Shown: in pieces, positions 1 through 64,000 of the stretch
Position numbering within the stretch: the first letter of the stretch is position 1
How the letters are laid out: each line of letters opens with the position of its first letter
Assembly: GCA_001412365.1 (NCBI GenBank)
Contig: LKUE01000319.1
Location: forward strand, 1-64,000
Direction of reading: 5' to 3'
Source: Desulfuromonas sp. SDB
GTDB lineage: Bacteria; SDB-A
DNA: 64,000 bases
The notes under the pieces: model-generated
Database searches by the model: none
Seen by the model: only the letters and a program-made list of their open reading frames with translations
What the model was told of the DNA's origin: nothing
Made by a program: the position numbers and the translations under genes

Positions 1-2
1 CT

Positions 3-869
3 TTCTACAAAAAAGTAAAAATTCGAAGACCGGTGGAAATCAGCAGAATCTTTAATTTAGCATCCAGTATTGCAGCGAAGATGTTTAAAATCAAGATGGA
101 CATTTATTTTGAAAAACCACTACATGATCAACCGGTTTACTGTGAAATTTCCCCGGAAAATTTTATTTTGATTTTTATTCTTCTCTGTCAGGAGTTTGTT
201 TCAAGCAGTGAAAATAAGGTTGTCTCAATTCACATTGCCCCTCACGAATATCAGGGATGTCTGATTGTTCTGATAAAGCTGGATACTTTTAAAACTGATT
301 TGTTTAAGCAGTCCGGAGATGAATTTGAAAATTTCATCACTCATCCCGTGGAAAGCATTCTCCGGGAATCCTTAAATGAAATCGGGGGAACCCTGAATTT
401 TAAGTGGAAGGATGAAAATGTTTTAGAGGAAGCCATGATTAAAATCCCCTTAATCCAGGAAAAGAAGGAAAATCTTTTAGACACTATTGCCAAAGGAAAG
501 GGTCAGACTATTTTACTGGTTGATGATGATGAAATTGTAAGACAGACTACTTCAAAAATGCTGGAAAACTTAGGATATAATGTATTTAGAGCGTCGGGGG
601 GAATTGAAGCTAAGAAAATTTTTCAGGAAAACATGGAAATTATCGAATTGGCTATTATAGATTTAATAATGCCGGAAATTGACGGACTGGGAGTAGCCGA
701 ACAAATCAAAGAAATAAATCCTGATATTAAAATCATTTTTTTAAGTGGCTACCACTATGACCGGAGAATTAACGATTCTCCCTACATGGTTATAAGCAAG
801 CCCTTTAATCTCACCAGTTTAGCCAGGGCGGTCGAAAAGACCTTGGAAAGTAAACTGTCCTTTAGCTAA
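3..869 (+). CDS. Hybrid sensor histidine kinase, C-terminal part (5' truncated by window edge)
   Basis: The reading frame is open from the first codon of the window, so the gene begins upstream; the GTG at 33 is only the first internal start-like codon. The first ~140 visible residues look like a weak histidine-kinase ATPase (HATPase) remnant, ending in a GTLNFKW-type strand. The last ~120 residues are a clear receiver domain: DDDE acidic cluster, phosphoacceptor Asp in AIIDLIMPE, and Lys in ISKPFN. This is the arrangement of a hybrid kinase with a C-terminal receiver. The signal and partner are unknown. No terminator is visible after the stop. The receiver call is firm; the kinase call rests on architecture and a degenerate ATPase region. 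Confidence 0.75.
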   Translation, partial: FYKKVKIRRPVEISRIFNLASSIAAKMFKIKMDIYFEKPLHDQPVYCEISPENFILIFILLCQEFVSSSENKVVSIHIAPHEYQGCLIVLIKLDTFKTDLFKQSGDEFENFITHPVESILRESLNEIGGTLNFKWKDENVLEEAMIKIPLIQEKKENLLDTIAKGKGQTILLVDDDEIVRQTTSKMLENLGYNVFRASGGIEAKKIFQENMEIIELAIIDLIMPEIDGLGVAEQIKEINPDIKIIFLSGYHYDRRINDSPYMVISKPFNLTSLARAVEKTLESKLSFS

Positions 870-966
870 ATTTAGTCCAGTTTACCTTCAACCATTCTTG
901 ATTTTATGACTTTTTTAAATAATAATTTATAACAAAATAATTTTAGCCAGTTAAAAGGAGGATATA

Positions 967-1386
967 GTGATCCTTAATTTAATGTTGTTGTTGATTTCCC
1001 AATCTTCTTCCCGTTCATACAGCAGTACTGATGGAGAAGAAGTACTGGGTCCGTTAATGGCTTTTGGCTTAATCTGGACACTGGTGGTAGTTCTAGTAAT
1101 TCTGGCAGCAATAGTTCTTCAAATTATCATGATGTGGAAGATAATCGGGAAAGCCGGTTTTCCTGGTGCTCTGAGTTTGCTTATTCTTATTCCCGGATTG
1201 GGGGGTTTAGCCATATTTATAGTGTTTTTAGTAATGGCTTTTTCAAAATGGCCCATTGAAAAAGAGCTGGAAGATTATAAAATGAGATCTTATTCACAGG
1301 GAGGACAGACCTATGTTCATCTCCAGTCCCCTCCCCCTCCTCAGAATATCAGCAACAATCCTCCCCCCCCTCCGCCGGTGAAATAA
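967..1386 (+). CDS. Small membrane protein with proline-rich tail (DUF5684-like)
   Basis: This 139-residue protein starts at GTG 967 behind a strong AAGGAGG at about 956-962. It has two hydrophobic segments (roughly residues 30-55 and 65-90) with KIIGKAGFPGA between them. The KAG-PG signature followed by a hydrophobic stretch resembles DUF5684-type small membrane proteins. The tail (from about residue 118) is rich in proline, including two runs of four to six. The function is unknown. The proline tail probably lies in the cytoplasm or periplasm as a flexible or binding segment, which is inference. Confidence 0.6.
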   Translation: MILNLMLLLISQSSSRSYSSTDGEEVLGPLMAFGLIWTLVVVLVILAAIVLQIIMMWKIIGKAGFPGALSLLILIPGLGGLAIFIVFLVMAFSKWPIEKELEDYKMRSYSQGGQTYVHLQSPPPPQNISNNPPPPPPVK

Positions 1387-1452
1387 AAAGAGAAGAAATA
1401 AAAATTAGATTTGACCTGGGGATTTTTTGTAAACAGGTAAGTTAAGGAGTTT

Positions 1453-1992
1453 GTGGTGAAAAAATATAAATTTTATAATGCCATGTTAATAATTTTTATA
1501 CTGTTGATTATTCCTTCAGTGCTAGCCGCTCAACTTCAACCTAAATTCAAGTTAGGGGGAGGGGTGGCTTTATGGGATCCTCCTGGAGAATCAAATTTTG
1601 CTCCTATTTTTGAAGTGTGGGGAGAATATTATCTGTCCTATTTATTTTCAGCCCGGGGAACCGGTGCTTATTCATTCTGGGGTGAAGACAGTATTGACTA
1701 TACCCACCGCAGAGTTACCGTGGATGCACTGTTCCATCCCTATATCAGGGATGAAATAAATTTGGGATTGGGAGGAGGGTTGGGTTTCTACCAAACTCAA
1801 ACTTCTATTGAAAATGATCAGGATGATGGTACGTTAGGACTTCAGGGTTTAGGTACTTTCGCTTACCAGCCTGCTTCTGCAGTTTTATTGGAATTAAATG
1901 TCAGGGCGATCCTGCCTGATATTAATGAATCTTCGGAAATAACCTGGCAGGTAGGAGGAGGATTGGTGGGGGAAATTGAATTTGGCAATTAA
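1453..1992 (+). CDS. Secreted outer-membrane beta-barrel-like protein
   Basis: The 179-residue product begins with a charged KKYKFY segment, a hydrophobic core and a signal-peptidase I-like VLA-A site near residue 25. The mature part alternates aromatic and small residues (FEVWGEYYLSY, GLGGGLGFYQ) and is rich in Gly, as in small 8-strand outer-membrane barrels. It ends in a short beta strand. Two GTG codons lie in tandem; the second (1456) is better spaced (6 nt) from AAGGAG at 1444-1449. No specific family was recognised. Location in the outer membrane is inferred. Confidence 0.6.
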   Translation: MVKKYKFYNAMLIIFILLIIPSVLAAQLQPKFKLGGGVALWDPPGESNFAPIFEVWGEYYLSYLFSARGTGAYSFWGEDSIDYTHRRVTVDALFHPYIRDEINLGLGGGLGFYQTQTSIENDQDDGTLGLQGLGTFAYQPASAVLLELNVRAILPDINESSEITWQVGGGLVGEIEFGN

Positions 1993-2009
1993 ATAGGATT
2001 TCAAAAATA

Positions 2010-3296
2010 TTGTTAGATTTAAAACCAGTTAGAGGGATGAGAGATTTTTATCCTGCCCAAATGAGGTTTCGTCAGTGGCTTTTTGACCAGTGGAGGGAAG
2101 TATCGGAAAATTTCAATTTCCTCCCTTATGATGCCCCCCTGGTGGAGAATCTTGATCTTCTGAAAAGAAAAGCAGGAGAGGATATTGCCGAACAACTTTA
2201 CACTTTCCAAGATAAATCAGGAAGAGATTTAGCTCTCCGGGCAGAGATGACCCCTTCTTTAGCCAGAATGATTACCTCCCGGTTTGAATCCCTGTCCATG
2301 CCTGTAAAATGGTACACCATCGCTCAGTGTTTTAGATATGAAAGAACTACCAAAGGAAGAAAAAGAGAACATTACCAGTGGAATGTGGATATTTTAGGAG
2401 AAGACAGTGTCTCCGCGGAAGCTGAGATTATTTTGTTACTGGTGCAGTCTTTAAAAAAACTTGGGCTTAGCGCAGAGCAAGTTAAAGTAAAGATCAGCAG
2501 CCGGAATATTTTAGAAGCACTGATGAATAAGCTGGACATTCCTCCTGAGTTTCATCAGCCGGTTATGATGACCATTGATAAGAAGGACAAAATGTCCGAA
2601 TCTGAATTTGATCAGCTAATTTCAGATAAACTTCCCCGGAAAATTGATATTCAACCAATTTTTGATATGTTCAAGCTTGGTTCACCACAGGAAATCAGCA
2701 GGTTTATGTCCGGATTAAAATCCTCCTGCTGTAAACAGGATCAGCTAGATAAGTACATTGAAGATTTAGATCAATTAATCCAATACTTAAATCCAGTTGA
2801 TGATTTTATCCAGATAGATTTTTCCATAGTGAGAGGTTTAGCTTATTACACTGGAATTGTTTTTGAAGTTTATTATCAGCAAGGGAAAGCCAGAGCAATT
2901 GCGGGGGGAGGCAGATACAGCCAGCTGCTGGAAAAAATTGGAGGTAAACCTCTGTCCGGGGTAGGATTTGGATTTGGGGATGTAGTGATTTTAGATATAT
3001 TAAAGGAAACCTCCAACCTTCCCCAGGTCCATCCCCAGATTGACTACTACATAATTCCCTTTGAGCAGAAAAATTTAAAATTAGCATTTTCTCTACTGGA
3101 TAAACTTACCCAGCAGGGAAAGAGAACTGAAATTGATTTAAAATTCCGTTCACTCCGCAATTCTTTAAAAGATGCCAGCAGGGATAGATGTAATTTTGTC
3201 ATCATCTTATTTCCAAATGAAGTTGCCCAGAATCAGGTAGTGGTAAAAGATTTAATTAAAGGGGATGAGCGGAAAGTAAATATAAGGGATTTGTAA
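2010..3296 (+). CDS. hisS: Histidyl-tRNA synthetase
   Basis: A class II aminoacyl-tRNA synthetase that charges tRNA-His. The N-terminal RGMRDFYP matches the family start (motif 1 region). Motif 2 contains FRYERTTKGRKREHYQ near residue 108, and the HisA signature is visible as RGLAYYTGIVFE, followed by the GGGRY motif. A C-terminal anticodon-binding domain follows. Length (428 aa) is normal. The start is a TTG; the first in-frame ATG would fall inside the conserved RGMRD motif, so TTG 2010 is preferred although its Shine-Dalgarno (AGGA) is weak. mnmG follows 21 nt downstream. Confidence 0.95.
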   Translation: MLDLKPVRGMRDFYPAQMRFRQWLFDQWREVSENFNFLPYDAPLVENLDLLKRKAGEDIAEQLYTFQDKSGRDLALRAEMTPSLARMITSRFESLSMPVKWYTIAQCFRYERTTKGRKREHYQWNVDILGEDSVSAEAEIILLLVQSLKKLGLSAEQVKVKISSRNILEALMNKLDIPPEFHQPVMMTIDKKDKMSESEFDQLISDKLPRKIDIQPIFDMFKLGSPQEISRFMSGLKSSCCKQDQLDKYIEDLDQLIQYLNPVDDFIQIDFSIVRGLAYYTGIVFEVYYQQGKARAIAGGGRYSQLLEKIGGKPLSGVGFGFGDVVILDILKETSNLPQVHPQIDYYIIPFEQKNLKLAFSLLDKLTQQGKRTEIDLKFRSLRNSLKDASRDRCNFVIILFPNEVAQNQVVVKDLIKGDERKVNIRDL

Positions 3297-3317
3297 ATTG
3301 CCCTTCGGCAGGAACCA

Positions 3318-5138
3318 GTGAAATACTATGCAGTTGCAGTGGTGGGGGGAGGTCATGCGGGTTGTGAAGCAGCAATTGCCGCCAGCCGGCTTAACTGTTC
3401 AGTTGTTCTAATCACTCCGGAATTGACTAAAATTGGTTATCTTTCCTGCAATCCAGCGGTGGGAGGACAAGCTAAAAGTCATTTGGTTCAGGAAATTGAT
3501 GCTTTGGGCGGGGCAATCGGTTATGTTGCCGATTTATCCGGCATTCAGTTCAGAACCCTTCGGGCAGGAAGAGGACCTGCGTTAAGAGCATTAAGAGTCC
3601 AGGTAGATAGACCCAGCTATATTCATCAGATGATTAAGTTTCTGTCATCTTTTTCTAATTTGCACTTGCTGGAAGCGGAAGTGATGCAGGTAAAGGTTAA
3701 TTCCAAAAATCAAGCTGAGGGTCTGATTACCAGCTGCGGGGAAATAAAAACTCAGGCAGTAATTATAACTCCGGGAACTTTTCTCAATGGTTTAATGTAC
3801 ACCGGATTTGATATTACGGTGGGAGGAAGAAAGGATGATCATACCGCCAAGCTGCTCAGTGATAATTTAAAAAAAATTGGATTTCCCCTGTACCGATTGA
3901 AGACAGGCACTTGTCCAAGAATTGACGGCAATACCGTTGATTATGATAAAATTCAAATTCAAAGGGGAGATACAGGCCCTTATCCTTTTTCATGGAGATC
4001 AGGTGAATTAAACAATGTGCCTGATATTCCCTGTTATATAACTAAGACCAGTTTAAAAACACATGAGATTATTAGAAATAATTTAAATCGAAGCCCTCTG
4101 TTTACCGGAATGATAACCGGTAAAGGTCCACCATTCTGTCCATCCATAGAAGATAAAGTGATGAGATTTGGTGACCGGGAGGGGCATCCGGTTTATATAG
4201 AACCGGAAGGTAAAGAAGATTTTAGAAAATATCTTGCCGGTCTGGCTACCAGTTTACCCTTTGACGTACAGGAAGCTATGCTAAAATCAATCCCCGGATT
4301 AGAACAGGTGGAAATAATCAGTCCTGGCTATGCGGTGGAGTACGATTACCTCCAGCCAACCGAACTGAAACCAACCCTCGAAACCAAGAGAGTTGAAAAC
4401 TTATATTTTGCAGGTCAAGTTAATGGAACATCCGGATATGAGGAGGCAGCAGCCCAGGGATTGGTAGCGGGAATAAATGCAGGGTTGAAAGTACACAAAC
4501 TCCCTCCCTTAATTATTCCCCGAAATCAAGCTTATATCGGAGTGTTAATTGACGACCTGGTCAGCCGTGGGGTTAATGAACCCTACCGTTTATTTACCTC
4601 CCGTTCAGAATTCCGCTTATTATTGAGAAAGGATAATGCAATTTTTCGAATGCTTCCCCTTGCTGAAAAATATAATTTAATTCCGGAAAGTTTTGTGCAA
4701 AAAATTAAAAAATACGAAACTGAAATTGATGATATCCTGAAAGAAATTGAAAACACTAAGGTTAAGCTAAATGAGAAAATTTATAAATCTCCCTTAAAAT
4801 TAATTAAATCAGGACAGCTGACTGTAGATGAATATTTAACATCCCATCACCCCCATGCTAATTCCAGATATATCCATGAACGACTGGAAGCGGAGATTAT
4901 TTATCATGGTTATATAGAAAGACAGATAAATGAAGCTAATCAAATAAAAGCAATGGACAACATAAAAATCCCTTTAACTTTAGATTATTCAGGAATTGAG
5001 ACTATTTCCAAGTCTGGCCGCTCAATGTTAGACCAGGTAAAACCTCGCACTATTGCTCAAGCTTCCCGGTTGCCGGATGTTTCTCCTTCTGATATTAATT
5101 ATTTATTGATATATCTAAAAAAGAACTATAATGTTTAA
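3318..5138 (+). CDS. mnmG: tRNA uridine-5-carboxymethylaminomethyl modification enzyme MnmG (GidA)
   Basis: An FAD-dependent partner of MnmE that installs the (carboxymethyl)aminomethyl group on U34 of tRNAs. The N-terminal dinucleotide motif [12 protein letters not shown] and the [18 protein letters not shown] block are diagnostic. A second FAD-region signature is seen at [21 protein letters not shown]. The C-terminal helical domain is present (ending in a [13 protein letters not shown] motif). Length 606 aa is slightly short of the typical ~620. The start is GTG 3318 with AGGA just upstream. It is co-directional with hisS. A new promoter appears after it, before rplM. Confidence 0.95.
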
Positions 5139-5187
5139 TTTAAAGAAAAATTTACTTGGAAACGGGCAGAAGGGATGTGAAATCCGG

Positions 5188-5216
5188 TTGACAAAATAGT
5201 TTAGAATTTGTAGAAT
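5188..5216 (+). promoter_or_regulatory. Sigma70-type promoter for the rplM ribosomal-protein operon
   Basis: A perfect TTGACA (-35, 5188-5193) and TAGAAT (-10, 5211-5216) are separated by exactly 17 nt. The predicted transcription start is near 5223, about 40 nt before the rplM ATG. This is the best promoter in the left half of the window. It sits in the only sizeable gap (126 nt) between mnmG and cinA. Confidence 0.75.
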
Positions 5217-5264
5217 TGCCAGTTCCAATTGATTTCAATTTAAATATGAAATTAGGAGATAATT

Positions 5265-5693
5265 ATGAAAACATACGTGCCTAAGAAAGATGAGATAGAA
5301 CAGAAGTGGTATCTTGTAGATGCTGAAGGACTTCCTTTAGGAAGACTGTCATCCAAGATTGCTACTTTGTTAAGAGGGAAACATAAACCATATTACACCC
5401 CCTTTATGGATACTGGTGATTATGTAATATGTATCAATGCTGAAAAAGTTAAACTGACTGGAGTTAAGTGGGATACCAAGATCTATTGGAGACACTCAGG
5501 ATATATGGGCGGGATTAAAACTAGAACTGCCCGGGAGATAAAAGAAAAGTATCCCCAGAGAATTGTCGAACATGCAGTCAAAGGAATGTTGCCTAAGGGA
5601 CCGTTAGGCAGAAAGATGTTTAAAAAGCTAAAAGTTTATGCCGGTCCCCATCATAATCATAAGTCACAAAAACCTGAAGTGATTAAAATTTAG
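5265..5693 (+). CDS. rplM: 50S ribosomal protein L13
   Basis: A large-subunit ribosomal protein, 142 aa (typical). It shows the family features: [19 protein letters not shown] at the N-terminus, [21 protein letters not shown], and the C-terminal [21 protein letters not shown] signature. ATG 5265 has AGGAG upstream. It is first in the rplM-rpsI pair, which is the usual order. It is probably transcribed from the promoter at 5188-5216. Confidence 0.98.
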
Positions 5694-5704
5694 GGAGGAT
5701 TTAA

Positions 5705-6112
5705 TTGGAGAAAAAAGAGTCTGTAAATACAATTTTCATGGGAACTGGCCGTAGAAAAGAATCAGTAGCCAGGGTGAGATTAGTTCCAGGAGATGGTCAT
5801 CGAATGATCAATGGAAAAAAATTCTCAGACTATTTCAACCGAAAAAGTTTTTTGATATTAATGGAATCTCCACTTAACGTAATGGGCTTATCCGGGAAAT
5901 TTAATGTGCTGGTAAATGCTAATGGAGGAGGTAAATCCGGACAGGCAGGAGCAGTTAAGCTGGGAATTGCCAGGGCATTGATCAAAGCATTCCCCGACCG
6001 TAAAGGTGAATTGAAAAAGCTGGGATTCCTGACCAGGGATGCAAGGGTGGTTGAACGTAAAAAATACGGAAGACCCAAAGCCCGTAAGAGATTCCAGTTT
6101 TCAAAACGTTAA
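5705..6112 (+). CDS. rpsI: 30S ribosomal protein S9
   Basis: A small-subunit protein, 135 aa. It has the [12 protein letters not shown] block, the [19 protein letters not shown] segment and the Arg/Lys-rich C-terminus ending in FSKR that reaches the P site. The start is TTG 5705, with GGGAGG immediately upstream at 5694-5699. It follows rplM by 11 nt, the conserved gene order. Confidence 0.97.
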
Positions 6113-6153
6113 TAATTTTCAATTTATAAAATCATCACATAACTGGAGCTGGA

Positions 6154-6214
6154 TTGGGTCCCTTCGGGGTTGTCCGGTGCGGAAGGTTATGGTTGACTAA
6201 CCCAAGGAGGACAA
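6154..6214 (+). promoter_or_regulatory. Candidate structured mRNA leader of rpsB
   Basis: The 102-nt gap before rpsB can fold into a three-way junction. A 6-bp closing stem pairs TTGGGT (6154-6159) with ACCCAA (6200-6205). Inside it are a CCC-UUCG-GGG tetraloop hairpin (6160-6169) and a UCCG/CGGA hairpin (6173-6183). The closing stem overlaps the first bases of the Shine-Dalgarno AAGGAGG (6204-6210). This is what a ribosomal-protein autoregulatory leader would look like. Many bacteria regulate rpsB-tsf by S2 binding to its leader, but I cannot say this matches a known class. Confidence 0.4.
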
Positions 6215-6985
6215 ATGTTGAACATTGAAGTAACCGAATTGCTAAAGGCGGGTACTCATTTCGGTCATAAAACTGACCGGTGGAATCCAAAGATGAAGCC
6301 CTACATTTTTGGTTCCCGTCAAGGGACTCATATCATCAATATCCGTAAAACCATTTCTCAGCTGGAGGATGCCTGCAATGTAATGTCTAAAATTTCCGCC
6401 CAGGGTAACTATATTTTATATGTGGGCACCAAAAGACAAGCTCGTCCTATTGTCACTGCTGAAGCGGAAAGAGCAGGAGTATTTTTTGTAACCGAGAGAT
6501 GGTTGGGAGGCACCTTAACTAATTTCAGAACCATTCGCAATAGCGTTAACAAACTTAAAGAACTGGAAAAATTGCTGCACGAGAGAGACTCGGAAAATTT
6601 GACCAAAAAAGAAATTCTGCGCATGGAAAAAAGAAGAGATAAATTGGAAAGATATTTGGGAGGAATAAAGGAAATGGATCAATTACCTTCCGTTATCTTT
6701 GTGGTAGATGCTAAACATGAACAAATTGCGGTTCACGAAGCAAACATTTTGAAAATTCCAGTGGTGGCAATGGTGGATACCAATACCGATCCTGATCCAG
6801 TGGATTATGTGATCCCATCCAATGATGATGCGATGAGATCAATATCCTTGATTATTTCATACTTAACTGATGCCATTATATTGGGACAGTCTAAGAAAAA
6901 AGAAGAGCAGCTACCTCCTGAAGAAATAACACCGGGAATAGATGAAAAGGTAGCTGAAGAAATGGAATTAGAACAGCCTAAGTGA
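6215..6985 (+). CDS. rpsB: 30S ribosomal protein S2
   Basis: A small-subunit protein, 256 aa. Key blocks are LLKAGTHFGHKTDRWNPKMKPYIFG at the start, YVGTKRQA, ERWLGGTLTNFRTI, and VVDTNTDPDPVDYVIPSNDDA. The last ~35 residues are an acidic Glu/Pro-rich tail. ATG 6215 sits behind a strong AAGGAGG. tsf follows after 51 nt, the universal rpsB-tsf pairing. Translation may be controlled by the structured leader just upstream. Confidence 0.98.
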   Translation: MLNIEVTELLKAGTHFGHKTDRWNPKMKPYIFGSRQGTHIINIRKTISQLEDACNVMSKISAQGNYILYVGTKRQARPIVTAEAERAGVFFVTERWLGGTLTNFRTIRNSVNKLKELEKLLHERDSENLTKKEILRMEKRRDKLERYLGGIKEMDQLPSVIFVVDAKHEQIAVHEANILKIPVVAMVDTNTDPDPVDYVIPSNDDAMRSISLIISYLTDAIILGQSKKKEEQLPPEEITPGIDEKVAEEMELEQPK

Positions 6986-7036
6986 TTTTCAAATAAAATG
7001 AAAATCTGTTCCCTTTTTGTCAAATAAGGAGGATTA

Positions 7037-7642
7037 ATGTCTATATCTAAACAGGATATGCTTAAATTAGTTAAGGAGTTGAGAGCAAGAACTGATGCAG
7101 GGGTAAAGGAATGCAAAGCCGTACTTACTGAAACCGGCGGAGATATTGAAAAAGCGGTAACCATATTAAGGGAGAAAGGCATTGCCAAAGCAGATAGCCG
7201 ATCGGGTAGATCTACCAAGGAAGGTGTAATCGGCTGTTACCTGCACCGTGAAAAAATTGCCGGATTAGTTGAATTAACTTGTGAAACTGATTTTGTCGCC
7301 CGTACTGATTTGTTTAAAAATTTAGCTAAAGAATTAGCAATTCAAGTGGTAACTTCATCCCCCCAGACAATCAGCAGGGAGGAATTATCTCCTGAATACA
7401 TTGAACAGGAAAGAGCTATTTTTAAAAAATTAGAAAAAGAATCGGGAAAACCTGATAAAATTATTGATAAAATTGTTGAGGGGAAATTGGAAAAATTATA
7501 TCGTGAAGTTTGCTTACTGGAACAGGATTATTACAAAGATGACTCCAAAACAGTTGACCAGATGGTTAAAGAGGCAATTGCTAAATTAGGAGAAAATATC
7601 GAAGTTAAAAGAATCTTCAGAATGCAAGTCGGAGAAAGCTAA
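7037..7642 (+). CDS. tsf: Elongation factor Ts
   Basis: The nucleotide-exchange factor for EF-Tu. At 201 aa it is the short form (about 200 aa, as in Thermus) rather than the ~290-aa proteobacterial type. The N-terminal UBA-like module has LRARTDAGVKECKAVL and ILREKGIAKA. The core has LVELTCETDFVART and, at the end, FRMQVGE. ATG 7037 follows AAGGAGG. It lies between rpsB and pyrH in the expected order. Confidence 0.97.
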   Translation: MSISKQDMLKLVKELRARTDAGVKECKAVLTETGGDIEKAVTILREKGIAKADSRSGRSTKEGVIGCYLHREKIAGLVELTCETDFVARTDLFKNLAKELAIQVVTSSPQTISREELSPEYIEQERAIFKKLEKESGKPDKIIDKIVEGKLEKLYREVCLLEQDYYKDDSKTVDQMVKEAIAKLGENIEVKRIFRMQVGES

Positions 7643-7656
7643 GCTGGAGATGTCCG

Positions 7657-8364
7657 GTGATTAAGTATCGGAGAATTTTACTAAAATTAAGCGGGGAAGC
7701 AATTGGAGAAAGGGGCAAAGGAGTATCCACCGAGCGGATTGCCTATATTTCTGATGAGATTGCTCAAGTTGCCAGACAGGGAGTTTCCATCGGATTGGTA
7801 ATTGGTGCTGGAAATATATTCCGGGGACAGAAAATAATTGAGGAACTGAAAATTGAGAGAGTGGTGGCAGATCAGGTAGGAATGCTTTCTACCATGATAA
7901 ATGCCCTGGTGTTTCAGGAAGTGTTGAATTCCAAGAAAATTCCCACCAAAATTTTGTCTGCTCTTGATGTTCCCCAGTTGGCGGAAGTATATACTCCTCA
8001 AAAAGCCTGGCACTACATGGACCGGGGGAGATGTGTGATTTTTGCAGGAGGCACGGGGAATCCCTTTTTTACCACGGATACCGCTGCCGCGCTTAGGGCT
8101 GCAGAAATCAAAGCGGAAGTATTGATCAAATCAACTAAAGTGGACGGAGTATACGACAAAGATCCGGAAAAGTATCCGGAGGCTAAAATATTTAATGAGC
8201 TTTCCTACCTTCAGGTTCTAAATTTGAGGTTACAGGTAATGGATGCTACTGCAATATCATTATGTCAGGAAAATAACATTCCAATTTTAGTGCATAATAT
8301 TTTTAAGCCAGGTAATTTAATGGATGTAATAACAGAAGATAATATTGGTACTATCATTAAATAG
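7657..8364 (+). CDS. pyrH: UMP kinase
   Basis: Phosphorylates UMP to UDP in pyrimidine nucleotide synthesis. It is a 235-aa amino-acid-kinase-fold protein. Motifs are ILLKLSGEAI (phosphate loop), VIGAGNIFRG, RAAEIKAEVLIKSTKVDGVYDKDP and the C-terminal GTIIK. The start is GTG 7657: an ATG a few bases upstream runs into a stop, while GTG is 7 nt from GGAG. It is 14 nt from tsf and nearly abuts frr. Confidence 0.97.
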   Translation: MIKYRRILLKLSGEAIGERGKGVSTERIAYISDEIAQVARQGVSIGLVIGAGNIFRGQKIIEELKIERVVADQVGMLSTMINALVFQEVLNSKKIPTKILSALDVPQLAEVYTPQKAWHYMDRGRCVIFAGGTGNPFFTTDTAAALRAAEIKAEVLIKSTKVDGVYDKDPEKYPEAKIFNELSYLQVLNLRLQVMDATAISLCQENNIPILVHNIFKPGNLMDVITEDNIGTIIK

Positions 8365-8374
8365 GAGGTTGGAA

Positions 8375-8938
8375 ATGATTGACCTTCAAAAAATTTATCA
8401 GGAAGAAAAACTGAAAATGAGTAAAACCCTTGAACATCTGAAAATGCAGATGTCCAAAGTTCATACGGGAAGAGCAGTTCCATCGCTTTTGGATGGAGTC
8501 GTAGTGAACTATTATGGGACCAATACTGCTTTAAAGCAGCTGTGCAATATTGCCATCCCTGATCCCAGAACCATGGTTCTTCATCCGTATGATAAAAATT
8601 CTCTTACCGAGATTGAAAAAGCTATTGCTGCATCAAATTTAGGGGTTAATCCTCAAAATGACGGAAAAGTAATAAGGCTGAATTTTCCCATGCTGTCAGA
8701 AGAAAGAAGAGAGGAATCGGTAAAACTGGTGAAAAAACTGGGAGAAGATGCAAAGACGTCAATCCGCAATGTACGTCATCTATTTATAAATGACATTAAA
8801 AAAAGAGAAAAAGATGGAGATATCTCTGAAGATGAGATGTACAGGGCACAAGATCAAATTCAAGAAGTTACCGATAAATTTGTAGAAGAAATTGATGAGA
8901 TTGTAAAAAACAAGGAAGAAGAAGTAAGAACAGTTTAA
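8375..8938 (+). CDS. frr: Ribosome recycling factor
   Basis: Splits post-termination ribosomes together with EF-G. It is 187 aa from ATG 8375, which lies 5 nt after AGGAGG; longer in-frame versions beginning inside pyrH are not needed. Signatures are KVHTGRAVPSLLDGV, IPDPRTMVLHPYDKN, VIRLNFPMLSEERREE and the C-terminal coiled helix (DKFVEEIDEIVKNKEEE). The stop codon TAA directly abuts the uppS ATG, suggesting translational coupling. Confidence 0.97.
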   Translation: MIDLQKIYQEEKLKMSKTLEHLKMQMSKVHTGRAVPSLLDGVVVNYYGTNTALKQLCNIAIPDPRTMVLHPYDKNSLTEIEKAIAASNLGVNPQNDGKVIRLNFPMLSEERREESVKLVKKLGEDAKTSIRNVRHLFINDIKKREKDGDISEDEMYRAQDQIQEVTDKFVEEIDEIVKNKEEEVRTV

Positions 8939-9661
8939 ATGGCTGAACAGCAATCATATAAGTTGCCTGATAAATTACCCGGACATGTGGGGATAATTAT
9001 GGATGGAAACGGGCGATGGGCTAAAAATAAAGGGTTGCCCAGAACTGCAGGCCATAAAGCGGGAGTTGATGCCGCCAGAGAAATTGTTAGGTTTTCCGGT
9101 GATATTGGGCTGGAACACCTTACTCTCTACGCTTTTTCCACAGAGAATTGGAGAAGACCCCCTAAAGAAATTAATTTTTTAATGAGGTTAATGAAAAGAT
9201 TGTTGAGGGATGAAGTTGAGGATTTAATTAAAAACAATGTCAAATTAAGAGTGATCGGTAATTTTAAAAATATGGGCAAAGATATGGTTGATGAAATAAA
9301 TCGGGCTATTGATTTAACCAAAAACGTCACCGGACTTAATTTGAATCTGGCTCTTTCCTACGGGGGAAGAGATGAAATAATCATGGCGGTTAATAAAATA
9401 ATTGAACAAGTTAAAAAAGGTGAACACCCTGAAATTAATGAGGAAAGTTTTAAACATTATCTTTTCACGGAAGGTTTACCTGATCCTGATTTGATTATCA
9501 GAACCAGCGGAGAAATGAGGGTATCAAATTTTCTGATATACCAAGGGGCTTATGCTGAATACTACGTCACTGATATATTTTGGCCAAATTTTTCACCAGA
9601 GGAATTTGTTAAAGCTCTAAATGAATATGCTCACAGAACCAGAAGATTTGGAAAGGTATGA
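8939..9661 (+). CDS. uppS: Undecaprenyl diphosphate synthase (cis-prenyltransferase)
   Basis: Makes the C55 lipid carrier used for peptidoglycan and LPS O-antigen by adding isopentenyl units to farnesyl diphosphate. It is 240 aa. Motifs are the substrate loop IIMDGNGRWAKNKGLPR with its catalytic Asp, LTLYAFSTENWRRP, and the C-terminal DLIIRTSGEMRVSNFL. The start abuts frr; the end overlaps the cdsA ATG by 4 nt (ATGA). Confidence 0.97.
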   Translation: MAEQQSYKLPDKLPGHVGIIMDGNGRWAKNKGLPRTAGHKAGVDAAREIVRFSGDIGLEHLTLYAFSTENWRRPPKEINFLMRLMKRLLRDEVEDLIKNNVKLRVIGNFKNMGKDMVDEINRAIDLTKNVTGLNLNLALSYGGRDEIIMAVNKIIEQVKKGEHPEINEESFKHYLFTEGLPDPDLIIRTSGEMRVSNFLIYQGAYAEYYVTDIFWPNFSPEEFVKALNEYAHRTRRFGKV

Positions 9662-10536
9662 ACTCTTCAGGTAAGAGACTCAGTAATTTAATAATCCGAT
9701 TGTTGGTTTCAGCAATTTTCATTCCCATTATCTTTTTGTTTATCATGGGAGGAGAGCTGTGGTTTTTCATCCCGCTTCTGCTGGTGGCTTTAATTGCCAG
9801 TATGGAAGCATTTAGCATCGCCAACCGAGCTTTTAATTTACCCCACCATTGGAAAATTAAAATCAGATATACAGTTGTGGTTATTTCGGTTTATCTTCTG
9901 CTGGTAAAAATTTATACTGATATTATCCCGGGAAGTTTAATATCCTTGTTTTTTATGGTTTATTTGATCATAGAGATAGTCGGTTCCTCCCCTCAGGATT
10001 TTCTTAAACGCATATGCTCAGTTATTATTCCGGTTATTTATGTGGTTTGGGGATTTTCTTATTTAATTCTGCTCCGGCAGTTATTCGGATTTTCTGTTTT
10101 CCATCCCTACAGTTTAGGAGCATATTTGGTGGCTATGGTGTTTACGGTAGCCTGGATGTCAGATAGTTTTGGAATGCTCATTGGTTCTTTTTTAGGTAAG
10201 CATCCTCTAATCCCTTCAATTAGCCCCCACAAGACGGTGGAAGGTTCCATCGGCTGCATTTTAGGCGCGGTAACCGGGGCAATAGCAATTAAATTTATTC
10301 AGATTATATTCAGCCCGGAACTCACTCTTCCCTGGATATTTATTTTATTGGCGGGTATAGTCTGCGGGTTTACTTCTCAATTTGGAGATCTTATCGAATC
10401 AGCTATGAAAAGAGATGCAAATTTAGGAGAATCTTCAGAAATTGTGCCGGGTCACGGAGGTATATTAGATAAATTTGACAGCGTAGTTTTCACTGCTATT
10501 AGCATTTATTATCTGTTCTACTTTCTGGTAGGTTGA
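9658..10536 (+). CDS. cdsA: Phosphatidate cytidylyltransferase (CDP-diglyceride synthase)
   Basis: A membrane enzyme that makes CDP-diacylglycerol, the precursor of all phospholipids. It is 292 aa with about eight hydrophobic segments. The signature is in the C-terminal third: SPHKTVEGSIGG-like (here SPHKTVEGSIGC), QFGDLIESAMKRDA, and PGHGGILDKFDSV. It is coupled to uppS by an ATGA overlap and is 1 nt from dxr. Confidence 0.96.
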   Translation: MNSSGKRLSNLIIRLLVSAIFIPIIFLFIMGGELWFFIPLLLVALIASMEAFSIANRAFNLPHHWKIKIRYTVVVISVYLLLVKIYTDIIPGSLISLFFMVYLIIEIVGSSPQDFLKRICSVIIPVIYVVWGFSYLILLRQLFGFSVFHPYSLGAYLVAMVFTVAWMSDSFGMLIGSFLGKHPLIPSISPHKTVEGSIGCILGAVTGAIAIKFIQIIFSPELTLPWIFILLAGIVCGFTSQFGDLIESAMKRDANLGESSEIVPGHGGILDKFDSVVFTAISIYYLFYFLVG

Positions 10537-10537
10537 T

Positions 10538-11686
10538 ATGAAAAAGAAAGTAGTAGTATTGGGAGCCACCGGTTCAATCGGTCAATCAACTCTTCAGGTA
10601 ATTGAAAAATTTTCCAGTCAATTTCAAATTCTGGCGATAACCGCTCATTGTCAAGGCGATCAATTAATTGAACTGGCTGAAAAGTATTCTGTTCCTGAAA
10701 TAATTTTGACTGATGAGCAGAGGGGAAGAGAATTTAAACATAAAATACCCCCTGCTCTAAAATTCAGTTATGGACAATCTGCAGTATTGGAAGTGGTGCA
10801 GAGAAAAGAAGTAAATATAGTGGTGAATGGGATTGTAGGCAGCGCGGGGTATTTTCCCACCAAACATTCCCTGTTGGCAGGGAAAAGAGTTGCTTTAGCC
10901 AACAAGGAAACCATGGTTGCTTACGGGGAAATAATAAACGAAATAATTGAAAAAGGGTCGGGAGAAATTATACCTGTGGACAGTGAGCATGGTGCAATCT
11001 GGCAGCTGCTGAGAAATCGGAATCCTCAGGAAGTGGAGAATCTGATTCTCACCGCTTCGGGTGGAGCGTTAAGAGATCATCCTCATCCCCACGGCGCTAG
11101 CTTAGAAGAGGTGTTAAAACATCCCACCTGGAACATGGGAAAAAAAATAACAGTTGATTCAGCAACTTTAGCTAACAAAGGATTGGAAGTGATTGAGGCG
11201 AGCAGGTTGTTTAAAATCTCCTGGAAAAAAATTAAAGTACTGATCCATCCCACTTCCATAGTTCATTCCATGGTGGAATTAGTTGACGGTTCGATATTGG
11301 CTCAATTAGCTGAACCGGATATGAAATTGCCTATACAGTATTCACTGTCCTATCCCCAGCGGTTACCTGGTACAATACCTTTGCTGGATTTAGTTACCCG
11401 GGGTCCTTTAGAATTTAGACATCCTGATCACAAACGTTTTCCTGCCCTGAAATTGGCTTACCGTGCACTGGAACAGGGGGGTAGCTATCCCTGCGTGTAT
11501 AATGCTGCCAATGAACAGGCAGTGGAGATGTTTATTCAAGGAAAAATTGGATTTATGGATATATCTGCAATCATTGAGAAAACTATGGATAATCATGAAA
11601 ATGGCTCAGGGAAAGATGAGCTATTTCTTCAAAGTGCGGATGGGTGGGCTAGAAATTTAGCCAAAGAAATAGCGAGGAGCAGGTAA
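10538..11686 (+). CDS. dxr: 1-deoxy-D-xylulose 5-phosphate reductoisomerase
   Basis: The second step of the MEP isoprenoid pathway: NADPH-dependent conversion of DXP to MEP. It is 382 aa. The Rossmann motif is GATGSIGQSTLQVI. The catalytic block is NKETMVAYGE, VDSEHGAIWQLL, TASGGALRD, and the MGKKITVDSATLANKGLEVIEA signature. Its presence shows that isoprenoids come from the MEP route in this organism. It overlaps rseP by one base (TAATG). Confidence 0.97.
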   Translation: MKKKVVVLGATGSIGQSTLQVIEKFSSQFQILAITAHCQGDQLIELAEKYSVPEIILTDEQRGREFKHKIPPALKFSYGQSAVLEVVQRKEVNIVVNGIVGSAGYFPTKHSLLAGKRVALANKETMVAYGEIINEIIEKGSGEIIPVDSEHGAIWQLLRNRNPQEVENLILTASGGALRDHPHPHGASLEEVLKHPTWNMGKKITVDSATLANKGLEVIEASRLFKISWKKIKVLIHPTSIVHSMVELVDGSILAQLAEPDMKLPIQYSLSYPQRLPGTIPLLDLVTRGPLEFRHPDHKRFPALKLAYRALEQGGSYPCVYNAANEQAVEMFIQGKIGFMDISAIIEKTMDNHENGSGKDELFLQSADGWARNLAKEIARSR

Positions 11687-13143
11687 TGGGAATTATTGCG
11701 GCAGTTGTGCTTCTGGGCATATTAATTTTAGTACACGAATTAGGACATTTTGCCGCCGCCAGATTATTCAAGGTCTCCGTCCCCAAGTTTTCCATTGGCT
11801 TTGGTCCCCGCTTAACCGGATTTAAAGCCAAAGGAACTGATTTTGCAATTTCCGCAGTCCCCCTGGGAGGTTATATCAAGATGAAAGGGGAAATGGAGAT
11901 CAATGACCGGGAAAAATCGGAACAGCGAGATTATGAGCAAGATGATTTTAGAAGTAAGGCACTGTGGAAAAAAGCTATTATTGTAATTTCTGGACCACTG
12001 GCTAATATACTGTTTGCCTGGTTGTTTATTTTCACTGCCGATGTAGTGATGAGACAGGAATATATTCCTACCACAGAAATTGGACGGGTAATTCCGGGAT
12101 CATCTGCGGATATTGCCGGATTGAGGTCAGGGGATGAAATAATTGAAATTGATGGAGTGGCGGTTAGGGAATGGTTTGACGTGGAAACTGAACTGTGGTC
12201 TAAAACTTCAGATAGTGTAGCTATCTTAAAAATCAGCTCAACTCCCTGTGTAGAAACCAGTTTAGTGGTAATACCTCCTGATTCTTCTGATTCCTTTTAC
12301 CGTGGTCTTTCTCCTATGATTGCTCCGGTAGTGGGCAAGGTGTTTGGAGATCCTGCGATCCAGGCTGGATTGAAGGTAAAAGACGAGATTGTGTGGTTTA
12401 TTCCGGTTACCAGTCAGTTGGGTGAACTGGTTGATCAATCTCCCACTTTCTTTGAAGACAGTGTCAACTTCTACGGAATAGAGGTGATGATGCTGGATAC
12501 GGTCAGTTTCAACTACTTTCCTCTTGACTCAGAGTATGTTGACAATGTAAATCTGATCCCCGCATGTAAAGTAGAGTACTGGTATGACATTGGAACACTG
12601 ATCAGTGCTCAACAGGTGGATAGTTTTAAACTGGTGGTAAACCGGGAAGACCACTTTAAACTGATAACCGTAAATTCTGTACAAAATATTGAAAACCGAA
12701 AGGTCATCGGCATAATGTTTGAATTGCCCTCCCGGGCTATGTCTATTCCCCAGGCGTTTAAGGTCTCCGTACAACAGTTGAAATTAATTTTTTATCTCAT
12801 ATTCAAACTGCCCCAGATGATAATTACCAAGCAAATTTCCATAAGAGAATCAGTGGGAGGTCCCATAAGAATATTTCAGGAAACTTCTAAAGCAGCCAGA
12901 ATGGGGTGGGATACTTTATTATTTATTGCTGGATTCATCTCTTTGAACCTGGGCTTTTTCAATTTATTCCCTGTGATGCCCTTAGACGGGGGACATCTGC
13001 TGATATATGTAATTGAAGGGGTGATCCGCAGACCAGTTCCTGCAAAAATTATCAGAGGATTCCAGGTTTTTGGAATGAGTTTGCTGTTGGTCTTAATTGT
13101 TTTGGTCACTGCCAATGATCTGGTAAATGTATTGTTTAAATAA
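11686..13143 (+). CDS. rseP: Site-2 intramembrane zinc metalloprotease RseP
   Basis: A site-2-type protease of the inner membrane that cleaves transmembrane substrates such as anti-sigma factors. It is 485 aa. The zinc motif HELGH is in the first membrane helix (about residues 18-22), the GGYIKMKGE block follows, and the third ligand region is MPLDGGHLL near the C-terminus. A PDZ domain is recognisable (IPGSSADIAGLRSGDEIIEIDG). Around residues 190-335 a divergent region takes the place of a second PDZ. Gene order uppS-cdsA-dxr-rseP is canonical. Confidence 0.94.
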   Translation: MGIIAAVVLLGILILVHELGHFAAARLFKVSVPKFSIGFGPRLTGFKAKGTDFAISAVPLGGYIKMKGEMEINDREKSEQRDYEQDDFRSKALWKKAIIVISGPLANILFAWLFIFTADVVMRQEYIPTTEIGRVIPGSSADIAGLRSGDEIIEIDGVAVREWFDVETELWSKTSDSVAILKISSTPCVETSLVVIPPDSSDSFYRGLSPMIAPVVGKVFGDPAIQAGLKVKDEIVWFIPVTSQLGELVDQSPTFFEDSVNFYGIEVMMLDTVSFNYFPLDSEYVDNVNLIPACKVEYWYDIGTLISAQQVDSFKLVVNREDHFKLITVNSVQNIENRKVIGIMFELPSRAMSIPQAFKVSVQQLKLIFYLIFKLPQMIITKQISIRESVGGPIRIFQETSKAARMGWDTLLFIAGFISLNLGFFNLFPVMPLDGGHLLIYVIEGVIRRPVPAKIIRGFQVFGMSLLLVLIVLVTANDLVNVLFK

Positions 13144-13157
13144 TCTATGATGATTAG

Positions 13158-14393
13158 ATGAAAACTCATATCATCAATATTGGCGATGAACTCACTTCGG
13201 GCAGAATTGCCAATTCCAATGCACAGGTAATTTCCCGCGAACTTTTCAAGCTAGGTATGAATATTGAAATGATTATCACTATTCCTGATGATAATCAAAC
13301 TGTGATAAATCAACTTGCTTACTCCACCTCTAATGCCGATTTAGTAATAATAACCGGGGGATTGGGTCCTACTGAAGATGACCGGACTTTGCAGGCGTTA
13401 GCTGAATTCTATGAGGTGGAATTGGAATTTCATCCTGAAGTATTTGCCCGTATCCAGGATATTTTTGCCCAAAGAGAAAAAGTAGCATCTCCAGCCAACC
13501 GGAAGCAGGCAATGATCCCTAAAAATTTTGAAATATTGAGCCCTTATTTAGGAACAGCTCCGGGGTTATGCTTACACCATGAACATTACTCAATGTATGT
13601 CTTTCCCGGAGTTCCCCGGGAAATGAGCTTTTTATTGAAAACCCATCTCCTCCCCTGGATTCAGCGGAATTATGTCTGTTCATCAATGCTGCAAAAAACT
13701 TATAGAACCATTAATTTACCTGAGTCGGAATTAGCTCAGAAAGTGGACAATTTAGAGGAAATTGAAAAATTTGCCAAAATTTCCTTTTTACCTCATTTCC
13801 CGGTAAATGATGTGGTGTTGACTGTTTCCGGCGAAAATACCCCTGCTGCTGAAAAGAAATTACAGTTGGCGGAAAAGTTGTTGTGGAAGAAGATAGGTCC
13901 CTGGGTTTATGGAGAAGGTGATCAAACTCTGGGGGAAGTTGTGGGAAAACTTCTGCTGAAGCATAAATTAACTTTAGGAATAGCTGAAAGTTGCACCGGC
14001 GGTTTAATTGCAGACCGGTTAACCAATGTAGAAGGCAGCTCAAATTACTTTCGAGGGGGCATAGTTGCTTATTCTATTCAAGCCAAGCAAAATATGTTGG
14101 GTATTGATGAGGATATTATTGAACAACAAGGGGCAGTTAGTCCGGCAATCGCCCAGTTAATGGCGGAAAAAGCCAGATTAAAATTCCGTGCGGATATTGG
14201 ATTATCCACTACCGGATTGGTCTCTCTGTATGAGCACAATCCTAAAAAAGGATTGGTTTTCTGCGGGATTTCTACGGTCAGTTTCAAAAACACCGTCCGG
14301 GAGGTCAGCCTGGGAGATAGGAAAAAAAATAAACTTAGATTTTCTCAAGTCGCCCTGGGGATGTTGTTGGAATTCTTGAAAAATAATATCTAG
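13158..14393 (+). CDS. cinA: CinA family protein (NMN amidohydrolase / competence-damage inducible)
   Basis: A full-length CinA of 411 aa with two domains. The N-terminal molybdopterin-binding-like domain has IGDELTSGRIANSN and ITGGLGPTEDDRT. The C-terminal PncC domain has IAESCTGGLIADRLTNV with the catalytic Ser and SSNYFRGGIVAYS. The family hydrolyses nicotinamide mononucleotide or pyrophosphate-linked nucleotides. It starts at ATG 13158, 14 nt after rseP. A weak TACTAT/ATAGTA hairpin follows the stop, then the repeat cluster. Confidence 0.93.
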   Translation: MKTHIINIGDELTSGRIANSNAQVISRELFKLGMNIEMIITIPDDNQTVINQLAYSTSNADLVIITGGLGPTEDDRTLQALAEFYEVELEFHPEVFARIQDIFAQREKVASPANRKQAMIPKNFEILSPYLGTAPGLCLHHEHYSMYVFPGVPREMSFLLKTHLLPWIQRNYVCSSMLQKTYRTINLPESELAQKVDNLEEIEKFAKISFLPHFPVNDVVLTVSGENTPAAEKKLQLAEKLLWKKIGPWVYGEGDQTLGEVVGKLLLKHKLTLGIAESCTGGLIADRLTNVEGSSNYFRGGIVAYSIQAKQNMLGIDEDIIEQQGAVSPAIAQLMAEKARLKFRADIGLSTTGLVSLYEHNPKKGLVFCGISTVSFKNTVREVSLGDRKKNKLRFSQVALGMLLEFLKNNI

Positions 14394-14440
14394 AATACAC
14401 TTGGCAACCATCATACTATAAAATAGTAGTTTAGAATTAA
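14394..14440. other. Start of the 359-nt gap between cinA and ddl
   Basis: The gap 14394-14752 has no gene. Its first 47 nt hold only a small inverted repeat (14414-14428, 6-bp stem, A-rich loop) with no T-run. The remainder is the tandem repeat array described separately. Confidence 0.6.
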
Positions 14441-14537
14441 TCACACGGAGACACTAAGAACACAGAGTTGGGTAAAAATAGAGGATAATGAATAAAAATA
14501 TATAATAAATGTTGATGTTCTTTGTGGCTTGGTGTGA
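14441..14537. repeat. MITE-like repeat unit 1
   Basis: A 97-bp unit with imperfect terminal inverted repeats of 18 bp. The left end (TCACACGGAGACACTAAG) and the reverse complement of the right end (14520-14537) match at 14 of 18 positions. The interior is AT-rich. An identical 8-nt linker GAAAAATA separates it from unit 2. No coding capacity. It belongs to the CACAGAG/CTTTGTG type of intergenic repeat seen in many environmental genomes (general recollection, not searched). Confidence 0.65.
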
Positions 14538-14545
14538 GAAAAATA

Positions 14546-14667
14546 TCACCCGGAGACACTGTGGACACAGAGATGAAAGAAATTGAAAAATCAGGGTTGA
14601 GGTAATACCGAGGATAATTAATAATGATTTATATATAAATCTTGGAGTACTTTGTGGCTTAGTGTGA
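14546..14667. repeat. MITE-like repeat unit 2
   Basis: A 122-bp copy of the same element with left end TCACCCGGAGACACTGTG and right end CTTTGTGGCTTAGTGTGA (14650-14667). It is longer than unit 1 because of extra AT-rich interior. The same 8-nt linker GAAAAATA follows, leading into unit 3, so the array looks like a head-to-tail tandem expansion. Confidence 0.65.
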
Positions 14668-14675
14668 GAAAAATA

Positions 14676-14752
14676 TCAACTAGAGACACTTTGAACACAG
14701 TGATGAAAGAAATTAAAAAAATCAGGGTTTAGGTAATATCGAGGATAATCAG
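14676..14752. repeat. MITE-like repeat unit 3, truncated; carries the ddl ribosome binding site
   Basis: The left 77 bp of the element, closely similar to the left part of unit 2 (shared block ATGAAAGAAATT, then ATCAGGGTT and GAGGATAAT). It ends at the ddl start codon. The GAGG at 14741-14744, 8 nt before the ddl ATG, lies inside the repeat, so the element appears to supply the Shine-Dalgarno sequence. Confidence 0.6.
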
Positions 14753-15847
14753 ATGAAAAAAAATATTGCTTTATTATTTGGCGGTGTGTCTGCAGAGCAT
14801 GAGGTCTCCATCGCTTCAACCCGAAATGTTTATCTCTCTCTGGATAAAAATAAATTTAATCCGTTCTTGATTGGCATTGACTTCAACGGATACTGGTATA
14901 TTCAATCTGAATCCCAGTTTATGAAAGCAGTTCAAAATAAAAAAATTCAGGATCGTTCCAACCGCATTGTATTGATACCAACTGCTAAAGGTTGCGGTTT
15001 ATTCAGTATCACCAGGCGAGATTTTATGGATTATATTAATTGTGTCTTCCCGGTTCTGCATGGTCCCTATGGTGAAGATGGCTCTATGCAGGGATATTTA
15101 AAAATTTTAAATATACCTTTCGTGGGGGCGGGAGTGCTGGCTTCGGCAATGGCGATGGATAAAGAAGTAACCAAAAGATTATTTCAGCAGGAGGGGATAC
15201 CCCAGGCTGATTACCTGTGCTTTACTGATAAAAAAAAGTGCATGGATCAGTTTGATTTAGTTAGAAATAAACTGGGTTTACCTATATTTGTAAAACCTTG
15301 TAATTTGGGCTCCTCAGTGGCAGTAAATAAAGTTGAGCACAAAGAGCAATATAAAAATGCAGTTGAAGAAGCATTCAGTTATGATCGAAAAATTATCCTG
15401 GAAAAGTATATTCAGGGCAGGGAAATTGAATGTTCAGTTCTGGGTAATGCTGATCCTCTGACATCTGTCCCCGGGGAAGTTATTCCCCAGCATAAGTTTT
15501 ATTCATATCAGGCTAAATATATTGATGAAAAAGGAGCAAAATTTAATATCCCCGTAAAGCTTGATGGTTCGCTTATTGAACATATTCAATCAATGGCGGT
15601 TCGGGTTTACATCCTGCTTAACTGTGAAGGAATGGCGAGAATTGATTTTTTTCTAACTCCGGACAATCAAGTTCTGGTCAATGAGGTCAATACCATCCCC
15701 GGTTTTACCGGAATAAGCATGTATCCAAAATTATGGGAAACTCAGGGCTTGAGCAACCGGGAATTGGTTACCAGGTTAATAGAATTGGCGGAGGAGAGAT
15801 TTAATCGGGAAAATAATTTAAGGCATGATTATGCTAAATTGGTTTAA
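14753..15847 (+). CDS. ddl: D-alanine--D-alanine ligase
   Basis: An ATP-grasp ligase making the D-Ala-D-Ala dipeptide for peptidoglycan. It is 364 aa. The N-terminal LLFGGVSAEHEVSIAST and central FPVLHGPYGEDGSMQGYL blocks are diagnostic. ATP-grasp residues are seen in FVKPCNLGSSVAVNKV and the metal-binding end in LVNEVNTIPGFT. The start ATG 14753 directly follows the truncated repeat unit. It pairs functionally with alr in the same window. Confidence 0.95.
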   Translation: MKKNIALLFGGVSAEHEVSIASTRNVYLSLDKNKFNPFLIGIDFNGYWYIQSESQFMKAVQNKKIQDRSNRIVLIPTAKGCGLFSITRRDFMDYINCVFPVLHGPYGEDGSMQGYLKILNIPFVGAGVLASAMAMDKEVTKRLFQQEGIPQADYLCFTDKKKCMDQFDLVRNKLGLPIFVKPCNLGSSVAVNKVEHKEQYKNAVEEAFSYDRKIILEKYIQGREIECSVLGNADPLTSVPGEVIPQHKFYSYQAKYIDEKGAKFNIPVKLDGSLIEHIQSMAVRVYILLNCEGMARIDFFLTPDNQVLVNEVNTIPGFTGISMYPKLWETQGLSNRELVTRLIELAEERFNRENNLRHDYAKLV

Positions 15848-15955
15848 TGAATTTGATATTTTAAAAGTTATATGAGATGATATGCAGACAATATTTGAAG
15901 AGAAGCAAAATCTAAAGGGGGATGTTCCATTGTATATAGCTGAGGGATACTTCAG

Positions 15956-16927
15956 ATGATAATACTGACGGGAGGGGCAGGATTTATTGGCAGCTGTATG
16001 TTGGCCCGGTTAAATGAGAATGGAGTTACCGATGTTCTGGTGGTAGATAAACTTACTCACTCAGAAAAATGGAAAAATCTCAATCACAAAATTTTCAGTG
16101 ACTATGAGGATAAAAATAAATTCATTAAAGCGGTGGAAGAACACAAGGATTTTGGCAAAATTGAGGGTATCTTGCATCTGGGGGCTTGTTCTTCAACTGT
16201 AGAAAAGAATGTAGATTACCTTATTGAAAACAACTACAGATATTCCCAAATTTTAGCTAAGTGGGCTGTGGAAAAATCAATTCCCTTCATCTATGCCAGC
16301 AGCGGGGCGACTTATGGAAATGGCAGTCAAGGTTTCAGTGATGATAAAGAAACCACCCTGCAGTTAACTCCTTTAAATCCCTATGCTTTTTCCAAACATT
16401 TATTTGATTTATGGATAGTGAGGAATAAATTAGATAAAAAGGTGACCGGGTTGAAATTTTTCAATGTGTACGGTCCCAATGAATACCACAAAGGAGAGAT
16501 GGCCAGCGTGGTGTATAAAGCAACTCAGCATGTTTTAATCCATGGTTATATTAACTTGTTCAAGTCAAATGACCGAAATTTTCCGGATGGCGAACAGAAA
16601 CGTGATTTTATCTACGTCAAAGACTGCACTAAAATGATGTGGTGGTTTTGGGAGCATCCTCAAATAGTTGGACTTTATAATATAGGTACGGGAACTGCCC
16701 GAAGTTGGAATGATTTAGTGAATATAATTTTCAGATGCCTGAACATGAAAACTGATATAAGATATATTGATATGCCGGAAAATATAAAATCCTGTTATCA
16801 AAATTACACTGAAGCGGATATGAATAAATTTTTTAATACGGACAGTCCTGTGAATTTTCATACTTTAGAACAAGGAGTCAAGGATTATCTGTTAAACTAT
16901 TTGTTAACCGAGAACAAGTATTTGTAA
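15956..16927 (+). CDS. hldD: ADP-L-glycero-D-manno-heptose-6-epimerase
   Basis: An NAD(P)-dependent extended short-chain dehydrogenase that epimerises ADP-D,D-heptose to ADP-L,D-heptose for LPS inner core. It is 323 aa. The GGAGFIG cofactor motif is at residues 6-12, the YxxxK active site is Y143/K147 (NPYAFSKHLFD), and the FFNVYGPNEYHKGEMAS block is typical of HldD. GAGGG lies shortly before ATG 15956. Together with gmhA at 36.2 kb it indicates heptose-containing LPS. A 25-codon ORF overlaps its start codon. Confidence 0.9.
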   Translation: MIILTGGAGFIGSCMLARLNENGVTDVLVVDKLTHSEKWKNLNHKIFSDYEDKNKFIKAVEEHKDFGKIEGILHLGACSSTVEKNVDYLIENNYRYSQILAKWAVEKSIPFIYASSGATYGNGSQGFSDDKETTLQLTPLNPYAFSKHLFDLWIVRNKLDKKVTGLKFFNVYGPNEYHKGEMASVVYKATQHVLIHGYINLFKSNDRNFPDGEQKRDFIYVKDCTKMMWWFWEHPQIVGLYNIGTGTARSWNDLVNIIFRCLNMKTDIRYIDMPENIKSCYQNYTEADMNKFFNTDSPVNFHTLEQGVKDYLLNYLLTENKYL

Positions 16928-16942
16928 ATTAATACCCCCAAC

Positions 16943-16989
16943 ATCCTTCCCTGGGGATAGATTTTATCTATCCTTTTTCAGGGAAGGAT
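16943..16989 (+). promoter_or_regulatory. Nested hairpin covering the Shine-Dalgarno of the aldolase gene
   Basis: A perfect 11-bp outer stem pairs 16943-16953 (ATCCTTCCCTG) with 16979-16989 (CAGGGAAGGAT). The 3' arm contains AAGGA (16984-16988), the only good Shine-Dalgarno for the downstream gene. Inside lies a separate 8-bp terminator-like hairpin (16955-16973) followed by five T. The layout suggests that transcription ends here in part and that read-through messages have a masked ribosome site. Confidence 0.5.
16955..16978 (+). terminator. Possible intrinsic terminator after hldD
   Basis: An 8-bp stem GGATAGAT/ATCTATCC with a 3-nt T loop is followed directly by TTTTT. The stem is AT-rich, so efficiency may be low. 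It lies 28 nt after the hldD stop, inside the larger hairpin. Confidence 0.5.
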
Positions 16990-16995
16990 AATTTT

Positions 16996-17745
16996 TTGAC
17001 TATGGAAATTGAACAGGAATTAAATGTAATTGTTAAAGACATTGCCACCGCCAGTTCTTATATTGTAGATAAGGGCTGGGGCGAGGCTAATGCCGGGAAT
17101 TTAAGCTATAATCTTTCCGATCATGGCGAATTTTATGATTATGCCGATTTTGCGGAATACCCCTTTTGTTTGCCGGTTGTCTTTCCTCATCTGAAGAATT
17201 CAATACTTTTAATTACAGTTACTGGATCCAGAATGAAGGAGATTTCAGAAAAACCTTATGATAATTTTGGTATTATTAAGATTAATTCAACCGGAGAAAG
17301 TTATGCGGTTATCTATTATCGAAATTCTTCCCAGCATTTCAAACCAAGTTCTGAGTTTATTTCCCATTTGTTGATTCATGATTATTTAATGAAAAATAAA
17401 TCAGATAAACGGGCGGTATTGCATACTCATCCTGATGAAATTATTGCCTTAACCAACCTGCCGGATTTCCAGGGGGAGGATAAACTCCGTAAGCATCTGT
17501 ACAGGGTTTTGCCGGAACTGGAAATTCTCCTGCCCCGGGGAATTGGATATGTGCCCAGCTTAAATCCCGGATGTGATGAATTAGGTTATGCAACTGTTCA
17601 GGTGATCACAGAAAAAAATGTGGTGATCTGGGAGAGACATGGCGCGGTAGCGGTGGGAAAAGATGTAATTAGCTGCTTGGATTTGATTGAAGTGGTTAAT
17701 AAAGCAGCCCGGATATTACTGTTAACTCAAGGGCGATGTCTTTAA
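16996..17745 (+). CDS. Class II aldolase (RhaD-like, rhamnulose-1-phosphate aldolase)
   Basis: A zinc-dependent class II aldolase of 249 aa. It carries EANAGNLSY near the N-terminus, the metal motif HTHPDE near residue 142, and a third His in WERHGAVAVG. The size and VTGSRMKEI region fit L-rhamnulose-1-phosphate aldolase better than the ~215-aa fuculose enzymes. No rhamnose isomerase or kinase is nearby, so the substrate is uncertain. TTG 16996 is 7 nt from AAGGA; ATG 17002 is the alternative start. The position right after hldD may be chance. Confidence 0.75.
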   Translation: MTMEIEQELNVIVKDIATASSYIVDKGWGEANAGNLSYNLSDHGEFYDYADFAEYPFCLPVVFPHLKNSILLITVTGSRMKEISEKPYDNFGIIKINSTGESYAVIYYRNSSQHFKPSSEFISHLLIHDYLMKNKSDKRAVLHTHPDEIIALTNLPDFQGEDKLRKHLYRVLPELEILLPRGIGYVPSLNPGCDELGYATVQVITEKNVVIWERHGAVAVGKDVISCLDLIEVVNKAARILLLTQGRCL

Positions 17746-17791
17746 TTTAACTTGAGAATTCTTCGATTAATTATGGATAAAGGAGTTGATT

Positions 17792-19186
17792 ATGGAAATT
17801 AAGTTAACCAATACAATGTCCCGGGAAAAAGAGGTGTTTCAGCCGATTAAACCAAATAAAGTAAACATCTACACTTGCGGATTGACTGTATACAACTATG
17901 CTCATATTGGTAACTTAAGAGCTTATGTGTTCTCCGATATTTTGCGGAGGATGTTTGAATACAATGGATTTAAAGTAAACCATGTAATGAATATAACTGA
18001 TGTGGGTCATTTAACCGATGACCAGGATAGCGGAGAAGATAAATTGGAAAAAGGGGCGAGAAGAGAACATAAAACGGTTTGGGAAATTGCCCAGTACTAT
18101 ACGGATGAATTTATAAAAGATCTCAACCAGTTGAATATTATTATTCCTGAGGTTATGCCTAAAGCTACTGATCATATCTCGGAGATGATTGAATTGATAA
18201 AATTGATTGAAAAAAGAGGGTTTACCTATTCAGCAGGAGGTAACTTATATTTTGACACCACCCAATTGAAGGATTACGGAAAGCTGGCGCGGTTGAAATT
18301 AGATGCTGAAAAAACCAGAACCAGAGTGGAAGAAGATACCTACAAGAAAAATCCTTTTGACTTTGTGCTTTGGTTTACCCGGTATAAATATTCCAGTCAT
18401 TCCATGTTGTGGGATTCACCTTGGGGAAAGGGTTTCCCCGGCTGGCATGTGGAATGTTCGGCGATGTCCTCAAAATATTTAGGAAATCATTTTGACATCC
18501 ATACCGGAGGTATTGATCATATTCCGGTTCATCACACCAATGAAATTGCCCAAAGTGAAGTGGCTTTTGGCCACAAATGGGTAAATTACTGGCTGCACAA
18601 TGATTTTCTGGTAATCGAGGACAATCAGAAAATGGCTAAATCCAAACAAAATTTTTTGAGATTACAAACTCTTATTGACCGGGGATTTCATCCTCTGGAT
18701 TACCGGTATTTTCTGTTAGGAGCTCATTACCGAAAAAATCTGCTGTTCAGTTTTGACAATTTACAAGCAGCTAAGAATGCTGTGGAAAAATTGAGAGACT
18801 GGGTGATGAGATTGAAAAAAGTTGAAGATGAACCGGATCAAACTGCTTACCGGGAGTATCAGCAGCAGTTTAACCGGGAAATCAATGATGATTTAAATAC
18901 ACCCCGGGCTCTTTCAGTGTTATGGGAAGTGTTGAACCATGACCAGTTAAGTGGCGGGACGAAATTGAGTCTTCTGGAGAATTTTGATCAGGTTCTGGGT
19001 TTAAATTTGTCAACCGGGAAAAGTGAAGAATTACCGGAACAGTTAAAATTACTGGTAGGGAATAGAGATGAAGCCAGGAATCAAAAAAATTTCAAGTTAG
19101 CTGATCAATTGCGAAATGAAATCACCAGACTTGGTTATCAGGTAATTGATTCCCCGGAAGGTACTATTGTAAAAAAAATGAAATAA
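17792..19186 (+). CDS. cysS: Cysteinyl-tRNA synthetase
   Basis: A class I aminoacyl-tRNA synthetase, 464 aa from ATG 17792, which is 6 nt from AAGGAG (an upstream TTG at 17786 is not needed). The Zn-binding and HIGH regions are in YTCGLTVYNYAHIGNLR. Further zinc ligands are in GWHVECSAMS and the HTGGIDHIPVHHTNE block; KMSKS is KMAKSKQN. The C-terminal helical domain ends in LRNEITRLGYQV-DSPEGT. Confidence 0.96.
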   Translation: MEIKLTNTMSREKEVFQPIKPNKVNIYTCGLTVYNYAHIGNLRAYVFSDILRRMFEYNGFKVNHVMNITDVGHLTDDQDSGEDKLEKGARREHKTVWEIAQYYTDEFIKDLNQLNIIIPEVMPKATDHISEMIELIKLIEKRGFTYSAGGNLYFDTTQLKDYGKLARLKLDAEKTRTRVEEDTYKKNPFDFVLWFTRYKYSSHSMLWDSPWGKGFPGWHVECSAMSSKYLGNHFDIHTGGIDHIPVHHTNEIAQSEVAFGHKWVNYWLHNDFLVIEDNQKMAKSKQNFLRLQTLIDRGFHPLDYRYFLLGAHYRKNLLFSFDNLQAAKNAVEKLRDWVMRLKKVEDEPDQTAYREYQQQFNREINDDLNTPRALSVLWEVLNHDQLSGGTKLSLLENFDQVLGLNLSTGKSEELPEQLKLLVGNRDEARNQKNFKLADQLRNEITRLGYQVIDSPEGTIVKKMK

Positions 19187-19204
19187 ACTTATCAACCGAT
19201 AAGT
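19187..19204. other. Perfect inverted repeat between cysS and the VWA lipoprotein gene
   Basis: ACTTATC and GATAAGT (7 bp each) flank a 4-nt AACC loop, right after the cysS stop. No T-run follows, so it may be a weak RNA hairpin or a protein-binding site. Function unknown. Confidence 0.35.
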
Positions 19205-19233
19205 AGTATAGGTAAAAATAACAGGGAGGAAAA

Positions 19234-20964
19234 ATGAACAGGAATACTTGGCTGATAATAATAACTCTAGTGATAACCGCGATGGCGGTCAGCTGTTCTT
19301 ATACCCGGACCACCTATGAAAAAGTTGACGACTGGGAATATGATTCTGAAAAATTTGAAGATATGGATTACTTCAATGGAGCAGGAGGAAGTACCCCGGT
19401 CCAGTCTGCCCGGATAACCAATGCTCCCATGGTTATGGAGGAATGCTGTGAAGACGGTATAGGTTTTGCAGTAGGGGGAGCGATGGATATAAACAATTTC
19501 AGAGATAACATTGAAAATGATTATCTCCCTTTGCCCACGGACATAACTCCGGAAGGAATATTTTACGACTATTTCTTTGAAACCGGTCAAACTGAACCTT
19601 GTGAGGAATTATTCTGTCCATCCTACAGCACCGCAATTTCCAGAGATCCATTCAGCGGAGAAAAGGTCTATTATCTCTCGGTGGGTCTTAACTCCGGGCT
19701 TAAGGAAAGTGATTTTTCCCGGAAAAAGCTCAATCTGATTATCGTACTGGATATTTCCGGTTCGATGAGTTCGGGTTTCAACCGTTATTATTACGATCAA
19801 TTTGGCAATGAAGTGGAAATTGAAGCAAGTGAAGATCTTGACAAAACTAAAATGCAGATTGCCAATGAAGCAATTGTAGATTTATTAGATCATTTGGATG
19901 AAGATGACCGGTTTGGGATGGTTCTTTACGATGACCGGGCATATCTGGCTAAGCCGATGAGATTGGTAAAAGCTACCGATATGGAAAGTATTAAACAGCA
20001 TATATTGGAAATTACCCCCCAGGGCGGAACTAACATGGCCGCAGGAATGGAAATGGGCACGGAATTGTATGAAGAATTGTTAAATGTAGATCAAAGTGAA
20101 TATGAAAACCGAATTATTTTTCTCACCGATGCCATGCCTAATACCGGTGAAACCAGCGAGCAGGGATTATTTGGAATGATGCAAAATAATGCTGATCAAG
20201 GTATTTACACCACCTTCATCGGGATAGGGCTTGATTTCAATACCGAATTAATTGAAGCAATCACTAAGATTAAGGGGGCAAACTACTATTCGGTAAGAAC
20301 ACCTCAGGAATTCAAGGAAAGAATGGACGAGGGGTTCGATTTCATGGTCACTCCCCTGGTATTCAACCTGGAACTGGTTTTACAAGCAGAAGGATATGAC
20401 ATTGAAAAAGTTTACGGTTCCCCGGAAGCAGATGAAGCTACCGGAGAAATTATGAGTGTCAACACCTTATTCCCCTCCAAGAGAGTGGAAGGTGAAACCA
20501 GAGGTGGGTTGGTTCTGCTAAAGCTGACTAAAACATCTTCCGATGGGTCAATTGAGATAAGAGTCAGTTATGAAGACCGGGAAGGAAATGTTGAAGATGT
20601 AGTAGATGAAGTGGAATTTTCAGATGCAGATCAGGATTACTACGACAACTCTGGAATCAGAAAAGGCATTCTGCTTTCCCGTTATGTTGACCTGGTCAAA
20701 AACTGGCTGATGGATGAACGATTAAAAAATGAATATATGGAAGATCAGCCATTGGTTACCAGAGAAGACGGAATTATTGTTCCACCTCCTTTTGACATTG
20801 AACTGGGAAGATGGGAAAGACAATCCATGCCCCTCACTGTATCATCCCACTATCAGGAATTATTTGAAGACTTTTATGATTATTTCCAGGTGGAAATGGA
20901 AGCGTTGGGAGACACCACCTTGCAGCAGGAACTGGATATTTTAAACAAACTGATACGTCTATAA
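19234..20964 (+). CDS. VWA-domain lipoprotein (YfbK-like)
   Basis: A 576-aa lipoprotein. The signal peptide ends in a lipobox AVSC with Cys21. The mature N-terminus is acidic and low-complexity. A von Willebrand factor A domain spans about residues 160-360: MIDAS motif DISGSMSSG near 172, the conserved Thr in QGGTNMAAGM, and TDAMPNTG near 300. The C-terminal ~200 residues are a beta-rich region followed by an ISR-type helix (GIRKGILLSRYVDLVKNW). This architecture resembles YfbK-like surface lipoproteins. Partner unknown. GGGAGG precedes the ATG, and a good terminator follows. Confidence 0.8.
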   Translation: MNRNTWLIIITLVITAMAVSCSYTRTTYEKVDDWEYDSEKFEDMDYFNGAGGSTPVQSARITNAPMVMEECCEDGIGFAVGGAMDINNFRDNIENDYLPLPTDITPEGIFYDYFFETGQTEPCEELFCPSYSTAISRDPFSGEKVYYLSVGLNSGLKESDFSRKKLNLIIVLDISGSMSSGFNRYYYDQFGNEVEIEASEDLDKTKMQIANEAIVDLLDHLDEDDRFGMVLYDDRAYLAKPMRLVKATDMESIKQHILEITPQGGTNMAAGMEMGTELYEELLNVDQSEYENRIIFLTDAMPNTGETSEQGLFGMMQNNADQGIYTTFIGIGLDFNTELIEAITKIKGANYYSVRTPQEFKERMDEGFDFMVTPLVFNLELVLQAEGYDIEKVYGSPEADEATGEIMSVNTLFPSKRVEGETRGGLVLLKLTKTSSDGSIEIRVSYEDREGNVEDVVDEVEFSDADQDYYDNSGIRKGILLSRYVDLVKNWLMDERLKNEYMEDQPLVTREDGIIVPPPFDIELGRWERQSMPLTVSSHYQELFEDFYDYFQVEMEALGDTTLQQELDILNKLIRL

Positions 20965-20986
20965 TTTTAACTGATCCTTTTACCAA

Positions 20987-21018
20987 AAAGCCACCAGTTT
21001 AAGGTGGCTTTTTTTTTT
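20987..21018 (+). terminator. Intrinsic terminator after the VWA lipoprotein gene
   Basis: AAAGCCACC pairs with GGTGGCTTT across a 7-nt loop (20996-21002), followed by a run of about ten T. This is the clearest rho-independent terminator in the window. Confidence 0.85.
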
Positions 21019-21067
21019 GACCAGGTGTAAATTTAAATTACCGGGAAAAATAAAGCGGCTATAAATT

Positions 21068-21991
21068 ATGAAGATATTTTTTCTAATTTTTATTCTCCTT
21101 ATTTTAAATAATGAATTAGAGTCTGATATTTTAGTTCAGCAAATCCCGGATACTTTGTTTCCCTTGGGAGTATTATGCCAAAAGGATAGTGTTTTCCCGT
21201 TTAATTCAGAGGCTTGTGACGATATTTTAATTACCCTGAATGATTGGAGATTGGATTCAGTAACTACCTGGTGGTTAACCGGTTCAGGTTTTGTCTCCTG
21301 GGCAGAGGTTTCGAATATTAGATTGAAGATCTATCCGGACAGCGGAATCAATCCCCCCATGCCCAGGGATTCGTCAATCTACCTGACAATAATTGAGAAT
21401 AGCCAAATATCAGTAATTCCTTTAAGTCAGGATATATGGAGAGTAACCATTGAACTTCCTGATTCATACTGTTTAAATTTCAATCAACGATTTTGGGTGA
21501 CGGTTCAACCTTCTAATATATTCGGTTCCAATGGTAAAACTTTTTGGATTGCAGACACCGGGATAGGCAACGGATTCTCTGGGTATTACCGTTGTTCAAC
21601 ATTGGGTTATCCTCAGTGGACTGGAATTAATACTGTTTTTCAGCAGGATTATGAGATGGGAATGATCATATGGGGAGAGACAGTTAATCATATTGAGGAA
21701 TATCTTTTTGATCAACCTCAGCAGAATGAAATCATTTTCACTTATTTAGGATATGAAAAATTGCAGTTACATTTAGAGTTGTTTTCAGAAGCTGAAGTAA
21801 GTTTAGGGGTTTATGATATGGTGGGAAGAATGGTTGGTATGGTTGAATACGGAAGATTGGGCAGAGGAAATCATATTATTGAATGGAATACAGCGTTTGA
21901 GCGGGATCAGAAATTACCCTCGGGAATTTATTTCTACACATTGGCAGTAGAAAAAAATATATTCACAGGTAAATTTCCTTTGATCAGATAG
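21068..21991 (+). CDS. Secreted protein with C-terminal Por/type IX-like sorting domain
   Basis: A 307-aa protein with a short hydrophobic signal (residues 1-20, ending ELESD). The middle part is a beta-sandwich-like region rich in Trp and Asp with no family recognised. The last ~85 residues match the T9SS type A / FlgD Ig-like C-terminal module: VSLGVYDMVGRMV, GNHIIEWN, LPSGIYFYTL, and final strand TGKFPLIR. Such domains direct export by the Por system in FCB bacteria. No Por genes are in the window. It starts at ATG 21068, 50 nt after the terminator. Confidence 0.75.
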   Translation: MKIFFLIFILLILNNELESDILVQQIPDTLFPLGVLCQKDSVFPFNSEACDDILITLNDWRLDSVTTWWLTGSGFVSWAEVSNIRLKIYPDSGINPPMPRDSSIYLTIIENSQISVIPLSQDIWRVTIELPDSYCLNFNQRFWVTVQPSNIFGSNGKTFWIADTGIGNGFSGYYRCSTLGYPQWTGINTVFQQDYEMGMIIWGETVNHIEEYLFDQPQQNEIIFTYLGYEKLQLHLELFSEAEVSLGVYDMVGRMVGMVEYGRLGRGNHIIEWNTAFERDQKLPSGIYFYTLAVEKNIFTGKFPLIR

Positions 21992-22021
21992 ATGTTGAGT
22001 TTTTGCAAAGAGATAGCTTGT

Positions 22022-22050
22022 TTGACATAGTGCGCACATTGTGATATTAT
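22022..22050 (+). promoter_or_regulatory. Near-consensus promoter with palindrome in its spacer
   Basis: TTGACA (22022-22027) and TATTAT (22045-22050) are spaced by exactly 17 nt. The spacer holds a perfect 8-bp palindrome GTGCGCAC (22030-22037). Transcription should begin about 10 nt before the small gene at 22067. A palindrome between -35 and -10 is an ideal repressor site, here perhaps for the ribbon-helix-helix protein it drives. Confidence 0.7.
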
Positions 22051-22066
22051 TAAATAAAGTTAAGTT

Positions 22067-22282
22067 ATGAAAGATAAAAAAGATTATAAATTATCCGCTC
22101 CAATAAAAAAAACAATTAAACCTGAAACTAAAATGAATATTAGAATTGATCCCCAAGAGCTTAGATTAATTAAACTGAAAGCGGAACAGGAAGGATTGAA
22201 ATATCAGACTTTTGTTAAAAGCATTCTGCATAAATATATTACCGGTCAATTGGTGGATAAAGAAAAGATATTTTTTAGATAG
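22067..22282 (+). CDS. Orphan ribbon-helix-helix protein (CopG/BrnA-type antitoxin-like)
   Basis: A 71-aa basic protein. The segment KMNIRIDPQELRLIKLKAEQ resembles the beta strand plus helix of CopG/BrnA-type ribbon-helix-helix DNA-binding antitoxins. It continues with a second helix FVKSILHKYITGQL. No toxin gene is adjacent: only 75 nt lie upstream and the next gene is an aminotransferase. It has a strong dedicated promoter and almost no leader. It may be an orphan antitoxin or a stand-alone autoregulator. Confidence 0.65.
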   Translation: MKDKKDYKLSAPIKKTIKPETKMNIRIDPQELRLIKLKAEQEGLKYQTFVKSILHKYITGQLVDKEKIFFR

Positions 22283-22441
22283 ATAGGGGAAGTACATATC
22301 TGAGTTAGTGCTACGTAAATATACTCAGCTATCGAGTATAAGCTGAACTGATTTTAAACAAATCATTATCTGTACATCTCAGCATCCGTTCAATTCTCCA
22401 GTTAGAATATTATTAACACACTTACCCCAGGAGGTTTTACG

Positions 22442-23932
22442 ATGAAACCAGTTAAGTTTTATGATGCATTGATAAATAATACAGTTGAACATCCGGAGAG
22501 GAATAATGCCACCTCTCAAAGACTGTTTGAAGTAATGGAAAATGTTCTTCCGGGAAAACAAGCAGAAGATTTTACCAACCACTTAAAGAAAAAACTGGGC
22601 AATCCACACCCTCATAGCGCATTAACCAGCCAGCAGGCAAATATAATAATTGATGAGTTTGATCAGTTTAATGTAAAAACAGAAGATTTAACTGAAATCA
22701 TTGATCAGTTGTTTTTGTGTGAACTGTCCACCCAGGAAATTCTTCAGCTTCATCGGACTTATAAAATACCTGTCTCTAAATTGGAAACAGATATTTTGCC
22801 GGTACAGGGCAATGGATGCTGGATAAGAGACAGCAAAGGAGACTGGTTCCTGGACTTGGATAGTAATTACAGTGCTTCCAATTTAGGAATGGCTAATTTG
22901 GAAATTGCCAAAGGTCTTTATCATCAGGCAAAAACCTTGATCTCGATGAAAGAAGACCGAATACAGGTAGCCCGGGCAAGGTTTCTCAAAGAAATCAGCC
23001 AAATGATGCCCCGGGGATTGACTAATTTTTACTGGCAGAATTCAGGGGGAGAAGCGGTGGATAAAGCTCTGAAAATTGCTAAAGCTTATACCCAAACCAA
23101 ACAGGTGGTTGCGTTTAGGCATGGTTTTCACGGCAGGACTCATGGTGCAGTGGCAGTTACCCATAATTTAAAATACCGCAAACCCTTTTTGCTGGATCAG
23201 GAAGACTGGGTTCACTTTGCTGATTTCAACGACCTGGAATCGGTTAAGAGAGTCTTGGATGAAACCGGAAGCAAGATAATCATAATGGAAATGGTGCAGG
23301 GGGAAGAGGCAGGAAATTTGCCGGCTGATCAGGGTTTCATAAACCAATTATGGGATTTTGCCAGAGAAAACAACATAATTATAATTGACGATGAAGTCCA
23401 GGCAGGATTCGGCAGAACTGCCAGGAAACGGGGAGACTGGTTTGCCTGCATGAGTTATGAGGTTGTCCCGGATATAATGGTTATAGGAAAGTCGTTCGGA
23501 GGGGGCTATCCGGTTACCGCCGTAGTAACAAGTTCAAACATAAGTGAACAGATGAAACCGGGCTATGATGGATCAACTTTTGGAGGTAATCCCATGGCTA
23601 TGGTTTCTGCTCTTATTGCCACCCGTCAGATGAGAAGGAAAAACATTACCGAAAATGTGATAGAACGCTCAACACAAATTGAGCAGGGTTTCTCCGCTCT
23701 TCAAAACAAGTATGACCTGGTAAAAGATTTTCGTGTTTACGGCTTGATGATTGCTTTAGATCTGGGAAATGAGCAACAGGTGAAAATAATGCAGGAAAAA
23801 CTGAGAGATAACGGGGTTAAATCGTCCCTGTCCACCGGAAAATATATTAGATTTCTACCCCCCACGATAATTTCAGCGGGAGAAGTTGATTATTTTTTAA
23901 ACACCCTGGATGAAGTAATCGGTAATTTGTAA
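22442..23932 (+). CDS. Class III PLP-dependent aminotransferase with N-terminal extension
   Basis: A 496-aa aminotransferase of the acetylornithine/4-aminobutyrate/lysine-6 class. The PLP-binding parts are FYWQNSGGEAVDKALKIA, FRHGFHGRTHGAVAV, DDEVQAGFGRT and the Schiff-base Lys in IGKSFGGGYP (about residue 350). The first ~115 residues are an extension absent from the ~400-aa members, containing helical segments of unknown role. AGGAGG lies 7 nt before ATG 22442. Substrate cannot be told from sequence; there are no amino-acid pathway neighbours. Confidence 0.85.
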   Translation: MKPVKFYDALINNTVEHPERNNATSQRLFEVMENVLPGKQAEDFTNHLKKKLGNPHPHSALTSQQANIIIDEFDQFNVKTEDLTEIIDQLFLCELSTQEILQLHRTYKIPVSKLETDILPVQGNGCWIRDSKGDWFLDLDSNYSASNLGMANLEIAKGLYHQAKTLISMKEDRIQVARARFLKEISQMMPRGLTNFYWQNSGGEAVDKALKIAKAYTQTKQVVAFRHGFHGRTHGAVAVTHNLKYRKPFLLDQEDWVHFADFNDLESVKRVLDETGSKIIIMEMVQGEEAGNLPADQGFINQLWDFARENNIIIIDDEVQAGFGRTARKRGDWFACMSYEVVPDIMVIGKSFGGGYPVTAVVTSSNISEQMKPGYDGSTFGGNPMAMVSALIATRQMRRKNITENVIERSTQIEQGFSALQNKYDLVKDFRVYGLMIALDLGNEQQVKIMQEKLRDNGVKSSLSTGKYIRFLPPTIISAGEVDYFLNTLDEVIGNL

Positions 23933-23944
23933 ATCAACTGTACA

Positions 23945-24634
23945 TTACTTAAGCTGATTGTTTAAAGGTAGTTTAGCTATGCTGTGGGAAAAAACCTGCA
24001 TCAGATAGAAGATCAATATCCATTTGACCAGTAAATTTAATAACTCCTGGTCAATGGGAATGAACAGAATCAGGATTATACCCAGTAGAAAAATTGGAAA
24101 AAAAGAAAAAAGCAGAAGTTTTGATTTAAAATCCAGTTCTGCCAGTATTTTTAGAATGTTCATATCCTTGAACAGAGAATAACCCAGAAAATTTACCGGG
24201 AAAATACAGGCAAAGATAAAAGGGAATAATATCTTTCCTAATTTGTAAAAGTAAGCCATGAAAGTTGAACTGTAAATAACCGCAACAAAAAATACCAGAA
24301 TACAGGTAATTACCAGAGATTGAAAAAAGGTAAACATCAGAGGTATAACTGCATGAATCCAACTCATTAATGAAATTTCCTGGATTTCCCAGAGAGGAGG
24401 TTTATCTTCTCCTCTGTAGGCAGACTGAATTATCTGCTGGAAATAACTGAAGGAAAATCCAGTTAAAGCGGCAAACATAAGCAGGCATACCAATGCAGCA
24501 TAGACACCCAGTAAACTGGTTCCAAACCAGGTTAAAAAGTAAATTAAGACAAGTATAACAGTACTGGCGGCAAGGGGAACCAGACCTTCCAGGTTTAATG
24601 GATAAGTAAAATATCTGTGTATTTTTTTTATTAT
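23945..24634 (-). CDS. Membrane protein, Yip1/DUF4013-like, with unclear start codon
   Basis: A hydrophobic protein with about five membrane segments and an internal GEDKPPLWEIQE motif like the GE--P-W motif of Yip1/DUF4013-type proteins. The first standard start (TTG 24493) would give 182 aa, but the frame is open upstream to 24634 and that part encodes a family-like N-terminus (HRYFTYPLNLEGLVPLAAS). AAGGA sits just before this extension, next to ATA ATA AAA codons and no ATG, GTG or TTG. I mark the longer frame. Either a rare start codon is used or the start was lost. Function unknown. Confidence 0.6.
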   Translation of the reverse strand: MIKKIHRYFTYPLNLEGLVPLAASTVILVLIYFLTWFGTSLLGVYAALVCLLMFAALTGFSFSYFQQIIQSAYRGEDKPPLWEIQEISLMSWIHAVIPLMFTFFQSLVITCILVFFVAVIYSSTFMAYFYKLGKILFPFIFACIFPVNFLGYSLFKDMNILKILAELDFKSKLLLFSFFPIFLLGIILILFIPIDQELLNLLVKWILIFYLMQVFSHSIAKLPLNNQLK

Positions 24635-24650
24635 TTAATCCTTAATAAAT

Positions 24651-25742
24651 TTATAAAAAGCTGTTTATCTGAACTTTTATCTTTCTGGAAATAAAATCAG
24701 TTCCTTCCCCCGGATTGAAGTAGAGGATGCTTAATATGCTGTCGTCAATTACATCCATTTGATAGGGCAGAAGACAATTATCTCCCTCTAAACAGATAGT
24801 GGATAGATAAAATGATCCGGTATAAGCAAAGGAAGGCAGTTTGTAGATATCCACCAATCCGAATTTCTCCGACCGGAAAAAATCATCATGGTATTTCCAC
24901 CCATTCTGCCAAAGCCGGAAAAACAATACAAACATATAATTTTCACTGAATTCAATAGATTGACAGGGAGTGCTCCTTATTCTCAGTTGGCTGGTGGGAT
25001 GATATTGGTCAACGGGAGTTTCGAAGACAATAGGCACACTCCAGTCATGATGGACTCTGCCGAAACTGTCCAATAAATCTCCGGTAAAAATATTGAAAAT
25101 TTTAAATTTGTCATGGAAGTAGTCATACCAGAACAGTAAATTTTTATAAACAGCGACATTTCCGCCAATGGGTTTTAAAATCCCCTGGTTGTAAAGATGA
25201 TTACGGTATCTCTCCACCGGATAGGGGATGGTCTGACCGAAGGAATTCAGTTTTATACTGTTTTTCAAATCGTAAATTACGAATAACTGATCATTGGACA
25301 ATAAATCAGAATATAAAATGGTACTGTCATCTATGATGAATAAATTGGAAATTTTAGCAGGTATCCGGTGTTCCCGGATATAATTGAAACTGCTGTCGTA
25401 AATGATAATTTTGGTCAAGGTAGAACAGAAAATTATAAAATTATCCTGAAAAAACAATGCACATCTGGGAAATTTAAATTCTCCGGGACCTTCTCCTACT
25501 TTTTCAATTTTTTCAGTAGTGCTTTCAGATAAATTAATTATTGTTACCGCTTTTTGGTAAAATCCACAGATTGCCCGGTTGTCCTGGAAAGAGATTAAAT
25601 CACCGTAGTAATTTTCAGTAAATATGCTGTCTTCACGTAAAATTTCAATTTCTAAAACAACAGTATTGTCCTGGTGATTTTTACAACTCAATAATGTAAT
25701 TAATAAAATCAGTGACCAGTTCTTTATTATGATTTCCTTCAT
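24651..25742 (-). CDS. 6-bladed beta-propeller lipoprotein
   Basis: A 363-aa protein with a lipoprotein signal (lipobox LLSC, Cys20). The mature part has repeated hydrophobic strands and a GEGPGEFKFPR motif typical of the 6-bladed beta-propeller (NHL-like) lipoproteins common in FCB bacteria. About five to six blades can be recognised (FGQ, FGRVHHDW turns). Likely anchored in the outer membrane or periplasm. No substrate can be inferred. It lies upstream of the Yip1-like gene on the same strand and is divergent from the ABC genes. Confidence 0.75.
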   Translation of the reverse strand: MKEIIIKNWSLILLITLLSCKNHQDNTVVLEIEILREDSIFTENYYGDLISFQDNRAICGFYQKAVTIINLSESTTEKIEKVGEGPGEFKFPRCALFFQDNFIIFCSTLTKIIIYDSSFNYIREHRIPAKISNLFIIDDSTILYSDLLSNDQLFVIYDLKNSIKLNSFGQTIPYPVERYRNHLYNQGILKPIGGNVAVYKNLLFWYDYFHDKFKIFNIFTGDLLDSFGRVHHDWSVPIVFETPVDQYHPTSQLRIRSTPCQSIEFSENYMFVLFFRLWQNGWKYHDDFFRSEKFGLVDIYKLPSFAYTGSFYLSTICLEGDNCLLPYQMDVIDDSILSILYFNPGEGTDFISRKIKVQINSFL

Positions 25743-25825
25743 TTGGTTAAGTTAATAGTATTTATGATTAATATTCAACAAAAAATACCATAGTGGAAAA
25801 TTCATCTCTATGATATAAATTTTCT

Positions 25826-26476
25826 ATGTCGATTTTTAAAGCAGAACAAGTTTCGGTAAACCTCGATCCCAAATTTTCCGTACTGGATTTAAATTTAACT
25901 GTTGAAGAAAAGGAAAAAATATTGTTGTTCGGTAAATCCGGTTCGGGTAAAACTACAATTTTAAAAATGTTTTTAGGATTTGTGATCCCCTCCCAGGGAA
26001 AGCTGTTCTTCCGGGATGAGGAGATAAACTGCCGCAACATCTGGGATCTCCGTTCCCAGGTCTCCTATGTAAGTCAGAATAACAATATCGGGGATATCCC
26101 AGTAAAAGAGGTAATAGATAGAATCATGTCATTTAAAGTTAACCGGAACATTCAGTATAAACATAAATTAAATCAATACCTGGATTTATTTGAAAAACCC
26201 CTAGAAATCCTGGACAAGGAATTCAGTGACTTGTCGGGAGGAGAACAGCAGATAATCAATATCATCATCAGTCTGCTTCTGGAAAGAAAAATATTTTTAC
26301 TGGATGAAATAACTTCATCCCTGGATGTTGAATTGAAAAACAAAGTTCAGCGGTACTTCATTCAACAGGAGCAATGCACTGAAATTATTGTATCCCACGA
26401 TCAGAGCTGGATGGAATTTAATAATATTAAAACCATAACCGTGGACAGTATATGGGCGCAAAAGATATATCACTGA
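25826..26476 (+). CDS. ABC transporter ATP-binding protein, FetA/YbbL-like
   Basis: The 216-aa ATPase subunit of an ABC exporter. It shows Walker A GKSGSGKTT, a Q-loop (VSYVSQNNN), the signature LSGGEQQ and Walker B IFLLDEITSSLD with the switch His in VSHDQ. It overlaps the permease gene by 25 nt. The pair matches E. coli FetA-FetB (YbbL-YbbM), implicated in iron export and oxidative stress resistance. The ribosome site is weak. The role here is inferred from the partner. Confidence 0.85.
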   Translation: MSIFKAEQVSVNLDPKFSVLDLNLTVEEKEKILLFGKSGSGKTTILKMFLGFVIPSQGKLFFRDEEINCRNIWDLRSQVSYVSQNNNIGDIPVKEVIDRIMSFKVNRNIQYKHKLNQYLDLFEKPLEILDKEFSDLSGGEQQIINIIISLLLERKIFLLDEITSSLDVELKNKVQRYFIQQEQCTEIIVSHDQSWMEFNNIKTITVDSIWAQKIYH

Positions 26477-27243
26477 TATCAGTATTTCTATGTTTCTTAC
26501 TGCTGATTGTACCTGTCGCTATATTTCTGCGGTTTAAAGTACAATTAATAAAATCGCTGCTAAGCTCAGTAGCCAGGATGACTTTACAATTGTTCTTAGC
26601 GGGAGTGTATCTGCAGTTCATTTTCCGGTGGAACAATGTTTTTATCAATATATTGTGGCTGATGATCATGGTCACTGCGGCTACCATAACTGTATTGAGA
26701 TCAACTAATTTAAACATCCGAAAATTATTCCTCTCCATTTTCTGCTCTTTTCTGATTACAGTGATAGCGGTACTGGTTTATTTCAACTGGGTGGTGATAG
26801 GATTGGAAGTGATCTTCGATTCCCGTTATGTAATTGTGATCGGAGGGATGCTTTTGGGAAATTCACTCCGGGGGAGTATTGTAGGGCTGAATTCAATTTA
26901 CCAGCAGTTGAAAAAATCAGAATCCTGCTATCTTTACTGCCTGGCGGGAGGAGCAACTAAATTTGAAGCATTGATGCCTTATCTTCAGGACAGCTTAAAA
27001 TTTGCACTGATGCCCACCATCGCCTCCATGGCTACTATCGGACTGGTTCATCTTCCCGGAATGATGACTGGTCAAATCCTGGGGGGATCAAATCCCATGG
27101 TGGCAGTTAAATATCAGATTACCATCATGATCGCCATCTTTACCGTGACCAGTTTAAATGTGGTGCTGACTTTTCTGTTTTCCATCTACGCCAGTTTCAA
27201 CCGGTATGGGGTGATCAAGAAGGGTATCTGGAAAAATCATTGA
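26452..27243 (+). CDS. ABC permease, FetB/YbbM (UPF0014) family
   Basis: A 263-aa membrane protein with about seven hydrophobic segments. The UPF0014 signature is clear: MLLGNSLRGSIVGLN, GATKFEALMPYLQDSLKFALMPT, and LPGMMTGQILGGSNP. It pairs with the overlapping ATPase gene. Known members (FetAB) export iron or related metals. No metal-binding or regulatory gene was seen nearby. ATG 26452 lies inside the upstream gene, a usual coupling arrangement. Confidence 0.88.
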   Translation: MGAKDISLISVFLCFLLLIVPVAIFLRFKVQLIKSLLSSVARMTLQLFLAGVYLQFIFRWNNVFINILWLMIMVTAATITVLRSTNLNIRKLFLSIFCSFLITVIAVLVYFNWVVIGLEVIFDSRYVIVIGGMLLGNSLRGSIVGLNSIYQQLKKSESCYLYCLAGGATKFEALMPYLQDSLKFALMPTIASMATIGLVHLPGMMTGQILGGSNPMVAVKYQITIMIAIFTVTSLNVVLTFLFSIYASFNRYGVIKKGIWKNH

Positions 27244-27253
27244 CTTCGTAGTA

Positions 27254-27262
27254 CCCCCCCCC
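27254..27262. repeat. C9 homopolymer run
   Basis: Nine consecutive C directly after the permease gene (stop ends 27243). With the C-rich repeats that follow it makes the region strongly strand-biased; the minus strand has several G-runs. Confidence 0.6.
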
Positions 27263-27270
27263 AGTTAAGT

Positions 27271-27320
27271 AACCACAGAAGACACGGTTCCCCCCTCCCC
27301 ACCATTAATGAACACAAAGC
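27271..27320. repeat. Tandem 50-bp repeat, copy 1
   Basis: A 50-bp unit that starts ACCACAGA, carries a CCCCCCTCCCC tract, and ends AACACAAAGC. It differs from copy 2 by one base. It resembles the CACAGAG/CTTTGTG repeat family found upstream of ddl. It lies in the 308-nt gap before the symporter gene. Confidence 0.7.
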
Positions 27321-27346
27321 ACCCCTCATCCCCGCCTATTAGAATA

Positions 27347-27396
27347 AACCACAGAGGACACGGTTCCCCCCTCCCCACCATTAATGAACACAAAGC
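27347..27396. repeat. Tandem 50-bp repeat, copy 2
   Basis: Identical to copy 1 except for one base (AGAG in place of AGAA near the left end). Copies start 76 nt apart. The near identity suggests recent duplication. Non-coding. Confidence 0.7.
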
Positions 27397-27428
27397 CCCC
27401 CTCCACTCCGGATAAGAGGATAGGATTA

Positions 27429-27447
27429 ACCTGCCTTAGTGGCAGGT
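27429..27447. other. Small hairpin before the symporter gene
   Basis: ACCTGCC and GGCAGGT form a perfect 7-bp stem around a 5-nt loop. No T-run follows, so it is probably not a terminator. CCGGATA occurs on both sides of it as a direct repeat. Function unknown. Confidence 0.35.
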
Positions 27448-27501
27448 AAACCGGATAGAAAAAGAGTACAATAATCAGGTGTAAAAATCATAAGTCTGTT
27501 T

Positions 27502-27507
27502 TATAAT
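27502..27507 (+). promoter_or_regulatory. Candidate -10 element of the symporter promoter
   Basis: A perfect TATAAT 45 nt before the symporter ATG. No good -35 is found at 16-18 nt spacing (TGTAAA-like at best), so an activator may be needed or this may be chance in AT-rich DNA. Confidence 0.4.
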
Positions 27508-27551
27508 CTTTGTTTTTAAGATAATTTAAATAAATAAAAAAATAATAAGAT

Positions 27552-29081
27552 ATGTTAGCCTGGCAGGATTATATTGTTCTAGCCGGTTATGCCGCAGTAA
27601 TTGTTACCATTGGCATTATCACCGGCAGAAAAGAAAAAAATATAACCGACTACTTCCTGGGGGGCAGGTCGATGCCCTGGTGGTCGGTAATGATTTCTAT
27701 TTATGCTACTGCCTTATCTGCGCTTACTTTCATTGGAGTTCCGGGAGCAGCATTTAAGGGAGATTTTCATTATCTCCAACTGGGATTCGGGGATTTAGTG
27801 GGTCGGATCCTGATTTCATTTATCCTGTTGAAACCATATTATAAACATCAAGTTACCACCGTATATGAACTGCTGGATAAGAGATTTGGTAAATTTTCCC
27901 GGGGCTCTGGAACACTGTTCTTTCTGGTAACCAGACTTTTAGCCAGTGGAGTAAGACTGGCTGGTTGTGCTATCGCCCTTTCAGTGATATTTAGTATTCC
28001 CATGAATCTAGCCATAGTGATCATCGGACTGGTTGCCCTGGCTTATACATCGGTGGGAGGAATAAAGGCGGTTATCTGGACGGATACCTTGCAGTTTTTA
28101 TTATTTATTGCCGCTGCCACTGTGGTTATCTGGTTGTCGGTAAATTCTCTGCCCGGAGGTTTTTCTGAATTTATTCAAGTGGGACAGCAATTTTCCAAAT
28201 TTAAGATTTTTCATATATCCTTTAATCCGGCTAGCCAGGATTTCTGGCTTAATTTATCCAATCCCCAGTCCTTTATTGCCGGATTTTTATTTGGCGCATT
28301 TACCACCTTTGCCGCATTGGGTACAGATCAGGATTTGGTGCAGAGAATGCTGACCTGTAAAAAGGTAACCCAGAGTCAAATTGCCCTGATTTTTTCAGGA
28401 TTGTTGAATTTCCCGGTAACTCTTCTGTTTTTATCAGTGGGAGCAGGTTTATTTGTGTTTTTTAAAATCAATCCTGATCCGGTAGTTACTGATTTTGTAG
28501 CCCAGGGAAAAACAGATTACATCTTCCCCTATTTTATAAAGACCTTTCTCTCTCCGGGAATCAAAGGTCTGCTAATTGCCGGATTGCTGGCGGCAGCAAT
28601 GTCATCACTGGATTCTGCAATTAATGCCCTGGCTTCCACTGCCTATGTGGACATTTACACTGCTTTTATGAATAAAAAAGCGGATCCCGCTAAAGCGGTG
28701 AGGGTTTCCAGAATTCTGGTAGCAGGTTTTTCAGTCATTCTCATCGGAATTGCAGTGATGTTCAGCAATACCGAATCAATTTTATGGCTGGGTTTTAAAA
28801 TTGTAGGCTATACTTACGGGGCAATGCTGGGGATATTTTTACTGGCAGTGCTGACCAGAACCAGGGGAAATGACTGGGTAAATGCGGCAATTATGGTCAG
28901 CAGTGTGCTGGTGGTGTTGTTTTTCACTTCAGAATCAGCAGGAATTTTGACCGGGGTGAGGAGAGTAATGCTAACTCCTCTGGGCATTGATAAAATTGCC
29001 TGGCCCTGGGCAATTATAATGGGTACGGGATGGACTTTTGGATGGGGATTGTTGTTTAAAACCGGTAAAAATTTCAATTGA
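27552..29081 (+). CDS. Sodium:solute symporter family protein
   Basis: A 509-aa inner-membrane transporter with about 13 hydrophobic segments. It shows the SSS features: DYFLGGRSMPWWSV near the N-terminus, a core IKAVIWTDTLQ, and GLLAAAMSSLDSAINALAS. These proteins couple Na+ entry to uptake of sugars, amino acids, vitamins or iodide. Substrate cannot be decided. It appears to have its own promoter region with repeats upstream, and rnhC follows 6 nt later. Confidence 0.88.
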   Translation: MLAWQDYIVLAGYAAVIVTIGIITGRKEKNITDYFLGGRSMPWWSVMISIYATALSALTFIGVPGAAFKGDFHYLQLGFGDLVGRILISFILLKPYYKHQVTTVYELLDKRFGKFSRGSGTLFFLVTRLLASGVRLAGCAIALSVIFSIPMNLAIVIIGLVALAYTSVGGIKAVIWTDTLQFLLFIAAATVVIWLSVNSLPGGFSEFIQVGQQFSKFKIFHISFNPASQDFWLNLSNPQSFIAGFLFGAFTTFAALGTDQDLVQRMLTCKKVTQSQIALIFSGLLNFPVTLLFLSVGAGLFVFFKINPDPVVTDFVAQGKTDYIFPYFIKTFLSPGIKGLLIAGLLAAAMSSLDSAINALASTAYVDIYTAFMNKKADPAKAVRVSRILVAGFSVILIGIAVMFSNTESILWLGFKIVGYTYGAMLGIFLLAVLTRTRGNDWVNAAIMVSSVLVVLFFTSESAGILTGVRRVMLTPLGIDKIAWPWAIIMGTGWTFGWGLLFKTGKNFN

Positions 29082-29087
29082 AAAGCG

Positions 29088-30023
29088 ATGAATGAATTAC
29101 AAAAAACACTGAATAATATAAAAAAGATATTAAAAATTAATCATGTGAACATCAAAGAAATTAAACAAATTAATCATGGATTTCAGCTCAAACTTGATCA
29201 TCCCCAGCTTACCGGACATCTTCGAATATATTCAGGCAGAAAGGGAATCCGCATTGATCAGAGTCAGTTAAAGTCAATTCCCGGAACCGAAATTGCTGAC
29301 ATCCTTAAAACAGCACTAAATCTGAAAGATATTCCGGAGACAGAAAAAAATCAAGCTTTCGGCGGCAGTATAATCGGATGCGATGAATCTGGAAAAGGAG
29401 ACTACTTCGGACCACTGGTTTGCGCTGCAGTTTTTGTTGACAAGAACTTAGAACAACAATGGAAAGAATTTTCCATTGAGGACAGTAAAAACCTTAGCGA
29501 TAGTAAAAACTATCAAATTGGTCAGATGATGTTAAGCCTTTATAAAGATTTTGTTGAAATAGCTGAACTGTGGCCAGCTGAATATAACCGACAATATAAT
29601 CAGATGAAAAAACAGCATTTAAATCTCAATCATTTACTAGCCCGTTTACATTCTCAAGCAATTTTGAAGTTAGCGGACAGACACCCACCGGATACAGTTA
29701 TAATTGATCAATTTTCAAAACAATCCTTATTTAATTTGCCATCAGCCGGTTTTTCTAAAACTTTAAAAATAATTGAAATAACCCGAGCAGAAAAATATAT
29801 GGCGGTAGCAGCAGCATCAGTAATAGCCAGATATCGTTATCTGACTGTATTAGATGAACTATCCAGTTGCTACAACCTTACTTTCCCCAAGGGAGCAGGA
29901 AGAAAAGTTGAAAAATTTGCCCAAAATTTTGTGCAGAAACACAGCCGGAAAAAACTAAATGAAGTAGCTAAGGTGCATTTTAAAACCACTAGTAAAATAG
30001 ATGTTCTGGAATTTGATTGCTAA
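29088..30023 (+). CDS. rnhC: Ribonuclease HIII
   Basis: Degrades RNA in RNA-DNA hybrids. It is 311 aa. The first ~85 residues form the small TBP-like substrate-binding domain typical of HIII (absent from HII). The catalytic DEDE set starts in GCDESGKGDYFGPL and continues in TVIIDQFS; a helix AEKYMAVAAASVIARYRYL follows. ATG 29088 is used with a weak site (AAAAGCG). An HD hydrolase follows. Confidence 0.9.
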   Translation: MNELQKTLNNIKKILKINHVNIKEIKQINHGFQLKLDHPQLTGHLRIYSGRKGIRIDQSQLKSIPGTEIADILKTALNLKDIPETEKNQAFGGSIIGCDESGKGDYFGPLVCAAVFVDKNLEQQWKEFSIEDSKNLSDSKNYQIGQMMLSLYKDFVEIAELWPAEYNRQYNQMKKQHLNLNHLLARLHSQAILKLADRHPPDTVIIDQFSKQSLFNLPSAGFSKTLKIIEITRAEKYMAVAAASVIARYRYLTVLDELSSCYNLTFPKGAGRKVEKFAQNFVQKHSRKKLNEVAKVHFKTTSKIDVLEFDC

Positions 30024-30048
30024 CTGAAAATACTGAAGGGGATTGATA

Positions 30049-30657
30049 ATGGAAATTAATTTCAAAGAAATTGTTGAAAATGACCGTCTATTAAAGCAGA
30101 TAAATTTTATAATTGAACTGGATAAATTAAAAAGCATTTTTCGCCAGAGTTACCTTTCCCACTCAAAACGTCATGAGAATGATGCCGAACATTCCTGGCA
30201 TATAGCGGTTATGGCTATCCTGTTAGCTGAACATAGTTCTGTTTTAAACAAAGATCCTGATTTATTGAAAGTAGTCAAAATGCTGCTAATTCATGATATA
30301 GTTGAAATTGACGCTGGTGACACCTATTGCTATGATGAAATTGGAAATGCACATAAAGAACAAAGGGAATTAAAAGCAGCAGCACGGATATTTAATATTT
30401 TACCTGAAGATCAAAGTCAGGAATTATTTGATTTATGGCAGGAATTTGAGCAGCAAGTAACTCCTGAGGCGGTATTTGCGGCTAGTTTGGATCGGATTCA
30501 GCCGATTATTTTAAATTTTCTTTCTGCAGGTAAGTCTTGGAAAGAGCATGATATAACTCCTGATATGATTTTAAAAAGAAATTCAATTATTGAAAAAGGG
30601 TCTCCTGCTCTGTGGAATATGGTGAAAAATATTTTAAAAATATTTTTTAATAGATAA
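30049..30657 (+). CDS. HD-domain hydrolase (YfbR-like 5'-nucleotidase family)
   Basis: A 202-aa metal-dependent phosphohydrolase. The HD motif set is seen in HENDAEHSWH, then LIHDIVEIDAGDT. The size and sequence fit the YfbR/PF13023 group that dephosphorylates deoxyribonucleoside monophosphates. ATG 30049 is preferred over the in-frame TTG at 30043 because AAGGGG is better spaced. It sits between rnhC and purA, consistent with a nucleotide role. Confidence 0.82.
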   Translation: MEINFKEIVENDRLLKQINFIIELDKLKSIFRQSYLSHSKRHENDAEHSWHIAVMAILLAEHSSVLNKDPDLLKVVKMLLIHDIVEIDAGDTYCYDEIGNAHKEQRELKAAARIFNILPEDQSQELFDLWQEFEQQVTPEAVFAASLDRIQPIILNFLSAGKSWKEHDITPDMILKRNSIIEKGSPALWNMVKNILKIFFNR

Positions 30658-30713
30658 GTTTGAAGTTTATCAGCTTAGTTTTAATTTATTACTGAGAAAA
30701 GGAGTTGGATGCA

Positions 30714-31991
30714 ATGTCAGTAACTGCTGTGGTCGGAGCAAATTGGGGAGATGAAGGAAAAGGTAAAATGACAGATTACCTGGCTCAGAAATCAGATATT
30801 GTAGTAAGATTTCAGGGTGGTAATAATGCCGGTCATACTATCATAAATAAATTTGGTAAATTTGCCCTCCATCTTCTTCCTTCCGGAATATTTTATCCCC
30901 ATGTAACCAATATTCTGGGACCAGGCATTGCTCTGAATATACAAGCATTTTTTGATGAGTTAAATTCCCTCCTAAACAGAGATATTCCCAAGCCAAAAAT
31001 CTATATTTCAAATCGAGCCCAGATATTGATGCCCTACCACCTGCTCTTCGACCAACTGGAGGAACAAAGGCTTGCCGATAAGAAATTTGGCTCAACTAAG
31101 TCGGGAATAGCTCCTTTTTATGCAGATAAGTATCACAAAATCGGAATTTCAGTCTCCCACCTGGAGCATCCAGAATACCTGCGAGAACGGTTGGAATCAA
31201 TAATTCAGCCCAAAAATGTAATTTTAAAACATCTGTACAATCATCCTCCATTATCCCCCCAGGAAATTTACCAGCAGCTCATGAGTTTTAAACCGCAGCT
31301 TGACCCACTGATAATTGATACCCAGAAGTTATTTTACCAAGCCCTTAAGCAAAATAAATCAATACTAATAGAGGGGCAGCTGGGAGCATTGAGAGATCCG
31401 GATCATGGAATTTATCCATATTCAACTTCATCTTCTCCTCTTGCCGGATATGCCTCGGTGGGAGCAGGAATCCCCCCTTATCAAATCAACCAGGTGATAG
31501 GGGTGGTCAAAGCCTATTCCACCTGTGTGGGGGCAGGTCCCTTGGTCACTGAATTATTTGGAGAACAGGCAGATCAACTCAGAAATAAGGGGGGAGACAG
31601 CGGGGAATATGGAGCAACCACAGGAAGACCGAGAAGAGTGGGGTGGTTTGATGCCGTGGCTACAAGATACGGATGCAGGGTACAAGGAGCTACCGAAGTG
31701 GCGTTAACTCTTGTGGATGTTTTGGGTTACCTGGAGGAGATAAAAATTTGCACCGGCTATGATATTCAGGGAACGGTAACTGATGATTTTCCTGCCACTA
31801 TCCATTTAGATAAAGCTGCTCCGGTTTATCAATCGTTCCAAGGATGGAAAGAGGACATCTCCTCAATCAGGGATTATAAAAAACTTCCAACATCCTGCCG
31901 GGATTATGTCGGCTTTATTCAGGATTATCTGGGAATTCCCATAAAATGGATTTCAGTAGGACCTCACCGGGAAAATCTTATTAAAATTTAA
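30714..31991 (+). CDS. purA: Adenylosuccinate synthetase
   Basis: First committed step from IMP to AMP (GTP-dependent). It is 425 aa from ATG 30714; AAAAGGAG lies 9 nt before it. The GDEGKGKMTDYLAQ P-loop, NNAGHTI, GTTGRPRRVGWFD and the C-terminal SVGPHRENLI motifs are diagnostic. purB, its pathway partner, is on the other strand at 58-59 kb. Confidence 0.97.
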   Translation: MSVTAVVGANWGDEGKGKMTDYLAQKSDIVVRFQGGNNAGHTIINKFGKFALHLLPSGIFYPHVTNILGPGIALNIQAFFDELNSLLNRDIPKPKIYISNRAQILMPYHLLFDQLEEQRLADKKFGSTKSGIAPFYADKYHKIGISVSHLEHPEYLRERLESIIQPKNVILKHLYNHPPLSPQEIYQQLMSFKPQLDPLIIDTQKLFYQALKQNKSILIEGQLGALRDPDHGIYPYSTSSSPLAGYASVGAGIPPYQINQVIGVVKAYSTCVGAGPLVTELFGEQADQLRNKGGDSGEYGATTGRPRRVGWFDAVATRYGCRVQGATEVALTLVDVLGYLEEIKICTGYDIQGTVTDDFPATIHLDKAAPVYQSFQGWKEDISSIRDYKKLPTSCRDYVGFIQDYLGIPIKWISVGPHRENLIKI

Positions 31992-32004
31992 ACAGGGAGT
32001 CAAC

Positions 32005-32820
32005 ATGAGTTCAGTTAGTTTTAAACGAAAACCAGTCAATTTAGCAGGCAGCCGGGTAGAGATTGGAGATAGTGCCCCACCGTTTAAAGCAATCAGCAAT
32101 GATCTGAAATTATTTAAATTAACTGACTTAACTTCTGCTTATAAAATTATTACCAGTTTCCCCTCCCTGGATACTCCGGTTTGCGACCTGCAAGTAAAAC
32201 AATTCAATCAGGATGCTGCTGAATTATCCGATGAAGTAACCGTGGTGGGGATAAGCAAAGACCTTCCCTTTGCCCAGCAGAGGTTTTGTTCCATGAATGA
32301 AATTAAAAATGTTCAGGTGGTATCAGATTACCGGTTTACTTCCTTCGGCTATCATTATGGAGTTTTAATCGAGGAACTTAATCTCTTAGCCCGTACTGTT
32401 TTTATCCTGGATTCTAAAAATATAATTAGATACATTCAGATAGTAGATGAAATTACCCATCAGCCTGATTACCAGGATGTTCTAGACAAATTAAATGAGA
32501 TTATTTCTCAAACAAAGGAATCTGCCGACGCGGCAGCTTCTTCCGTTCCATTAAATAATATTCAGGATATTACCGGGCAATTTAAACGTTGGGAATTAAG
32601 CGACAATTTTAAAATAAAAGCTACTTTTATTTTGCCTCCTTCTAAATCACCCCGTTTTATGGTTAAAGCAATTTTGGTGATATCCGAACAATATGAAATT
32701 CAACCTTTTATGACTTACCAGGAAGATAAATTAGTTCTGGAATTGTCTGATTTAAAGGAAGTTGAGATTAACCAAAATTTACTGAATTTTGTGAAAGCAG
32801 TTGACCGCCTTAAAATTTAA
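32005..32820 (+). CDS. Thiol peroxidase (Tpx) fused to a pterin-dehydratase-like C-terminal domain
   Basis: A 271-aa protein. Residues 1-172 are an atypical 2-Cys Tpx peroxiredoxin with peroxidatic Cys60 (SLDTPVCDLQ) and resolving Cys95 (FAQQRFCSM), at the positions of the E. coli enzyme. A linker (172-185) leads to an ~85-residue domain with the layout of a pterin-4a-carbinolamine dehydratase: Trp196, an aromatic strand, a long helix, a LVLELSD strand and a closing LLNFVKAVDRL helix. The catalytic HHP motif is IQP (232-234), so it is unlikely to be a dehydratase. Ordinary Tpx proteins are ~165 aa. Function of the extra domain is unknown. Confidence 0.75.
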   Translation: MSSVSFKRKPVNLAGSRVEIGDSAPPFKAISNDLKLFKLTDLTSAYKIITSFPSLDTPVCDLQVKQFNQDAAELSDEVTVVGISKDLPFAQQRFCSMNEIKNVQVVSDYRFTSFGYHYGVLIEELNLLARTVFILDSKNIIRYIQIVDEITHQPDYQDVLDKLNEIISQTKESADAAASSVPLNNIQDITGQFKRWELSDNFKIKATFILPPSKSPRFMVKAILVISEQYEIQPFMTYQEDKLVLELSDLKEVEINQNLLNFVKAVDRLKI

Positions 32821-32835
32821 CTGGATAAGATAAAT

Positions 32836-33468
32836 ATGGCTAAAACTCAGTGTTTCGATGATTATGTTGACCGATATGAACAGTGGTTTAAAGATTATTC
32901 CTGGGTTTATCAAACCGAATTAAACGCTCTTTCCTCCCTGAATATAGATAAGGGGGAGGGCATTGAAATCGGAACCGGGACCGGCTTATTTGCTCAGCCC
33001 CTGGGGATAAAATGGGGAGTGGAGCCTTCCCCGGAAATGCTCAAAATAGCTAAAAACAGGGGAGTTAATACAATCAGAGGTATAGCCGAGCAACTTCCTC
33101 TGAAAGCACAGAGTTTCGATGTGGTACTGCTGGTAACGGTAGTGTGTTTTTTAGATGATATAAATGCGGGGTTTAAGGAATGCCGGAGAATTTTAAAACC
33201 AGGGGGAAGGTTGGTGGTCGGTTTTGTAGATGCAGACAGCCCTCTGGGCAAACTGTATCAGAAATTCAAAAATGACAATGTTTTTTACCGTTTGGCTGAA
33301 TTTCAATCGGTTAACCGCATTGCCAAGATAATGCAAAATAATAAATTTAAGCTCATCTCGGTAAGGCAGACTGTATTCGGAGAATTAGATCAGATTAAGG
33401 ATATCCAGGAGTACCGATCCGGTCATGGAGAAGGAGGTTTTGCAGTAATGGAGGTTTCGCCTGTCTAA
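32836..33468 (+). CDS. Class I SAM-dependent methyltransferase
   Basis: A 210-aa protein with the Rossmann methyltransferase signature: motif I GIEIGTGTGLFA near residue 40, DVVLLVTVVCFL for motif II and ILKPGGRLVVGF for motif III. The substrate is unknown. It lies 15 nt after the peroxidase fusion and 2 nt before larE, so it is probably in the same operon as the lar genes. Confidence 0.82.
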   Translation: MAKTQCFDDYVDRYEQWFKDYSWVYQTELNALSSLNIDKGEGIEIGTGTGLFAQPLGIKWGVEPSPEMLKIAKNRGVNTIRGIAEQLPLKAQSFDVVLLVTVVCFLDDINAGFKECRRILKPGGRLVVGFVDADSPLGKLYQKFKNDNVFYRLAEFQSVNRIAKIMQNNKFKLISVRQTVFGELDQIKDIQEYRSGHGEGGFAVMEVSPV

Positions 33469-33470
33469 TT

Positions 33471-34256
33471 ATGGAACTTTATAATAAATACCGGCAGCTT
33501 AAAGCTCTATTTGAGCAGATGGATGGAGCAATAATTGCTTATTCGGGAGGAGTGGACAGCACCTTAGTGCTGAAAGCAGGGCTGGATGTTATTCCCCGCA
33601 GGATAATTCCCGTAATGATATTTTCCGATGCTCAACCACTCGTTCAGTGGCAACGGGCATCAGCTGTTGCCCATCATTTAGGAACCAGGCTGTTCTGTTT
33701 ACATTTAGATCCATTGTCATTACCCCAAGTTCAAGCTAATAACAACCGCCGGTGTTATTTCTGCAAAAAACTAATATTTGAAAATCTACGAAAACTTGCC
33801 CATTTGTTAAATATCCGGAATATCCTGGAAGGAACTAATGCTGATGACTTAAGGAGATACCGTCCGGGAAAGGATTGTTTAATTGAACTAAATGTCCGCA
33901 GTCCATTGGTGGAGACCAATTGGAGTTCACCGCAAATTAGAAAAATGCTGGAATTACTACACATCCCTAATTGGAACACTCCATCCCAATCTTGTCTGAT
34001 TACCCGTATTCCCTACGGGCAAAAACCTACTGCACAGAGAATGTGGAGGGTTGAACAAGCGGAGGAATATATCAGATCCCTGGGTATAGAGGTAGTCAGA
34101 GTTAGGGACCATGATCAGCTGGCTAGAATTGAAATATTAAGAGATGATTTTAATAAATTTTTTCATTATCAGATTTACTCGGAGATAAATACAAACTTGA
34201 AAAAAATTGGCTACAGTTATGTAACTGTGGATTTACAACCTTACCACCCATGGTAG
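33471..34256 (+). CDS. larE: LarE, sulfur insertion enzyme of nickel-pincer cofactor synthesis
   Basis: An ATP-pyrophosphatase-type sulfur transferase, 261 aa. The PP-loop is SGGVDST (about residues 24-30). A CYFCK segment is in the middle. Near residue 175, QSCLITRIPYG holds the Cys corresponding to the sacrificial sulfur donor of Lactobacillus LarE (Cys176). Only one Cys is present in this C-terminal part, so it looks like the sacrificial rather than the [4Fe-4S] type. It is followed by larB after 4 nt. Confidence 0.9.
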   Translation: MELYNKYRQLKALFEQMDGAIIAYSGGVDSTLVLKAGLDVIPRRIIPVMIFSDAQPLVQWQRASAVAHHLGTRLFCLHLDPLSLPQVQANNNRRCYFCKKLIFENLRKLAHLLNIRNILEGTNADDLRRYRPGKDCLIELNVRSPLVETNWSSPQIRKMLELLHIPNWNTPSQSCLITRIPYGQKPTAQRMWRVEQAEEYIRSLGIEVVRVRDHDQLARIEILRDDFNKFFHYQIYSEINTNLKKIGYSYVTVDLQPYHPW

Positions 34257-34260
34257 AGTT

Positions 34261-35016
34261 ATGAACCTTGATCTTTTAGAAAATATTTTACAGCAAGTGA
34301 GAGCAGGAAAATTACCGGTGGATAAAGCATTACAGGAATTATCAACATGGGGATACTTGGATCTTGGTTTTGCTAAATTAGATTTAGACAGACAGAGAAG
34401 AGTGGGCTTTCCGGAAGTGGTTTACGGCAAAGGTAAAACGGTTGATCAGATAATTGAAATAGTTAAATCGCTTTATCAACATCATTCCATGGCAGTGGTT
34501 ACCAAAGTTAATGAAGATATTGCCAGTTCACTAACTTCCTGCCAGCTTCCAGTGAAATATTACCATCAGGCAAAAATAATTTTAGTGGGTGAACCTAGAC
34601 CGGTAAAATCCCCTCCTGCGGTGGCGGTAATTACCGGGGGAACTGCAGATATACCTGTAGCTGAGGAAGCAGCAGTTATTTGTGAAATTTATGGGAATGA
34701 AGTGGTGAGAATATATGACGCAGGAGTTGCTGGCATTCACCGTTTAATCAATAATTTAGAAAAGATAAACCAGGCGGGAATTATCATTGTGGTAGCGGGG
34801 ATGGAAGGGGCATTGGGCAGCATTGTGGGCGGTCTGACTCCCCGTCCGGTAATTGCAGTTCCCACCAGTGTGGGATACGGAGCTAATTTTCATGGATTAG
34901 CTGCTCTGTTAACTATGCTGAATTCCTGTGCTCCGGGAGTGGCGGTAGTAAATATTGACAATGGTTTCGGAGCGGGAGTTTTTGCAGCCATGGTCAATCA
35001 AGGATTAGTTAAATGA
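34261..35016 (+). CDS. larB: LarB, nicotinic acid adenine dinucleotide carboxylase/hydrolase
   Basis: Carboxylates and hydrolyses nicotinic acid adenine dinucleotide, first step of the nickel-pincer nucleotide pathway. It is 251 aa. The C-terminal PurE-like domain has AVITGGTADIPVAEEAA, YDAGVAGIHRL, VVAGMEGALGSIVGGL and VGYGANFHGLAAL. The N-terminal ~100 residues are the LarB-specific extension. It overlaps larC by 4 nt. Confidence 0.93.
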   Translation: MNLDLLENILQQVRAGKLPVDKALQELSTWGYLDLGFAKLDLDRQRRVGFPEVVYGKGKTVDQIIEIVKSLYQHHSMAVVTKVNEDIASSLTSCQLPVKYYHQAKIILVGEPRPVKSPPAVAVITGGTADIPVAEEAAVICEIYGNEVVRIYDAGVAGIHRLINNLEKINQAGIIIVVAGMEGALGSIVGGLTPRPVIAVPTSVGYGANFHGLAALLTMLNSCAPGVAVVNIDNGFGAGVFAAMVNQGLVK

Positions 35017-36200
35017 TTAAGGGGTATTTTCACTGTTTCTCCGGAGTTAGCGGAGATATGCTGGTGGGAGCTTTTCTAGATTCAGGGGTGGAATTAACTG
35101 AGTTGCAATCCGAATTATCTAAACTAAAACTGACCGGATATCGAATTTATTCAGAAAAGGTGCTGAAAAATGGACTGGGGGGCACTAAGTTTAAAGTAGA
35201 AGCGGCACAGGATCATCCCTTTCGGAATTTAAATGATATTCTTAATTTAATAGAACAAAGCGGTTTATCCAAGTCAGTTAAGCAAAAATCAGTAAAGACC
35301 TTTGAACTTCTGGGGGAAATAGAGTCGGGAATTCATGGTTGTGATATCGGAAAAATTCATTTTCATGAAATTGGAGCAGTGGATTCAATTATTGATATAG
35401 TAAGTGTTTTTATCTGTGATCAACTTTCAGGCATTGATCAGTATTACTGTTCAAAAATACATATTGGCACCGGTTTCACCAATTGTGATCATGGTCTTAT
35501 TCCCCTGCCCTCTCCCGCCACCTCTGCTTTATTGAGGGGACTGCCCACTTTTAGCCTGGGCATACCGGGGGAATTAGCTACTCCCACCGGCGCCGCCCTG
35601 TTGAAAATCTTAGTGGATGAGTTTGACCGTTATCCTGCCATGATTATAAAGGATACCGGTTACGGAGCAGGTTCCCGGGATTTAAAAACCCCCAATTTAT
35701 TGAGATTGATAATTGGTGAATCAAGCGAAGATATGGCAGGCAATGGTTTTCAGACCGATCAGATTGTTTTAGTCCAGGCAAATATTGACGATATGAATCC
35801 TGAATACTACCACTTGGTTATGGATAAGCTGGAGCAAGCAGGGACAGTGGATGTATTTCTGGAACAGGTGATCATGAAAAATTCCCGTCCCGGAGTGATC
35901 TTGAATGTATTAGTAGAAGAACAAAATCTACTGCCGGTGGGTAATGTAATTCTCCGGGAAACGTCCACTTTTGGATTGAGATTCCAAAAGCTAAATAGAT
36001 TTAAGCTGGTTAGAAAAATCAAAGAAGTGAAAACTGATTATGGTCCCATAAAAGTCAAACTAGGTTTAATTGGAGATGATCTTATTAAAATTGCGCCTGA
36101 ATACCGGGACTGCAGACGAATTTCAATTGAACATAATATACCTTTAGATGAAGTTTATCAATTGGCTAAAAGTAAATTTAACCAGGAACATAAGATATGA
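35013..36200 (+). CDS. larC: LarC, nickel insertion cyclometallase
   Basis: Inserts Ni into the pyridinium bisthiocarboxylate mononucleotide. It is 395 aa in one uninterrupted frame, unlike Lactobacillus plantarum where larC1/larC2 are joined by frameshift. The N-terminal FHCFSGVSGDMLVGA and the HFHEIGAVDSIIDI motif with histidines are typical, and QANIDDMNPEYY begins the C-terminal part. It ends in an ATGA overlap with gmhA. No larA (lactate racemase) is in this window. Confidence 0.92.
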   Translation: MIKGYFHCFSGVSGDMLVGAFLDSGVELTELQSELSKLKLTGYRIYSEKVLKNGLGGTKFKVEAAQDHPFRNLNDILNLIEQSGLSKSVKQKSVKTFELLGEIESGIHGCDIGKIHFHEIGAVDSIIDIVSVFICDQLSGIDQYYCSKIHIGTGFTNCDHGLIPLPSPATSALLRGLPTFSLGIPGELATPTGAALLKILVDEFDRYPAMIIKDTGYGAGSRDLKTPNLLRLIIGESSEDMAGNGFQTDQIVLVQANIDDMNPEYYHLVMDKLEQAGTVDVFLEQVIMKNSRPGVILNVLVEEQNLLPVGNVILRETSTFGLRFQKLNRFKLVRKIKEVKTDYGPIKVKLGLIGDDLIKIAPEYRDCRRISIEHNIPLDEVYQLAKSKFNQEHKI

Positions 36201-36781
36201 AAAAATTTTTAAATCAATCCTATCAGACTGCTTTTAAAGCTTTACAGAATTTCATAGAAGATGAAAAAAATATTGACCAGACCGGGAAAATTTCAGAACT
36301 GATTGCTCAAGCATTTCACCGAGGAAACAAAGTTTTGATTTGTGGCAACGGAGGCAGCCTTTGTGATGCAGCCCATTTTGCTGAAGAATTTACCGGGAGG
36401 TACCGGAAAAACCGCAGAGCATTGCCGGTAATTGCTATTGCTGATCCTGCTCATCTAACCTGCAGTGGCAATGACTACGGATTTGAAAATATTTTCTCCC
36501 GGGGAGTGGAGGCTTACGGTAGTTCTCAGGATGTACTAATTGTTCTGTCTACAAGCGGTAATTCCCCCAACATTATCCAGGCAGTTAATAAGGCGGAACA
36601 AATGAATATAACTACAGTGGGTTTACTGGGAAAAGATGGAGGGAAACTGGTTGACCGCTGTGATTATCAATTTGTGGTGGGTGAACAGACCTCTGATCGA
36701 ATTCAAGAAATACACATGGTAATACTGCATATTATAATTGAAGGAGTGGAAAGGATCCTTTTTCCTGAAAATTATGTTTAA
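36197..36781 (+). CDS. gmhA: Sedoheptulose-7-phosphate isomerase
   Basis: First step of ADP-heptose synthesis for LPS. It is a 194-aa SIS-domain protein. Typical features are CGNGGSLCDAAHFAEEFTGR, SGNDYGFENIFSRGVEA, LSTSGNSPNII and the metal-binding IQEIHMVILHIII. The HldD epimerase lies at 16 kb. GmhA and DiaA are close relatives; the FTGRYRKNR block favours GmhA. It overlaps larC by 4 nt. Confidence 0.9.
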   Translation: MKKFLNQSYQTAFKALQNFIEDEKNIDQTGKISELIAQAFHRGNKVLICGNGGSLCDAAHFAEEFTGRYRKNRRALPVIAIADPAHLTCSGNDYGFENIFSRGVEAYGSSQDVLIVLSTSGNSPNIIQAVNKAEQMNITTVGLLGKDGGKLVDRCDYQFVVGEQTSDRIQEIHMVILHIIIEGVERILFPENYV

Positions 36782-36796
36782 CTGTAAAAATTCTTA

Positions 36797-37264
36797 ATGA
36801 TTAAATATAACTACATCTGTACAGCCCTGGGATGGATTTTAATATCCGCTGAGCATCAACAGGTGAAAAGTATAAGTTTTTGGGATAGTATTCCTGCTTG
36901 TGAAAAATTCAATGACAGTTTTTTAGATTTCTGCACCGGTCAGATTCAGGATTATCTTGCCGGAAAATTAAACAAATTTAATCTTGGATATAATTTAGGG
37001 GGAACGGAATTTGATCAGCAGGTGTACCGTAAAGTGAATTTAATTCCCTTTGGTAAAGTTAAAAGTTATGAGGATATTGCGGTTGAACTGGGAGATAAAA
37101 ATTTATCCAGGGCGGTGGGCAATGCCAACAGAAGGAATCCTCTTCCCTTAATTATTCCCTGTCACCGCATCATTAAAAAAAATGGCGATCCCGGTGGGTA
37201 CAGTGGAGGGGGGTGGAGGAAAAGATGGCTGCTCCAACATGAGAGTAAATTTTTTAATAACTAA
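36797..37264 (+). CDS. ogt: O6-alkylguanine-DNA alkyltransferase
   Basis: A suicide repair enzyme that removes alkyl groups from O6-alkylguanine. It is 155 aa. The active site IIPCHRII (Cys near residue 122) is preceded by LIPFGKVKSYEDIA and VGNANRRNPLP. A C-terminal GYSGGGWRKRWLLQHE follows. The N-terminal domain is short. It is on the same strand as gmhA and cobB. Confidence 0.93.
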   Translation: MIKYNYICTALGWILISAEHQQVKSISFWDSIPACEKFNDSFLDFCTGQIQDYLAGKLNKFNLGYNLGGTEFDQQVYRKVNLIPFGKVKSYEDIAVELGDKNLSRAVGNANRRNPLPLIIPCHRIIKKNGDPGGYSGGGWRKRWLLQHESKFFNN

Positions 37265-37269
37265 CCACC

Positions 37270-38022
37270 GTGAACAGACAGCAAATTATCGAATTCAAAC
37301 AATTATTATCTCGCACTGAAAAAATAGTCGGATTTACCGGGGCAGGAGTCAGCACGGAATCAGGAATCCCCGATTACCGAAGCGCAGGGGGGATATGGGA
37401 TAGATTTAAACCGGTGACCATTGATGAATTTATGTCCAGCGAACAGAAAAGGATTCAATATTGGCAGCGAAAAGTGATATTATGGGAACAAATTAGCCGG
37501 GCAAAACCTGGTAAAACCCATGTTTTTTTTAAACAACTGTATGACCGGCAAAGATTAAATGGGCTGATTACTCAGAATATTGACGGTTTGCATGAAACAA
37601 GCGGCTTGCCGGATGAATTGATAGTTAATCTTCATGGAACAAATTTATCTACTATTTGTATGTCCTGCGGTAAAAAATTTCCTTCATCTATCCTGTTTAA
37701 ACACTTAGATTTAACTAAAGGATCCCCCCGCTGTGAAATTTGTGACGGCTATTTAAAACCTGATACCATTTCTTTTGGTCAACAACTGGATCCAGTGAAT
37801 TTGAAAAGAGCCACTTTTTTTTCTCAACATTGCCAGCTGATGATAGTGGCGGGAAGTTCACTGGTGGTTCAACCTGCTGCTTCCTTTCCCCTGATCGCTA
37901 AACAAAGCGGAGCAAGACTTGCAATAATTACTATCTCTGAAACTCCTCTGGATGTTTACGCAGATTTTCTGTTTAAAATAAAATTAGGTGAATTTTGGGA
38001 TATTTATGAACAGGAGAATTAA
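37270..38022 (+). CDS. cobB: NAD-dependent protein deacylase, sirtuin family
   Basis: A Sir2 enzyme of 250 aa. It carries GAGVSTESGIPDYR, the TQNIDGLHE and NLHGT motifs (catalytic His), and two CxxC pairs (CMSCG, CEICD) for the structural zinc. NAD-binding GSSLVVQPAAS follows. The start is GTG 37270. It removes acyl groups from lysines; bacterial CobB also acts on succinyl and acetyl groups. Only 5 nt separate it from ogt. Confidence 0.92.
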   Translation: MNRQQIIEFKQLLSRTEKIVGFTGAGVSTESGIPDYRSAGGIWDRFKPVTIDEFMSSEQKRIQYWQRKVILWEQISRAKPGKTHVFFKQLYDRQRLNGLITQNIDGLHETSGLPDELIVNLHGTNLSTICMSCGKKFPSSILFKHLDLTKGSPRCEICDGYLKPDTISFGQQLDPVNLKRATFFSQHCQLMIVAGSSLVVQPAASFPLIAKQSGARLAIITISETPLDVYADFLFKIKLGEFWDIYEQEN

Positions 38023-38030
38023 AACCTCTA

Positions 38031-38285
38031 ATGACTGGTAATGTAAATTCAGCCGCTGATTCAAAGCCTAAATGGTATTATTCCAGATGGGGAGTGCTGT
38101 TGCTGTTGTTTTTAATTGCAGGTCCCCTGGGCTTGCCCTTTTTATTTAAAAGTGAACAATTTAGCAAATTTTGGAAAATTGTTATTACTTTTATCACCGC
38201 AGTTTACTTTGTAACAATAATTATTCTGTTGATAAGTTTGGAGTTGTGGTTTGTGCATCGGATTGTCTGTCTGCAATACTCCTAA
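38031..38285 (+). CDS. Small two-TM membrane protein
   Basis: An 84-aa protein with two hydrophobic segments (about residues 22-42 and 50-72) and an N-terminal KPKWYYSRWGV segment. Similar short proteins with PKWYY are widespread, but no function is known to me. It overlaps the end of the oppositely oriented CPBP gene by 4 nt. Confidence 0.6.
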   Translation: MTGNVNSAADSKPKWYYSRWGVLLLLFLIAGPLGLPFLFKSEQFSKFWKIVITFITAVYFVTIIILLISLELWFVHRIVCLQYS

Positions 38286-39901
38286 GTTTTTACCTTTATG
38301 TTTTTAAAAAATTTATTCAGTTCCCATCCCCAAAAAGGTAACAGAGGAATTGAAATCACCACTACAGAAAGGATGAGAGTGGTGTGACTGCCGGACCGCA
38401 GCCCCGGCCAGTTGAATATAAATAAATCTGCAGTGAGATGCGATATTATTACAGTTAACAAGTCGTATTTTATATAAATTATCCCCCATACCAATCCCAC
38501 CAGAATCATCATAACTGCTCTTCCCCAGACTGGTTTTTGAGGAGGGAGGAAAGTTAAACTGGCATGAGTCAAGCCGTAAATAATGGAAGTTATGAACAGG
38601 GCAATCCAGGTATGTTTGGTAAGTTTAGTTAACCAAGTTATCCCGAAAGCACGGTATCCGAATTCTTCTATAACTGCGATGAGGATGAAATATAGTAATG
38701 AGGTCAGGGCGGGAATATTGGAATTTAATATATAAAGATAAAACCCCCGGGGCTGAACTGAAATATGTACCGGGGATAATAAGTTGATCATAAGGATAGC
38801 TCCGCTGATCATCCCTCCGCAGATTAATCCCACCAGAAAACCTCTTGCCGAGCTTAATCCAACCTGGGGATAAAATATTTTTCCCCGAGTCAATTTCCAA
38901 AAAGATTCAGTTTTATCCCGGTTGGTGATTAAATATTCGGCTGCCCCCACTAAAGCCAGCAACAGTAGTAATACCGGAAAATCTGAAATAAATAAGTACA
39001 CTATGGTTTGCACATAACTTAACCATTTGGGGACCAGGGGATTCCAAGATCTGAATAATAATGATTGCTGAAAAAGATTGGTTAGCAGCCAGCACAGGGA
39101 AATGATAAGCACAACCGATAAAACCCTGTTTACCGGCAAACGTCTTTGGTGAAGGGATGTTAACAGCAGAATAAATGCATAAATGCCTCCTGCTAACATT
39201 AAAATCATTCCAAATATTCTTAAACTGTCCTGAAAGGATAAATCAGCACGGCGTAGCTTTTTCCAAGAGGAGGGAATGTTAATGTTGCGCTGAATCAGGG
39301 AAATCTTATTACCGGCAAGTCCGTAAGTTTCTTCCTGATTGATTAAAAAAACAGAAAAGCTGTCCCTGCCGAAGAAAAATTGATAATCAGTGCGATGAGG
39401 TAATTCTCTTATGGAATAACCTTTTTGGTTAAGAGAGGGTGTATCTGCCAGAAAAAAAGATATCAGCCGGAAAGCTTTGTCAACACTAATACGAGCTCCG
39501 GGATGATCATAAGGCAATGAAATCTGGGAAGATATGATATCTAAATTTTTATTGAAGGATATAAAGAAAACAGTCTGTTCTCCTTGCTTTTTAAATAAAA
39601 TATTGTAGCGGAAGGGACTAATATTGGAATTTATTAACTGATTTATTAACTTTCCGGGATAACATGATTCTAAAAAATCCAGCTCATCTTCCCTTACTTC
39701 AAGGTATACTTCGTGATCATAGCCGTTTAAGTCATACCCGTTTGAATTGAAATAAAAACAAGCCCGGTTGTAAATCTGGCGGTGATCAGGATATAAATTT
39801 ACTTCAGGCATCGGCCACAGTTCATCAATAAATAAAAATAAAACCAAGCCAAAGCAAACTGCCAAAATAGTTAGAACAATAAATTCAGATTTAAATTTCA
39901 T
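38282..39901 (-). CDS. CPBP-family intramembrane metalloprotease
   Basis: A 539-aa membrane protein. The C-terminal ~200 residues contain the CPBP (Rce1/Abi) motifs: EEFGYR near residue 412, a His in YGLTHA near 440, and HLTADLFIF near 487. The first ~210 residues are a non-membrane region after a signal-like helix, of unknown fold, unusual for this family. It lies 8 nt downstream of the 986-aa gene on the same strand, suggesting co-transcription. Confidence 0.8.
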   Translation of the reverse strand: MKFKSEFIVLTILAVCFGLVLFLFIDELWPMPEVNLYPDHRQIYNRACFYFNSNGYDLNGYDHEVYLEVREDELDFLESCYPGKLINQLINSNISPFRYNILFKKQGEQTVFFISFNKNLDIISSQISLPYDHPGARISVDKAFRLISFFLADTPSLNQKGYSIRELPHRTDYQFFFGRDSFSVFLINQEETYGLAGNKISLIQRNINIPSSWKKLRRADLSFQDSLRIFGMILMLAGGIYAFILLLTSLHQRRLPVNRVLSVVLIISLCWLLTNLFQQSLLFRSWNPLVPKWLSYVQTIVYLFISDFPVLLLLLALVGAAEYLITNRDKTESFWKLTRGKIFYPQVGLSSARGFLVGLICGGMISGAILMINLLSPVHISVQPRGFYLYILNSNIPALTSLLYFILIAVIEEFGYRAFGITWLTKLTKHTWIALFITSIIYGLTHASLTFLPPQKPVWGRAVMMILVGLVWGIIYIKYDLLTVIISHLTADLFIFNWPGLRSGSHTTLILSVVVISIPLLPFWGWELNKFFKNIKVKT

Positions 39902-39909
39902 TATCTAAT

Positions 39910-42870
39910 TTAGTGGTAATATATTATTCCCTTGCCCTCTCTGCCCTGTAGCAATATATGCAGGGGATTTGATAATTTTAGGCATGTGGTATACCTGCCT
40001 GTTTTCTGAGGCAAATGTTGTTTTATCCAGTCCCAATTGATAAAGCTTTTATGATCTTGGTAATCAATGGATAAATATCCGATATTCATCGAAGTTATAT
40101 TGTGGAAGAAATGAGAACCTAAAGAGGGGTCTACTTGAAAATCTTCCAGTCCGTATTCGACAATGGCTTTTGCTTTGGAGATTTGATTCCACTCAACCGG
40201 AATTCCCAGCCATTGATCCCTGCTTCCCCACCGCCCCGGACCAATTAACAAATAGTTAAAAGAATTTTGTTTAGCCAGGTCATTGAAAGATTCAATCTCG
40301 GTGGCGATTTCCTGAGTTTTGGATTTATCGAATTTTTGGGGTTCAATATAGATTACATGGAAAATATTTTTTATTTCCCCATTTCCTAGAGAACGGTTGG
40401 ATTTCAGAATTACTTTTTCAGGGTTTATTTGGCTTAAGTCAATTTTTAATTCAGAAATTTTCCTCATAAAAGGTTTAACTTGAAGCAGGAAAAAAACTGG
40501 CTGGGGTTGAGCAGAAAGATCAACTGCGAATTCTATCTCCACCGGGGTTCCCAAGGCAAATTTCAAGATATCCAGTGTTTTCTGGATTATTTCAGCCAGA
40601 GGAAAAGTCTGATATTTTAAAATATAGGGAAAATTTGCCACCAAAGGGCCACGTTTATTTAACCCGGGAACTAATCTGCCGTTATCAGCATCCCAAGTGG
40701 AAAGACAGCTTTGAAAATCCTGAAGTTCTAAATTCCGGTCCAGCGGAATGGTGGTCAGGGTAGCTTGTTCTCCAGCCAGAAGGTCAGGATGATGATCTGA
40801 TAGATTTAATGCAATCAGCTCTTTCTGGGTATGGGAAAGCAGATCTATGGAGGTTTCAAACTCAATTTTGGGATGAGCTGGACAGAAGCGGTAAGCTTGA
40901 CCGCCTTCCACCACATAGAATCCCAGACCCAGGGCAATAACTGATATCCCCTCTTCCGGTTTGATGTGGGAGAGGGGATAGTAATTATAAGATTGGGCAA
41001 TACCTGAAATATGAGGATAAAATTTTTGTTGATAGTTTTTCCCCGCCACTTCTTGAATTATCACTGCCATGCGTTCTTCTTCAATTTTATAGTTAACCGC
41101 ATCGAAATAACTCCGGGCAATTTTTGAATAAACAGAAGCATAAACCAGTTTTATCGCATTCATCAGCTGCTGTAATCTTTGTTCTGGTTGGGGATGATGG
41201 TTGGGGATGATATAGGTGTTGTAAAGTCCGGAAAAAGGCTGAGCTAAGGAGTCTTCAAATAATCCCGATGATCTGATAGCCAGAGGGTAGTTGATTTTTT
41301 CCAGGTAAATTTTCAAGTTTTCAATTAGAGATGATGGCAGGGAGTGCTTTATAAATTCTGAACGGAGATTGAAAATATCATCTTCATAAGCGGCAAATTC
41401 CAGAAGATGGTTATCTCCCAAAAATTGCTCAAAAGCTTCGGTGCCGATAATTACTGTATTGGGGATGGTTATCTCCACCCCGGAAATGTTTTTCAGCAGA
41501 GAACTATGGTGTATTAAATTATTTAAAAAAGCAATCCCTCTCCCCTTGCCCCCTAAAGAACCTCCGGCTAAACGGGAAATATTGATTCGGTCATGAATGT
41601 ATCGGTTATCGAAGTTGATGATTTTGCCTTTGGTTTTTTCGTACTCCACCTCCCTGCAGGTTTTCAGCAGATGCTCCCGGATCTGCTTTACTGAACTGAA
41701 ATCAGAAACTTTCGATTTCTGAAGCTTTTGGGCAATTTTAATTTCACCACGAGCCATCAGCCAGGATGAAAAATGATTTTGCTCTCCATGATAAATCAAC
41801 GAATCATCAGCTATGGTTTCCAGCAATGCCTTGAACTCGGGTAGATTTCTGGCCCGGGCTAATTCATTTCCCCGGGCATCTTTAAACACAAAATCACCAA
41901 AGCCAAGATTGGAAATTATAAAATTTTTCAGTTCTGATTCCAGCATCTCAGAATTTTTATCTAGAAATGAAGCGTGGAGATTATCCGCATAGATTCTGTT
42001 TTGGGGATTATATGATTGCATGAGAACAGGAAGGTCAGGAAGCAGATATTTTACTTCCTTGATTAGTTTCATTCCAGCATCTTCTCTGATTTCCTGTTGA
42101 AAAGGGAACTTAAAGTCGGAAATGACTGCTACCAGATAGTCTTGGTAATTATTTAGAATTTTTATCGCCTGGGGGTAATTGTCGCAAAGCAGTATCTTTG
42201 GTCTGGTTCTCATTCTGAGTAATTTTTTTGATTCATCCAGATTTTCTTCTTTAATCAATCTTTGAGTTTGTTTGATGATTTCAGTGTAGAGCAGGGGGAG
42301 GTATCGGGAATAATAACGGATGGAATCTTCAACCACTAAAATAACCCGGACCATTCCCACTTCGGTGTCATGGTGGACATTTTTTAAATCTTCTATGTAC
42401 TTTACTATCGCTAGAAAAATTTTCGGTTCTCCGCTCCATACAAAAATCCGGTCAATTTCAGGATTTTCCCTGCACCATTGCTGGCATAGGGTGATATCAC
42501 TATGGTCATTCAACAAAAGCACAATGGGTAGTTGGGGATATTGATTTCTAATTTTTTGGCTGTATTCAAAAGGGGAGAATTCATCTATTCTCATGGTGAG
42601 AATTACCAAGTCATATTGTTTTTGGCACAACATCTGTATTGCTTCTTCACCTGAGCTGGCACTGGTGATTTTGGGTGCGCTGGACAGGTTCAGCTGGTAG
42701 TATTCTCCAAAAATTTTTTCAGTGAGCATATCTTCCTGCTCAATTATGTAAGCGTCATATAAAGTTGAAACCAGCAGGATGTCTCGAATTTTAAAAGGCA
42801 TTAAATCGTGGTAAATCTCTCTTTGTAATTTGTATTCACTGAGATAAGACTGATAAATCTGTTTGGACAA
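39910..42870 (-). CDS. Receiver-PEP/pyruvate-binding domain protein
   Basis: A 986-aa protein. Residues 27-160 look like a receiver fold lacking the phosphoacceptor Asp (VILTM). Residues 172-345 form a second receiver with VVEDS, Asp near 247 (VISDF) and Lys near 300 (FLDKNS), plus a ~45-residue insertion. Residues ~430-790 match the ATP-grasp PEP-synthase/PPDK N-terminal domain: LAGGSLGGKGRGIAF and LAIRSSGLFEDS. The C-terminus has LIGPGRWGSRDQW. I see no phosphohistidine swivel or PEP-binding barrel, so it is not a normal PEP synthase. Proteins of this type occur in Bacteroides-like genomes; function unknown. Start is TTG 42870, 6 nt from AGGAGG. Confidence 0.7.
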   Translation of the reverse strand: MSKQIYQSYLSEYKLQREIYHDLMPFKIRDILLVSTLYDAYIIEQEDMLTEKIFGEYYQLNLSSAPKITSASSGEEAIQMLCQKQYDLVILTMRIDEFSPFEYSQKIRNQYPQLPIVLLLNDHSDITLCQQWCRENPEIDRIFVWSGEPKIFLAIVKYIEDLKNVHHDTEVGMVRVILVVEDSIRYYSRYLPLLYTEIIKQTQRLIKEENLDESKKLLRMRTRPKILLCDNYPQAIKILNNYQDYLVAVISDFKFPFQQEIREDAGMKLIKEVKYLLPDLPVLMQSYNPQNRIYADNLHASFLDKNSEMLESELKNFIISNLGFGDFVFKDARGNELARARNLPEFKALLETIADDSLIYHGEQNHFSSWLMARGEIKIAQKLQKSKVSDFSSVKQIREHLLKTCREVEYEKTKGKIINFDNRYIHDRINISRLAGGSLGGKGRGIAFLNNLIHHSSLLKNISGVEITIPNTVIIGTEAFEQFLGDNHLLEFAAYEDDIFNLRSEFIKHSLPSSLIENLKIYLEKINYPLAIRSSGLFEDSLAQPFSGLYNTYIIPNHHPQPEQRLQQLMNAIKLVYASVYSKIARSYFDAVNYKIEEERMAVIIQEVAGKNYQQKFYPHISGIAQSYNYYPLSHIKPEEGISVIALGLGFYVVEGGQAYRFCPAHPKIEFETSIDLLSHTQKELIALNLSDHHPDLLAGEQATLTTIPLDRNLELQDFQSCLSTWDADNGRLVPGLNKRGPLVANFPYILKYQTFPLAEIIQKTLDILKFALGTPVEIEFAVDLSAQPQPVFFLLQVKPFMRKISELKIDLSQINPEKVILKSNRSLGNGEIKNIFHVIYIEPQKFDKSKTQEIATEIESFNDLAKQNSFNYLLIGPGRWGSRDQWLGIPVEWNQISKAKAIVEYGLEDFQVDPSLGSHFFHNITSMNIGYLSIDYQDHKSFINWDWIKQHLPQKTGRYTTCLKLSNPLHILLQGREGKGIIYYH

Positions 42871-42924
42871 ATCATTCCTCCTGATTTTTCAGCTAAACGG
42901 GGTAATAAATTTTCATCGGTAATA

Positions 42925-42953
42925 TTTTACTTATCTGTCCTATTGATTATACT
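42925..42953 (+). promoter_or_regulatory. Candidate promoter giving a leaderless mRNA
   Basis: TATACT (42948-42953) lies 6 nt before the ATG at 42960, with a weak TTTTAC-like -35 (42925-42930) at 17 nt. Transcription would begin at or next to the start codon. There is no Shine-Dalgarno upstream of this ATG, which agrees with a leaderless transcript. Confidence 0.4.
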
Positions 42954-42959
42954 ATATCC

Positions 42960-44036
42960 ATGAATAAAGTGCTGTTTTTTTTTACTCAAGGTTATTATGT
43001 TCTGGTCCGACTGACCAACTCAACCTATTTTTTTGATTTATTATACCGGTTGTTGAAAGATCCTTTTCAGATTAATCAGTCCTGCTACGAAATGAAAAAA
43101 TTCAATAAGATGTTGGAATCTATTCCTCCCGGTGATTATCGCCATTGCCTGGATATTGGCTGCGGAACTGGTGTGCTTACCTCTAAAATACTTTCCATCT
43201 CCTCAAAGGTTACCGGAATAGACCTTTCTCCCCGGGCTATAAATGTAGCCAGGCATAAATATAAACAGGAATCTCGATTAACCTTTATCTCAGCGGATAT
43301 ATGCTCATATCAAAGTGATTCAAGCTATGATTTATTTATCTGCTCCGAAGTTCTCTACTATCTACAGCCCAAAGAGTTAACTAAGGCAATTCAGCAAATA
43401 AAAAAACTGACGGATAAAAGGGGGGTACTTGTTTTTGTAGGTAGAGCAGATGATAACTATGTAAGCAGGCAGCTTGAAAAGTATTTTTCGTTGATAGACA
43501 AATTCATCTGCCCGGCTCAATTCACCTATAGAGGGCTTGGACTGAACATTTCCAGGCCATTTGGTATTTTTATTTACCGAATATCAAACCGGGGAGTGGA
43601 TGCTGATTTGTCAATAAGATTTTATAAATCCAGGGATTATACCCAGTTGATCCGGTTATGGAAACAATGCAAATTACCCCTTAAACCGAAGGGCAGAGAT
43701 AGCCGGGAAGAACTGGACCGTCAGTCAAAATTATCCACCTCGATATTTCTGGTAGCTTATACAGGAGAAGAATTGGCGGGATCGGTTTTTGCTACCGATG
43801 ATGGCAGGAAAGGTTGGATAAACAGATTGGCGGTTAATAAAAAATACCGTAAAAGAGGCATTGCCAGTAAATTACTGAAAACTGCAGAAAATAAGCTTGC
43901 TGAAAAGGGAATTAAAATGAATGCCTGTTTAATTGAATCAGATAACCTTAACTCTAAACTATTTTTTAAGGAAAGGGGATACCGGGAAGTCAAAGGAATC
44001 TCCTATTTTACCAAAAAAAAGAATAGGGATATTTGA
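42960..44036 (+). CDS. Methyltransferase-GNAT acetyltransferase fusion
   Basis: A 358-aa two-domain protein. Residues 1-215 are a class I SAM methyltransferase (LDIGCGTGVLTSKI near 62, then VLVFVGRAD). Residues 216-358 are a GNAT acetyltransferase: NRLAVNKKYRKRGIASKLL near 290 contains the acetyl-CoA loop R-x-x-G-x-A, and ESDNLNSKLFFKERGY closes it. NodS-like methyltransferases are common near surface-sugar genes, but no substrate is evident. The order and linkage suggest that one substrate receives both modifications. No Shine-Dalgarno is visible. Confidence 0.75.
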   Translation: MNKVLFFFTQGYYVLVRLTNSTYFFDLLYRLLKDPFQINQSCYEMKKFNKMLESIPPGDYRHCLDIGCGTGVLTSKILSISSKVTGIDLSPRAINVARHKYKQESRLTFISADICSYQSDSSYDLFICSEVLYYLQPKELTKAIQQIKKLTDKRGVLVFVGRADDNYVSRQLEKYFSLIDKFICPAQFTYRGLGLNISRPFGIFIYRISNRGVDADLSIRFYKSRDYTQLIRLWKQCKLPLKPKGRDSREELDRQSKLSTSIFLVAYTGEELAGSVFATDDGRKGWINRLAVNKKYRKRGIASKLLKTAENKLAEKGIKMNACLIESDNLNSKLFFKERGYREVKGISYFTKKKNRDI

Positions 44037-44043
44037 GGCGGAA

Positions 44044-44694
44044 ATGAAAAAATTAAATGAAAAGCTGATAATATTTGATCTGGATGGAACTTTATACCGC
44101 TCAGAAACTTCATTTTTTCCGGCAGTTCAAAGATTTTTTGATGAATATGCCAGCCCTTCGCAGACTGCAAGAATATTCAAAGATAAATTTGTAAATAAGT
44201 TTATCGGAGAACCAGAGCATGTATTTGTCAACTGGTTATCTGCTATGTTTCCCCATCAGAATCCGGTTAAGATGAAAGAACAATTTGAAGAATATGAATT
44301 ATCCGCGGTACAAAGTTCAGGTCAATTATATCCGGGAGTCATGGAAACCCTGGATTGGCTGAATGTTAATGATTACGATATTTACCTTTGTTCAAATGCC
44401 ACTTTAAATTACCTTGAGGCGATTATCAATAAATTTAATTTATCCCAATATTTCAAAGCACTGTACATCCCTCAAACCAAACAGCACACCAAAAAGATGA
44501 TGATGAAAGAAATTAAGGAAAAGTCCGGCAAGCAAAGTGGTTACGCAGTGGGAGACAGATTTCACGATTTGCAGGCAGCCCTGGCTAACCAGTTATTTTT
44601 TTTCGGAGCAGCTTACGGATATGCCCCTGAGGAAATGAAACCAGCCCATAAGTTGTTGTCAGAAGTAAAACAGATTATTGATACTTTGAAATAA
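44044..44694 (+). CDS. HAD-family hydrolase (phosphoglycolate phosphatase-like)
   Basis: A 216-aa HAD phosphatase from ATG 44044; longer in-frame versions beginning inside the previous gene are not needed. Motif I is IIFDLDGTLYR, motif II DIYLCSNAT, and motif IV VGDRFHDLQAA. A helical cap lies between motifs I and II. Such enzymes dephosphorylate sugar or glycolate phosphates; the substrate is not predictable. It is 7 nt after the fusion gene. Confidence 0.82.
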   Translation: MKKLNEKLIIFDLDGTLYRSETSFFPAVQRFFDEYASPSQTARIFKDKFVNKFIGEPEHVFVNWLSAMFPHQNPVKMKEQFEEYELSAVQSSGQLYPGVMETLDWLNVNDYDIYLCSNATLNYLEAIINKFNLSQYFKALYIPQTKQHTKKMMMKEIKEKSGKQSGYAVGDRFHDLQAALANQLFFFGAAYGYAPEEMKPAHKLLSEVKQIIDTLK

Positions 44695-44723
44695 TTCCCC
44701 AGCAGTGATAATATGCATAAATA

Positions 44724-45884
44724 ATGAATTTTAAGGAAATAATTAAATTAAGGCATGATCTCCATTCTCTAGCAGAAATTTCCGGCAGGGAAAAACAAAC
44801 TGCACAAAAAGTTAAACAGTTTCTGGAACCATTAAGACCTCTACACATTGTTGAAAACATTGGAGGATATGGGCTGGCTGCAATTTTTGATTCAGGAAAG
44901 TCCGGAAGTACTTATATGTTCAGAGCGGAGTTAGATGCCCTGCCTCTGGAGGAGGAAATTGATATTGATTATGCCAGCTTAAATCCTAAAGTTTCTCATA
45001 AATGCGGACATGATGGACATATGGCTATATTGCTGGGATTAGCTGGTATTATAAATTCCCGCAGGGACTTATGGAAGGGAAAAGTCATTTTGATTTTTCA
45101 ACCTGCTGAAGAAACCGGTACCGGCGCGGATTTAGTTTGGTCAGATGTAAAATTTAAATTGCTGAAACCGGATTTTGTATTTGCTCTTCATAATCTGCCT
45201 GGATATCCTGTTAACAGTATTATTATCAAAACCGGTTTATTCTGTTCAGCTTCCCAAGGGTTAGTGGTCAAGTTGAAAGGCCGGACTTCCCATGCGGGAC
45301 ATCCTGAACAGGGCAACAGCCCCCTTCCTGCCATGGTTAATCTTATAACTTTCCTCCAGGGATTGAAAGACAGAGTAATTGGCTATAACCGCTCAGCCCT
45401 GGTTACGGTTATTCATCTGCAGCTGGGAGAAAGAGCTTTTGGCACCAATCCCGGGGAAGGTCAGGTGATGATTACTTTACGGGCTCATCAACAGCAGGAT
45501 TTAGATTTAATGAAATCAGCAATTGCCCAAAAAGTTCGTAAATTAGCTGAAATTTACGATTTGAGTTGTTCTTTGGATTGGGTGGAATACTTCCCCCCGG
45601 TGCACAATGATGAATTATGTGTTGATAAGGTCCATCAAGCAGCTCATCAATTGAAGTTAAACATCATAACCCAGGAACAGCCCTTTGCCTGGACTGAAGA
45701 TTTTTCTCATTTCACTAGGAATATCCCTGGAGTTCTGTTTGGATTGGGAGCAGGAGAAGACTATCCTCCCCTACATCATCGAAATTACGATTTTCCCGAT
45801 TCACTTATTGAAACGGGTATTAACCTCTGGTGGAATATAATCTTGAATGGGGAATTATCATCCTCAACAGAAATAGCTAGATGA
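44724..45884 (+). CDS. M20-family N-acyl-amino acid amidohydrolase
   Basis: A 386-aa metallopeptidase-like amidohydrolase (hippurate/IAA-amino acid hydrolase group). Metal-site residues are seen in FRAELDALPLEEE, HKCGHDGHMA, FQPAEETGTGA and LHNLPGYP; the C-terminal EDFSHF block supplies another ligand. It is probably cytoplasmic, cleaving N-acyl amino acids. It lies 1 nt before alr. Confidence 0.85.
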   Translation: MNFKEIIKLRHDLHSLAEISGREKQTAQKVKQFLEPLRPLHIVENIGGYGLAAIFDSGKSGSTYMFRAELDALPLEEEIDIDYASLNPKVSHKCGHDGHMAILLGLAGIINSRRDLWKGKVILIFQPAEETGTGADLVWSDVKFKLLKPDFVFALHNLPGYPVNSIIIKTGLFCSASQGLVVKLKGRTSHAGHPEQGNSPLPAMVNLITFLQGLKDRVIGYNRSALVTVIHLQLGERAFGTNPGEGQVMITLRAHQQQDLDLMKSAIAQKVRKLAEIYDLSCSLDWVEYFPPVHNDELCVDKVHQAAHQLKLNIITQEQPFAWTEDFSHFTRNIPGVLFGLGAGEDYPPLHHRNYDFPDSLIETGINLWWNIILNGELSSSTEIAR

Positions 45885-45885
45885 T

Positions 45886-47043
45886 ATGAAGTCCAGTTCT
45901 TATATTGAAATCAGCCGTTCTGCCTATAAAAAAAATATCCGGTACCTTTCCCGAAGAATTGGCAAACAGGTCAAATTTGTGTCTGTAGTAAAGGGTAACG
46001 CCTACGGACATGGGCTAGAAACCTTTGTCCCCATGGCTGAACAAACCGGAATAGATTACTTTGCAGTTTTTGACACCGCAGAGGCGGAAATTGTAAACAG
46101 GGTAAAAAAACCTCAAACAGATTTAATGATTACCGGATTCATTGACCACCAGGATCTTTCCTGGGTAATTGAAAATAATATATCGTTTTATGTGTTCAAT
46201 GTGGAAAGATTGAAAGAAGCAATTGAAGTAGCGCAAAATATCTCCATGCCTGCCAGGATTCATCTTGAACTGGAAACAGGACTTTACCGTACGGGTATAG
46301 ATAATGAGAATTTCCAACAAGTTATCCAGTTGTTAAAAATAAATAAATCCCACCTGTTTTTAGAAGGAGTTTGTACTCATTTTGCAGGAGCGGAAAGCAT
46401 CTCAAATTATTATAGAATTATAAACCAAATACAGAGTTTTAATAATCTGGTTGAACTGTTAAAATACCACGGGCTTCAGTTCCAATACCGACACTGTGCC
46501 TGTTCAGCAGCAGCATTAACTTATCCCCAAACCATTATGGATCTGGTCAGAATTGGAATAGCTCAATACGGATTTTGGCCCAGTCAGGAAACAAAAATTC
46601 ACAATCAGCTTTCCAAGGGAGTTGAGTTTAAAAAGGATCCGTTAAGACAGATATTGTCTTGGAAATCCAAAGTGATGGATATTAAGAATGTCCCCCCGGG
46701 TAAATTTGTAAGTTACAGCAATTCTTTTTTTTCCTCTCGAAATTTAATAATTGCTTCGGTTCCGGTGGGATATACTCATGGATTCAACCGCAGTTTAAGC
46801 AATAGGGGTAAGGTTTTGATAAGAGGAAAATTTGCCCCGGTAGTGGGCTTGGTTAACATGAATATGTTTCTGGTGGATGTTACCCATATCCCCTTCTGTC
46901 ACCCTGGAGATGAGGTGGTGTTGATAGGCGCTCAGGGTAAAAGAAAAATAACAGTGAGCTCTTTTCAGGAAATAACTAACCACCTGAACTATGAATTGTT
47001 AAGTCACCTTCCCTCCATCATCCCCCGAAAGATTATTGAATAG
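45886..47043 (+). CDS. alr: Alanine racemase
   Basis: A PLP enzyme producing D-Ala for peptidoglycan. It is 385 aa. The PLP-lysine is Lys36 in SVVKGNAYGHG; HLELETGLYRTGI and the second-site Tyr region with NMNMFLVDVTHIP are recognisable. ATG 45886 sits 1 nt after the M20 gene. It works with Ddl, encoded at 14.8 kb. Confidence 0.92.
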   Translation: MKSSSYIEISRSAYKKNIRYLSRRIGKQVKFVSVVKGNAYGHGLETFVPMAEQTGIDYFAVFDTAEAEIVNRVKKPQTDLMITGFIDHQDLSWVIENNISFYVFNVERLKEAIEVAQNISMPARIHLELETGLYRTGIDNENFQQVIQLLKINKSHLFLEGVCTHFAGAESISNYYRIINQIQSFNNLVELLKYHGLQFQYRHCACSAAALTYPQTIMDLVRIGIAQYGFWPSQETKIHNQLSKGVEFKKDPLRQILSWKSKVMDIKNVPPGKFVSYSNSFFSSRNLIIASVPVGYTHGFNRSLSNRGKVLIRGKFAPVVGLVNMNMFLVDVTHIPFCHPGDEVVLIGAQGKRKITVSSFQEITNHLNYELLSHLPSIIPRKIIE

Positions 47044-47111
47044 TAAACCAGTTTAAATTAAAATAGAGGTAACTTAGGAACAGTAAAAAAAACTGTAAAA
47101 TGGAGAAAATT

Positions 47112-47435
47112 ATGGAAGACTATGACCGGAAATATCAAAAGGCGAGAAGAAGAGTGGAAGAAATTAAATCTTTTTATTTTCACTTGTTGATATTTGTTCT
47201 AGTAAACACAGGATTAGTCATTTTAAATTATTTTACTTCTCGAGGTAATTGGTGGTTTTACTGGCCCCTATTAGGATGGGGAGTAGGTATTGTCGCTCAT
47301 GCTTTCTCTGTTTTCGGGCTGGGCAAATTTCTGGGACCGGAGTGGGAAGAAAAGAAAATCAATGAAATTATAGAGAAAATGAATAAGCCCAGTGAAACAA
47401 CTCAGAGTACAGATGAAGAAGATTTATCCCCCTGA
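47112..47435 (+). CDS. 2TM-domain membrane protein
   Basis: A 107-aa protein from ATG 47112 (5 nt after GGAG). It has the 2TM pattern: basic amphipathic start RKYQKARRRVEEIKSFY, first segment HLLIFVLVNTGLVILNY, a short turn, second segment WWFYWPLLGWGVGIVAHAF, and a GKFLGPEWEEKKI helix at the C-terminus. Members are found alone or attached to sensor kinases. Function unknown. Confidence 0.75.
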   Translation: MEDYDRKYQKARRRVEEIKSFYFHLLIFVLVNTGLVILNYFTSRGNWWFYWPLLGWGVGIVAHAFSVFGLGKFLGPEWEEKKINEIIEKMNKPSETTQSTDEEDLSP

Positions 47436-47444
47436 TCGGCTCTT

Positions 47445-48878
47445 ATGACTGGTTCAGAAGATCTTTCCTCTTCCAAACATAAAATATTTATAAATTTATA
47501 TCAAAAATTAGGTGATAACCGTCAGTTGGTGAGAGTAGAACCTCTTACTCCTTCCGGCTCCTCCCGGGAATACTTCAGGATTACCAGCGGAAAGGACAGG
47601 GCAATAGGAATGTATAACCCCGATGTGTCCGAAAACATGGCTTTCCAATATTTAACTGATGAATTTGCCGCTTGCCGATTAAAAGTACCCCGGATTCTGA
47701 TTAGTTACAAAAATCAATATTACTTACTGGAAGATCTGGGAGATATGACCTTGTTTGATTTTATAAGAGGAAACAATTTTAATTCCACAGTAGTAGACTA
47801 TCTAAAAATCTGCGTTCAGCAGTTATTGGAATTTCAAGTCAGGGCAGGATTAAAACTGGACTTTTCCCGATGTTATCCCCAATCAAAATTTGATCAGGAA
47901 GCCATGTTAATGGATTTAAATTATTTCAAATATTATTTTTTGAAATTGAAAATCCCCCATTTAAATGAACATATCCTGGACGGGGATTTTAATTTGTTCA
48001 GTAGATATTTGTTGCAGGCTCCGGGGAATTTTTTCATGTATCGGGACTTTCAATCCCGGAATATTATGATTGTTGATGAACAACTATATTTCATAGATTT
48101 TCAGGGGGGAAGGCAGGGACCTCTTCAGTATGATCTAGGATCTCTGCTTTTCCAGGCTAGAGCAGAAATTCCGGATAATATAAGACAGCAGATAATGAAC
48201 TTCTATCTGACTCAACTGGATCAATATAACCTGGTAAATTGTTCAAAGTTCACCGATTACTACTACGACTTTGTTTTAATTAGAATATTTCAGACTTTAG
48301 GAGCATATGGATTTAGAGGATTAATTCAACAAAAACCTCACTTCATCAAGAGCATTCCCCTGGCTTTGAAAAATTTAGATGAAGTTTTAGCTAAAACGGT
48401 TATTCCCCTCAAGTGTAAATATCTTTATAAATTGCTGCTGCAATTACTAGAAAATGAACAGAAATTTCAGGGTTATTCTGATAAAAAATTAAAACTAACT
48501 ATCTACAGTTTTGCTTATGCTTCGGGAATACCAACAGATAAACAGGGTCACGGAGGAGGCTTTGTATTTGACTGCCGCTGCCTGGATAATCCGGGTAAAA
48601 TCAAGAAATATGCTGATTTAACCGGAAAATCAAAATCAGTTCAGGATTTTTTGCAAAGCCGTCCTGAAGTGATAAGGTGGTTGAACTCAGCATTTGACAT
48701 TGTAGATCAAGCAGTTAATACTTATCAGCAAAGAAGTTTTAACTCACTAACCGTCTGTTTTGGTTGTACCGGCGGAAGGCACCGTTCAGTTTTTTGTGCG
48801 GAAAAGCTAAGGCAACATCTTATGGACAAATTTGATATAAACCTGGATTTAATCCATTCGGTTATCGGAGCAACATGA
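47445..48878 (+). CDS. AmgK-like sugar kinase fused to RapZ C-terminal domain
   Basis: A 477-aa fusion. The N-terminal ~340 residues are an aminoglycoside-phosphotransferase-type kinase with YRDFQSRNIM near 199 (catalytic Asp) and YFIDFQGG near 216. It is close to AmgK, which phosphorylates the anomeric position of MurNAc/GlcNAc. Residues ~347-477 match the C-terminal RapZ domain: FAYASGIP, VFDCRCLDNPG and FGCTGGRHRSV near 440. In E. coli that domain senses glucosamine-6-phosphate and binds small RNA. The next gene, overlapping by 4 nt, is a MurU-like nucleotidyltransferase, so the pair may make a nucleotide amino sugar. Confidence 0.8.
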   Translation: MTGSEDLSSSKHKIFINLYQKLGDNRQLVRVEPLTPSGSSREYFRITSGKDRAIGMYNPDVSENMAFQYLTDEFAACRLKVPRILISYKNQYYLLEDLGDMTLFDFIRGNNFNSTVVDYLKICVQQLLEFQVRAGLKLDFSRCYPQSKFDQEAMLMDLNYFKYYFLKLKIPHLNEHILDGDFNLFSRYLLQAPGNFFMYRDFQSRNIMIVDEQLYFIDFQGGRQGPLQYDLGSLLFQARAEIPDNIRQQIMNFYLTQLDQYNLVNCSKFTDYYYDFVLIRIFQTLGAYGFRGLIQQKPHFIKSIPLALKNLDEVLAKTVIPLKCKYLYKLLLQLLENEQKFQGYSDKKLKLTIYSFAYASGIPTDKQGHGGGFVFDCRCLDNPGKIKKYADLTGKSKSVQDFLQSRPEVIRWLNSAFDIVDQAVNTYQQRSFNSLTVCFGCTGGRHRSVFCAEKLRQHLMDKFDINLDLIHSVIGAT

Positions 48879-49600
48879 AAGCGATGATTTTAGCTGCGGG
48901 TAAAGGAACTCGCCTGATGCCCCTTACCGAGTTCATCCCCAAAGCCTTGGTTAAAATTGGGGATAAACCAATGTTGGAATTAGTTATTAAAAGGCTAATT
49001 TACTACGGATTTAATGAAATTATCATCAATGTCCATCAGTATTCTGATCAAATTAAAGAATTTATAGATAGAAACAACCGTTTTGATATTGAAATTGCCA
49101 TTTCTGAAGAAAGTCAGAAATTATTGGGAACGGGAGGAGGAATAAAGCAAGCTTCCTGGTTTTTCAATGACCATCAGCCATTCATGGTTCACAATGTAGA
49201 TGTTTTTTCCAATATCAATTTGAATAAATTATTTCAAGACCATTTAAACCATCAATGCCTTGCCACCTTGGCGGTTAAGAAAAGAACCACCAAGACCGGG
49301 AGATATTTAATAGCAGATGATGAAAATTACCTCTGCGGTTGGAAAAATATTAAAACCTGTCAGGAAAAGATTCCCCGCAAGCCCCGTTCAATTTATCAGG
49401 AATTAGCGTTCAGCGGTATTCAAGTTATTGATCCGAAAATTTTCAGCCTGATGGATACCGGTAAGTTTTCAATTTTAGATACTTATCTTTCCCTGTGCAA
49501 AGATTATGACCTCAGGGTTTATAATCACCGGAATTCTTTCTGGATGGATTTAGGTACACCTGACAGTATCACCCGGGCAGAAAAATTTCTGGCGGGATGA
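48875..49600 (+). CDS. Nucleotidyltransferase, MurU/sugar-1-phosphate type
   Basis: A 241-aa nucleotidyltransferase. The pyrophosphorylase signature is AAGKGTRLMPLTEFIPKALVKIG at the start; LLGTGGGIKQA, MVHNVDVFSN and a C-terminal FWMDLGTPDSITRAEKF follow. The size and neighbour kinase resemble MurU, which makes UDP-MurNAc from MurNAc-1-phosphate in a salvage route. The exact sugar is not proven. It ends exactly where the oppositely oriented pepV begins its stop. Confidence 0.82.
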   Translation: MKAMILAAGKGTRLMPLTEFIPKALVKIGDKPMLELVIKRLIYYGFNEIIINVHQYSDQIKEFIDRNNRFDIEIAISEESQKLLGTGGGIKQASWFFNDHQPFMVHNVDVFSNINLNKLFQDHLNHQCLATLAVKKRTTKTGRYLIADDENYLCGWKNIKTCQEKIPRKPRSIYQELAFSGIQVIDPKIFSLMDTGKFSILDTYLSLCKDYDLRVYNHRNSFWMDLGTPDSITRAEKFLAG

Positions 49601-50986
49601 TCATTTCTGTTTAAACTGTTGATCTAAATTAACCACTGCTTGAGCGATGATGTTGGTTAATTTGATTAAATTTTCAATTTTAATGAATTCATTTTTTTGA
49701 TGAGCTAGCTTGGGCTGTCCGGGAAAGGATGAACCAAAAGCCACCGTGTTTTTAAATGCCCTGGCATAAGTTCCTCCTCCAATTGCTAAAGGAGGAGAAT
49801 GGTCACCGGTTATTTCCCGGTAAGTGTTCAATAAACTTTTAACTAAAACTGAATCCCGGTCAACATGCAGTCCGGGCACTCCTCTTTGAATTGTTGCGTT
49901 GAAACCGGAAGGAAGGCGGGAATTAATTTCAGATAAAATAATAGAGGGATCAATCCCCACCGGAGAACGAATATCCAGTTCAATTTGATAATGGGGGGGG
50001 GTGAATTTCAGTATGCCGGGGTTAATAGTTAATTTGCCTGAGAAATTTTCATGAGCTATATTGAGTTTCTTTCCCCCAGGGTCATTGGCTAGAAAATTTT
50101 GGTAAAATTCTATAATCTGATATCCGGGATCCTGGTGATCAATTAAATTAATAAGAATTTCATTCAGTTTAGTAATGGCATTCACCCCTTCTTCAGGAGT
50201 ACTGCCGTGGGCAGATTTTCCTCTTGTTGATATTTTAATTTCATTTTTGTCCAGGCAAATATCAACTTCATTTTTTTGAAGGGCTTTAATATTATTTATC
50301 TTTTCCACCAGGGATGATTGTTTTACTAAAGCTGCTTGAGCCTGATCAGGGACCATATTAACTGCAGCTCCTCCCTGCATGCTGAGTAACAAAGAGGAAT
50401 CAGTTTCACTTTGAATAAGGATTCGGATAATTTCTTTTTCTGCATAAATTAAAGGGAATTGAGCATCAGGAGTTATTCCATAGTCCGGTAATTGATCATG
50501 TTCACGGTAATAGTCAACTCCTCCCCAACCTAATTCTTCATTGGTACCGAATATTATCCTCAGCCTGCCGTTAACCTTGATAGAAGAGTGCTTGATTGCA
50601 GCTAAAGCATGTATGGAGGCAATGGCAGGACCTTTGTCATCTTCGGTTCCTCTTCCATATATTTTGTCCCCTACCAGCTTGCCCTCAAAGGGAGGATAGT
50701 CCCAGTTTTCACCGGCAGGAACCACATCAAGATGAACTAAAATTACTCCTAAAGGTTTTCCCTGGCCAATTTCCGCCCATCCGTAATAGCCCTTATTAAT
50801 AAAAGTATTTAATCCCAGCTGTTTGGAAATCTGAATAGCCAGTTGTAAACAGCGCTGAATATCTTTCCCAAAGGGGGCTTCCTCACTGGATTCTCCATTG
50901 ACGCTGGGAACTTTAATTATATCAACTAAATGATTTACAATTTGCTGCTGATTACGGTTAATATAATCATTTATCTCATTGTTCAT
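49601..50986 (-). CDS. M20 dipeptidase (PepV/Sapep type)
   Basis: A 461-aa zinc dipeptidase. Motifs are HLDVVPAGENWDYPPFEG, GRGTEDDKGPAIASIHAL and GTNEELGWGGVDYY, with the dimer-lid region after residue ~180. It cleaves dipeptides, often those with N-terminal D- or beta-residues. It is the last gene of the long minus-strand cluster, 37 nt after rng. A glycan/peptide recycling link with the neighbours is inference. Confidence 0.88.
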   Translation of the reverse strand: MNNEINDYINRNQQQIVNHLVDIIKVPSVNGESSEEAPFGKDIQRCLQLAIQISKQLGLNTFINKGYYGWAEIGQGKPLGVILVHLDVVPAGENWDYPPFEGKLVGDKIYGRGTEDDKGPAIASIHALAAIKHSSIKVNGRLRIIFGTNEELGWGGVDYYREHDQLPDYGITPDAQFPLIYAEKEIIRILIQSETDSSLLLSMQGGAAVNMVPDQAQAALVKQSSLVEKINNIKALQKNEVDICLDKNEIKISTRGKSAHGSTPEEGVNAITKLNEILINLIDHQDPGYQIIEFYQNFLANDPGGKKLNIAHENFSGKLTINPGILKFTPPHYQIELDIRSPVGIDPSIILSEINSRLPSGFNATIQRGVPGLHVDRDSVLVKSLLNTYREITGDHSPPLAIGGGTYARAFKNTVAFGSSFPGQPKLAHQKNEFIKIENLIKLTNIIAQAVVNLDQQFKQK

Positions 50987-51023
50987 CTCTTTCCCCTGTT
51001 AATGAAGTTACTGATTTTTTGAA

Positions 51024-52541
51024 TTAGTCTTTAACCGGAAGTACTCCACCTTCCCAGTTTGAAATTTCCTGATTATCATTAATACTCCAGATTTTCAAAT
51101 CATCCCCGTACATAGTTGAATCTTCCACCACTTCAATGGATAAGTTATCGGTTCGGGACAGCTTATGGAAAAAACCATCCAGATGGTAGGAAATAAAATT
51201 TGCTAATTCTTTACTGCACCTGATTTGGATGGATTTGTTCTGTATTTTATTGGAAATAGATCTTAACCACCGTTGCAGAGAGCTGGTGATAAAATGCTCG
51301 GCAAATAAAAATCCTGAAGATTGACAATAGGGACATTTTCTCTGAAGGCTTTTCAATATGGACGGACCGGTTCGTTTTCTTGTCATCTCCAGGAGACCAA
51401 AATCAGAGATGGGGGAGGTTATGTAACTGGCTTTATCCTTAGCTAACTGGCGGTCTAATTCCGCCTTCACTGCTTTTTTATGGTCATACTGCTGCATATC
51501 AATGAAATCAATGACAATTAATCCTCCCGTATTTCTTAACCTTAACTGACGGGCAATTTCCCTGGCTGCGGCAATATTAGTGTTGTAAGCCATATCTTCG
51601 GGACTTAAATTAGAAGGCGATTTTCCGCTGTTTACATCAATGGAAATAAGTGCTTCAGTTTCTTCGATGATAATATATGCTCCTGAGGATAATTCAACGT
51701 AGGGTGAAAACAACTTGGCGATTTCATCTTCAATTCCATAGTATTCAAATAAAGGAATCTCTTCCCGGTGATAGGTAATTTTATCTTTTAACTGTTTTGA
51801 TCCTGATCGGGTTTTCAGATAGCTTAGTATTTTCCGGTAAATCTCTTTGCTGTCAGTTACCACCTCATCTATGGTGCTGTTAAATAAATCACGGATAATT
51901 TTTATTACCGGTTCTTCTTCTTTGTGCAGAAGATAAGGCGCAGAATGATTTTTTGCCGCCTTTTCCATTTCCTTCCAGGAGGATTTTAAATCTTTAAGAT
52001 CTTCGGCAATTTCCATTTCAGTTCTGAATTTTGATTCAGTTCTGAGGATCAGACCGAATTTTTCATTTTGAAGCTTGTTGCCAATTTTCTTTAACCGTTT
52101 TTTTTCATTTCTATCTTTAATTTTTTTGGAAATGCCGATAAATTTTCTCCCCGGCATCAATACCAGGTATCTTCCGGGAATGGAAATAAAGGAAGTTGCC
52201 CGGGGACCCTTTTTCCCTAAAGGAGATTTAGTTATCTGGATGAAAATTTCCTGTCCTGATTCCAATTTGAGTTTACCGCTGTCAACATTTTTTTCAAAGT
52301 CCGCGTATTTGCTGATCATTTCGGTTAAAGGCAGAAAAGCTGCTTTTTCAAGTCCTATGTCCACGAAAGCGGCATTCAATCCTGAACTGACCTGGGTCAC
52401 CACCCCTTTATAAATATCTCCCACTACTTTTTTGTCATCAATTCTTTCTACATTAATTTCCACTAGTTTTCCGCTTTCGATAACTGCGATTCTTAACTCT
52501 TGACCAGTGGAATTGATGTAAATTCCATTATTTTTATTCAT
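51024..52541 (-). CDS. rng: Ribonuclease G
   Basis: A 505-aa RNase E/G-family endoribonuclease. The S1 domain lies in residues ~38-120 (VGDIYKGVVTQVSSGLNAAFVDIGLE). Catalytic acidic residues are in SIDVNSG and VIDFIDMQ. The Zn-link CPYC closes the core. It is shorter than RNase E and lacks the C-terminal scaffold. It is 1 nt downstream of the radical SAM/DUF2344 gene, the widely conserved pairing. Confidence 0.93.
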   Translation of the reverse strand: MNKNNGIYINSTGQELRIAVIESGKLVEINVERIDDKKVVGDIYKGVVTQVSSGLNAAFVDIGLEKAAFLPLTEMISKYADFEKNVDSGKLKLESGQEIFIQITKSPLGKKGPRATSFISIPGRYLVLMPGRKFIGISKKIKDRNEKKRLKKIGNKLQNEKFGLILRTESKFRTEMEIAEDLKDLKSSWKEMEKAAKNHSAPYLLHKEEEPVIKIIRDLFNSTIDEVVTDSKEIYRKILSYLKTRSGSKQLKDKITYHREEIPLFEYYGIEDEIAKLFSPYVELSSGAYIIIEETEALISIDVNSGKSPSNLSPEDMAYNTNIAAAREIARQLRLRNTGGLIVIDFIDMQQYDHKKAVKAELDRQLAKDKASYITSPISDFGLLEMTRKRTGPSILKSLQRKCPYCQSSGFLFAEHFITSSLQRWLRSISNKIQNKSIQIRCSKELANFISYHLDGFFHKLSRTDNLSIEVVEDSTMYGDDLKIWSINDNQEISNWEGGVLPVKD

Positions 52542-52542
52542 T

Positions 52543-54822
52543 TTACTCCATGATAATTTTCAAACGTTCAATCTTTGAAGCGGGATCAAGAGCAAATATC
52601 TCCTCGACTTCGGATATTCGCAAAGACCCGCTAGAGGTGAACTTAATGTTTATTATAAAACTATTTTGTTTGTTTTCTGCATTGATTATAAATTTTCGTG
52701 CATTAATAGTTTTAATTTTATTCTTTGTTTTTCGATTAATTAATATTATCTGCTGATTTAATATTTTATCAATAATTTTAGATTTTACATCCACAAAATT
52801 ATACACCAAACCAGTTACCCGGGAAGTAATTGGTTTAGATCCTTGAGTTCCCCGTTCACAGGATACCACCTCTAATCCTGGTGGCAACTGCGGGGATATT
52901 CTCTGTTCAATTTGTTCAACTGGATATTGATTTGATCTGAATTCCATTATTTCACAGCGGGAAATCACCTTAAATGGAAGGGGAGGGCTGAAATTTACTT
53001 TAGGCCGGGGTCTTTTTCCCTTGGTCATTTCCAGGGGCAAGCGAGCTCTCCGGAATGCTCTCAGCAACGCTCTTATTGTATCTAGATGGGAAAGATAGAT
53101 AAGCTGTTCGGTTTTGGAATAATTGAGGAGGTAAGTGTGGCCAGTATTGATTTCAGGAGGGGAGGTAAATATATTGGTTGAAGTAGAAGTTGAAGGATCA
53201 ACCGCAGGTGAACAACCACTGTTAGAAAAAATTATTTCAGTCCACGGTTGATGGTTTTGTCGGTTTTTAAGCTGTTTGTCTATATCTATATCCTGTTTTT
53301 GCATAGCCTGCTTCCACCGGGGGTAGTCAAAATATTCATCCCACTGGTCAAACCTTGAACCTTGCTTGAAAACTTCAACCGCTGCTTTGGACATGCGCTC
53401 ATCTCCCCGGGCTAAAATACCTTCAACAATGGCTAAGTGTGGATTCCGGGCGCTGATGGCAACAGGTTCCGGAGCCAGTAATTTTTTTACCTGATGATAT
53501 TTAGTCATTATCTCAGAGTAGGTGGCTTGAGGTTGATGCTGAAAAGGGGTGTAGGGGCGGGGGACGAAAGGGGATAGGGAAACTTTCACCCGGGTAGATC
53601 CGAGGTGAGGTTTTAATTTTTTTATCAAACCGGGTATTGCTTTTATATCTTCCTCAGTCTCCTGGGGTAATCCCAGCATAAAGTAAAATTTTATCCGATT
53701 GAAGTTATGTTTGACCGCCAATTTCACTGAGTTAATAATCTGTTGATCGGTTATGGGTTTTCCAATAATTTTTCTCAACCCTTCAGTCCCTGCTTCCGGA
53801 GCCAGGGTAAGAGTTCGATGACCGAACCTTCCGGCAATAGCCAGAGTGGTCTCTGATATCTGATCTACTCTCAATGAAGGCAGAGAGAGATTTACTTGTT
53901 CCGCTTTTAAAACCGGTTCTAAATCAATTAAAATTTCTTCAAGTTGGGGATGGTCACATACAGATAAACTTAACAAAGAGACTTCTTCCCATCCAGTTTG
54001 GCAAAGTCCCTGATTAATTATTTCAATTATTTGCTGTTTGCTGCGGTAACGCACATTTCTGGTAATTGATCCGGATTGACAGAATTTACAGTTCCGGAAA
54101 CATCCCCGGGAAATCTCCACCGCTAAACGATCCTGGGTAATCTGGATAAAAGGAAGGATTGGAGGTAGGGGATAATCTGAATACTTTAATTTTTCAGCAT
54201 ATTGATAGGAAAGGGGTAAACCTGATCTACCCCGGACATATATCCCCTCTATCTTACTCAACTGCTCAATAGCTTGATCGCGGTTAATTTGTTTTAGATG
54301 ATAATTTCTTACTATTTTAGCCAGGGGAAGTAAAACAGGTTCAGCTTCTCCAATTACCAGTGCATCAAAAAACAAATTCCACAGATTGAAATTTAAAGCA
54401 GAGGCGCCTCCTCCTATAACCAGTGGATCATGGCTATTTCGCTGTTGGGAATACAGGGGGATGTCGGATAGGGAAAGGATGTTTAAAACATTGGTAATAT
54501 TTAACTCACATTCCAATGAAATTCCCAACATGGCGAAGGCATTTACGGGGTATTTTGACTCCAGAGAAAACAGGCGCATCTTTTTGCGGATCAGTAATTT
54601 TTCCAAATCAGAGCAAGGAGCGTACACCCTGTCTACATTATAACCATGGGTAATTAATATGTGACGGATTATATGCAGTCCTAAATTGGACATCCCATTT
54701 TCGTAAAGGTCTGGATAGCATAGTACTATTTCCGGACACTGAGGAGGATGGCTATGCAATTCATGATTGGTGTATCTGGAAGGATTCTGTACCTGATCAA
54801 GGATTGATTTCAAATCATCCAT
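52543..54822 (-). CDS. Radical SAM protein fused to DUF2344 (TIGR03960/TIGR03936 type)
   Basis: A 759-aa protein. The N-terminal ~200 residues look B12-binding-like (LCYPDLYENGMSNLGLHI). The [4Fe-4S] motif is GCFRNCKFCQSG (about 239-247). The C-terminal ~200 residues are DUF2344 (YLSHLDTIRALLRAFRRARLP). The two parts are separate genes in some bacteria. Always near RNase G/E and ribosomal genes, it is thought to act in RNA or ribosome maturation, but this is unproven. ATG 54822 overlaps the fabH stop (TAATG). Confidence 0.88.
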   Translation of the reverse strand: MDDLKSILDQVQNPSRYTNHELHSHPPQCPEIVLCYPDLYENGMSNLGLHIIRHILITHGYNVDRVYAPCSDLEKLLIRKKMRLFSLESKYPVNAFAMLGISLECELNITNVLNILSLSDIPLYSQQRNSHDPLVIGGGASALNFNLWNLFFDALVIGEAEPVLLPLAKIVRNYHLKQINRDQAIEQLSKIEGIYVRGRSGLPLSYQYAEKLKYSDYPLPPILPFIQITQDRLAVEISRGCFRNCKFCQSGSITRNVRYRSKQQIIEIINQGLCQTGWEEVSLLSLSVCDHPQLEEILIDLEPVLKAEQVNLSLPSLRVDQISETTLAIAGRFGHRTLTLAPEAGTEGLRKIIGKPITDQQIINSVKLAVKHNFNRIKFYFMLGLPQETEEDIKAIPGLIKKLKPHLGSTRVKVSLSPFVPRPYTPFQHQPQATYSEIMTKYHQVKKLLAPEPVAISARNPHLAIVEGILARGDERMSKAAVEVFKQGSRFDQWDEYFDYPRWKQAMQKQDIDIDKQLKNRQNHQPWTEIIFSNSGCSPAVDPSTSTSTNIFTSPPEINTGHTYLLNYSKTEQLIYLSHLDTIRALLRAFRRARLPLEMTKGKRPRPKVNFSPPLPFKVISRCEIMEFRSNQYPVEQIEQRISPQLPPGLEVVSCERGTQGSKPITSRVTGLVYNFVDVKSKIIDKILNQQIILINRKTKNKIKTINARKFIINAENKQNSFIINIKFTSSGSLRISEVEEIFALDPASKIERLKIIME

Positions 54823-55805
54823 TACCACCTGATAACTGCTGCCGCCCAGGTAAGTCCTCCTCCAAAAGCATCCAGCAATAGTATACTGCCTGGTTTAAGA
54901 GTCCCGTCTTTTACTGCGTCATCCATGGCAATGGGAACTGTGGCTGCAGACATATTTCCGTACTTGTCTACAGTAATATAAACTTTTTCCAGGGCTACTT
55001 TTGCCCGTTTGGCAGTTGACTGCATGATGCGGAGATTAGCTTGATGAGGAATGAAAACATCTACATCTTTGCCGGTTAATCCGGCAGCATTTAATGCATC
55101 TACTGCCGCTTGTCCCATTTTGGACACCGCATGTTTGTAAGTTTCATTTCCCAGCATCTGAATAGTATGCATTCTTTTATCAACAGTTTCATGACTGGCA
55201 GGATTACGGGATCCTCCTCCGGGCTGGATTAACAACTTGCCCAAAGAGCCATCGGAGTGCCAGTTAAATGACAGAATACCCCGCTGGGGATCTTCAGATG
55301 GTCCCAGGATGGCGCAACCGGCACCATCACCGAACAGTACCGCAGAAGAACGGTCTTGGACATCGGTGATTTTGGAAAGACATTCCGCCCCGAAAACCAT
55401 GATATATTTATATCTGCCGCTTCCGATTAAATTTCTGGCTATCTCTAAACCGTATAAAAAACCTGTACATGCTGCGGCAATGTCGAAAGCTGGAATAGTC
55501 CTCATGTTCATCCGATGCTGTATAATACAGGAAGTGGAGGGAAACGCATGGTCAGGGGTTATGGTGGCAGTAATCAATACGTCAATATCATCAGGATTTA
55601 ATTTTGCTGCTGCCAGCGCTCTTTTACCTGCCTCTACGCAGAGATCAGAAGTTGCCTGTTCAGCAGTAGTCCATTTTCTTTCTTTTATGCCAGTTCGAGT
55701 GGTAATCCATTCATCGGAGGTATCCAGTCTCTTTTCCCAATCCTGATTGGTGATAACTTTTTCCGGCAAATAGGAACCGGTCCCGATAATTCGACTATTA
55801 ATCAT
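54822..55805 (-). CDS. fabH: Beta-ketoacyl-ACP synthase III
   Basis: Starts fatty-acid synthesis by condensing an acyl-CoA with malonyl-ACP. It is 327 aa. The catalytic triad is Cys113 (DIAAACTGFL), His in FIPHQANLRI and Asn in YGNMSAAT. ATG 55805 overlaps ptb by 8 nt. In many bacteria fabH follows plsX; here the gene before it is a phosphate acyltransferase of the Ptb type, with an acyl-CoA dehydrogenase upstream, suggesting that branched or odd acyl-CoA primers are provided (inference). Confidence 0.94.
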   Translation of the reverse strand: MINSRIIGTGSYLPEKVITNQDWEKRLDTSDEWITTRTGIKERKWTTAEQATSDLCVEAGKRALAAAKLNPDDIDVLITATITPDHAFPSTSCIIQHRMNMRTIPAFDIAAACTGFLYGLEIARNLIGSGRYKYIMVFGAECLSKITDVQDRSSAVLFGDGAGCAILGPSEDPQRGILSFNWHSDGSLGKLLIQPGGGSRNPASHETVDKRMHTIQMLGNETYKHAVSKMGQAAVDALNAAGLTGKDVDVFIPHQANLRIMQSTAKRAKVALEKVYITVDKYGNMSAATVPIAMDDAVKDGTLKPGSILLLDAFGGGLTWAAAVIRW

Positions 55806-56730
55806 TGCCTAGCTCCAATCTTTTTGCGGATACGTAGACAGCTAAAGCTATGGAGTAATATTTTATTTCTTCACTGTCCGTTCTTGAAACCAGTACTCCC
55901 GGACACTGAGCTCCGGTAATGATGGCGGCTATTTTTGCTTTACCCAGATGAATCATGCTTTTATAAAAAATATTCCCAGCTTCAATATTGGGAAATATCA
56001 ATATATCCGCTTGAGCTTCAACCGGGGATTTTATTTTTTTTCCGGCCAGGCATTTTGGATTTATAGCGATGTCCATAGCTAAAGGTCCGTCTACAATGCA
56101 GTTCTTTATTTGATCCCGTTCCGCCATCTTGGAGAGTAAAGCAGCGTCCACGGTGGATTGCATTTTTTCTTTTACTTTTTCAGTTGCGGACAATATAGCC
56201 ACTTTGGGGGTTTTTATTCCCATCAAATTAGCCATCTCCGTGGCATAGGAGATCATCAGCGCTTTTTGATTAAGGTCGGGCTGGGGGATTATGGCAACAT
56301 CCGAGGCAAAAAGAAGTTTAGGATATGATTCAACTTCCACAATAGTGACATGGGACATAATGGATTTTGATTTCATCAGACCGGATTCTTTATCTAAAAT
56401 AGCTCTGGCGTAGTCGTCAGTTCCCACAAATCCTTTCATAATTAGTTGAGCCTCACCCTCTTTAATCAGTTTTACCGCAGTTCGGGCTGCTTGAGAGCGG
56501 CCGGTCTCATCTACATATTCAAACAGGGAATGATCAATATTTAAGCTTTTAGCTAATTCAATGGTAGCTTTTTTATTGCCCACCATAATTGGTTGAACGA
56601 TGTTATCTTTACAGGCTTTCTCGATAGCTTCAATGGTATCAGGATCATCTCCGCAAACTACCGCTACTTTTTGCAGAGGCATTGCTATAGCTTGGTTGGC
56701 AATTTCCTGTAAAGTTTTAATTTCTGCCAT
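55798..56730 (-). CDS. ptb: Phosphate butyryltransferase-like enzyme
   Basis: A 310-aa phosphate acyltransferase of the PTA/PTB family, interconverting butyryl- (or branched acyl-) CoA and acyl phosphate. Typical blocks are VAVVCGDDPDTIEA, LIMKGFVGTDDYARAI, DVAIIPQPDLNQKALM and AAIITGAQCPGVLVSR. It is not PlsX-like. No butyrate kinase gene is next to it. It overlaps fabH and lies 11 nt after the acyl-CoA dehydrogenase. The acyl chain is not predictable. Confidence 0.85.
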   Translation of the reverse strand: MAEIKTLQEIANQAIAMPLQKVAVVCGDDPDTIEAIEKACKDNIVQPIMVGNKKATIELAKSLNIDHSLFEYVDETGRSQAARTAVKLIKEGEAQLIMKGFVGTDDYARAILDKESGLMKSKSIMSHVTIVEVESYPKLLFASDVAIIPQPDLNQKALMISYATEMANLMGIKTPKVAILSATEKVKEKMQSTVDAALLSKMAERDQIKNCIVDGPLAMDIAINPKCLAGKKIKSPVEAQADILIFPNIEAGNIFYKSMIHLGKAKIAAIITGAQCPGVLVSRTDSEEIKYYSIALAVYVSAKRLELGND

Positions 56731-56741
56731 CTATAACCTCC

Positions 56742-57920
56742 TTACTTTTTGGAATGGGCAGCCATCTCATGGATGATTTTAGTCATTATTATGGACCTCT
56801 GAATTTGATTGGTTCCTTCGTATATTTGAGTGATTTTTGCATCTCTCATCATTTTTTCCACCGGATAGTCCCGCATATAACCATATCCACCCAGTATCTG
56901 GACCGCATCAGTGGCTACAGACATGGCGACATCACTTGCATATACCTTAGACATGGCTGATATTTTTCCAATATCTTTTGCTCCTGAATCAATGTACTTC
57001 GCAGCAGTGTAGGTCAAAGCCCGGGCTGCTTCTATGGAGGTTTCCATATCCGCCAGCATGAACCCTATACCCTGAAAGGAGATAATGGGTTGATTGAACT
57101 GAATTCGGGTGGAGGCGTATTCAGCAGCAGCTTCATAAGCTCCCTGGGCGATGCCTAAAGCTTGAGCCGCGACTCCCGGTCTGGACCGGTCAAAGGTTTC
57201 CATGGCAATTCTAAATCCTCTTCCTGCTGAGCCTAAGATATTATCCTGGGGAATTTTACAGTCATCGAAAATTAATTCTGAAGTAACTGAAGCTCTGATC
57301 CCCATTTTATCTTCTTCTTTGCCGAAACTGAATCCTTCCATCCCCTTTTCCACAATTAAGGCAGTAAGTCCCCTGATCCCTTTTTTGGGATTAGTGGAGA
57401 CAAATACAACATAAATATCTGCTTCTCCCCCCGAGGTAATAAATTGTTTAGAACCATTAACAATGTAATGATCTTTGTCTAATACTGCCCGGGTCTTGAT
57501 ATTGGAGGAATCACTCCCTGCTTCAGCTTCAGTGATAGCAAAGGCGGCAAGCTTTTCTCCACTGGCGATGAGGGGGAGATATTTTTTCTTCTGCTGTTCA
57601 TTTCCGAATAGTAATATGGGTATGGCTCCTAAGCCGCTGGCGGCATAGCAAATTGCTACTCCACCGCAAATCCTGGATAATTCTTCGGTAACCAAAGCCA
57701 GCTCAGTTATTCCTCCACCCAGTCCTTCATATTGTTCAGGGATGAATACTCTAAATAAATCCGATCGGGCGATTTCTTCTAAAATTTCCCGGGGAAATAT
57801 TCCTTCCCGGTCATATTCAGCTCTAACCGGCAATATTTTTTCCTCGGCAATTTTTCTGCTTAACTCCTTAATTTCCATCTGATCTTCATTAAAGTAAATA
57901 TCATTTGGAGAATACATCAT
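56742..57920 (-). CDS. Acyl-CoA dehydrogenase (short/medium/branched-chain type)
   Basis: A 392-aa flavoprotein. FAD-binding FAITEAEAGSDSSNIKT and FITSGGEADIYVV are typical. The catalytic Glu is in QIYEGTNQIQRS near the C-terminus, the position used by butyryl- and short-chain dehydrogenases. It needs electron transfer flavoprotein, not seen here. Its start overlaps the purB end by 20 nt. Likely works with ptb in acyl-CoA supply or breakdown. Confidence 0.93.
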   Translation of the reverse strand: MMYSPNDIYFNEDQMEIKELSRKIAEEKILPVRAEYDREGIFPREILEEIARSDLFRVFIPEQYEGLGGGITELALVTEELSRICGGVAICYAASGLGAIPILLFGNEQQKKKYLPLIASGEKLAAFAITEAEAGSDSSNIKTRAVLDKDHYIVNGSKQFITSGGEADIYVVFVSTNPKKGIRGLTALIVEKGMEGFSFGKEEDKMGIRASVTSELIFDDCKIPQDNILGSAGRGFRIAMETFDRSRPGVAAQALGIAQGAYEAAAEYASTRIQFNQPIISFQGIGFMLADMETSIEAARALTYTAAKYIDSGAKDIGKISAMSKVYASDVAMSVATDAVQILGGYGYMRDYPVEKMMRDAKITQIYEGTNQIQRSIIMTKIIHEMAAHSKK

Positions 57921-59232
57921 CTTCCTCCTTGGTTAAGACCCGGTTGAATATTATTTCTACATATTTTTTAATTTCATCATCAGCGGTGAGTTTTTCAATG
58001 TCCCCGTTGTTTAAAATGCTGCGCACCGCTTTATTTTCCTTTGCCGCCTGGGCAAAGCTGGTTTGCTGCTGCTGGGCTTGCATCGCAATTTGCTGAACTA
58101 ACCGGTAAGCGTTGTCTCTTTCCATTCCCCGGCTGCAAAGATTTAAAAGGAGGGGACCGGAAAGATACCGGTGATTTGATAATTTAATATTTTGTTTAAT
58201 TGAAGTTAAATTAATTTCCATATCTTTTATTACCTGTTCACTAAGTCTTATCAAGTAAAGCAATATACTGGTGGATTGGGGGAATAAAATTCTTTCTACC
58301 GAGGAATGGCTGATATCTCTTTCATCCCATAAGGATACATTTTCCATCGCTTCCACCAAGTGTCCCCGGAATATTCTGGCTAATCCGCAAATACGTTCAC
58401 AGATAATGGGATTTCTTTTGTGTGGCATGGCGGAAGAACCTTTTTGACCTTTTCTGAACGGTTCAGCAAATTCACCAATTTCAGTTCTCTGCAACAGTCT
58501 TATTTGAAGAGCAATTCTTTCCAGGGCTGCTGCGGTGTAACTCAGACTCATTACTACCGATAAATGGCGGTCTCGGGGGACAATTTGAGTTGCAACCGGT
58601 TCAGGTTTCAGCCCCAGCAAATTAAGTGCCTTTATTTCCACATCCGGATTAATAACCCCGTACACCCCTACCGGACCGGAAAGCTTCCCATAACTGATAT
58701 CATCTAATGCGGTGAGAAGCTTATGTCTGCTCCGGTTAAGCTGTTCGAAAAAAGAGAGAAACTTGATCCCCACGGTTATCGGTTCCGCATGAACACCATG
58801 GGTTCTACCCATCATAGGAGTATGTTTGTAAGCCAAAGCTTTTTTCTTAACTTCTGCAATTAATTTATCTAAACCATCTAATATCAACTTTAAGGATTGC
58901 TTCAGAAGAATGGCATTGGCGGTATCTAAAATATCTGAAGAAGTTAAACCGTAATGAATATGGCGGGATGGAGGACCTACTTTTTCAGCAACTGAAGAAA
59001 GGAAAGCGATGACATCGTGATGAACTTCGGCTTCAATTTCTTTTATTCTGTCCAGGTCAAAATCAGCTGAATTCAGAATGATTCGGAGGTCTGCTGGGGG
59101 TATTTGTCCTAGTTCCCCTCTTACTTTACACACCGTTACTTCAATATCCAGCCATACTTTGTATTTATGGTAATCTGACCAGATATTTTGAATATCGGAC
59201 GGATAATATCTATCTATAACTGACATAGGCAA
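57901..59232 (-). CDS. purB: Adenylosuccinate lyase
   Basis: Cleaves adenylosuccinate and SAICAR in purine synthesis. It is 443 aa. The fumarase-superfamily signature SSAMPHKRNPI is present; GRTHGVHAEPITVG and YGLTSSDILDTANA are the other active-site blocks. It shares only 3 nt of spacing with truA. purA is at 30.7 kb on the other strand. Confidence 0.96.
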   Translation of the reverse strand: MPMSVIDRYYPSDIQNIWSDYHKYKVWLDIEVTVCKVRGELGQIPPADLRIILNSADFDLDRIKEIEAEVHHDVIAFLSSVAEKVGPPSRHIHYGLTSSDILDTANAILLKQSLKLILDGLDKLIAEVKKKALAYKHTPMMGRTHGVHAEPITVGIKFLSFFEQLNRSRHKLLTALDDISYGKLSGPVGVYGVINPDVEIKALNLLGLKPEPVATQIVPRDRHLSVVMSLSYTAAALERIALQIRLLQRTEIGEFAEPFRKGQKGSSAMPHKRNPIICERICGLARIFRGHLVEAMENVSLWDERDISHSSVERILFPQSTSILLYLIRLSEQVIKDMEINLTSIKQNIKLSNHRYLSGPLLLNLCSRGMERDNAYRLVQQIAMQAQQQQTSFAQAAKENKAVRSILNNGDIEKLTADDEIKKYVEIIFNRVLTKEEDDVFSK

Positions 59233-59235
59233 TTC

Positions 59236-60048
59236 TCATCTGAAAAATATTTCTATTATATCCTTTGTGGAAAAATCAATTTCCTCGAACTTAGAATTAA
59301 TACCATTAAAATGATCAGGATACAATACCTTATAAAGATATAATCCTTCGGGTGGAGCGGTTTCTCCGGCAAGCTTTCGGTCTTTCCCTGCTAATATCTT
59401 CATTAAGTGGTGAGGGGGGATTTTATTCTTTCCTACATCAACCAAGGTCCCCATAATGGTTCTAATCATCTTGTGTAAAAAGCGATTTGCACAAAAGTGA
59501 AAAAAAACTAAAGACCCCGATCTCCTGATAGACACCGATTTCATGTTTACCTGATTGTCAGGCTGAGATGATTTGGTTAAAACCAGAGAAGTAAAATCAT
59601 GATTGCCCTCCAAATAAGCTGCCGCCGACTTCATCTGGTCAATGTCCAGCTCATAAGGGATTTGCCACAGCAGATCCTGGTGAAAGGGGGAATAATTACC
59701 CATATTTAATAAGTACAGATAATGTCTCTGGACTGCGTCTCTAACCGAATGAAACTGAGGATGAACTTGCTCCAACCAACATAAAAAAATGTCCGGATCT
59801 ATCACCGAATTAACAGAATAGCGGAAATCGGAAAGGACATACTGATCGGGGACATCGAAATGAATGACCTGGCCTAAAGCGTGCACTCCCCGGTCGGTGC
59901 GTCCGGATGCGGTAACCCTGATATTTAATCCGGTGATTTGGTGCAGTCCTCTTTGTATCTCCTCCTGAACGGTAGGAAGCTGAGGTTGAATTTGCCATCC
60001 CCAAAATTTTTTCCCCAAGTATTTAACCGTGGCTCTTATTCTTTTCAT
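59236..60048 (-). CDS. truA: tRNA pseudouridine synthase A
   Basis: Forms pseudouridine at positions 38-40 of tRNA. It is 270 aa from ATG 60048, which overlaps the ecfT stop as ATGA; an upstream extension to 60132 lies inside ecfT and is not needed. The catalytic Asp is in ASGRTDRGVHALGQV; the FCANRFLHKMIRTIMGTLVDVG block is typical. It follows an EcfT gene, a known neighbour. Confidence 0.95.
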   Translation of the reverse strand: MKRIRATVKYLGKKFWGWQIQPQLPTVQEEIQRGLHQITGLNIRVTASGRTDRGVHALGQVIHFDVPDQYVLSDFRYSVNSVIDPDIFLCWLEQVHPQFHSVRDAVQRHYLYLLNMGNYSPFHQDLLWQIPYELDIDQMKSAAAYLEGNHDFTSLVLTKSSQPDNQVNMKSVSIRRSGSLVFFHFCANRFLHKMIRTIMGTLVDVGKNKIPPHHLMKILAGKDRKLAGETAPPEGLYLYKVLYPDHFNGINSKFEEIDFSTKDIIEIFFR

Positions 60049-60677
60049 ATCAGCCACTGCTGCGATATCAATCCCAGGATTAAACTTGCCGGCAGCAGGT
60101 CCCCGGGAGTAAATTTTATTGGATGTATCCATAATGAAGGAGAAGTTGAATTGCCGTATCCCCGGGAAAGCAGGGAATAGTTCAGATGCAGTTTTCTTTG
60201 ATAAATTTTAATCAACAGGGCAGTGATCAGAAGGTGGAATTGGTCAACCCGGGATATTGAACTGGATTTTCTTAACATCAGTACGTTTCGAGCCATCTCC
60301 ATTTCTCTTTTTAAATAGGGAAGAAAGCCGGAGGTCAATTGACCCGCCAGTAGAAGATCATAGCTGTAGGGAATAAATCTCCACCAAGGCAAGGCAGAGA
60401 TTTCTCTTAGGGAAATCAATCCTCTGAATGCCCCGGTGATAAATAACAGCCAGATTAGCCGGGAGATATTAAAATCAACCGGTACAAATATTTTTATAAC
60501 CCACATAATCAGGGTGAATAATATTAATATTAACAGCCGTTTATACTTTTGCAGTGTCCACAACAATATCCCTGCCCCCGCGCTGCATGCAGTTAAATTT
60601 AATAAATTATCGCTGAACAATATGCACAGATAAAAAGAAAGCATTAAAATTATTAAAACCAGCGGAGAAAATTTCAA
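60045..60677 (-). CDS. Energy-coupling factor transporter transmembrane protein (EcfT-like)
   Basis: A 210-aa membrane protein with about five hydrophobic segments. The C-terminal half has MARNVLMLRKSSS and LLSRGYGNS, resembling the coupling helices (A-R-G motif) of EcfT/CbiQ. These proteins link substrate-binding EcfS to ATPases in vitamin uptake. No EcfA ATPase is in the window. The ecfT-truA neighbourhood is known from Gram-positives. The call is tentative because the A-R-G box is degenerate (SRG). Confidence 0.65.
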   Translation of the reverse strand: MKFSPLVLIILMLSFYLCILFSDNLLNLTACSAGAGILLWTLQKYKRLLILILFTLIMWVIKIFVPVDFNISRLIWLLFITGAFRGLISLREISALPWWRFIPYSYDLLLAGQLTSGFLPYLKREMEMARNVLMLRKSSSISRVDQFHLLITALLIKIYQRKLHLNYSLLSRGYGNSTSPSLWIHPIKFTPGDLLPASLILGLISQQWLI

Positions 60678-61639
60678 ATTACTCCTGCTCTCATCATATC
60701 ATGCAGATGAATTATGCCGATGGGTTTGCTTTGGGTATTGATTACAATTAGTGCAGTTATTCCGTTGTCTTCCATTTTCTTAACTGCATTTATGGCTAAT
60801 TCATCAGGATAGGTTACCTTGGGATGAGGGGACATGATATCTTCAGGATTTAATTGAAATATGTTGCCTTTGCCGTATATAGCCCGTCTTAAGTCGCCGT
60901 CGGTGATTACTCCAATTATGTCTCCCTGCTCATTGACCACCGAAGTAATACCCCGTTTGGTGGTCATTTCCATAATGACCTGTTTCATATCCGCACCAGT
61001 TTTGACAATAGGGACATTTTCAGATTTTACCAACATATGGTCCATCACCCGGTCTAAAATTCGCCTTCCAATTGCCCCCCCCGGATGACGGAGGGCGAAA
61101 TCTTCAATTTTAAAATTTTTAACTGTGGATAAGGTTATGGCCAGAGCATCCCCGATGGCTAAAGTGGAGATGGAACTGGCAGTGGGAGCTAAATCCAATG
61201 GACAGGCTTCTCTTTCTACGCTTACATCCAAAACATAATCGGCATGCTCAGCTAGTTGAGACTGGGTGGCTCCGGTTATTAAAATAATCTTTACTCCTAT
61301 TTGTTCAAATACAGGAACTAATTGCAGCAGGGCGTCGGTATTTCCACTTTTGGAAATTAACAAGGCGATGTCCCGGGGTTGTACAGAACCAACGTCTCCG
61401 TGCAGTCCTTCTGCGGCATGAAGGAAAAAAGAAGGAGTTCCGGTGGAAGATAAAGTTGCTGCAATTTTCCGACCGATTAAACCTGATTTTCCAATGCCGG
61501 TAACTACGATTTTGCCGGGGCAGTTAAGTATTTCCTCTACTACCTGGACAAAAGTTTCATTTATCTTATTCAGGCAGTTCTGGACACTTTCCGCTTCAAG
61601 GGATATTACCTTTTTTGCTATATTTAAAATATCTAACAT
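60674..61639 (-). CDS. kdsD: Arabinose-5-phosphate isomerase (KpsF/GutQ family)
   Basis: Converts ribulose-5-phosphate to arabinose-5-phosphate, the first KDO step. It is 321 aa. The N-terminal SIS domain has VVTGIGKSGLIGRKIAATLSSTGTPSFFLH, HGDVGSV and SKSGNTDALL. Two CBS domains follow after residue ~205. It overlaps ecfT by 4 nt and is 14 nt from kdsC in the operon. Confidence 0.94.
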   Translation of the reverse strand: MLDILNIAKKVISLEAESVQNCLNKINETFVQVVEEILNCPGKIVVTGIGKSGLIGRKIAATLSSTGTPSFFLHAAEGLHGDVGSVQPRDIALLISKSGNTDALLQLVPVFEQIGVKIILITGATQSQLAEHADYVLDVSVEREACPLDLAPTASSISTLAIGDALAITLSTVKNFKIEDFALRHPGGAIGRRILDRVMDHMLVKSENVPIVKTGADMKQVIMEMTTKRGITSVVNEQGDIIGVITDGDLRRAIYGKGNIFQLNPEDIMSPHPKVTYPDELAINAVKKMEDNGITALIVINTQSKPIGIIHLHDMMRAGVI

Positions 61640-61653
61640 AATCCTGCTTCAAT

Positions 61654-62139
61654 CTAATTTTTTCTTTTCTGCAGCAGATAATCCAATGCTTCCCGGACTG
61701 CGCCCCACCCGCCCTTGGCTGATGTAACTAAGTCCGCTTGTTGTTTTACTTCATCCACCGCGTCATTAACTGCCACTGACCAGCCACAAAGTTTCATTGC
61801 CTCCAAATCAGAAAGGTCATCCCCTATGTATCCAAGATTGAACATATTTAAACCAGTTTTCCGGATATAATCTTTTATCCATTCTAACTTGTTTTCAATG
61901 CCGGTGTAAATTTCAGATATTCCCAACTCAATACAACGGTATTCAGTTGCTTTAGATTTTCTTCCAGAGCATATTACAATATTTATCCCCTGTTTTAAAG
62001 TTTGTTTTATCCCCCAACCGTCTTTGGCATGAAAGTATTTTATCTCTGTACCTTGACCGGTTATTACAATTCTTCCATCGGTTAAAGTACCGTCTACGTC
62101 AATGATCAGAGTGGTAATATTAGTTAGATTATTTCTCAT
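61654..62139 (-). CDS. kdsC: KDO-8-phosphate phosphatase
   Basis: A HAD-family phosphatase releasing KDO. It is 161 aa with IIDVDGTLTDGRIV at the start, SGRKSKATE, and YIGDDLSDLEAM for the metal site. It lacks a cap, as in the family (a tetramer). The ATG overlaps the end of pyrG by 11 nt. It works between the KDO-8P synthase (kdsA, not present here) and KdsB. Confidence 0.93.
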   Translation of the reverse strand: MRNNLTNITTLIIDVDGTLTDGRIVITGQGTEIKYFHAKDGWGIKQTLKQGINIVICSGRKSKATEYRCIELGISEIYTGIENKLEWIKDYIRKTGLNMFNLGYIGDDLSDLEAMKLCGWSVAVNDAVDEVKQQADLVTSAKGGWGAVREALDYLLQKRKN

Positions 62140-63877
62140 AATGATTCTTCATTGCCGCCTGGATGAATCCCATAAACAGGGGGGCGGGATCCTGAAGACG
62201 GGATTTGAATTCAGGGTGGGCTTGAGTGGCAACAAAAAATGGATGATCGGTCAATTCAATAAATTCCATCAGAGGTACCGATTCCTCCAAGGGTTGATGA
62301 TATCCGCTGAACTGCAATCCTTTCTGCTGGATCGGGTTGATGTATTGGGGATTGATTTCATAACGGTGTCGATGCCGTTCAATAATTTGAGTATAAGCGG
62401 ATTGGTTATTTATCACTCCCAATCTGAATTTTTGGTGAGGATCGGATTGAAGATAGCTGATCAATTTTTGATCTTTTTCAATCCGGTTGTATTGCTGATA
62501 TAAATGGTGAACTAATGTCCCTATCTTGATATTAGCCAGATAAGCACCTAATCTCATGGTTGCACCATAACGGGAATTTTTCATTATCTCCACCTGAGAA
62601 GGTAGCAGCACGGTCATGGGATGAGGAGATTCTGGTTTAAATTCAGTGGTATTAGCTTCAGGTAATTTCACCACATTACGGGCAAATTCAACCACCGCCA
62701 GCTGTAAACCCAAACAAAGCCCGAGATAAGGGATTTGGTTGTTTCGGGCATACTGAATTGCTAATATCTTACCCTCAATTCCCGAAGTTCCAAAACCACC
62801 CGGTACAATAATTCCGTTTAATCCTGCCAGCTGCTGGGAAACCTCCTCATCAGATAGTTCTAAATCATTTGCGCTTATCCAGCTTATTTTTACTTTGCAG
62901 TCTAAACCTGCCCCTGCATGTTCAATGGCTTGTTTAACTGAAATGTAGGCATCTTCCAGGTAGTAATTGCCAATTTCAATATATTTGCACACAATTCCGA
63001 TTTCCACTTCTCTAGAGGGATTGATGATCCGGGAAACCATTTGCTGCCAGGAGGACCAGTTGCTTTTTTGTTTGGGATTGAGATCAAGTGCGTTTAATAT
63101 CTTCTTGCCCAGATTTTCCCGTTCAAAGTTAAGAGGACAGGTGTAAATTGTGGATATATCCGGAGCGGATATTACCATATCCGCAGGTATGTTTGCATAA
63201 ATTTCAATTTTCTTTTTGCGAACTTGATCCAGCTCCTTAACCGCTCTACACAGTATGATATCCGGAAAGATGCCATGTTGAGACAGAAGTTTTATAGCCT
63301 GCTGAGTTGGCTTTGTCTTCATCTCTCCCACATGATTGGGCACCGGCAAGAAAGTAATTAAAACGTAACACACACTATTTATTCCTATTTTCCGTTCCAG
63401 GCTTTTCAAGGCGAATAAATAAGGAATGTTTTCATAGTCTCCGATTGTGCCTCCCACCTCAATTACGGTTATTTCATGATGTTCACTGGCTAATTCAATT
63501 CTCCTGATAATTTCATTGGGGATGTGGGGAATGAACTGAACAGTTTCCCCCAGAAATTCACCTTTTCTTTCCTTTTCAATAACTGCCTGATAAATTTGTC
63601 CGGTAGTAATATTGTTAATCTTGGGAATTTCATCTCCGATAAAACGTTCGTAGTTGCCCAGGTCTTGATCAATTTCGCCGCCATCACTGGTAACCCAAAC
63701 CTCTCCATGCTCAGTTGGTCTAAGGGTTCCTGCATCACAATTAATATAAGGATCAATTTTTATAGCGGTAGTTTTATAACCATTTTCAGTGAGAATTTTA
63801 GCAATGGAAGCAGCGGCAATTCCTTTTCCTACTCCGCTGATTACACCTCCGACCACCACTACAAATTTTTTAGCCAT
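62129..63877 (-). CDS. pyrG: CTP synthase
   Basis: Converts UTP to CTP using glutamine; CTP is needed for CMP-KDO. It is 582 aa from ATG 63877 (GAGGG just upstream). The synthetase P-loop is GGVISGVGKG (residues 8-17). The amidotransferase Cys is in GLCLGLQL near 387 with HPEFKSR late in the sequence. It is about 30-40 residues longer than usual: an insertion lies before ERHRHRYE. The kdsB gene ends 8 nt inside it. Confidence 0.95.
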   Translation of the reverse strand: MAKKFVVVVGGVISGVGKGIAAASIAKILTENGYKTTAIKIDPYINCDAGTLRPTEHGEVWVTSDGGEIDQDLGNYERFIGDEIPKINNITTGQIYQAVIEKERKGEFLGETVQFIPHIPNEIIRRIELASEHHEITVIEVGGTIGDYENIPYLFALKSLERKIGINSVCYVLITFLPVPNHVGEMKTKPTQQAIKLLSQHGIFPDIILCRAVKELDQVRKKKIEIYANIPADMVISAPDISTIYTCPLNFERENLGKKILNALDLNPKQKSNWSSWQQMVSRIINPSREVEIGIVCKYIEIGNYYLEDAYISVKQAIEHAGAGLDCKVKISWISANDLELSDEEVSQQLAGLNGIIVPGGFGTSGIEGKILAIQYARNNQIPYLGLCLGLQLAVVEFARNVVKLPEANTTEFKPESPHPMTVLLPSQVEIMKNSRYGATMRLGAYLANIKIGTLVHHLYQQYNRIEKDQKLISYLQSDPHQKFRLGVINNQSAYTQIIERHRHRYEINPQYINPIQQKGLQFSGYHQPLEESVPLMEFIELTDHPFFVATQAHPEFKSRLQDPAPLFMGFIQAAMKNHYEK

Positions 63878-63998
63878 AATTTTCCCTCTTTTTGAAAATG
63901 CTTTTTGCTTTATCATAATCCTGCTGAGTGTCTATGCCCCAGGAATCATTTGAGGTTTCCCTGACTGCAATTATCCCTCCCATCTCCAGGATTCTTAA
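63870..63998 (-). CDS. kdsB: 3-deoxy-manno-octulosonate cytidylyltransferase, C-terminal end (partial)
   Basis: Only the last 42 codons are present; the gene continues past the right edge. The sequence LRILEMGG-IIAVRET followed by SWGIDTQQDYDKAKSIF matches the KdsB C-terminal GVDTPEDLE motif. KdsB makes CMP-KDO from CTP, which fits with pyrG next to it. It overlaps the pyrG start by 8 nt. Confidence 0.75.
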   Translation of the reverse strand, partial: LRILEMGGIIAVRETSNDSWGIDTQQDYDKAKSIFKKRENYG

Positions 63999-64000
63999 TT

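Follow-up and report, generated by a model that had tools for sequence, protein, structure and literature searches.

Thiol peroxidases of the Tpx type (NF001808) are atypical 2-Cys peroxiredoxins that are recognised by a TxxC motif with a resolving cysteine about 35 residues further on, and the known members consist of a single domain. A peroxiredoxin joined to a second enzyme is found in the Thermotoga peroxiredoxin (Bcp)-nitroreductase hybrid 4eo3. The pterin-4a-carbinolamine dehydratases (PCD/DCoH/PhhB; PF01329, COG2154) carry the active-site motif HHP...Y/W...H...D. According to the passage of PMC3223725 that cites Naponelli et al. 2008, PCD is present in many bacteria without phenylalanine hydroxylase, and a role related to the molybdenum cofactor has been proposed. 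The PCD fold also occurs without a dehydratase role in the Rubisco assembly factors acRAF/RAF2 (passage of PMC7714395 that cites a 2014 study), which provide a precedent for a structural role.

The gene considered here, from Desulfuromonas sp. SDB, encodes a Tpx followed by a degenerate PCD. Its product differs from 4eo3, in which the peroxiredoxin is of the Bcp/PrxQ type and the partner is a flavin reductase, and from acRAF/RAF2, which have another partner and no peroxiredoxin fusion. The first-pass annotation knew of no account of such a pairing, and no description of Tpx-PCD was found in the literature searched (subscription papers and domain databases aside), so that the architecture may be listed somewhere. 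The gene is one of a limited set of Tpx-PCD fusions that appear not to have been described as a family, and most of the others have the second enzyme intact. What is new is the domain architecture, both component families being already known.

A single reading frame with a complete Tpx domain

The window, that is, the whole stretch of 64,000 nucleotides analysed, contains the following features.

32005..32820, + strand: tpx-PCD-like fusion gene, 271 aa; one open frame whose codon usage is coding-like over its whole length
32005..32499, + strand: Tpx (atypical 2-Cys peroxiredoxin) domain, residues 1-165; NF001808 at E 5e-54, and PDB Tpx chains
32182..32184, + strand: Cys60, expected peroxidatic cysteine (TPVC motif, with Thr57); sequence and alignment A1
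32287..32289, + strand: Cys95, expected resolving cysteine; sequence and alignment A1
32500..32547, + strand: linker, residues 166-181, without CxPC; alignments A1 and A2
32548..32817, + strand: degenerate PCD-fold domain, residues 182-271; fused-PCD HMM, and modelled fold matching 2ebb
32698..32706, + strand: Ile232-Gln233-Pro234 replacing the PCD active-site His-His-Pro; alignment A2

The gene is a single intact ORF with an ATG start and no internal stop, lying between purA, which ends at 31991, 13 bases upstream, and a methyltransferase gene, which starts at 32836, 15 bases downstream. In its own frame the tail has a codon-usage score of +0.328 bits per codon, against 0.263 for the Tpx part, 0.286 for purA and 0.237 for the next gene, and in every other frame the score is negative. 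Because the tail thus matches the neighbouring genes in its own frame only, a frameshift or readthrough joining two genes is ruled out, which disposes of the frameshift that the first-pass annotation had named as a ground for refutation. Directly after the methyltransferase gene, three consecutive genes (33471-36200) resemble by eye larE, larB and larC of the nickel-pincer cofactor.

Residues 1-163 match NF001808 with 182 bits (the cut-off is 123), and the PDB Tpx chain 2jsy matches the protein at E 6.8e-41. The Tpx domain is whole, with Thr57, Cys60 and Cys95 at the spacing typical of the family; as first read from the sequence, both Tpx cysteines are intact, and they are the only cysteines in the protein, with none after residue 95. 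Unlike the known single-domain members, the protein has about 105 additional C-terminal residues. Its Tpx half would be expected to act as an ordinary thioredoxin-dependent peroxidase, in which Cys60 attacks the peroxide and Cys95 resolves.

Tpx fused to intact PCD in other genomes

The tail of some 90 residues has no match to any Pfam or NCBIfam model. PF01329, which matches the intact relatives described below at E 1e-24 to 1e-29, gave no reported match to the window protein up to E 10, a search in which the HMMER filters drop weak matches; hence, its resemblance to PCD is invisible to routine annotation. A phmmer search of PDB sequences yielded a chance hit only (E 0.89), the tail was its own sole match in 98 genomes, and single-protein scans of genome and viral contigs gave no matches.

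Relatives were instead found through over-long Tpx frames. A survey of 386 genomes yielded a single further Tpx whose tail is related, G127, which is 40% identical over the fusion. Relatives of G127 supplied five more proteins of the same kind, together with one (L086, genome G406) that carries a canonical PCD after Tpx (PF01329, E 7.6e-29). A scan of named genomes with the fusion alignment added 14 complete fusions whose PCD is intact (L110-L123) and a frameshifted one in a thin assembly (L131). In L124 the fusion is interrupted by the assembly, with a PCD score equal to that of L087 (G405), and four further intact fusions came from relatives of Candidatus Loosdrechtia. The listing of genomes with the same domain order that was proposed at the outset therefore runs to at least 20 other genomes in which Tpx is fused to a complete PCD with HHP intact. 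The hosts of intact fusions are mostly Omnitrophota, along with Brocadiales-type Planctomycetota and two Gammaproteobacteria MAGs. Plasmid records gave matches to single-domain Tpx only.

The history of the fusion was followed in a tree of Tpx domains alone, with tails left out, comprising 15 intact fusions, six degenerate fusions (family f125), the window protein and other Tpx. A clade of 27 rows, supported at 100/99, unites the intact and degenerate fusions, the window protein and five tail-less rows, and all 60 other Tpx domains lie outside it; the place of the window protein inside the clade is less firm (97/78). Since all the fusions fall in one clade, the fusion seems to have arisen once, and by the same Tpx-domain comparison the window gene shares common descent with the intact Tpx-PCD fusions. 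The tail-less rows are the frameshifted L131 and L125, L126, L127 and L128; no PCD was present in the surrounding DNA examined for the latter four, which are apparent losses of the PCD domain inside the fusion clade.

A CxPC motif stands before the PCD domain in the linkers of L110-L123 (CxSC in L121), so that all intact fusions here but one have it, and it is absent from the window protein. It is also present in the stand-alone PCDs L018, L019 and L021, which suggests that the fusion took in an entire PCD gene.

Other Tpx fusions were seen in passing. In the two Gammaproteobacteria MAGs, rhodanese precedes Tpx in Rhodanese-Tpx-PCD triple fusions (L119:5665-6858 and L123:5605-6846), and a gene for Fe/Mn superoxide dismutase follows that of L123. 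Nitroreductase-Tpx fusions with the nitroreductase first, confirmed by Pfam, occur in two genomes of one family (L062:1452-2636, - strand; L063:787-1974, + strand), and G272 (L064) has a likeness to such a fusion by eye. One open frame at L065:411-2204 (- strand) combines Tpx with porphobilinogen synthase (ALAD/HemB), as a fusion or through a sequence error.

A degenerate PCD in the tail

Aligned with the fused PCDs (alignment A2), the window tail is almost gapless, with an identity to intact PCDs of only 14-22%. It scores 19.4 bits against an HMM of the fused PCDs, and none of 3000 shuffles scored as high. When 8,111 ORFs from all loci were ranked by this HMM, true PCDs came first and degenerate tails next; among the latter were a few unrelated ORFs resembling ferritin-like proteins, with scores that are sums of two weak pieces. 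The window tail has a single-domain score of 16.4, and the highest among the unrelated domains inspected was 9.7.

Modelled from its sequence alone with AlphaFold2, the tail gave a poor model (pLDDT 48) and no useful fold matches. With alignment A2 the model reached pLDDT 78 and pTM 0.70 and has the PCD order of elements. The fold search suggested in the first-pass annotation, carried out on this model with Foldseek and VIA-align, placed PCDs in every leading PDB position (Z 11.3 to 8.4), led by 2ebb (Z 11.3, TM 0.73) and 3jst (also Z 11.3), with the best unrelated chain at Z 7.2 and the acRAF/RAF2 chain 4low at Z 8.5. As alignment A2 itself contains true PCDs, these matches indicate compatibility with the PCD fold more than they provide independent proof of it.

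In the same alignment the active-site motif of PCD has been lost from the tail: IQP occupies residues 232-234 in place of HHP, as was claimed at first reading, and the Tyr, the third His and the Asp are replaced. The tail is like PCD in its predicted fold, order of elements and conserved Trp and Phe, and related to it by descent through the intact fusions; it differs in falling below Pfam detection, in its active site and in being fused to Tpx. The PCD-like layout read from the letters alone is thus borne out by the intact fused relatives, the alignment and the fold match, which together support the tail being a degenerate PCD, one that shares fold and ancestry with PCD and has lost the catalytic residues.

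That the tail might be an unrelated orphan domain, resembling PCD by chance, would fit the lack of any family match, the poor single-sequence model with no fold matches, and the behaviour of three of the six degenerate tails in f125, whose scores against stand-alone PCDs are equalled or exceeded by many shuffles. This proposal is largely refuted by the Tpx-domain tree, which sets the window protein among the Tpx-PCD fusions, and by the near-gapless alignment, the shuffles and the fold match, and we regard it as highly improbable.

Selection on degenerate tails

Among the f125 proteins, the tails of L081 and L082 have a dN/dS of about 0.10 (0.062/0.62), equal to that of the Tpx half (0.078/0.75), and those of L083/L084 and L084/L085 have values of about 0.25-0.27 with dS near 1. 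The degenerate tails of the six f125 relatives are under purifying selection, and a catalytically dead tail can consequently still be functional. These figures are for f125 tails only, no relative of the window gene close enough for dN/dS having been found.

This selection bears on whether the window tail is what remains of a formerly useful PCD, now in decay and without present function. The loss of catalytic residues, the low identity to PCDs and the four members of the fusion clade that dropped the tail entirely (L125-L128) all speak for decay, but the frame and codon usage are intact over 90 codons, the tail aligns almost without gaps and is compatible with the PCD fold, and its degenerate relatives are constrained. 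We regard decay as an unlikely account.

We consider it probable that the window protein works as a normal Tpx peroxidase and has inherited a catalytically dead PCD-fold module for oligomerisation or docking. An ancestral Tpx would have been fused once to a whole PCD, and in the window lineage the PCD half has lost its catalytic residues and would have kept its fold. Against this reading stand the low identity of the tail to intact PCDs, the missing Pfam match and poor model obtained from the tail by itself, and the position of the gene away from oxidative-stress genes. By analogy with acRAF/RAF2, the tail would then most likely be an oligomerisation or docking module, and the dimerisation or regulatory add-on envisaged in the first-pass annotation is plausible on the same analogy.

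Genome context and a possible role in pterin repair

All 14 intact-fusion genomes have no PCD apart from the fused one, and no other PCD was found in the genomes of degenerate members, including that of the window. A biopterin-dependent hydroxylase was found in none of 21 fusion genomes (14 intact; 7 degenerate, window included), and neither MoaC nor MoaA in the 14 intact-fusion genomes. Three degenerate f125 genomes have both MoaC and MoaA, and four additional anammox-type genomes that carry intact fusions have MoaA, so that no molybdenum cofactor gene was found in 14 of 18 genomes with intact fusions. Because the genome of L117 (Loosdrechtia) is without MoaC/MoaA and its relatives have MoaA, draft incompleteness may explain some of these absences. 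The molybdenum cofactor is unsupported as a general reason for the fusion, although it may apply to the four anammox-type relatives with MoaA. The role of PCD in the fusions appears to be independent of phenylalanine hydroxylase and, in most hosts, of the molybdenum cofactor.

Near the intact fusions lie, among others, genes for superoxide reductase, rubrerythrin, ferritin-like proteins, flavodiiron protein, DJ-1/PfpI and Fe/Mn-SOD, as well as a thioredoxin-reductase-like flavoprotein. The degenerate G127 gene lies near genes for ferritin, superoxide reductase, a carboxymuconolactone decarboxylase-family protein and FMN reductase. Unlike many of its relatives, the window gene has no oxidative-stress gene cluster around it. 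A sole PCD that is fused to a peroxidase, in genomes with no aromatic hydroxylase and mostly no molybdenum cofactor genes, and often among oxidative-stress neighbours, suggests that it serves in defence against peroxide.

Such a role could take the form of pterin repair, the parent fusion being bifunctional and the window protein keeping the first step only, or binding pterin without dehydrating it; we give this a low probability. The steps themselves, doubtful to a like degree, would be reduction of a pterin or folate 4a-hydroperoxide to the 4a-carbinolamine by the Tpx half, followed by conversion to the quinonoid dihydropterin by the PCD half. The two would be chemically consecutive, and the scheme gains from the catalytic residues (HHP, Tyr/Trp, His and Asp), which the intact fusions examined retain, from the gene neighbours, and from the pattern of sole PCDs without hydroxylase, MoaC or MoaA. 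However, the window protein and six relatives have lost the PCD active site and kept Tpx, which makes the second step dispensable, and a pterin gene was recognised at none of the neighbourhoods looked at. We know of no Tpx with pterin-hydroperoxide reductase activity, and none was found in the literature searched. In its most general form, Tpx-PCD would be a two-step repair system for peroxide-damaged pterins, independent of aromatic hydroxylases and the molybdenum cofactor, with the second enzyme turned into a pterin sensor or a peroxidase scaffold in the window protein and its degenerate relatives; this is a speculative extension that we hold to be quite unlikely.

The degenerate members are cases of a catalytic domain retained although its active site has gone. 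The Tpx-PCD fusion raises the question of why peroxide removal has been joined to pterin repair, and the genomes that carry it make a role of PCD in peroxide defence testable.
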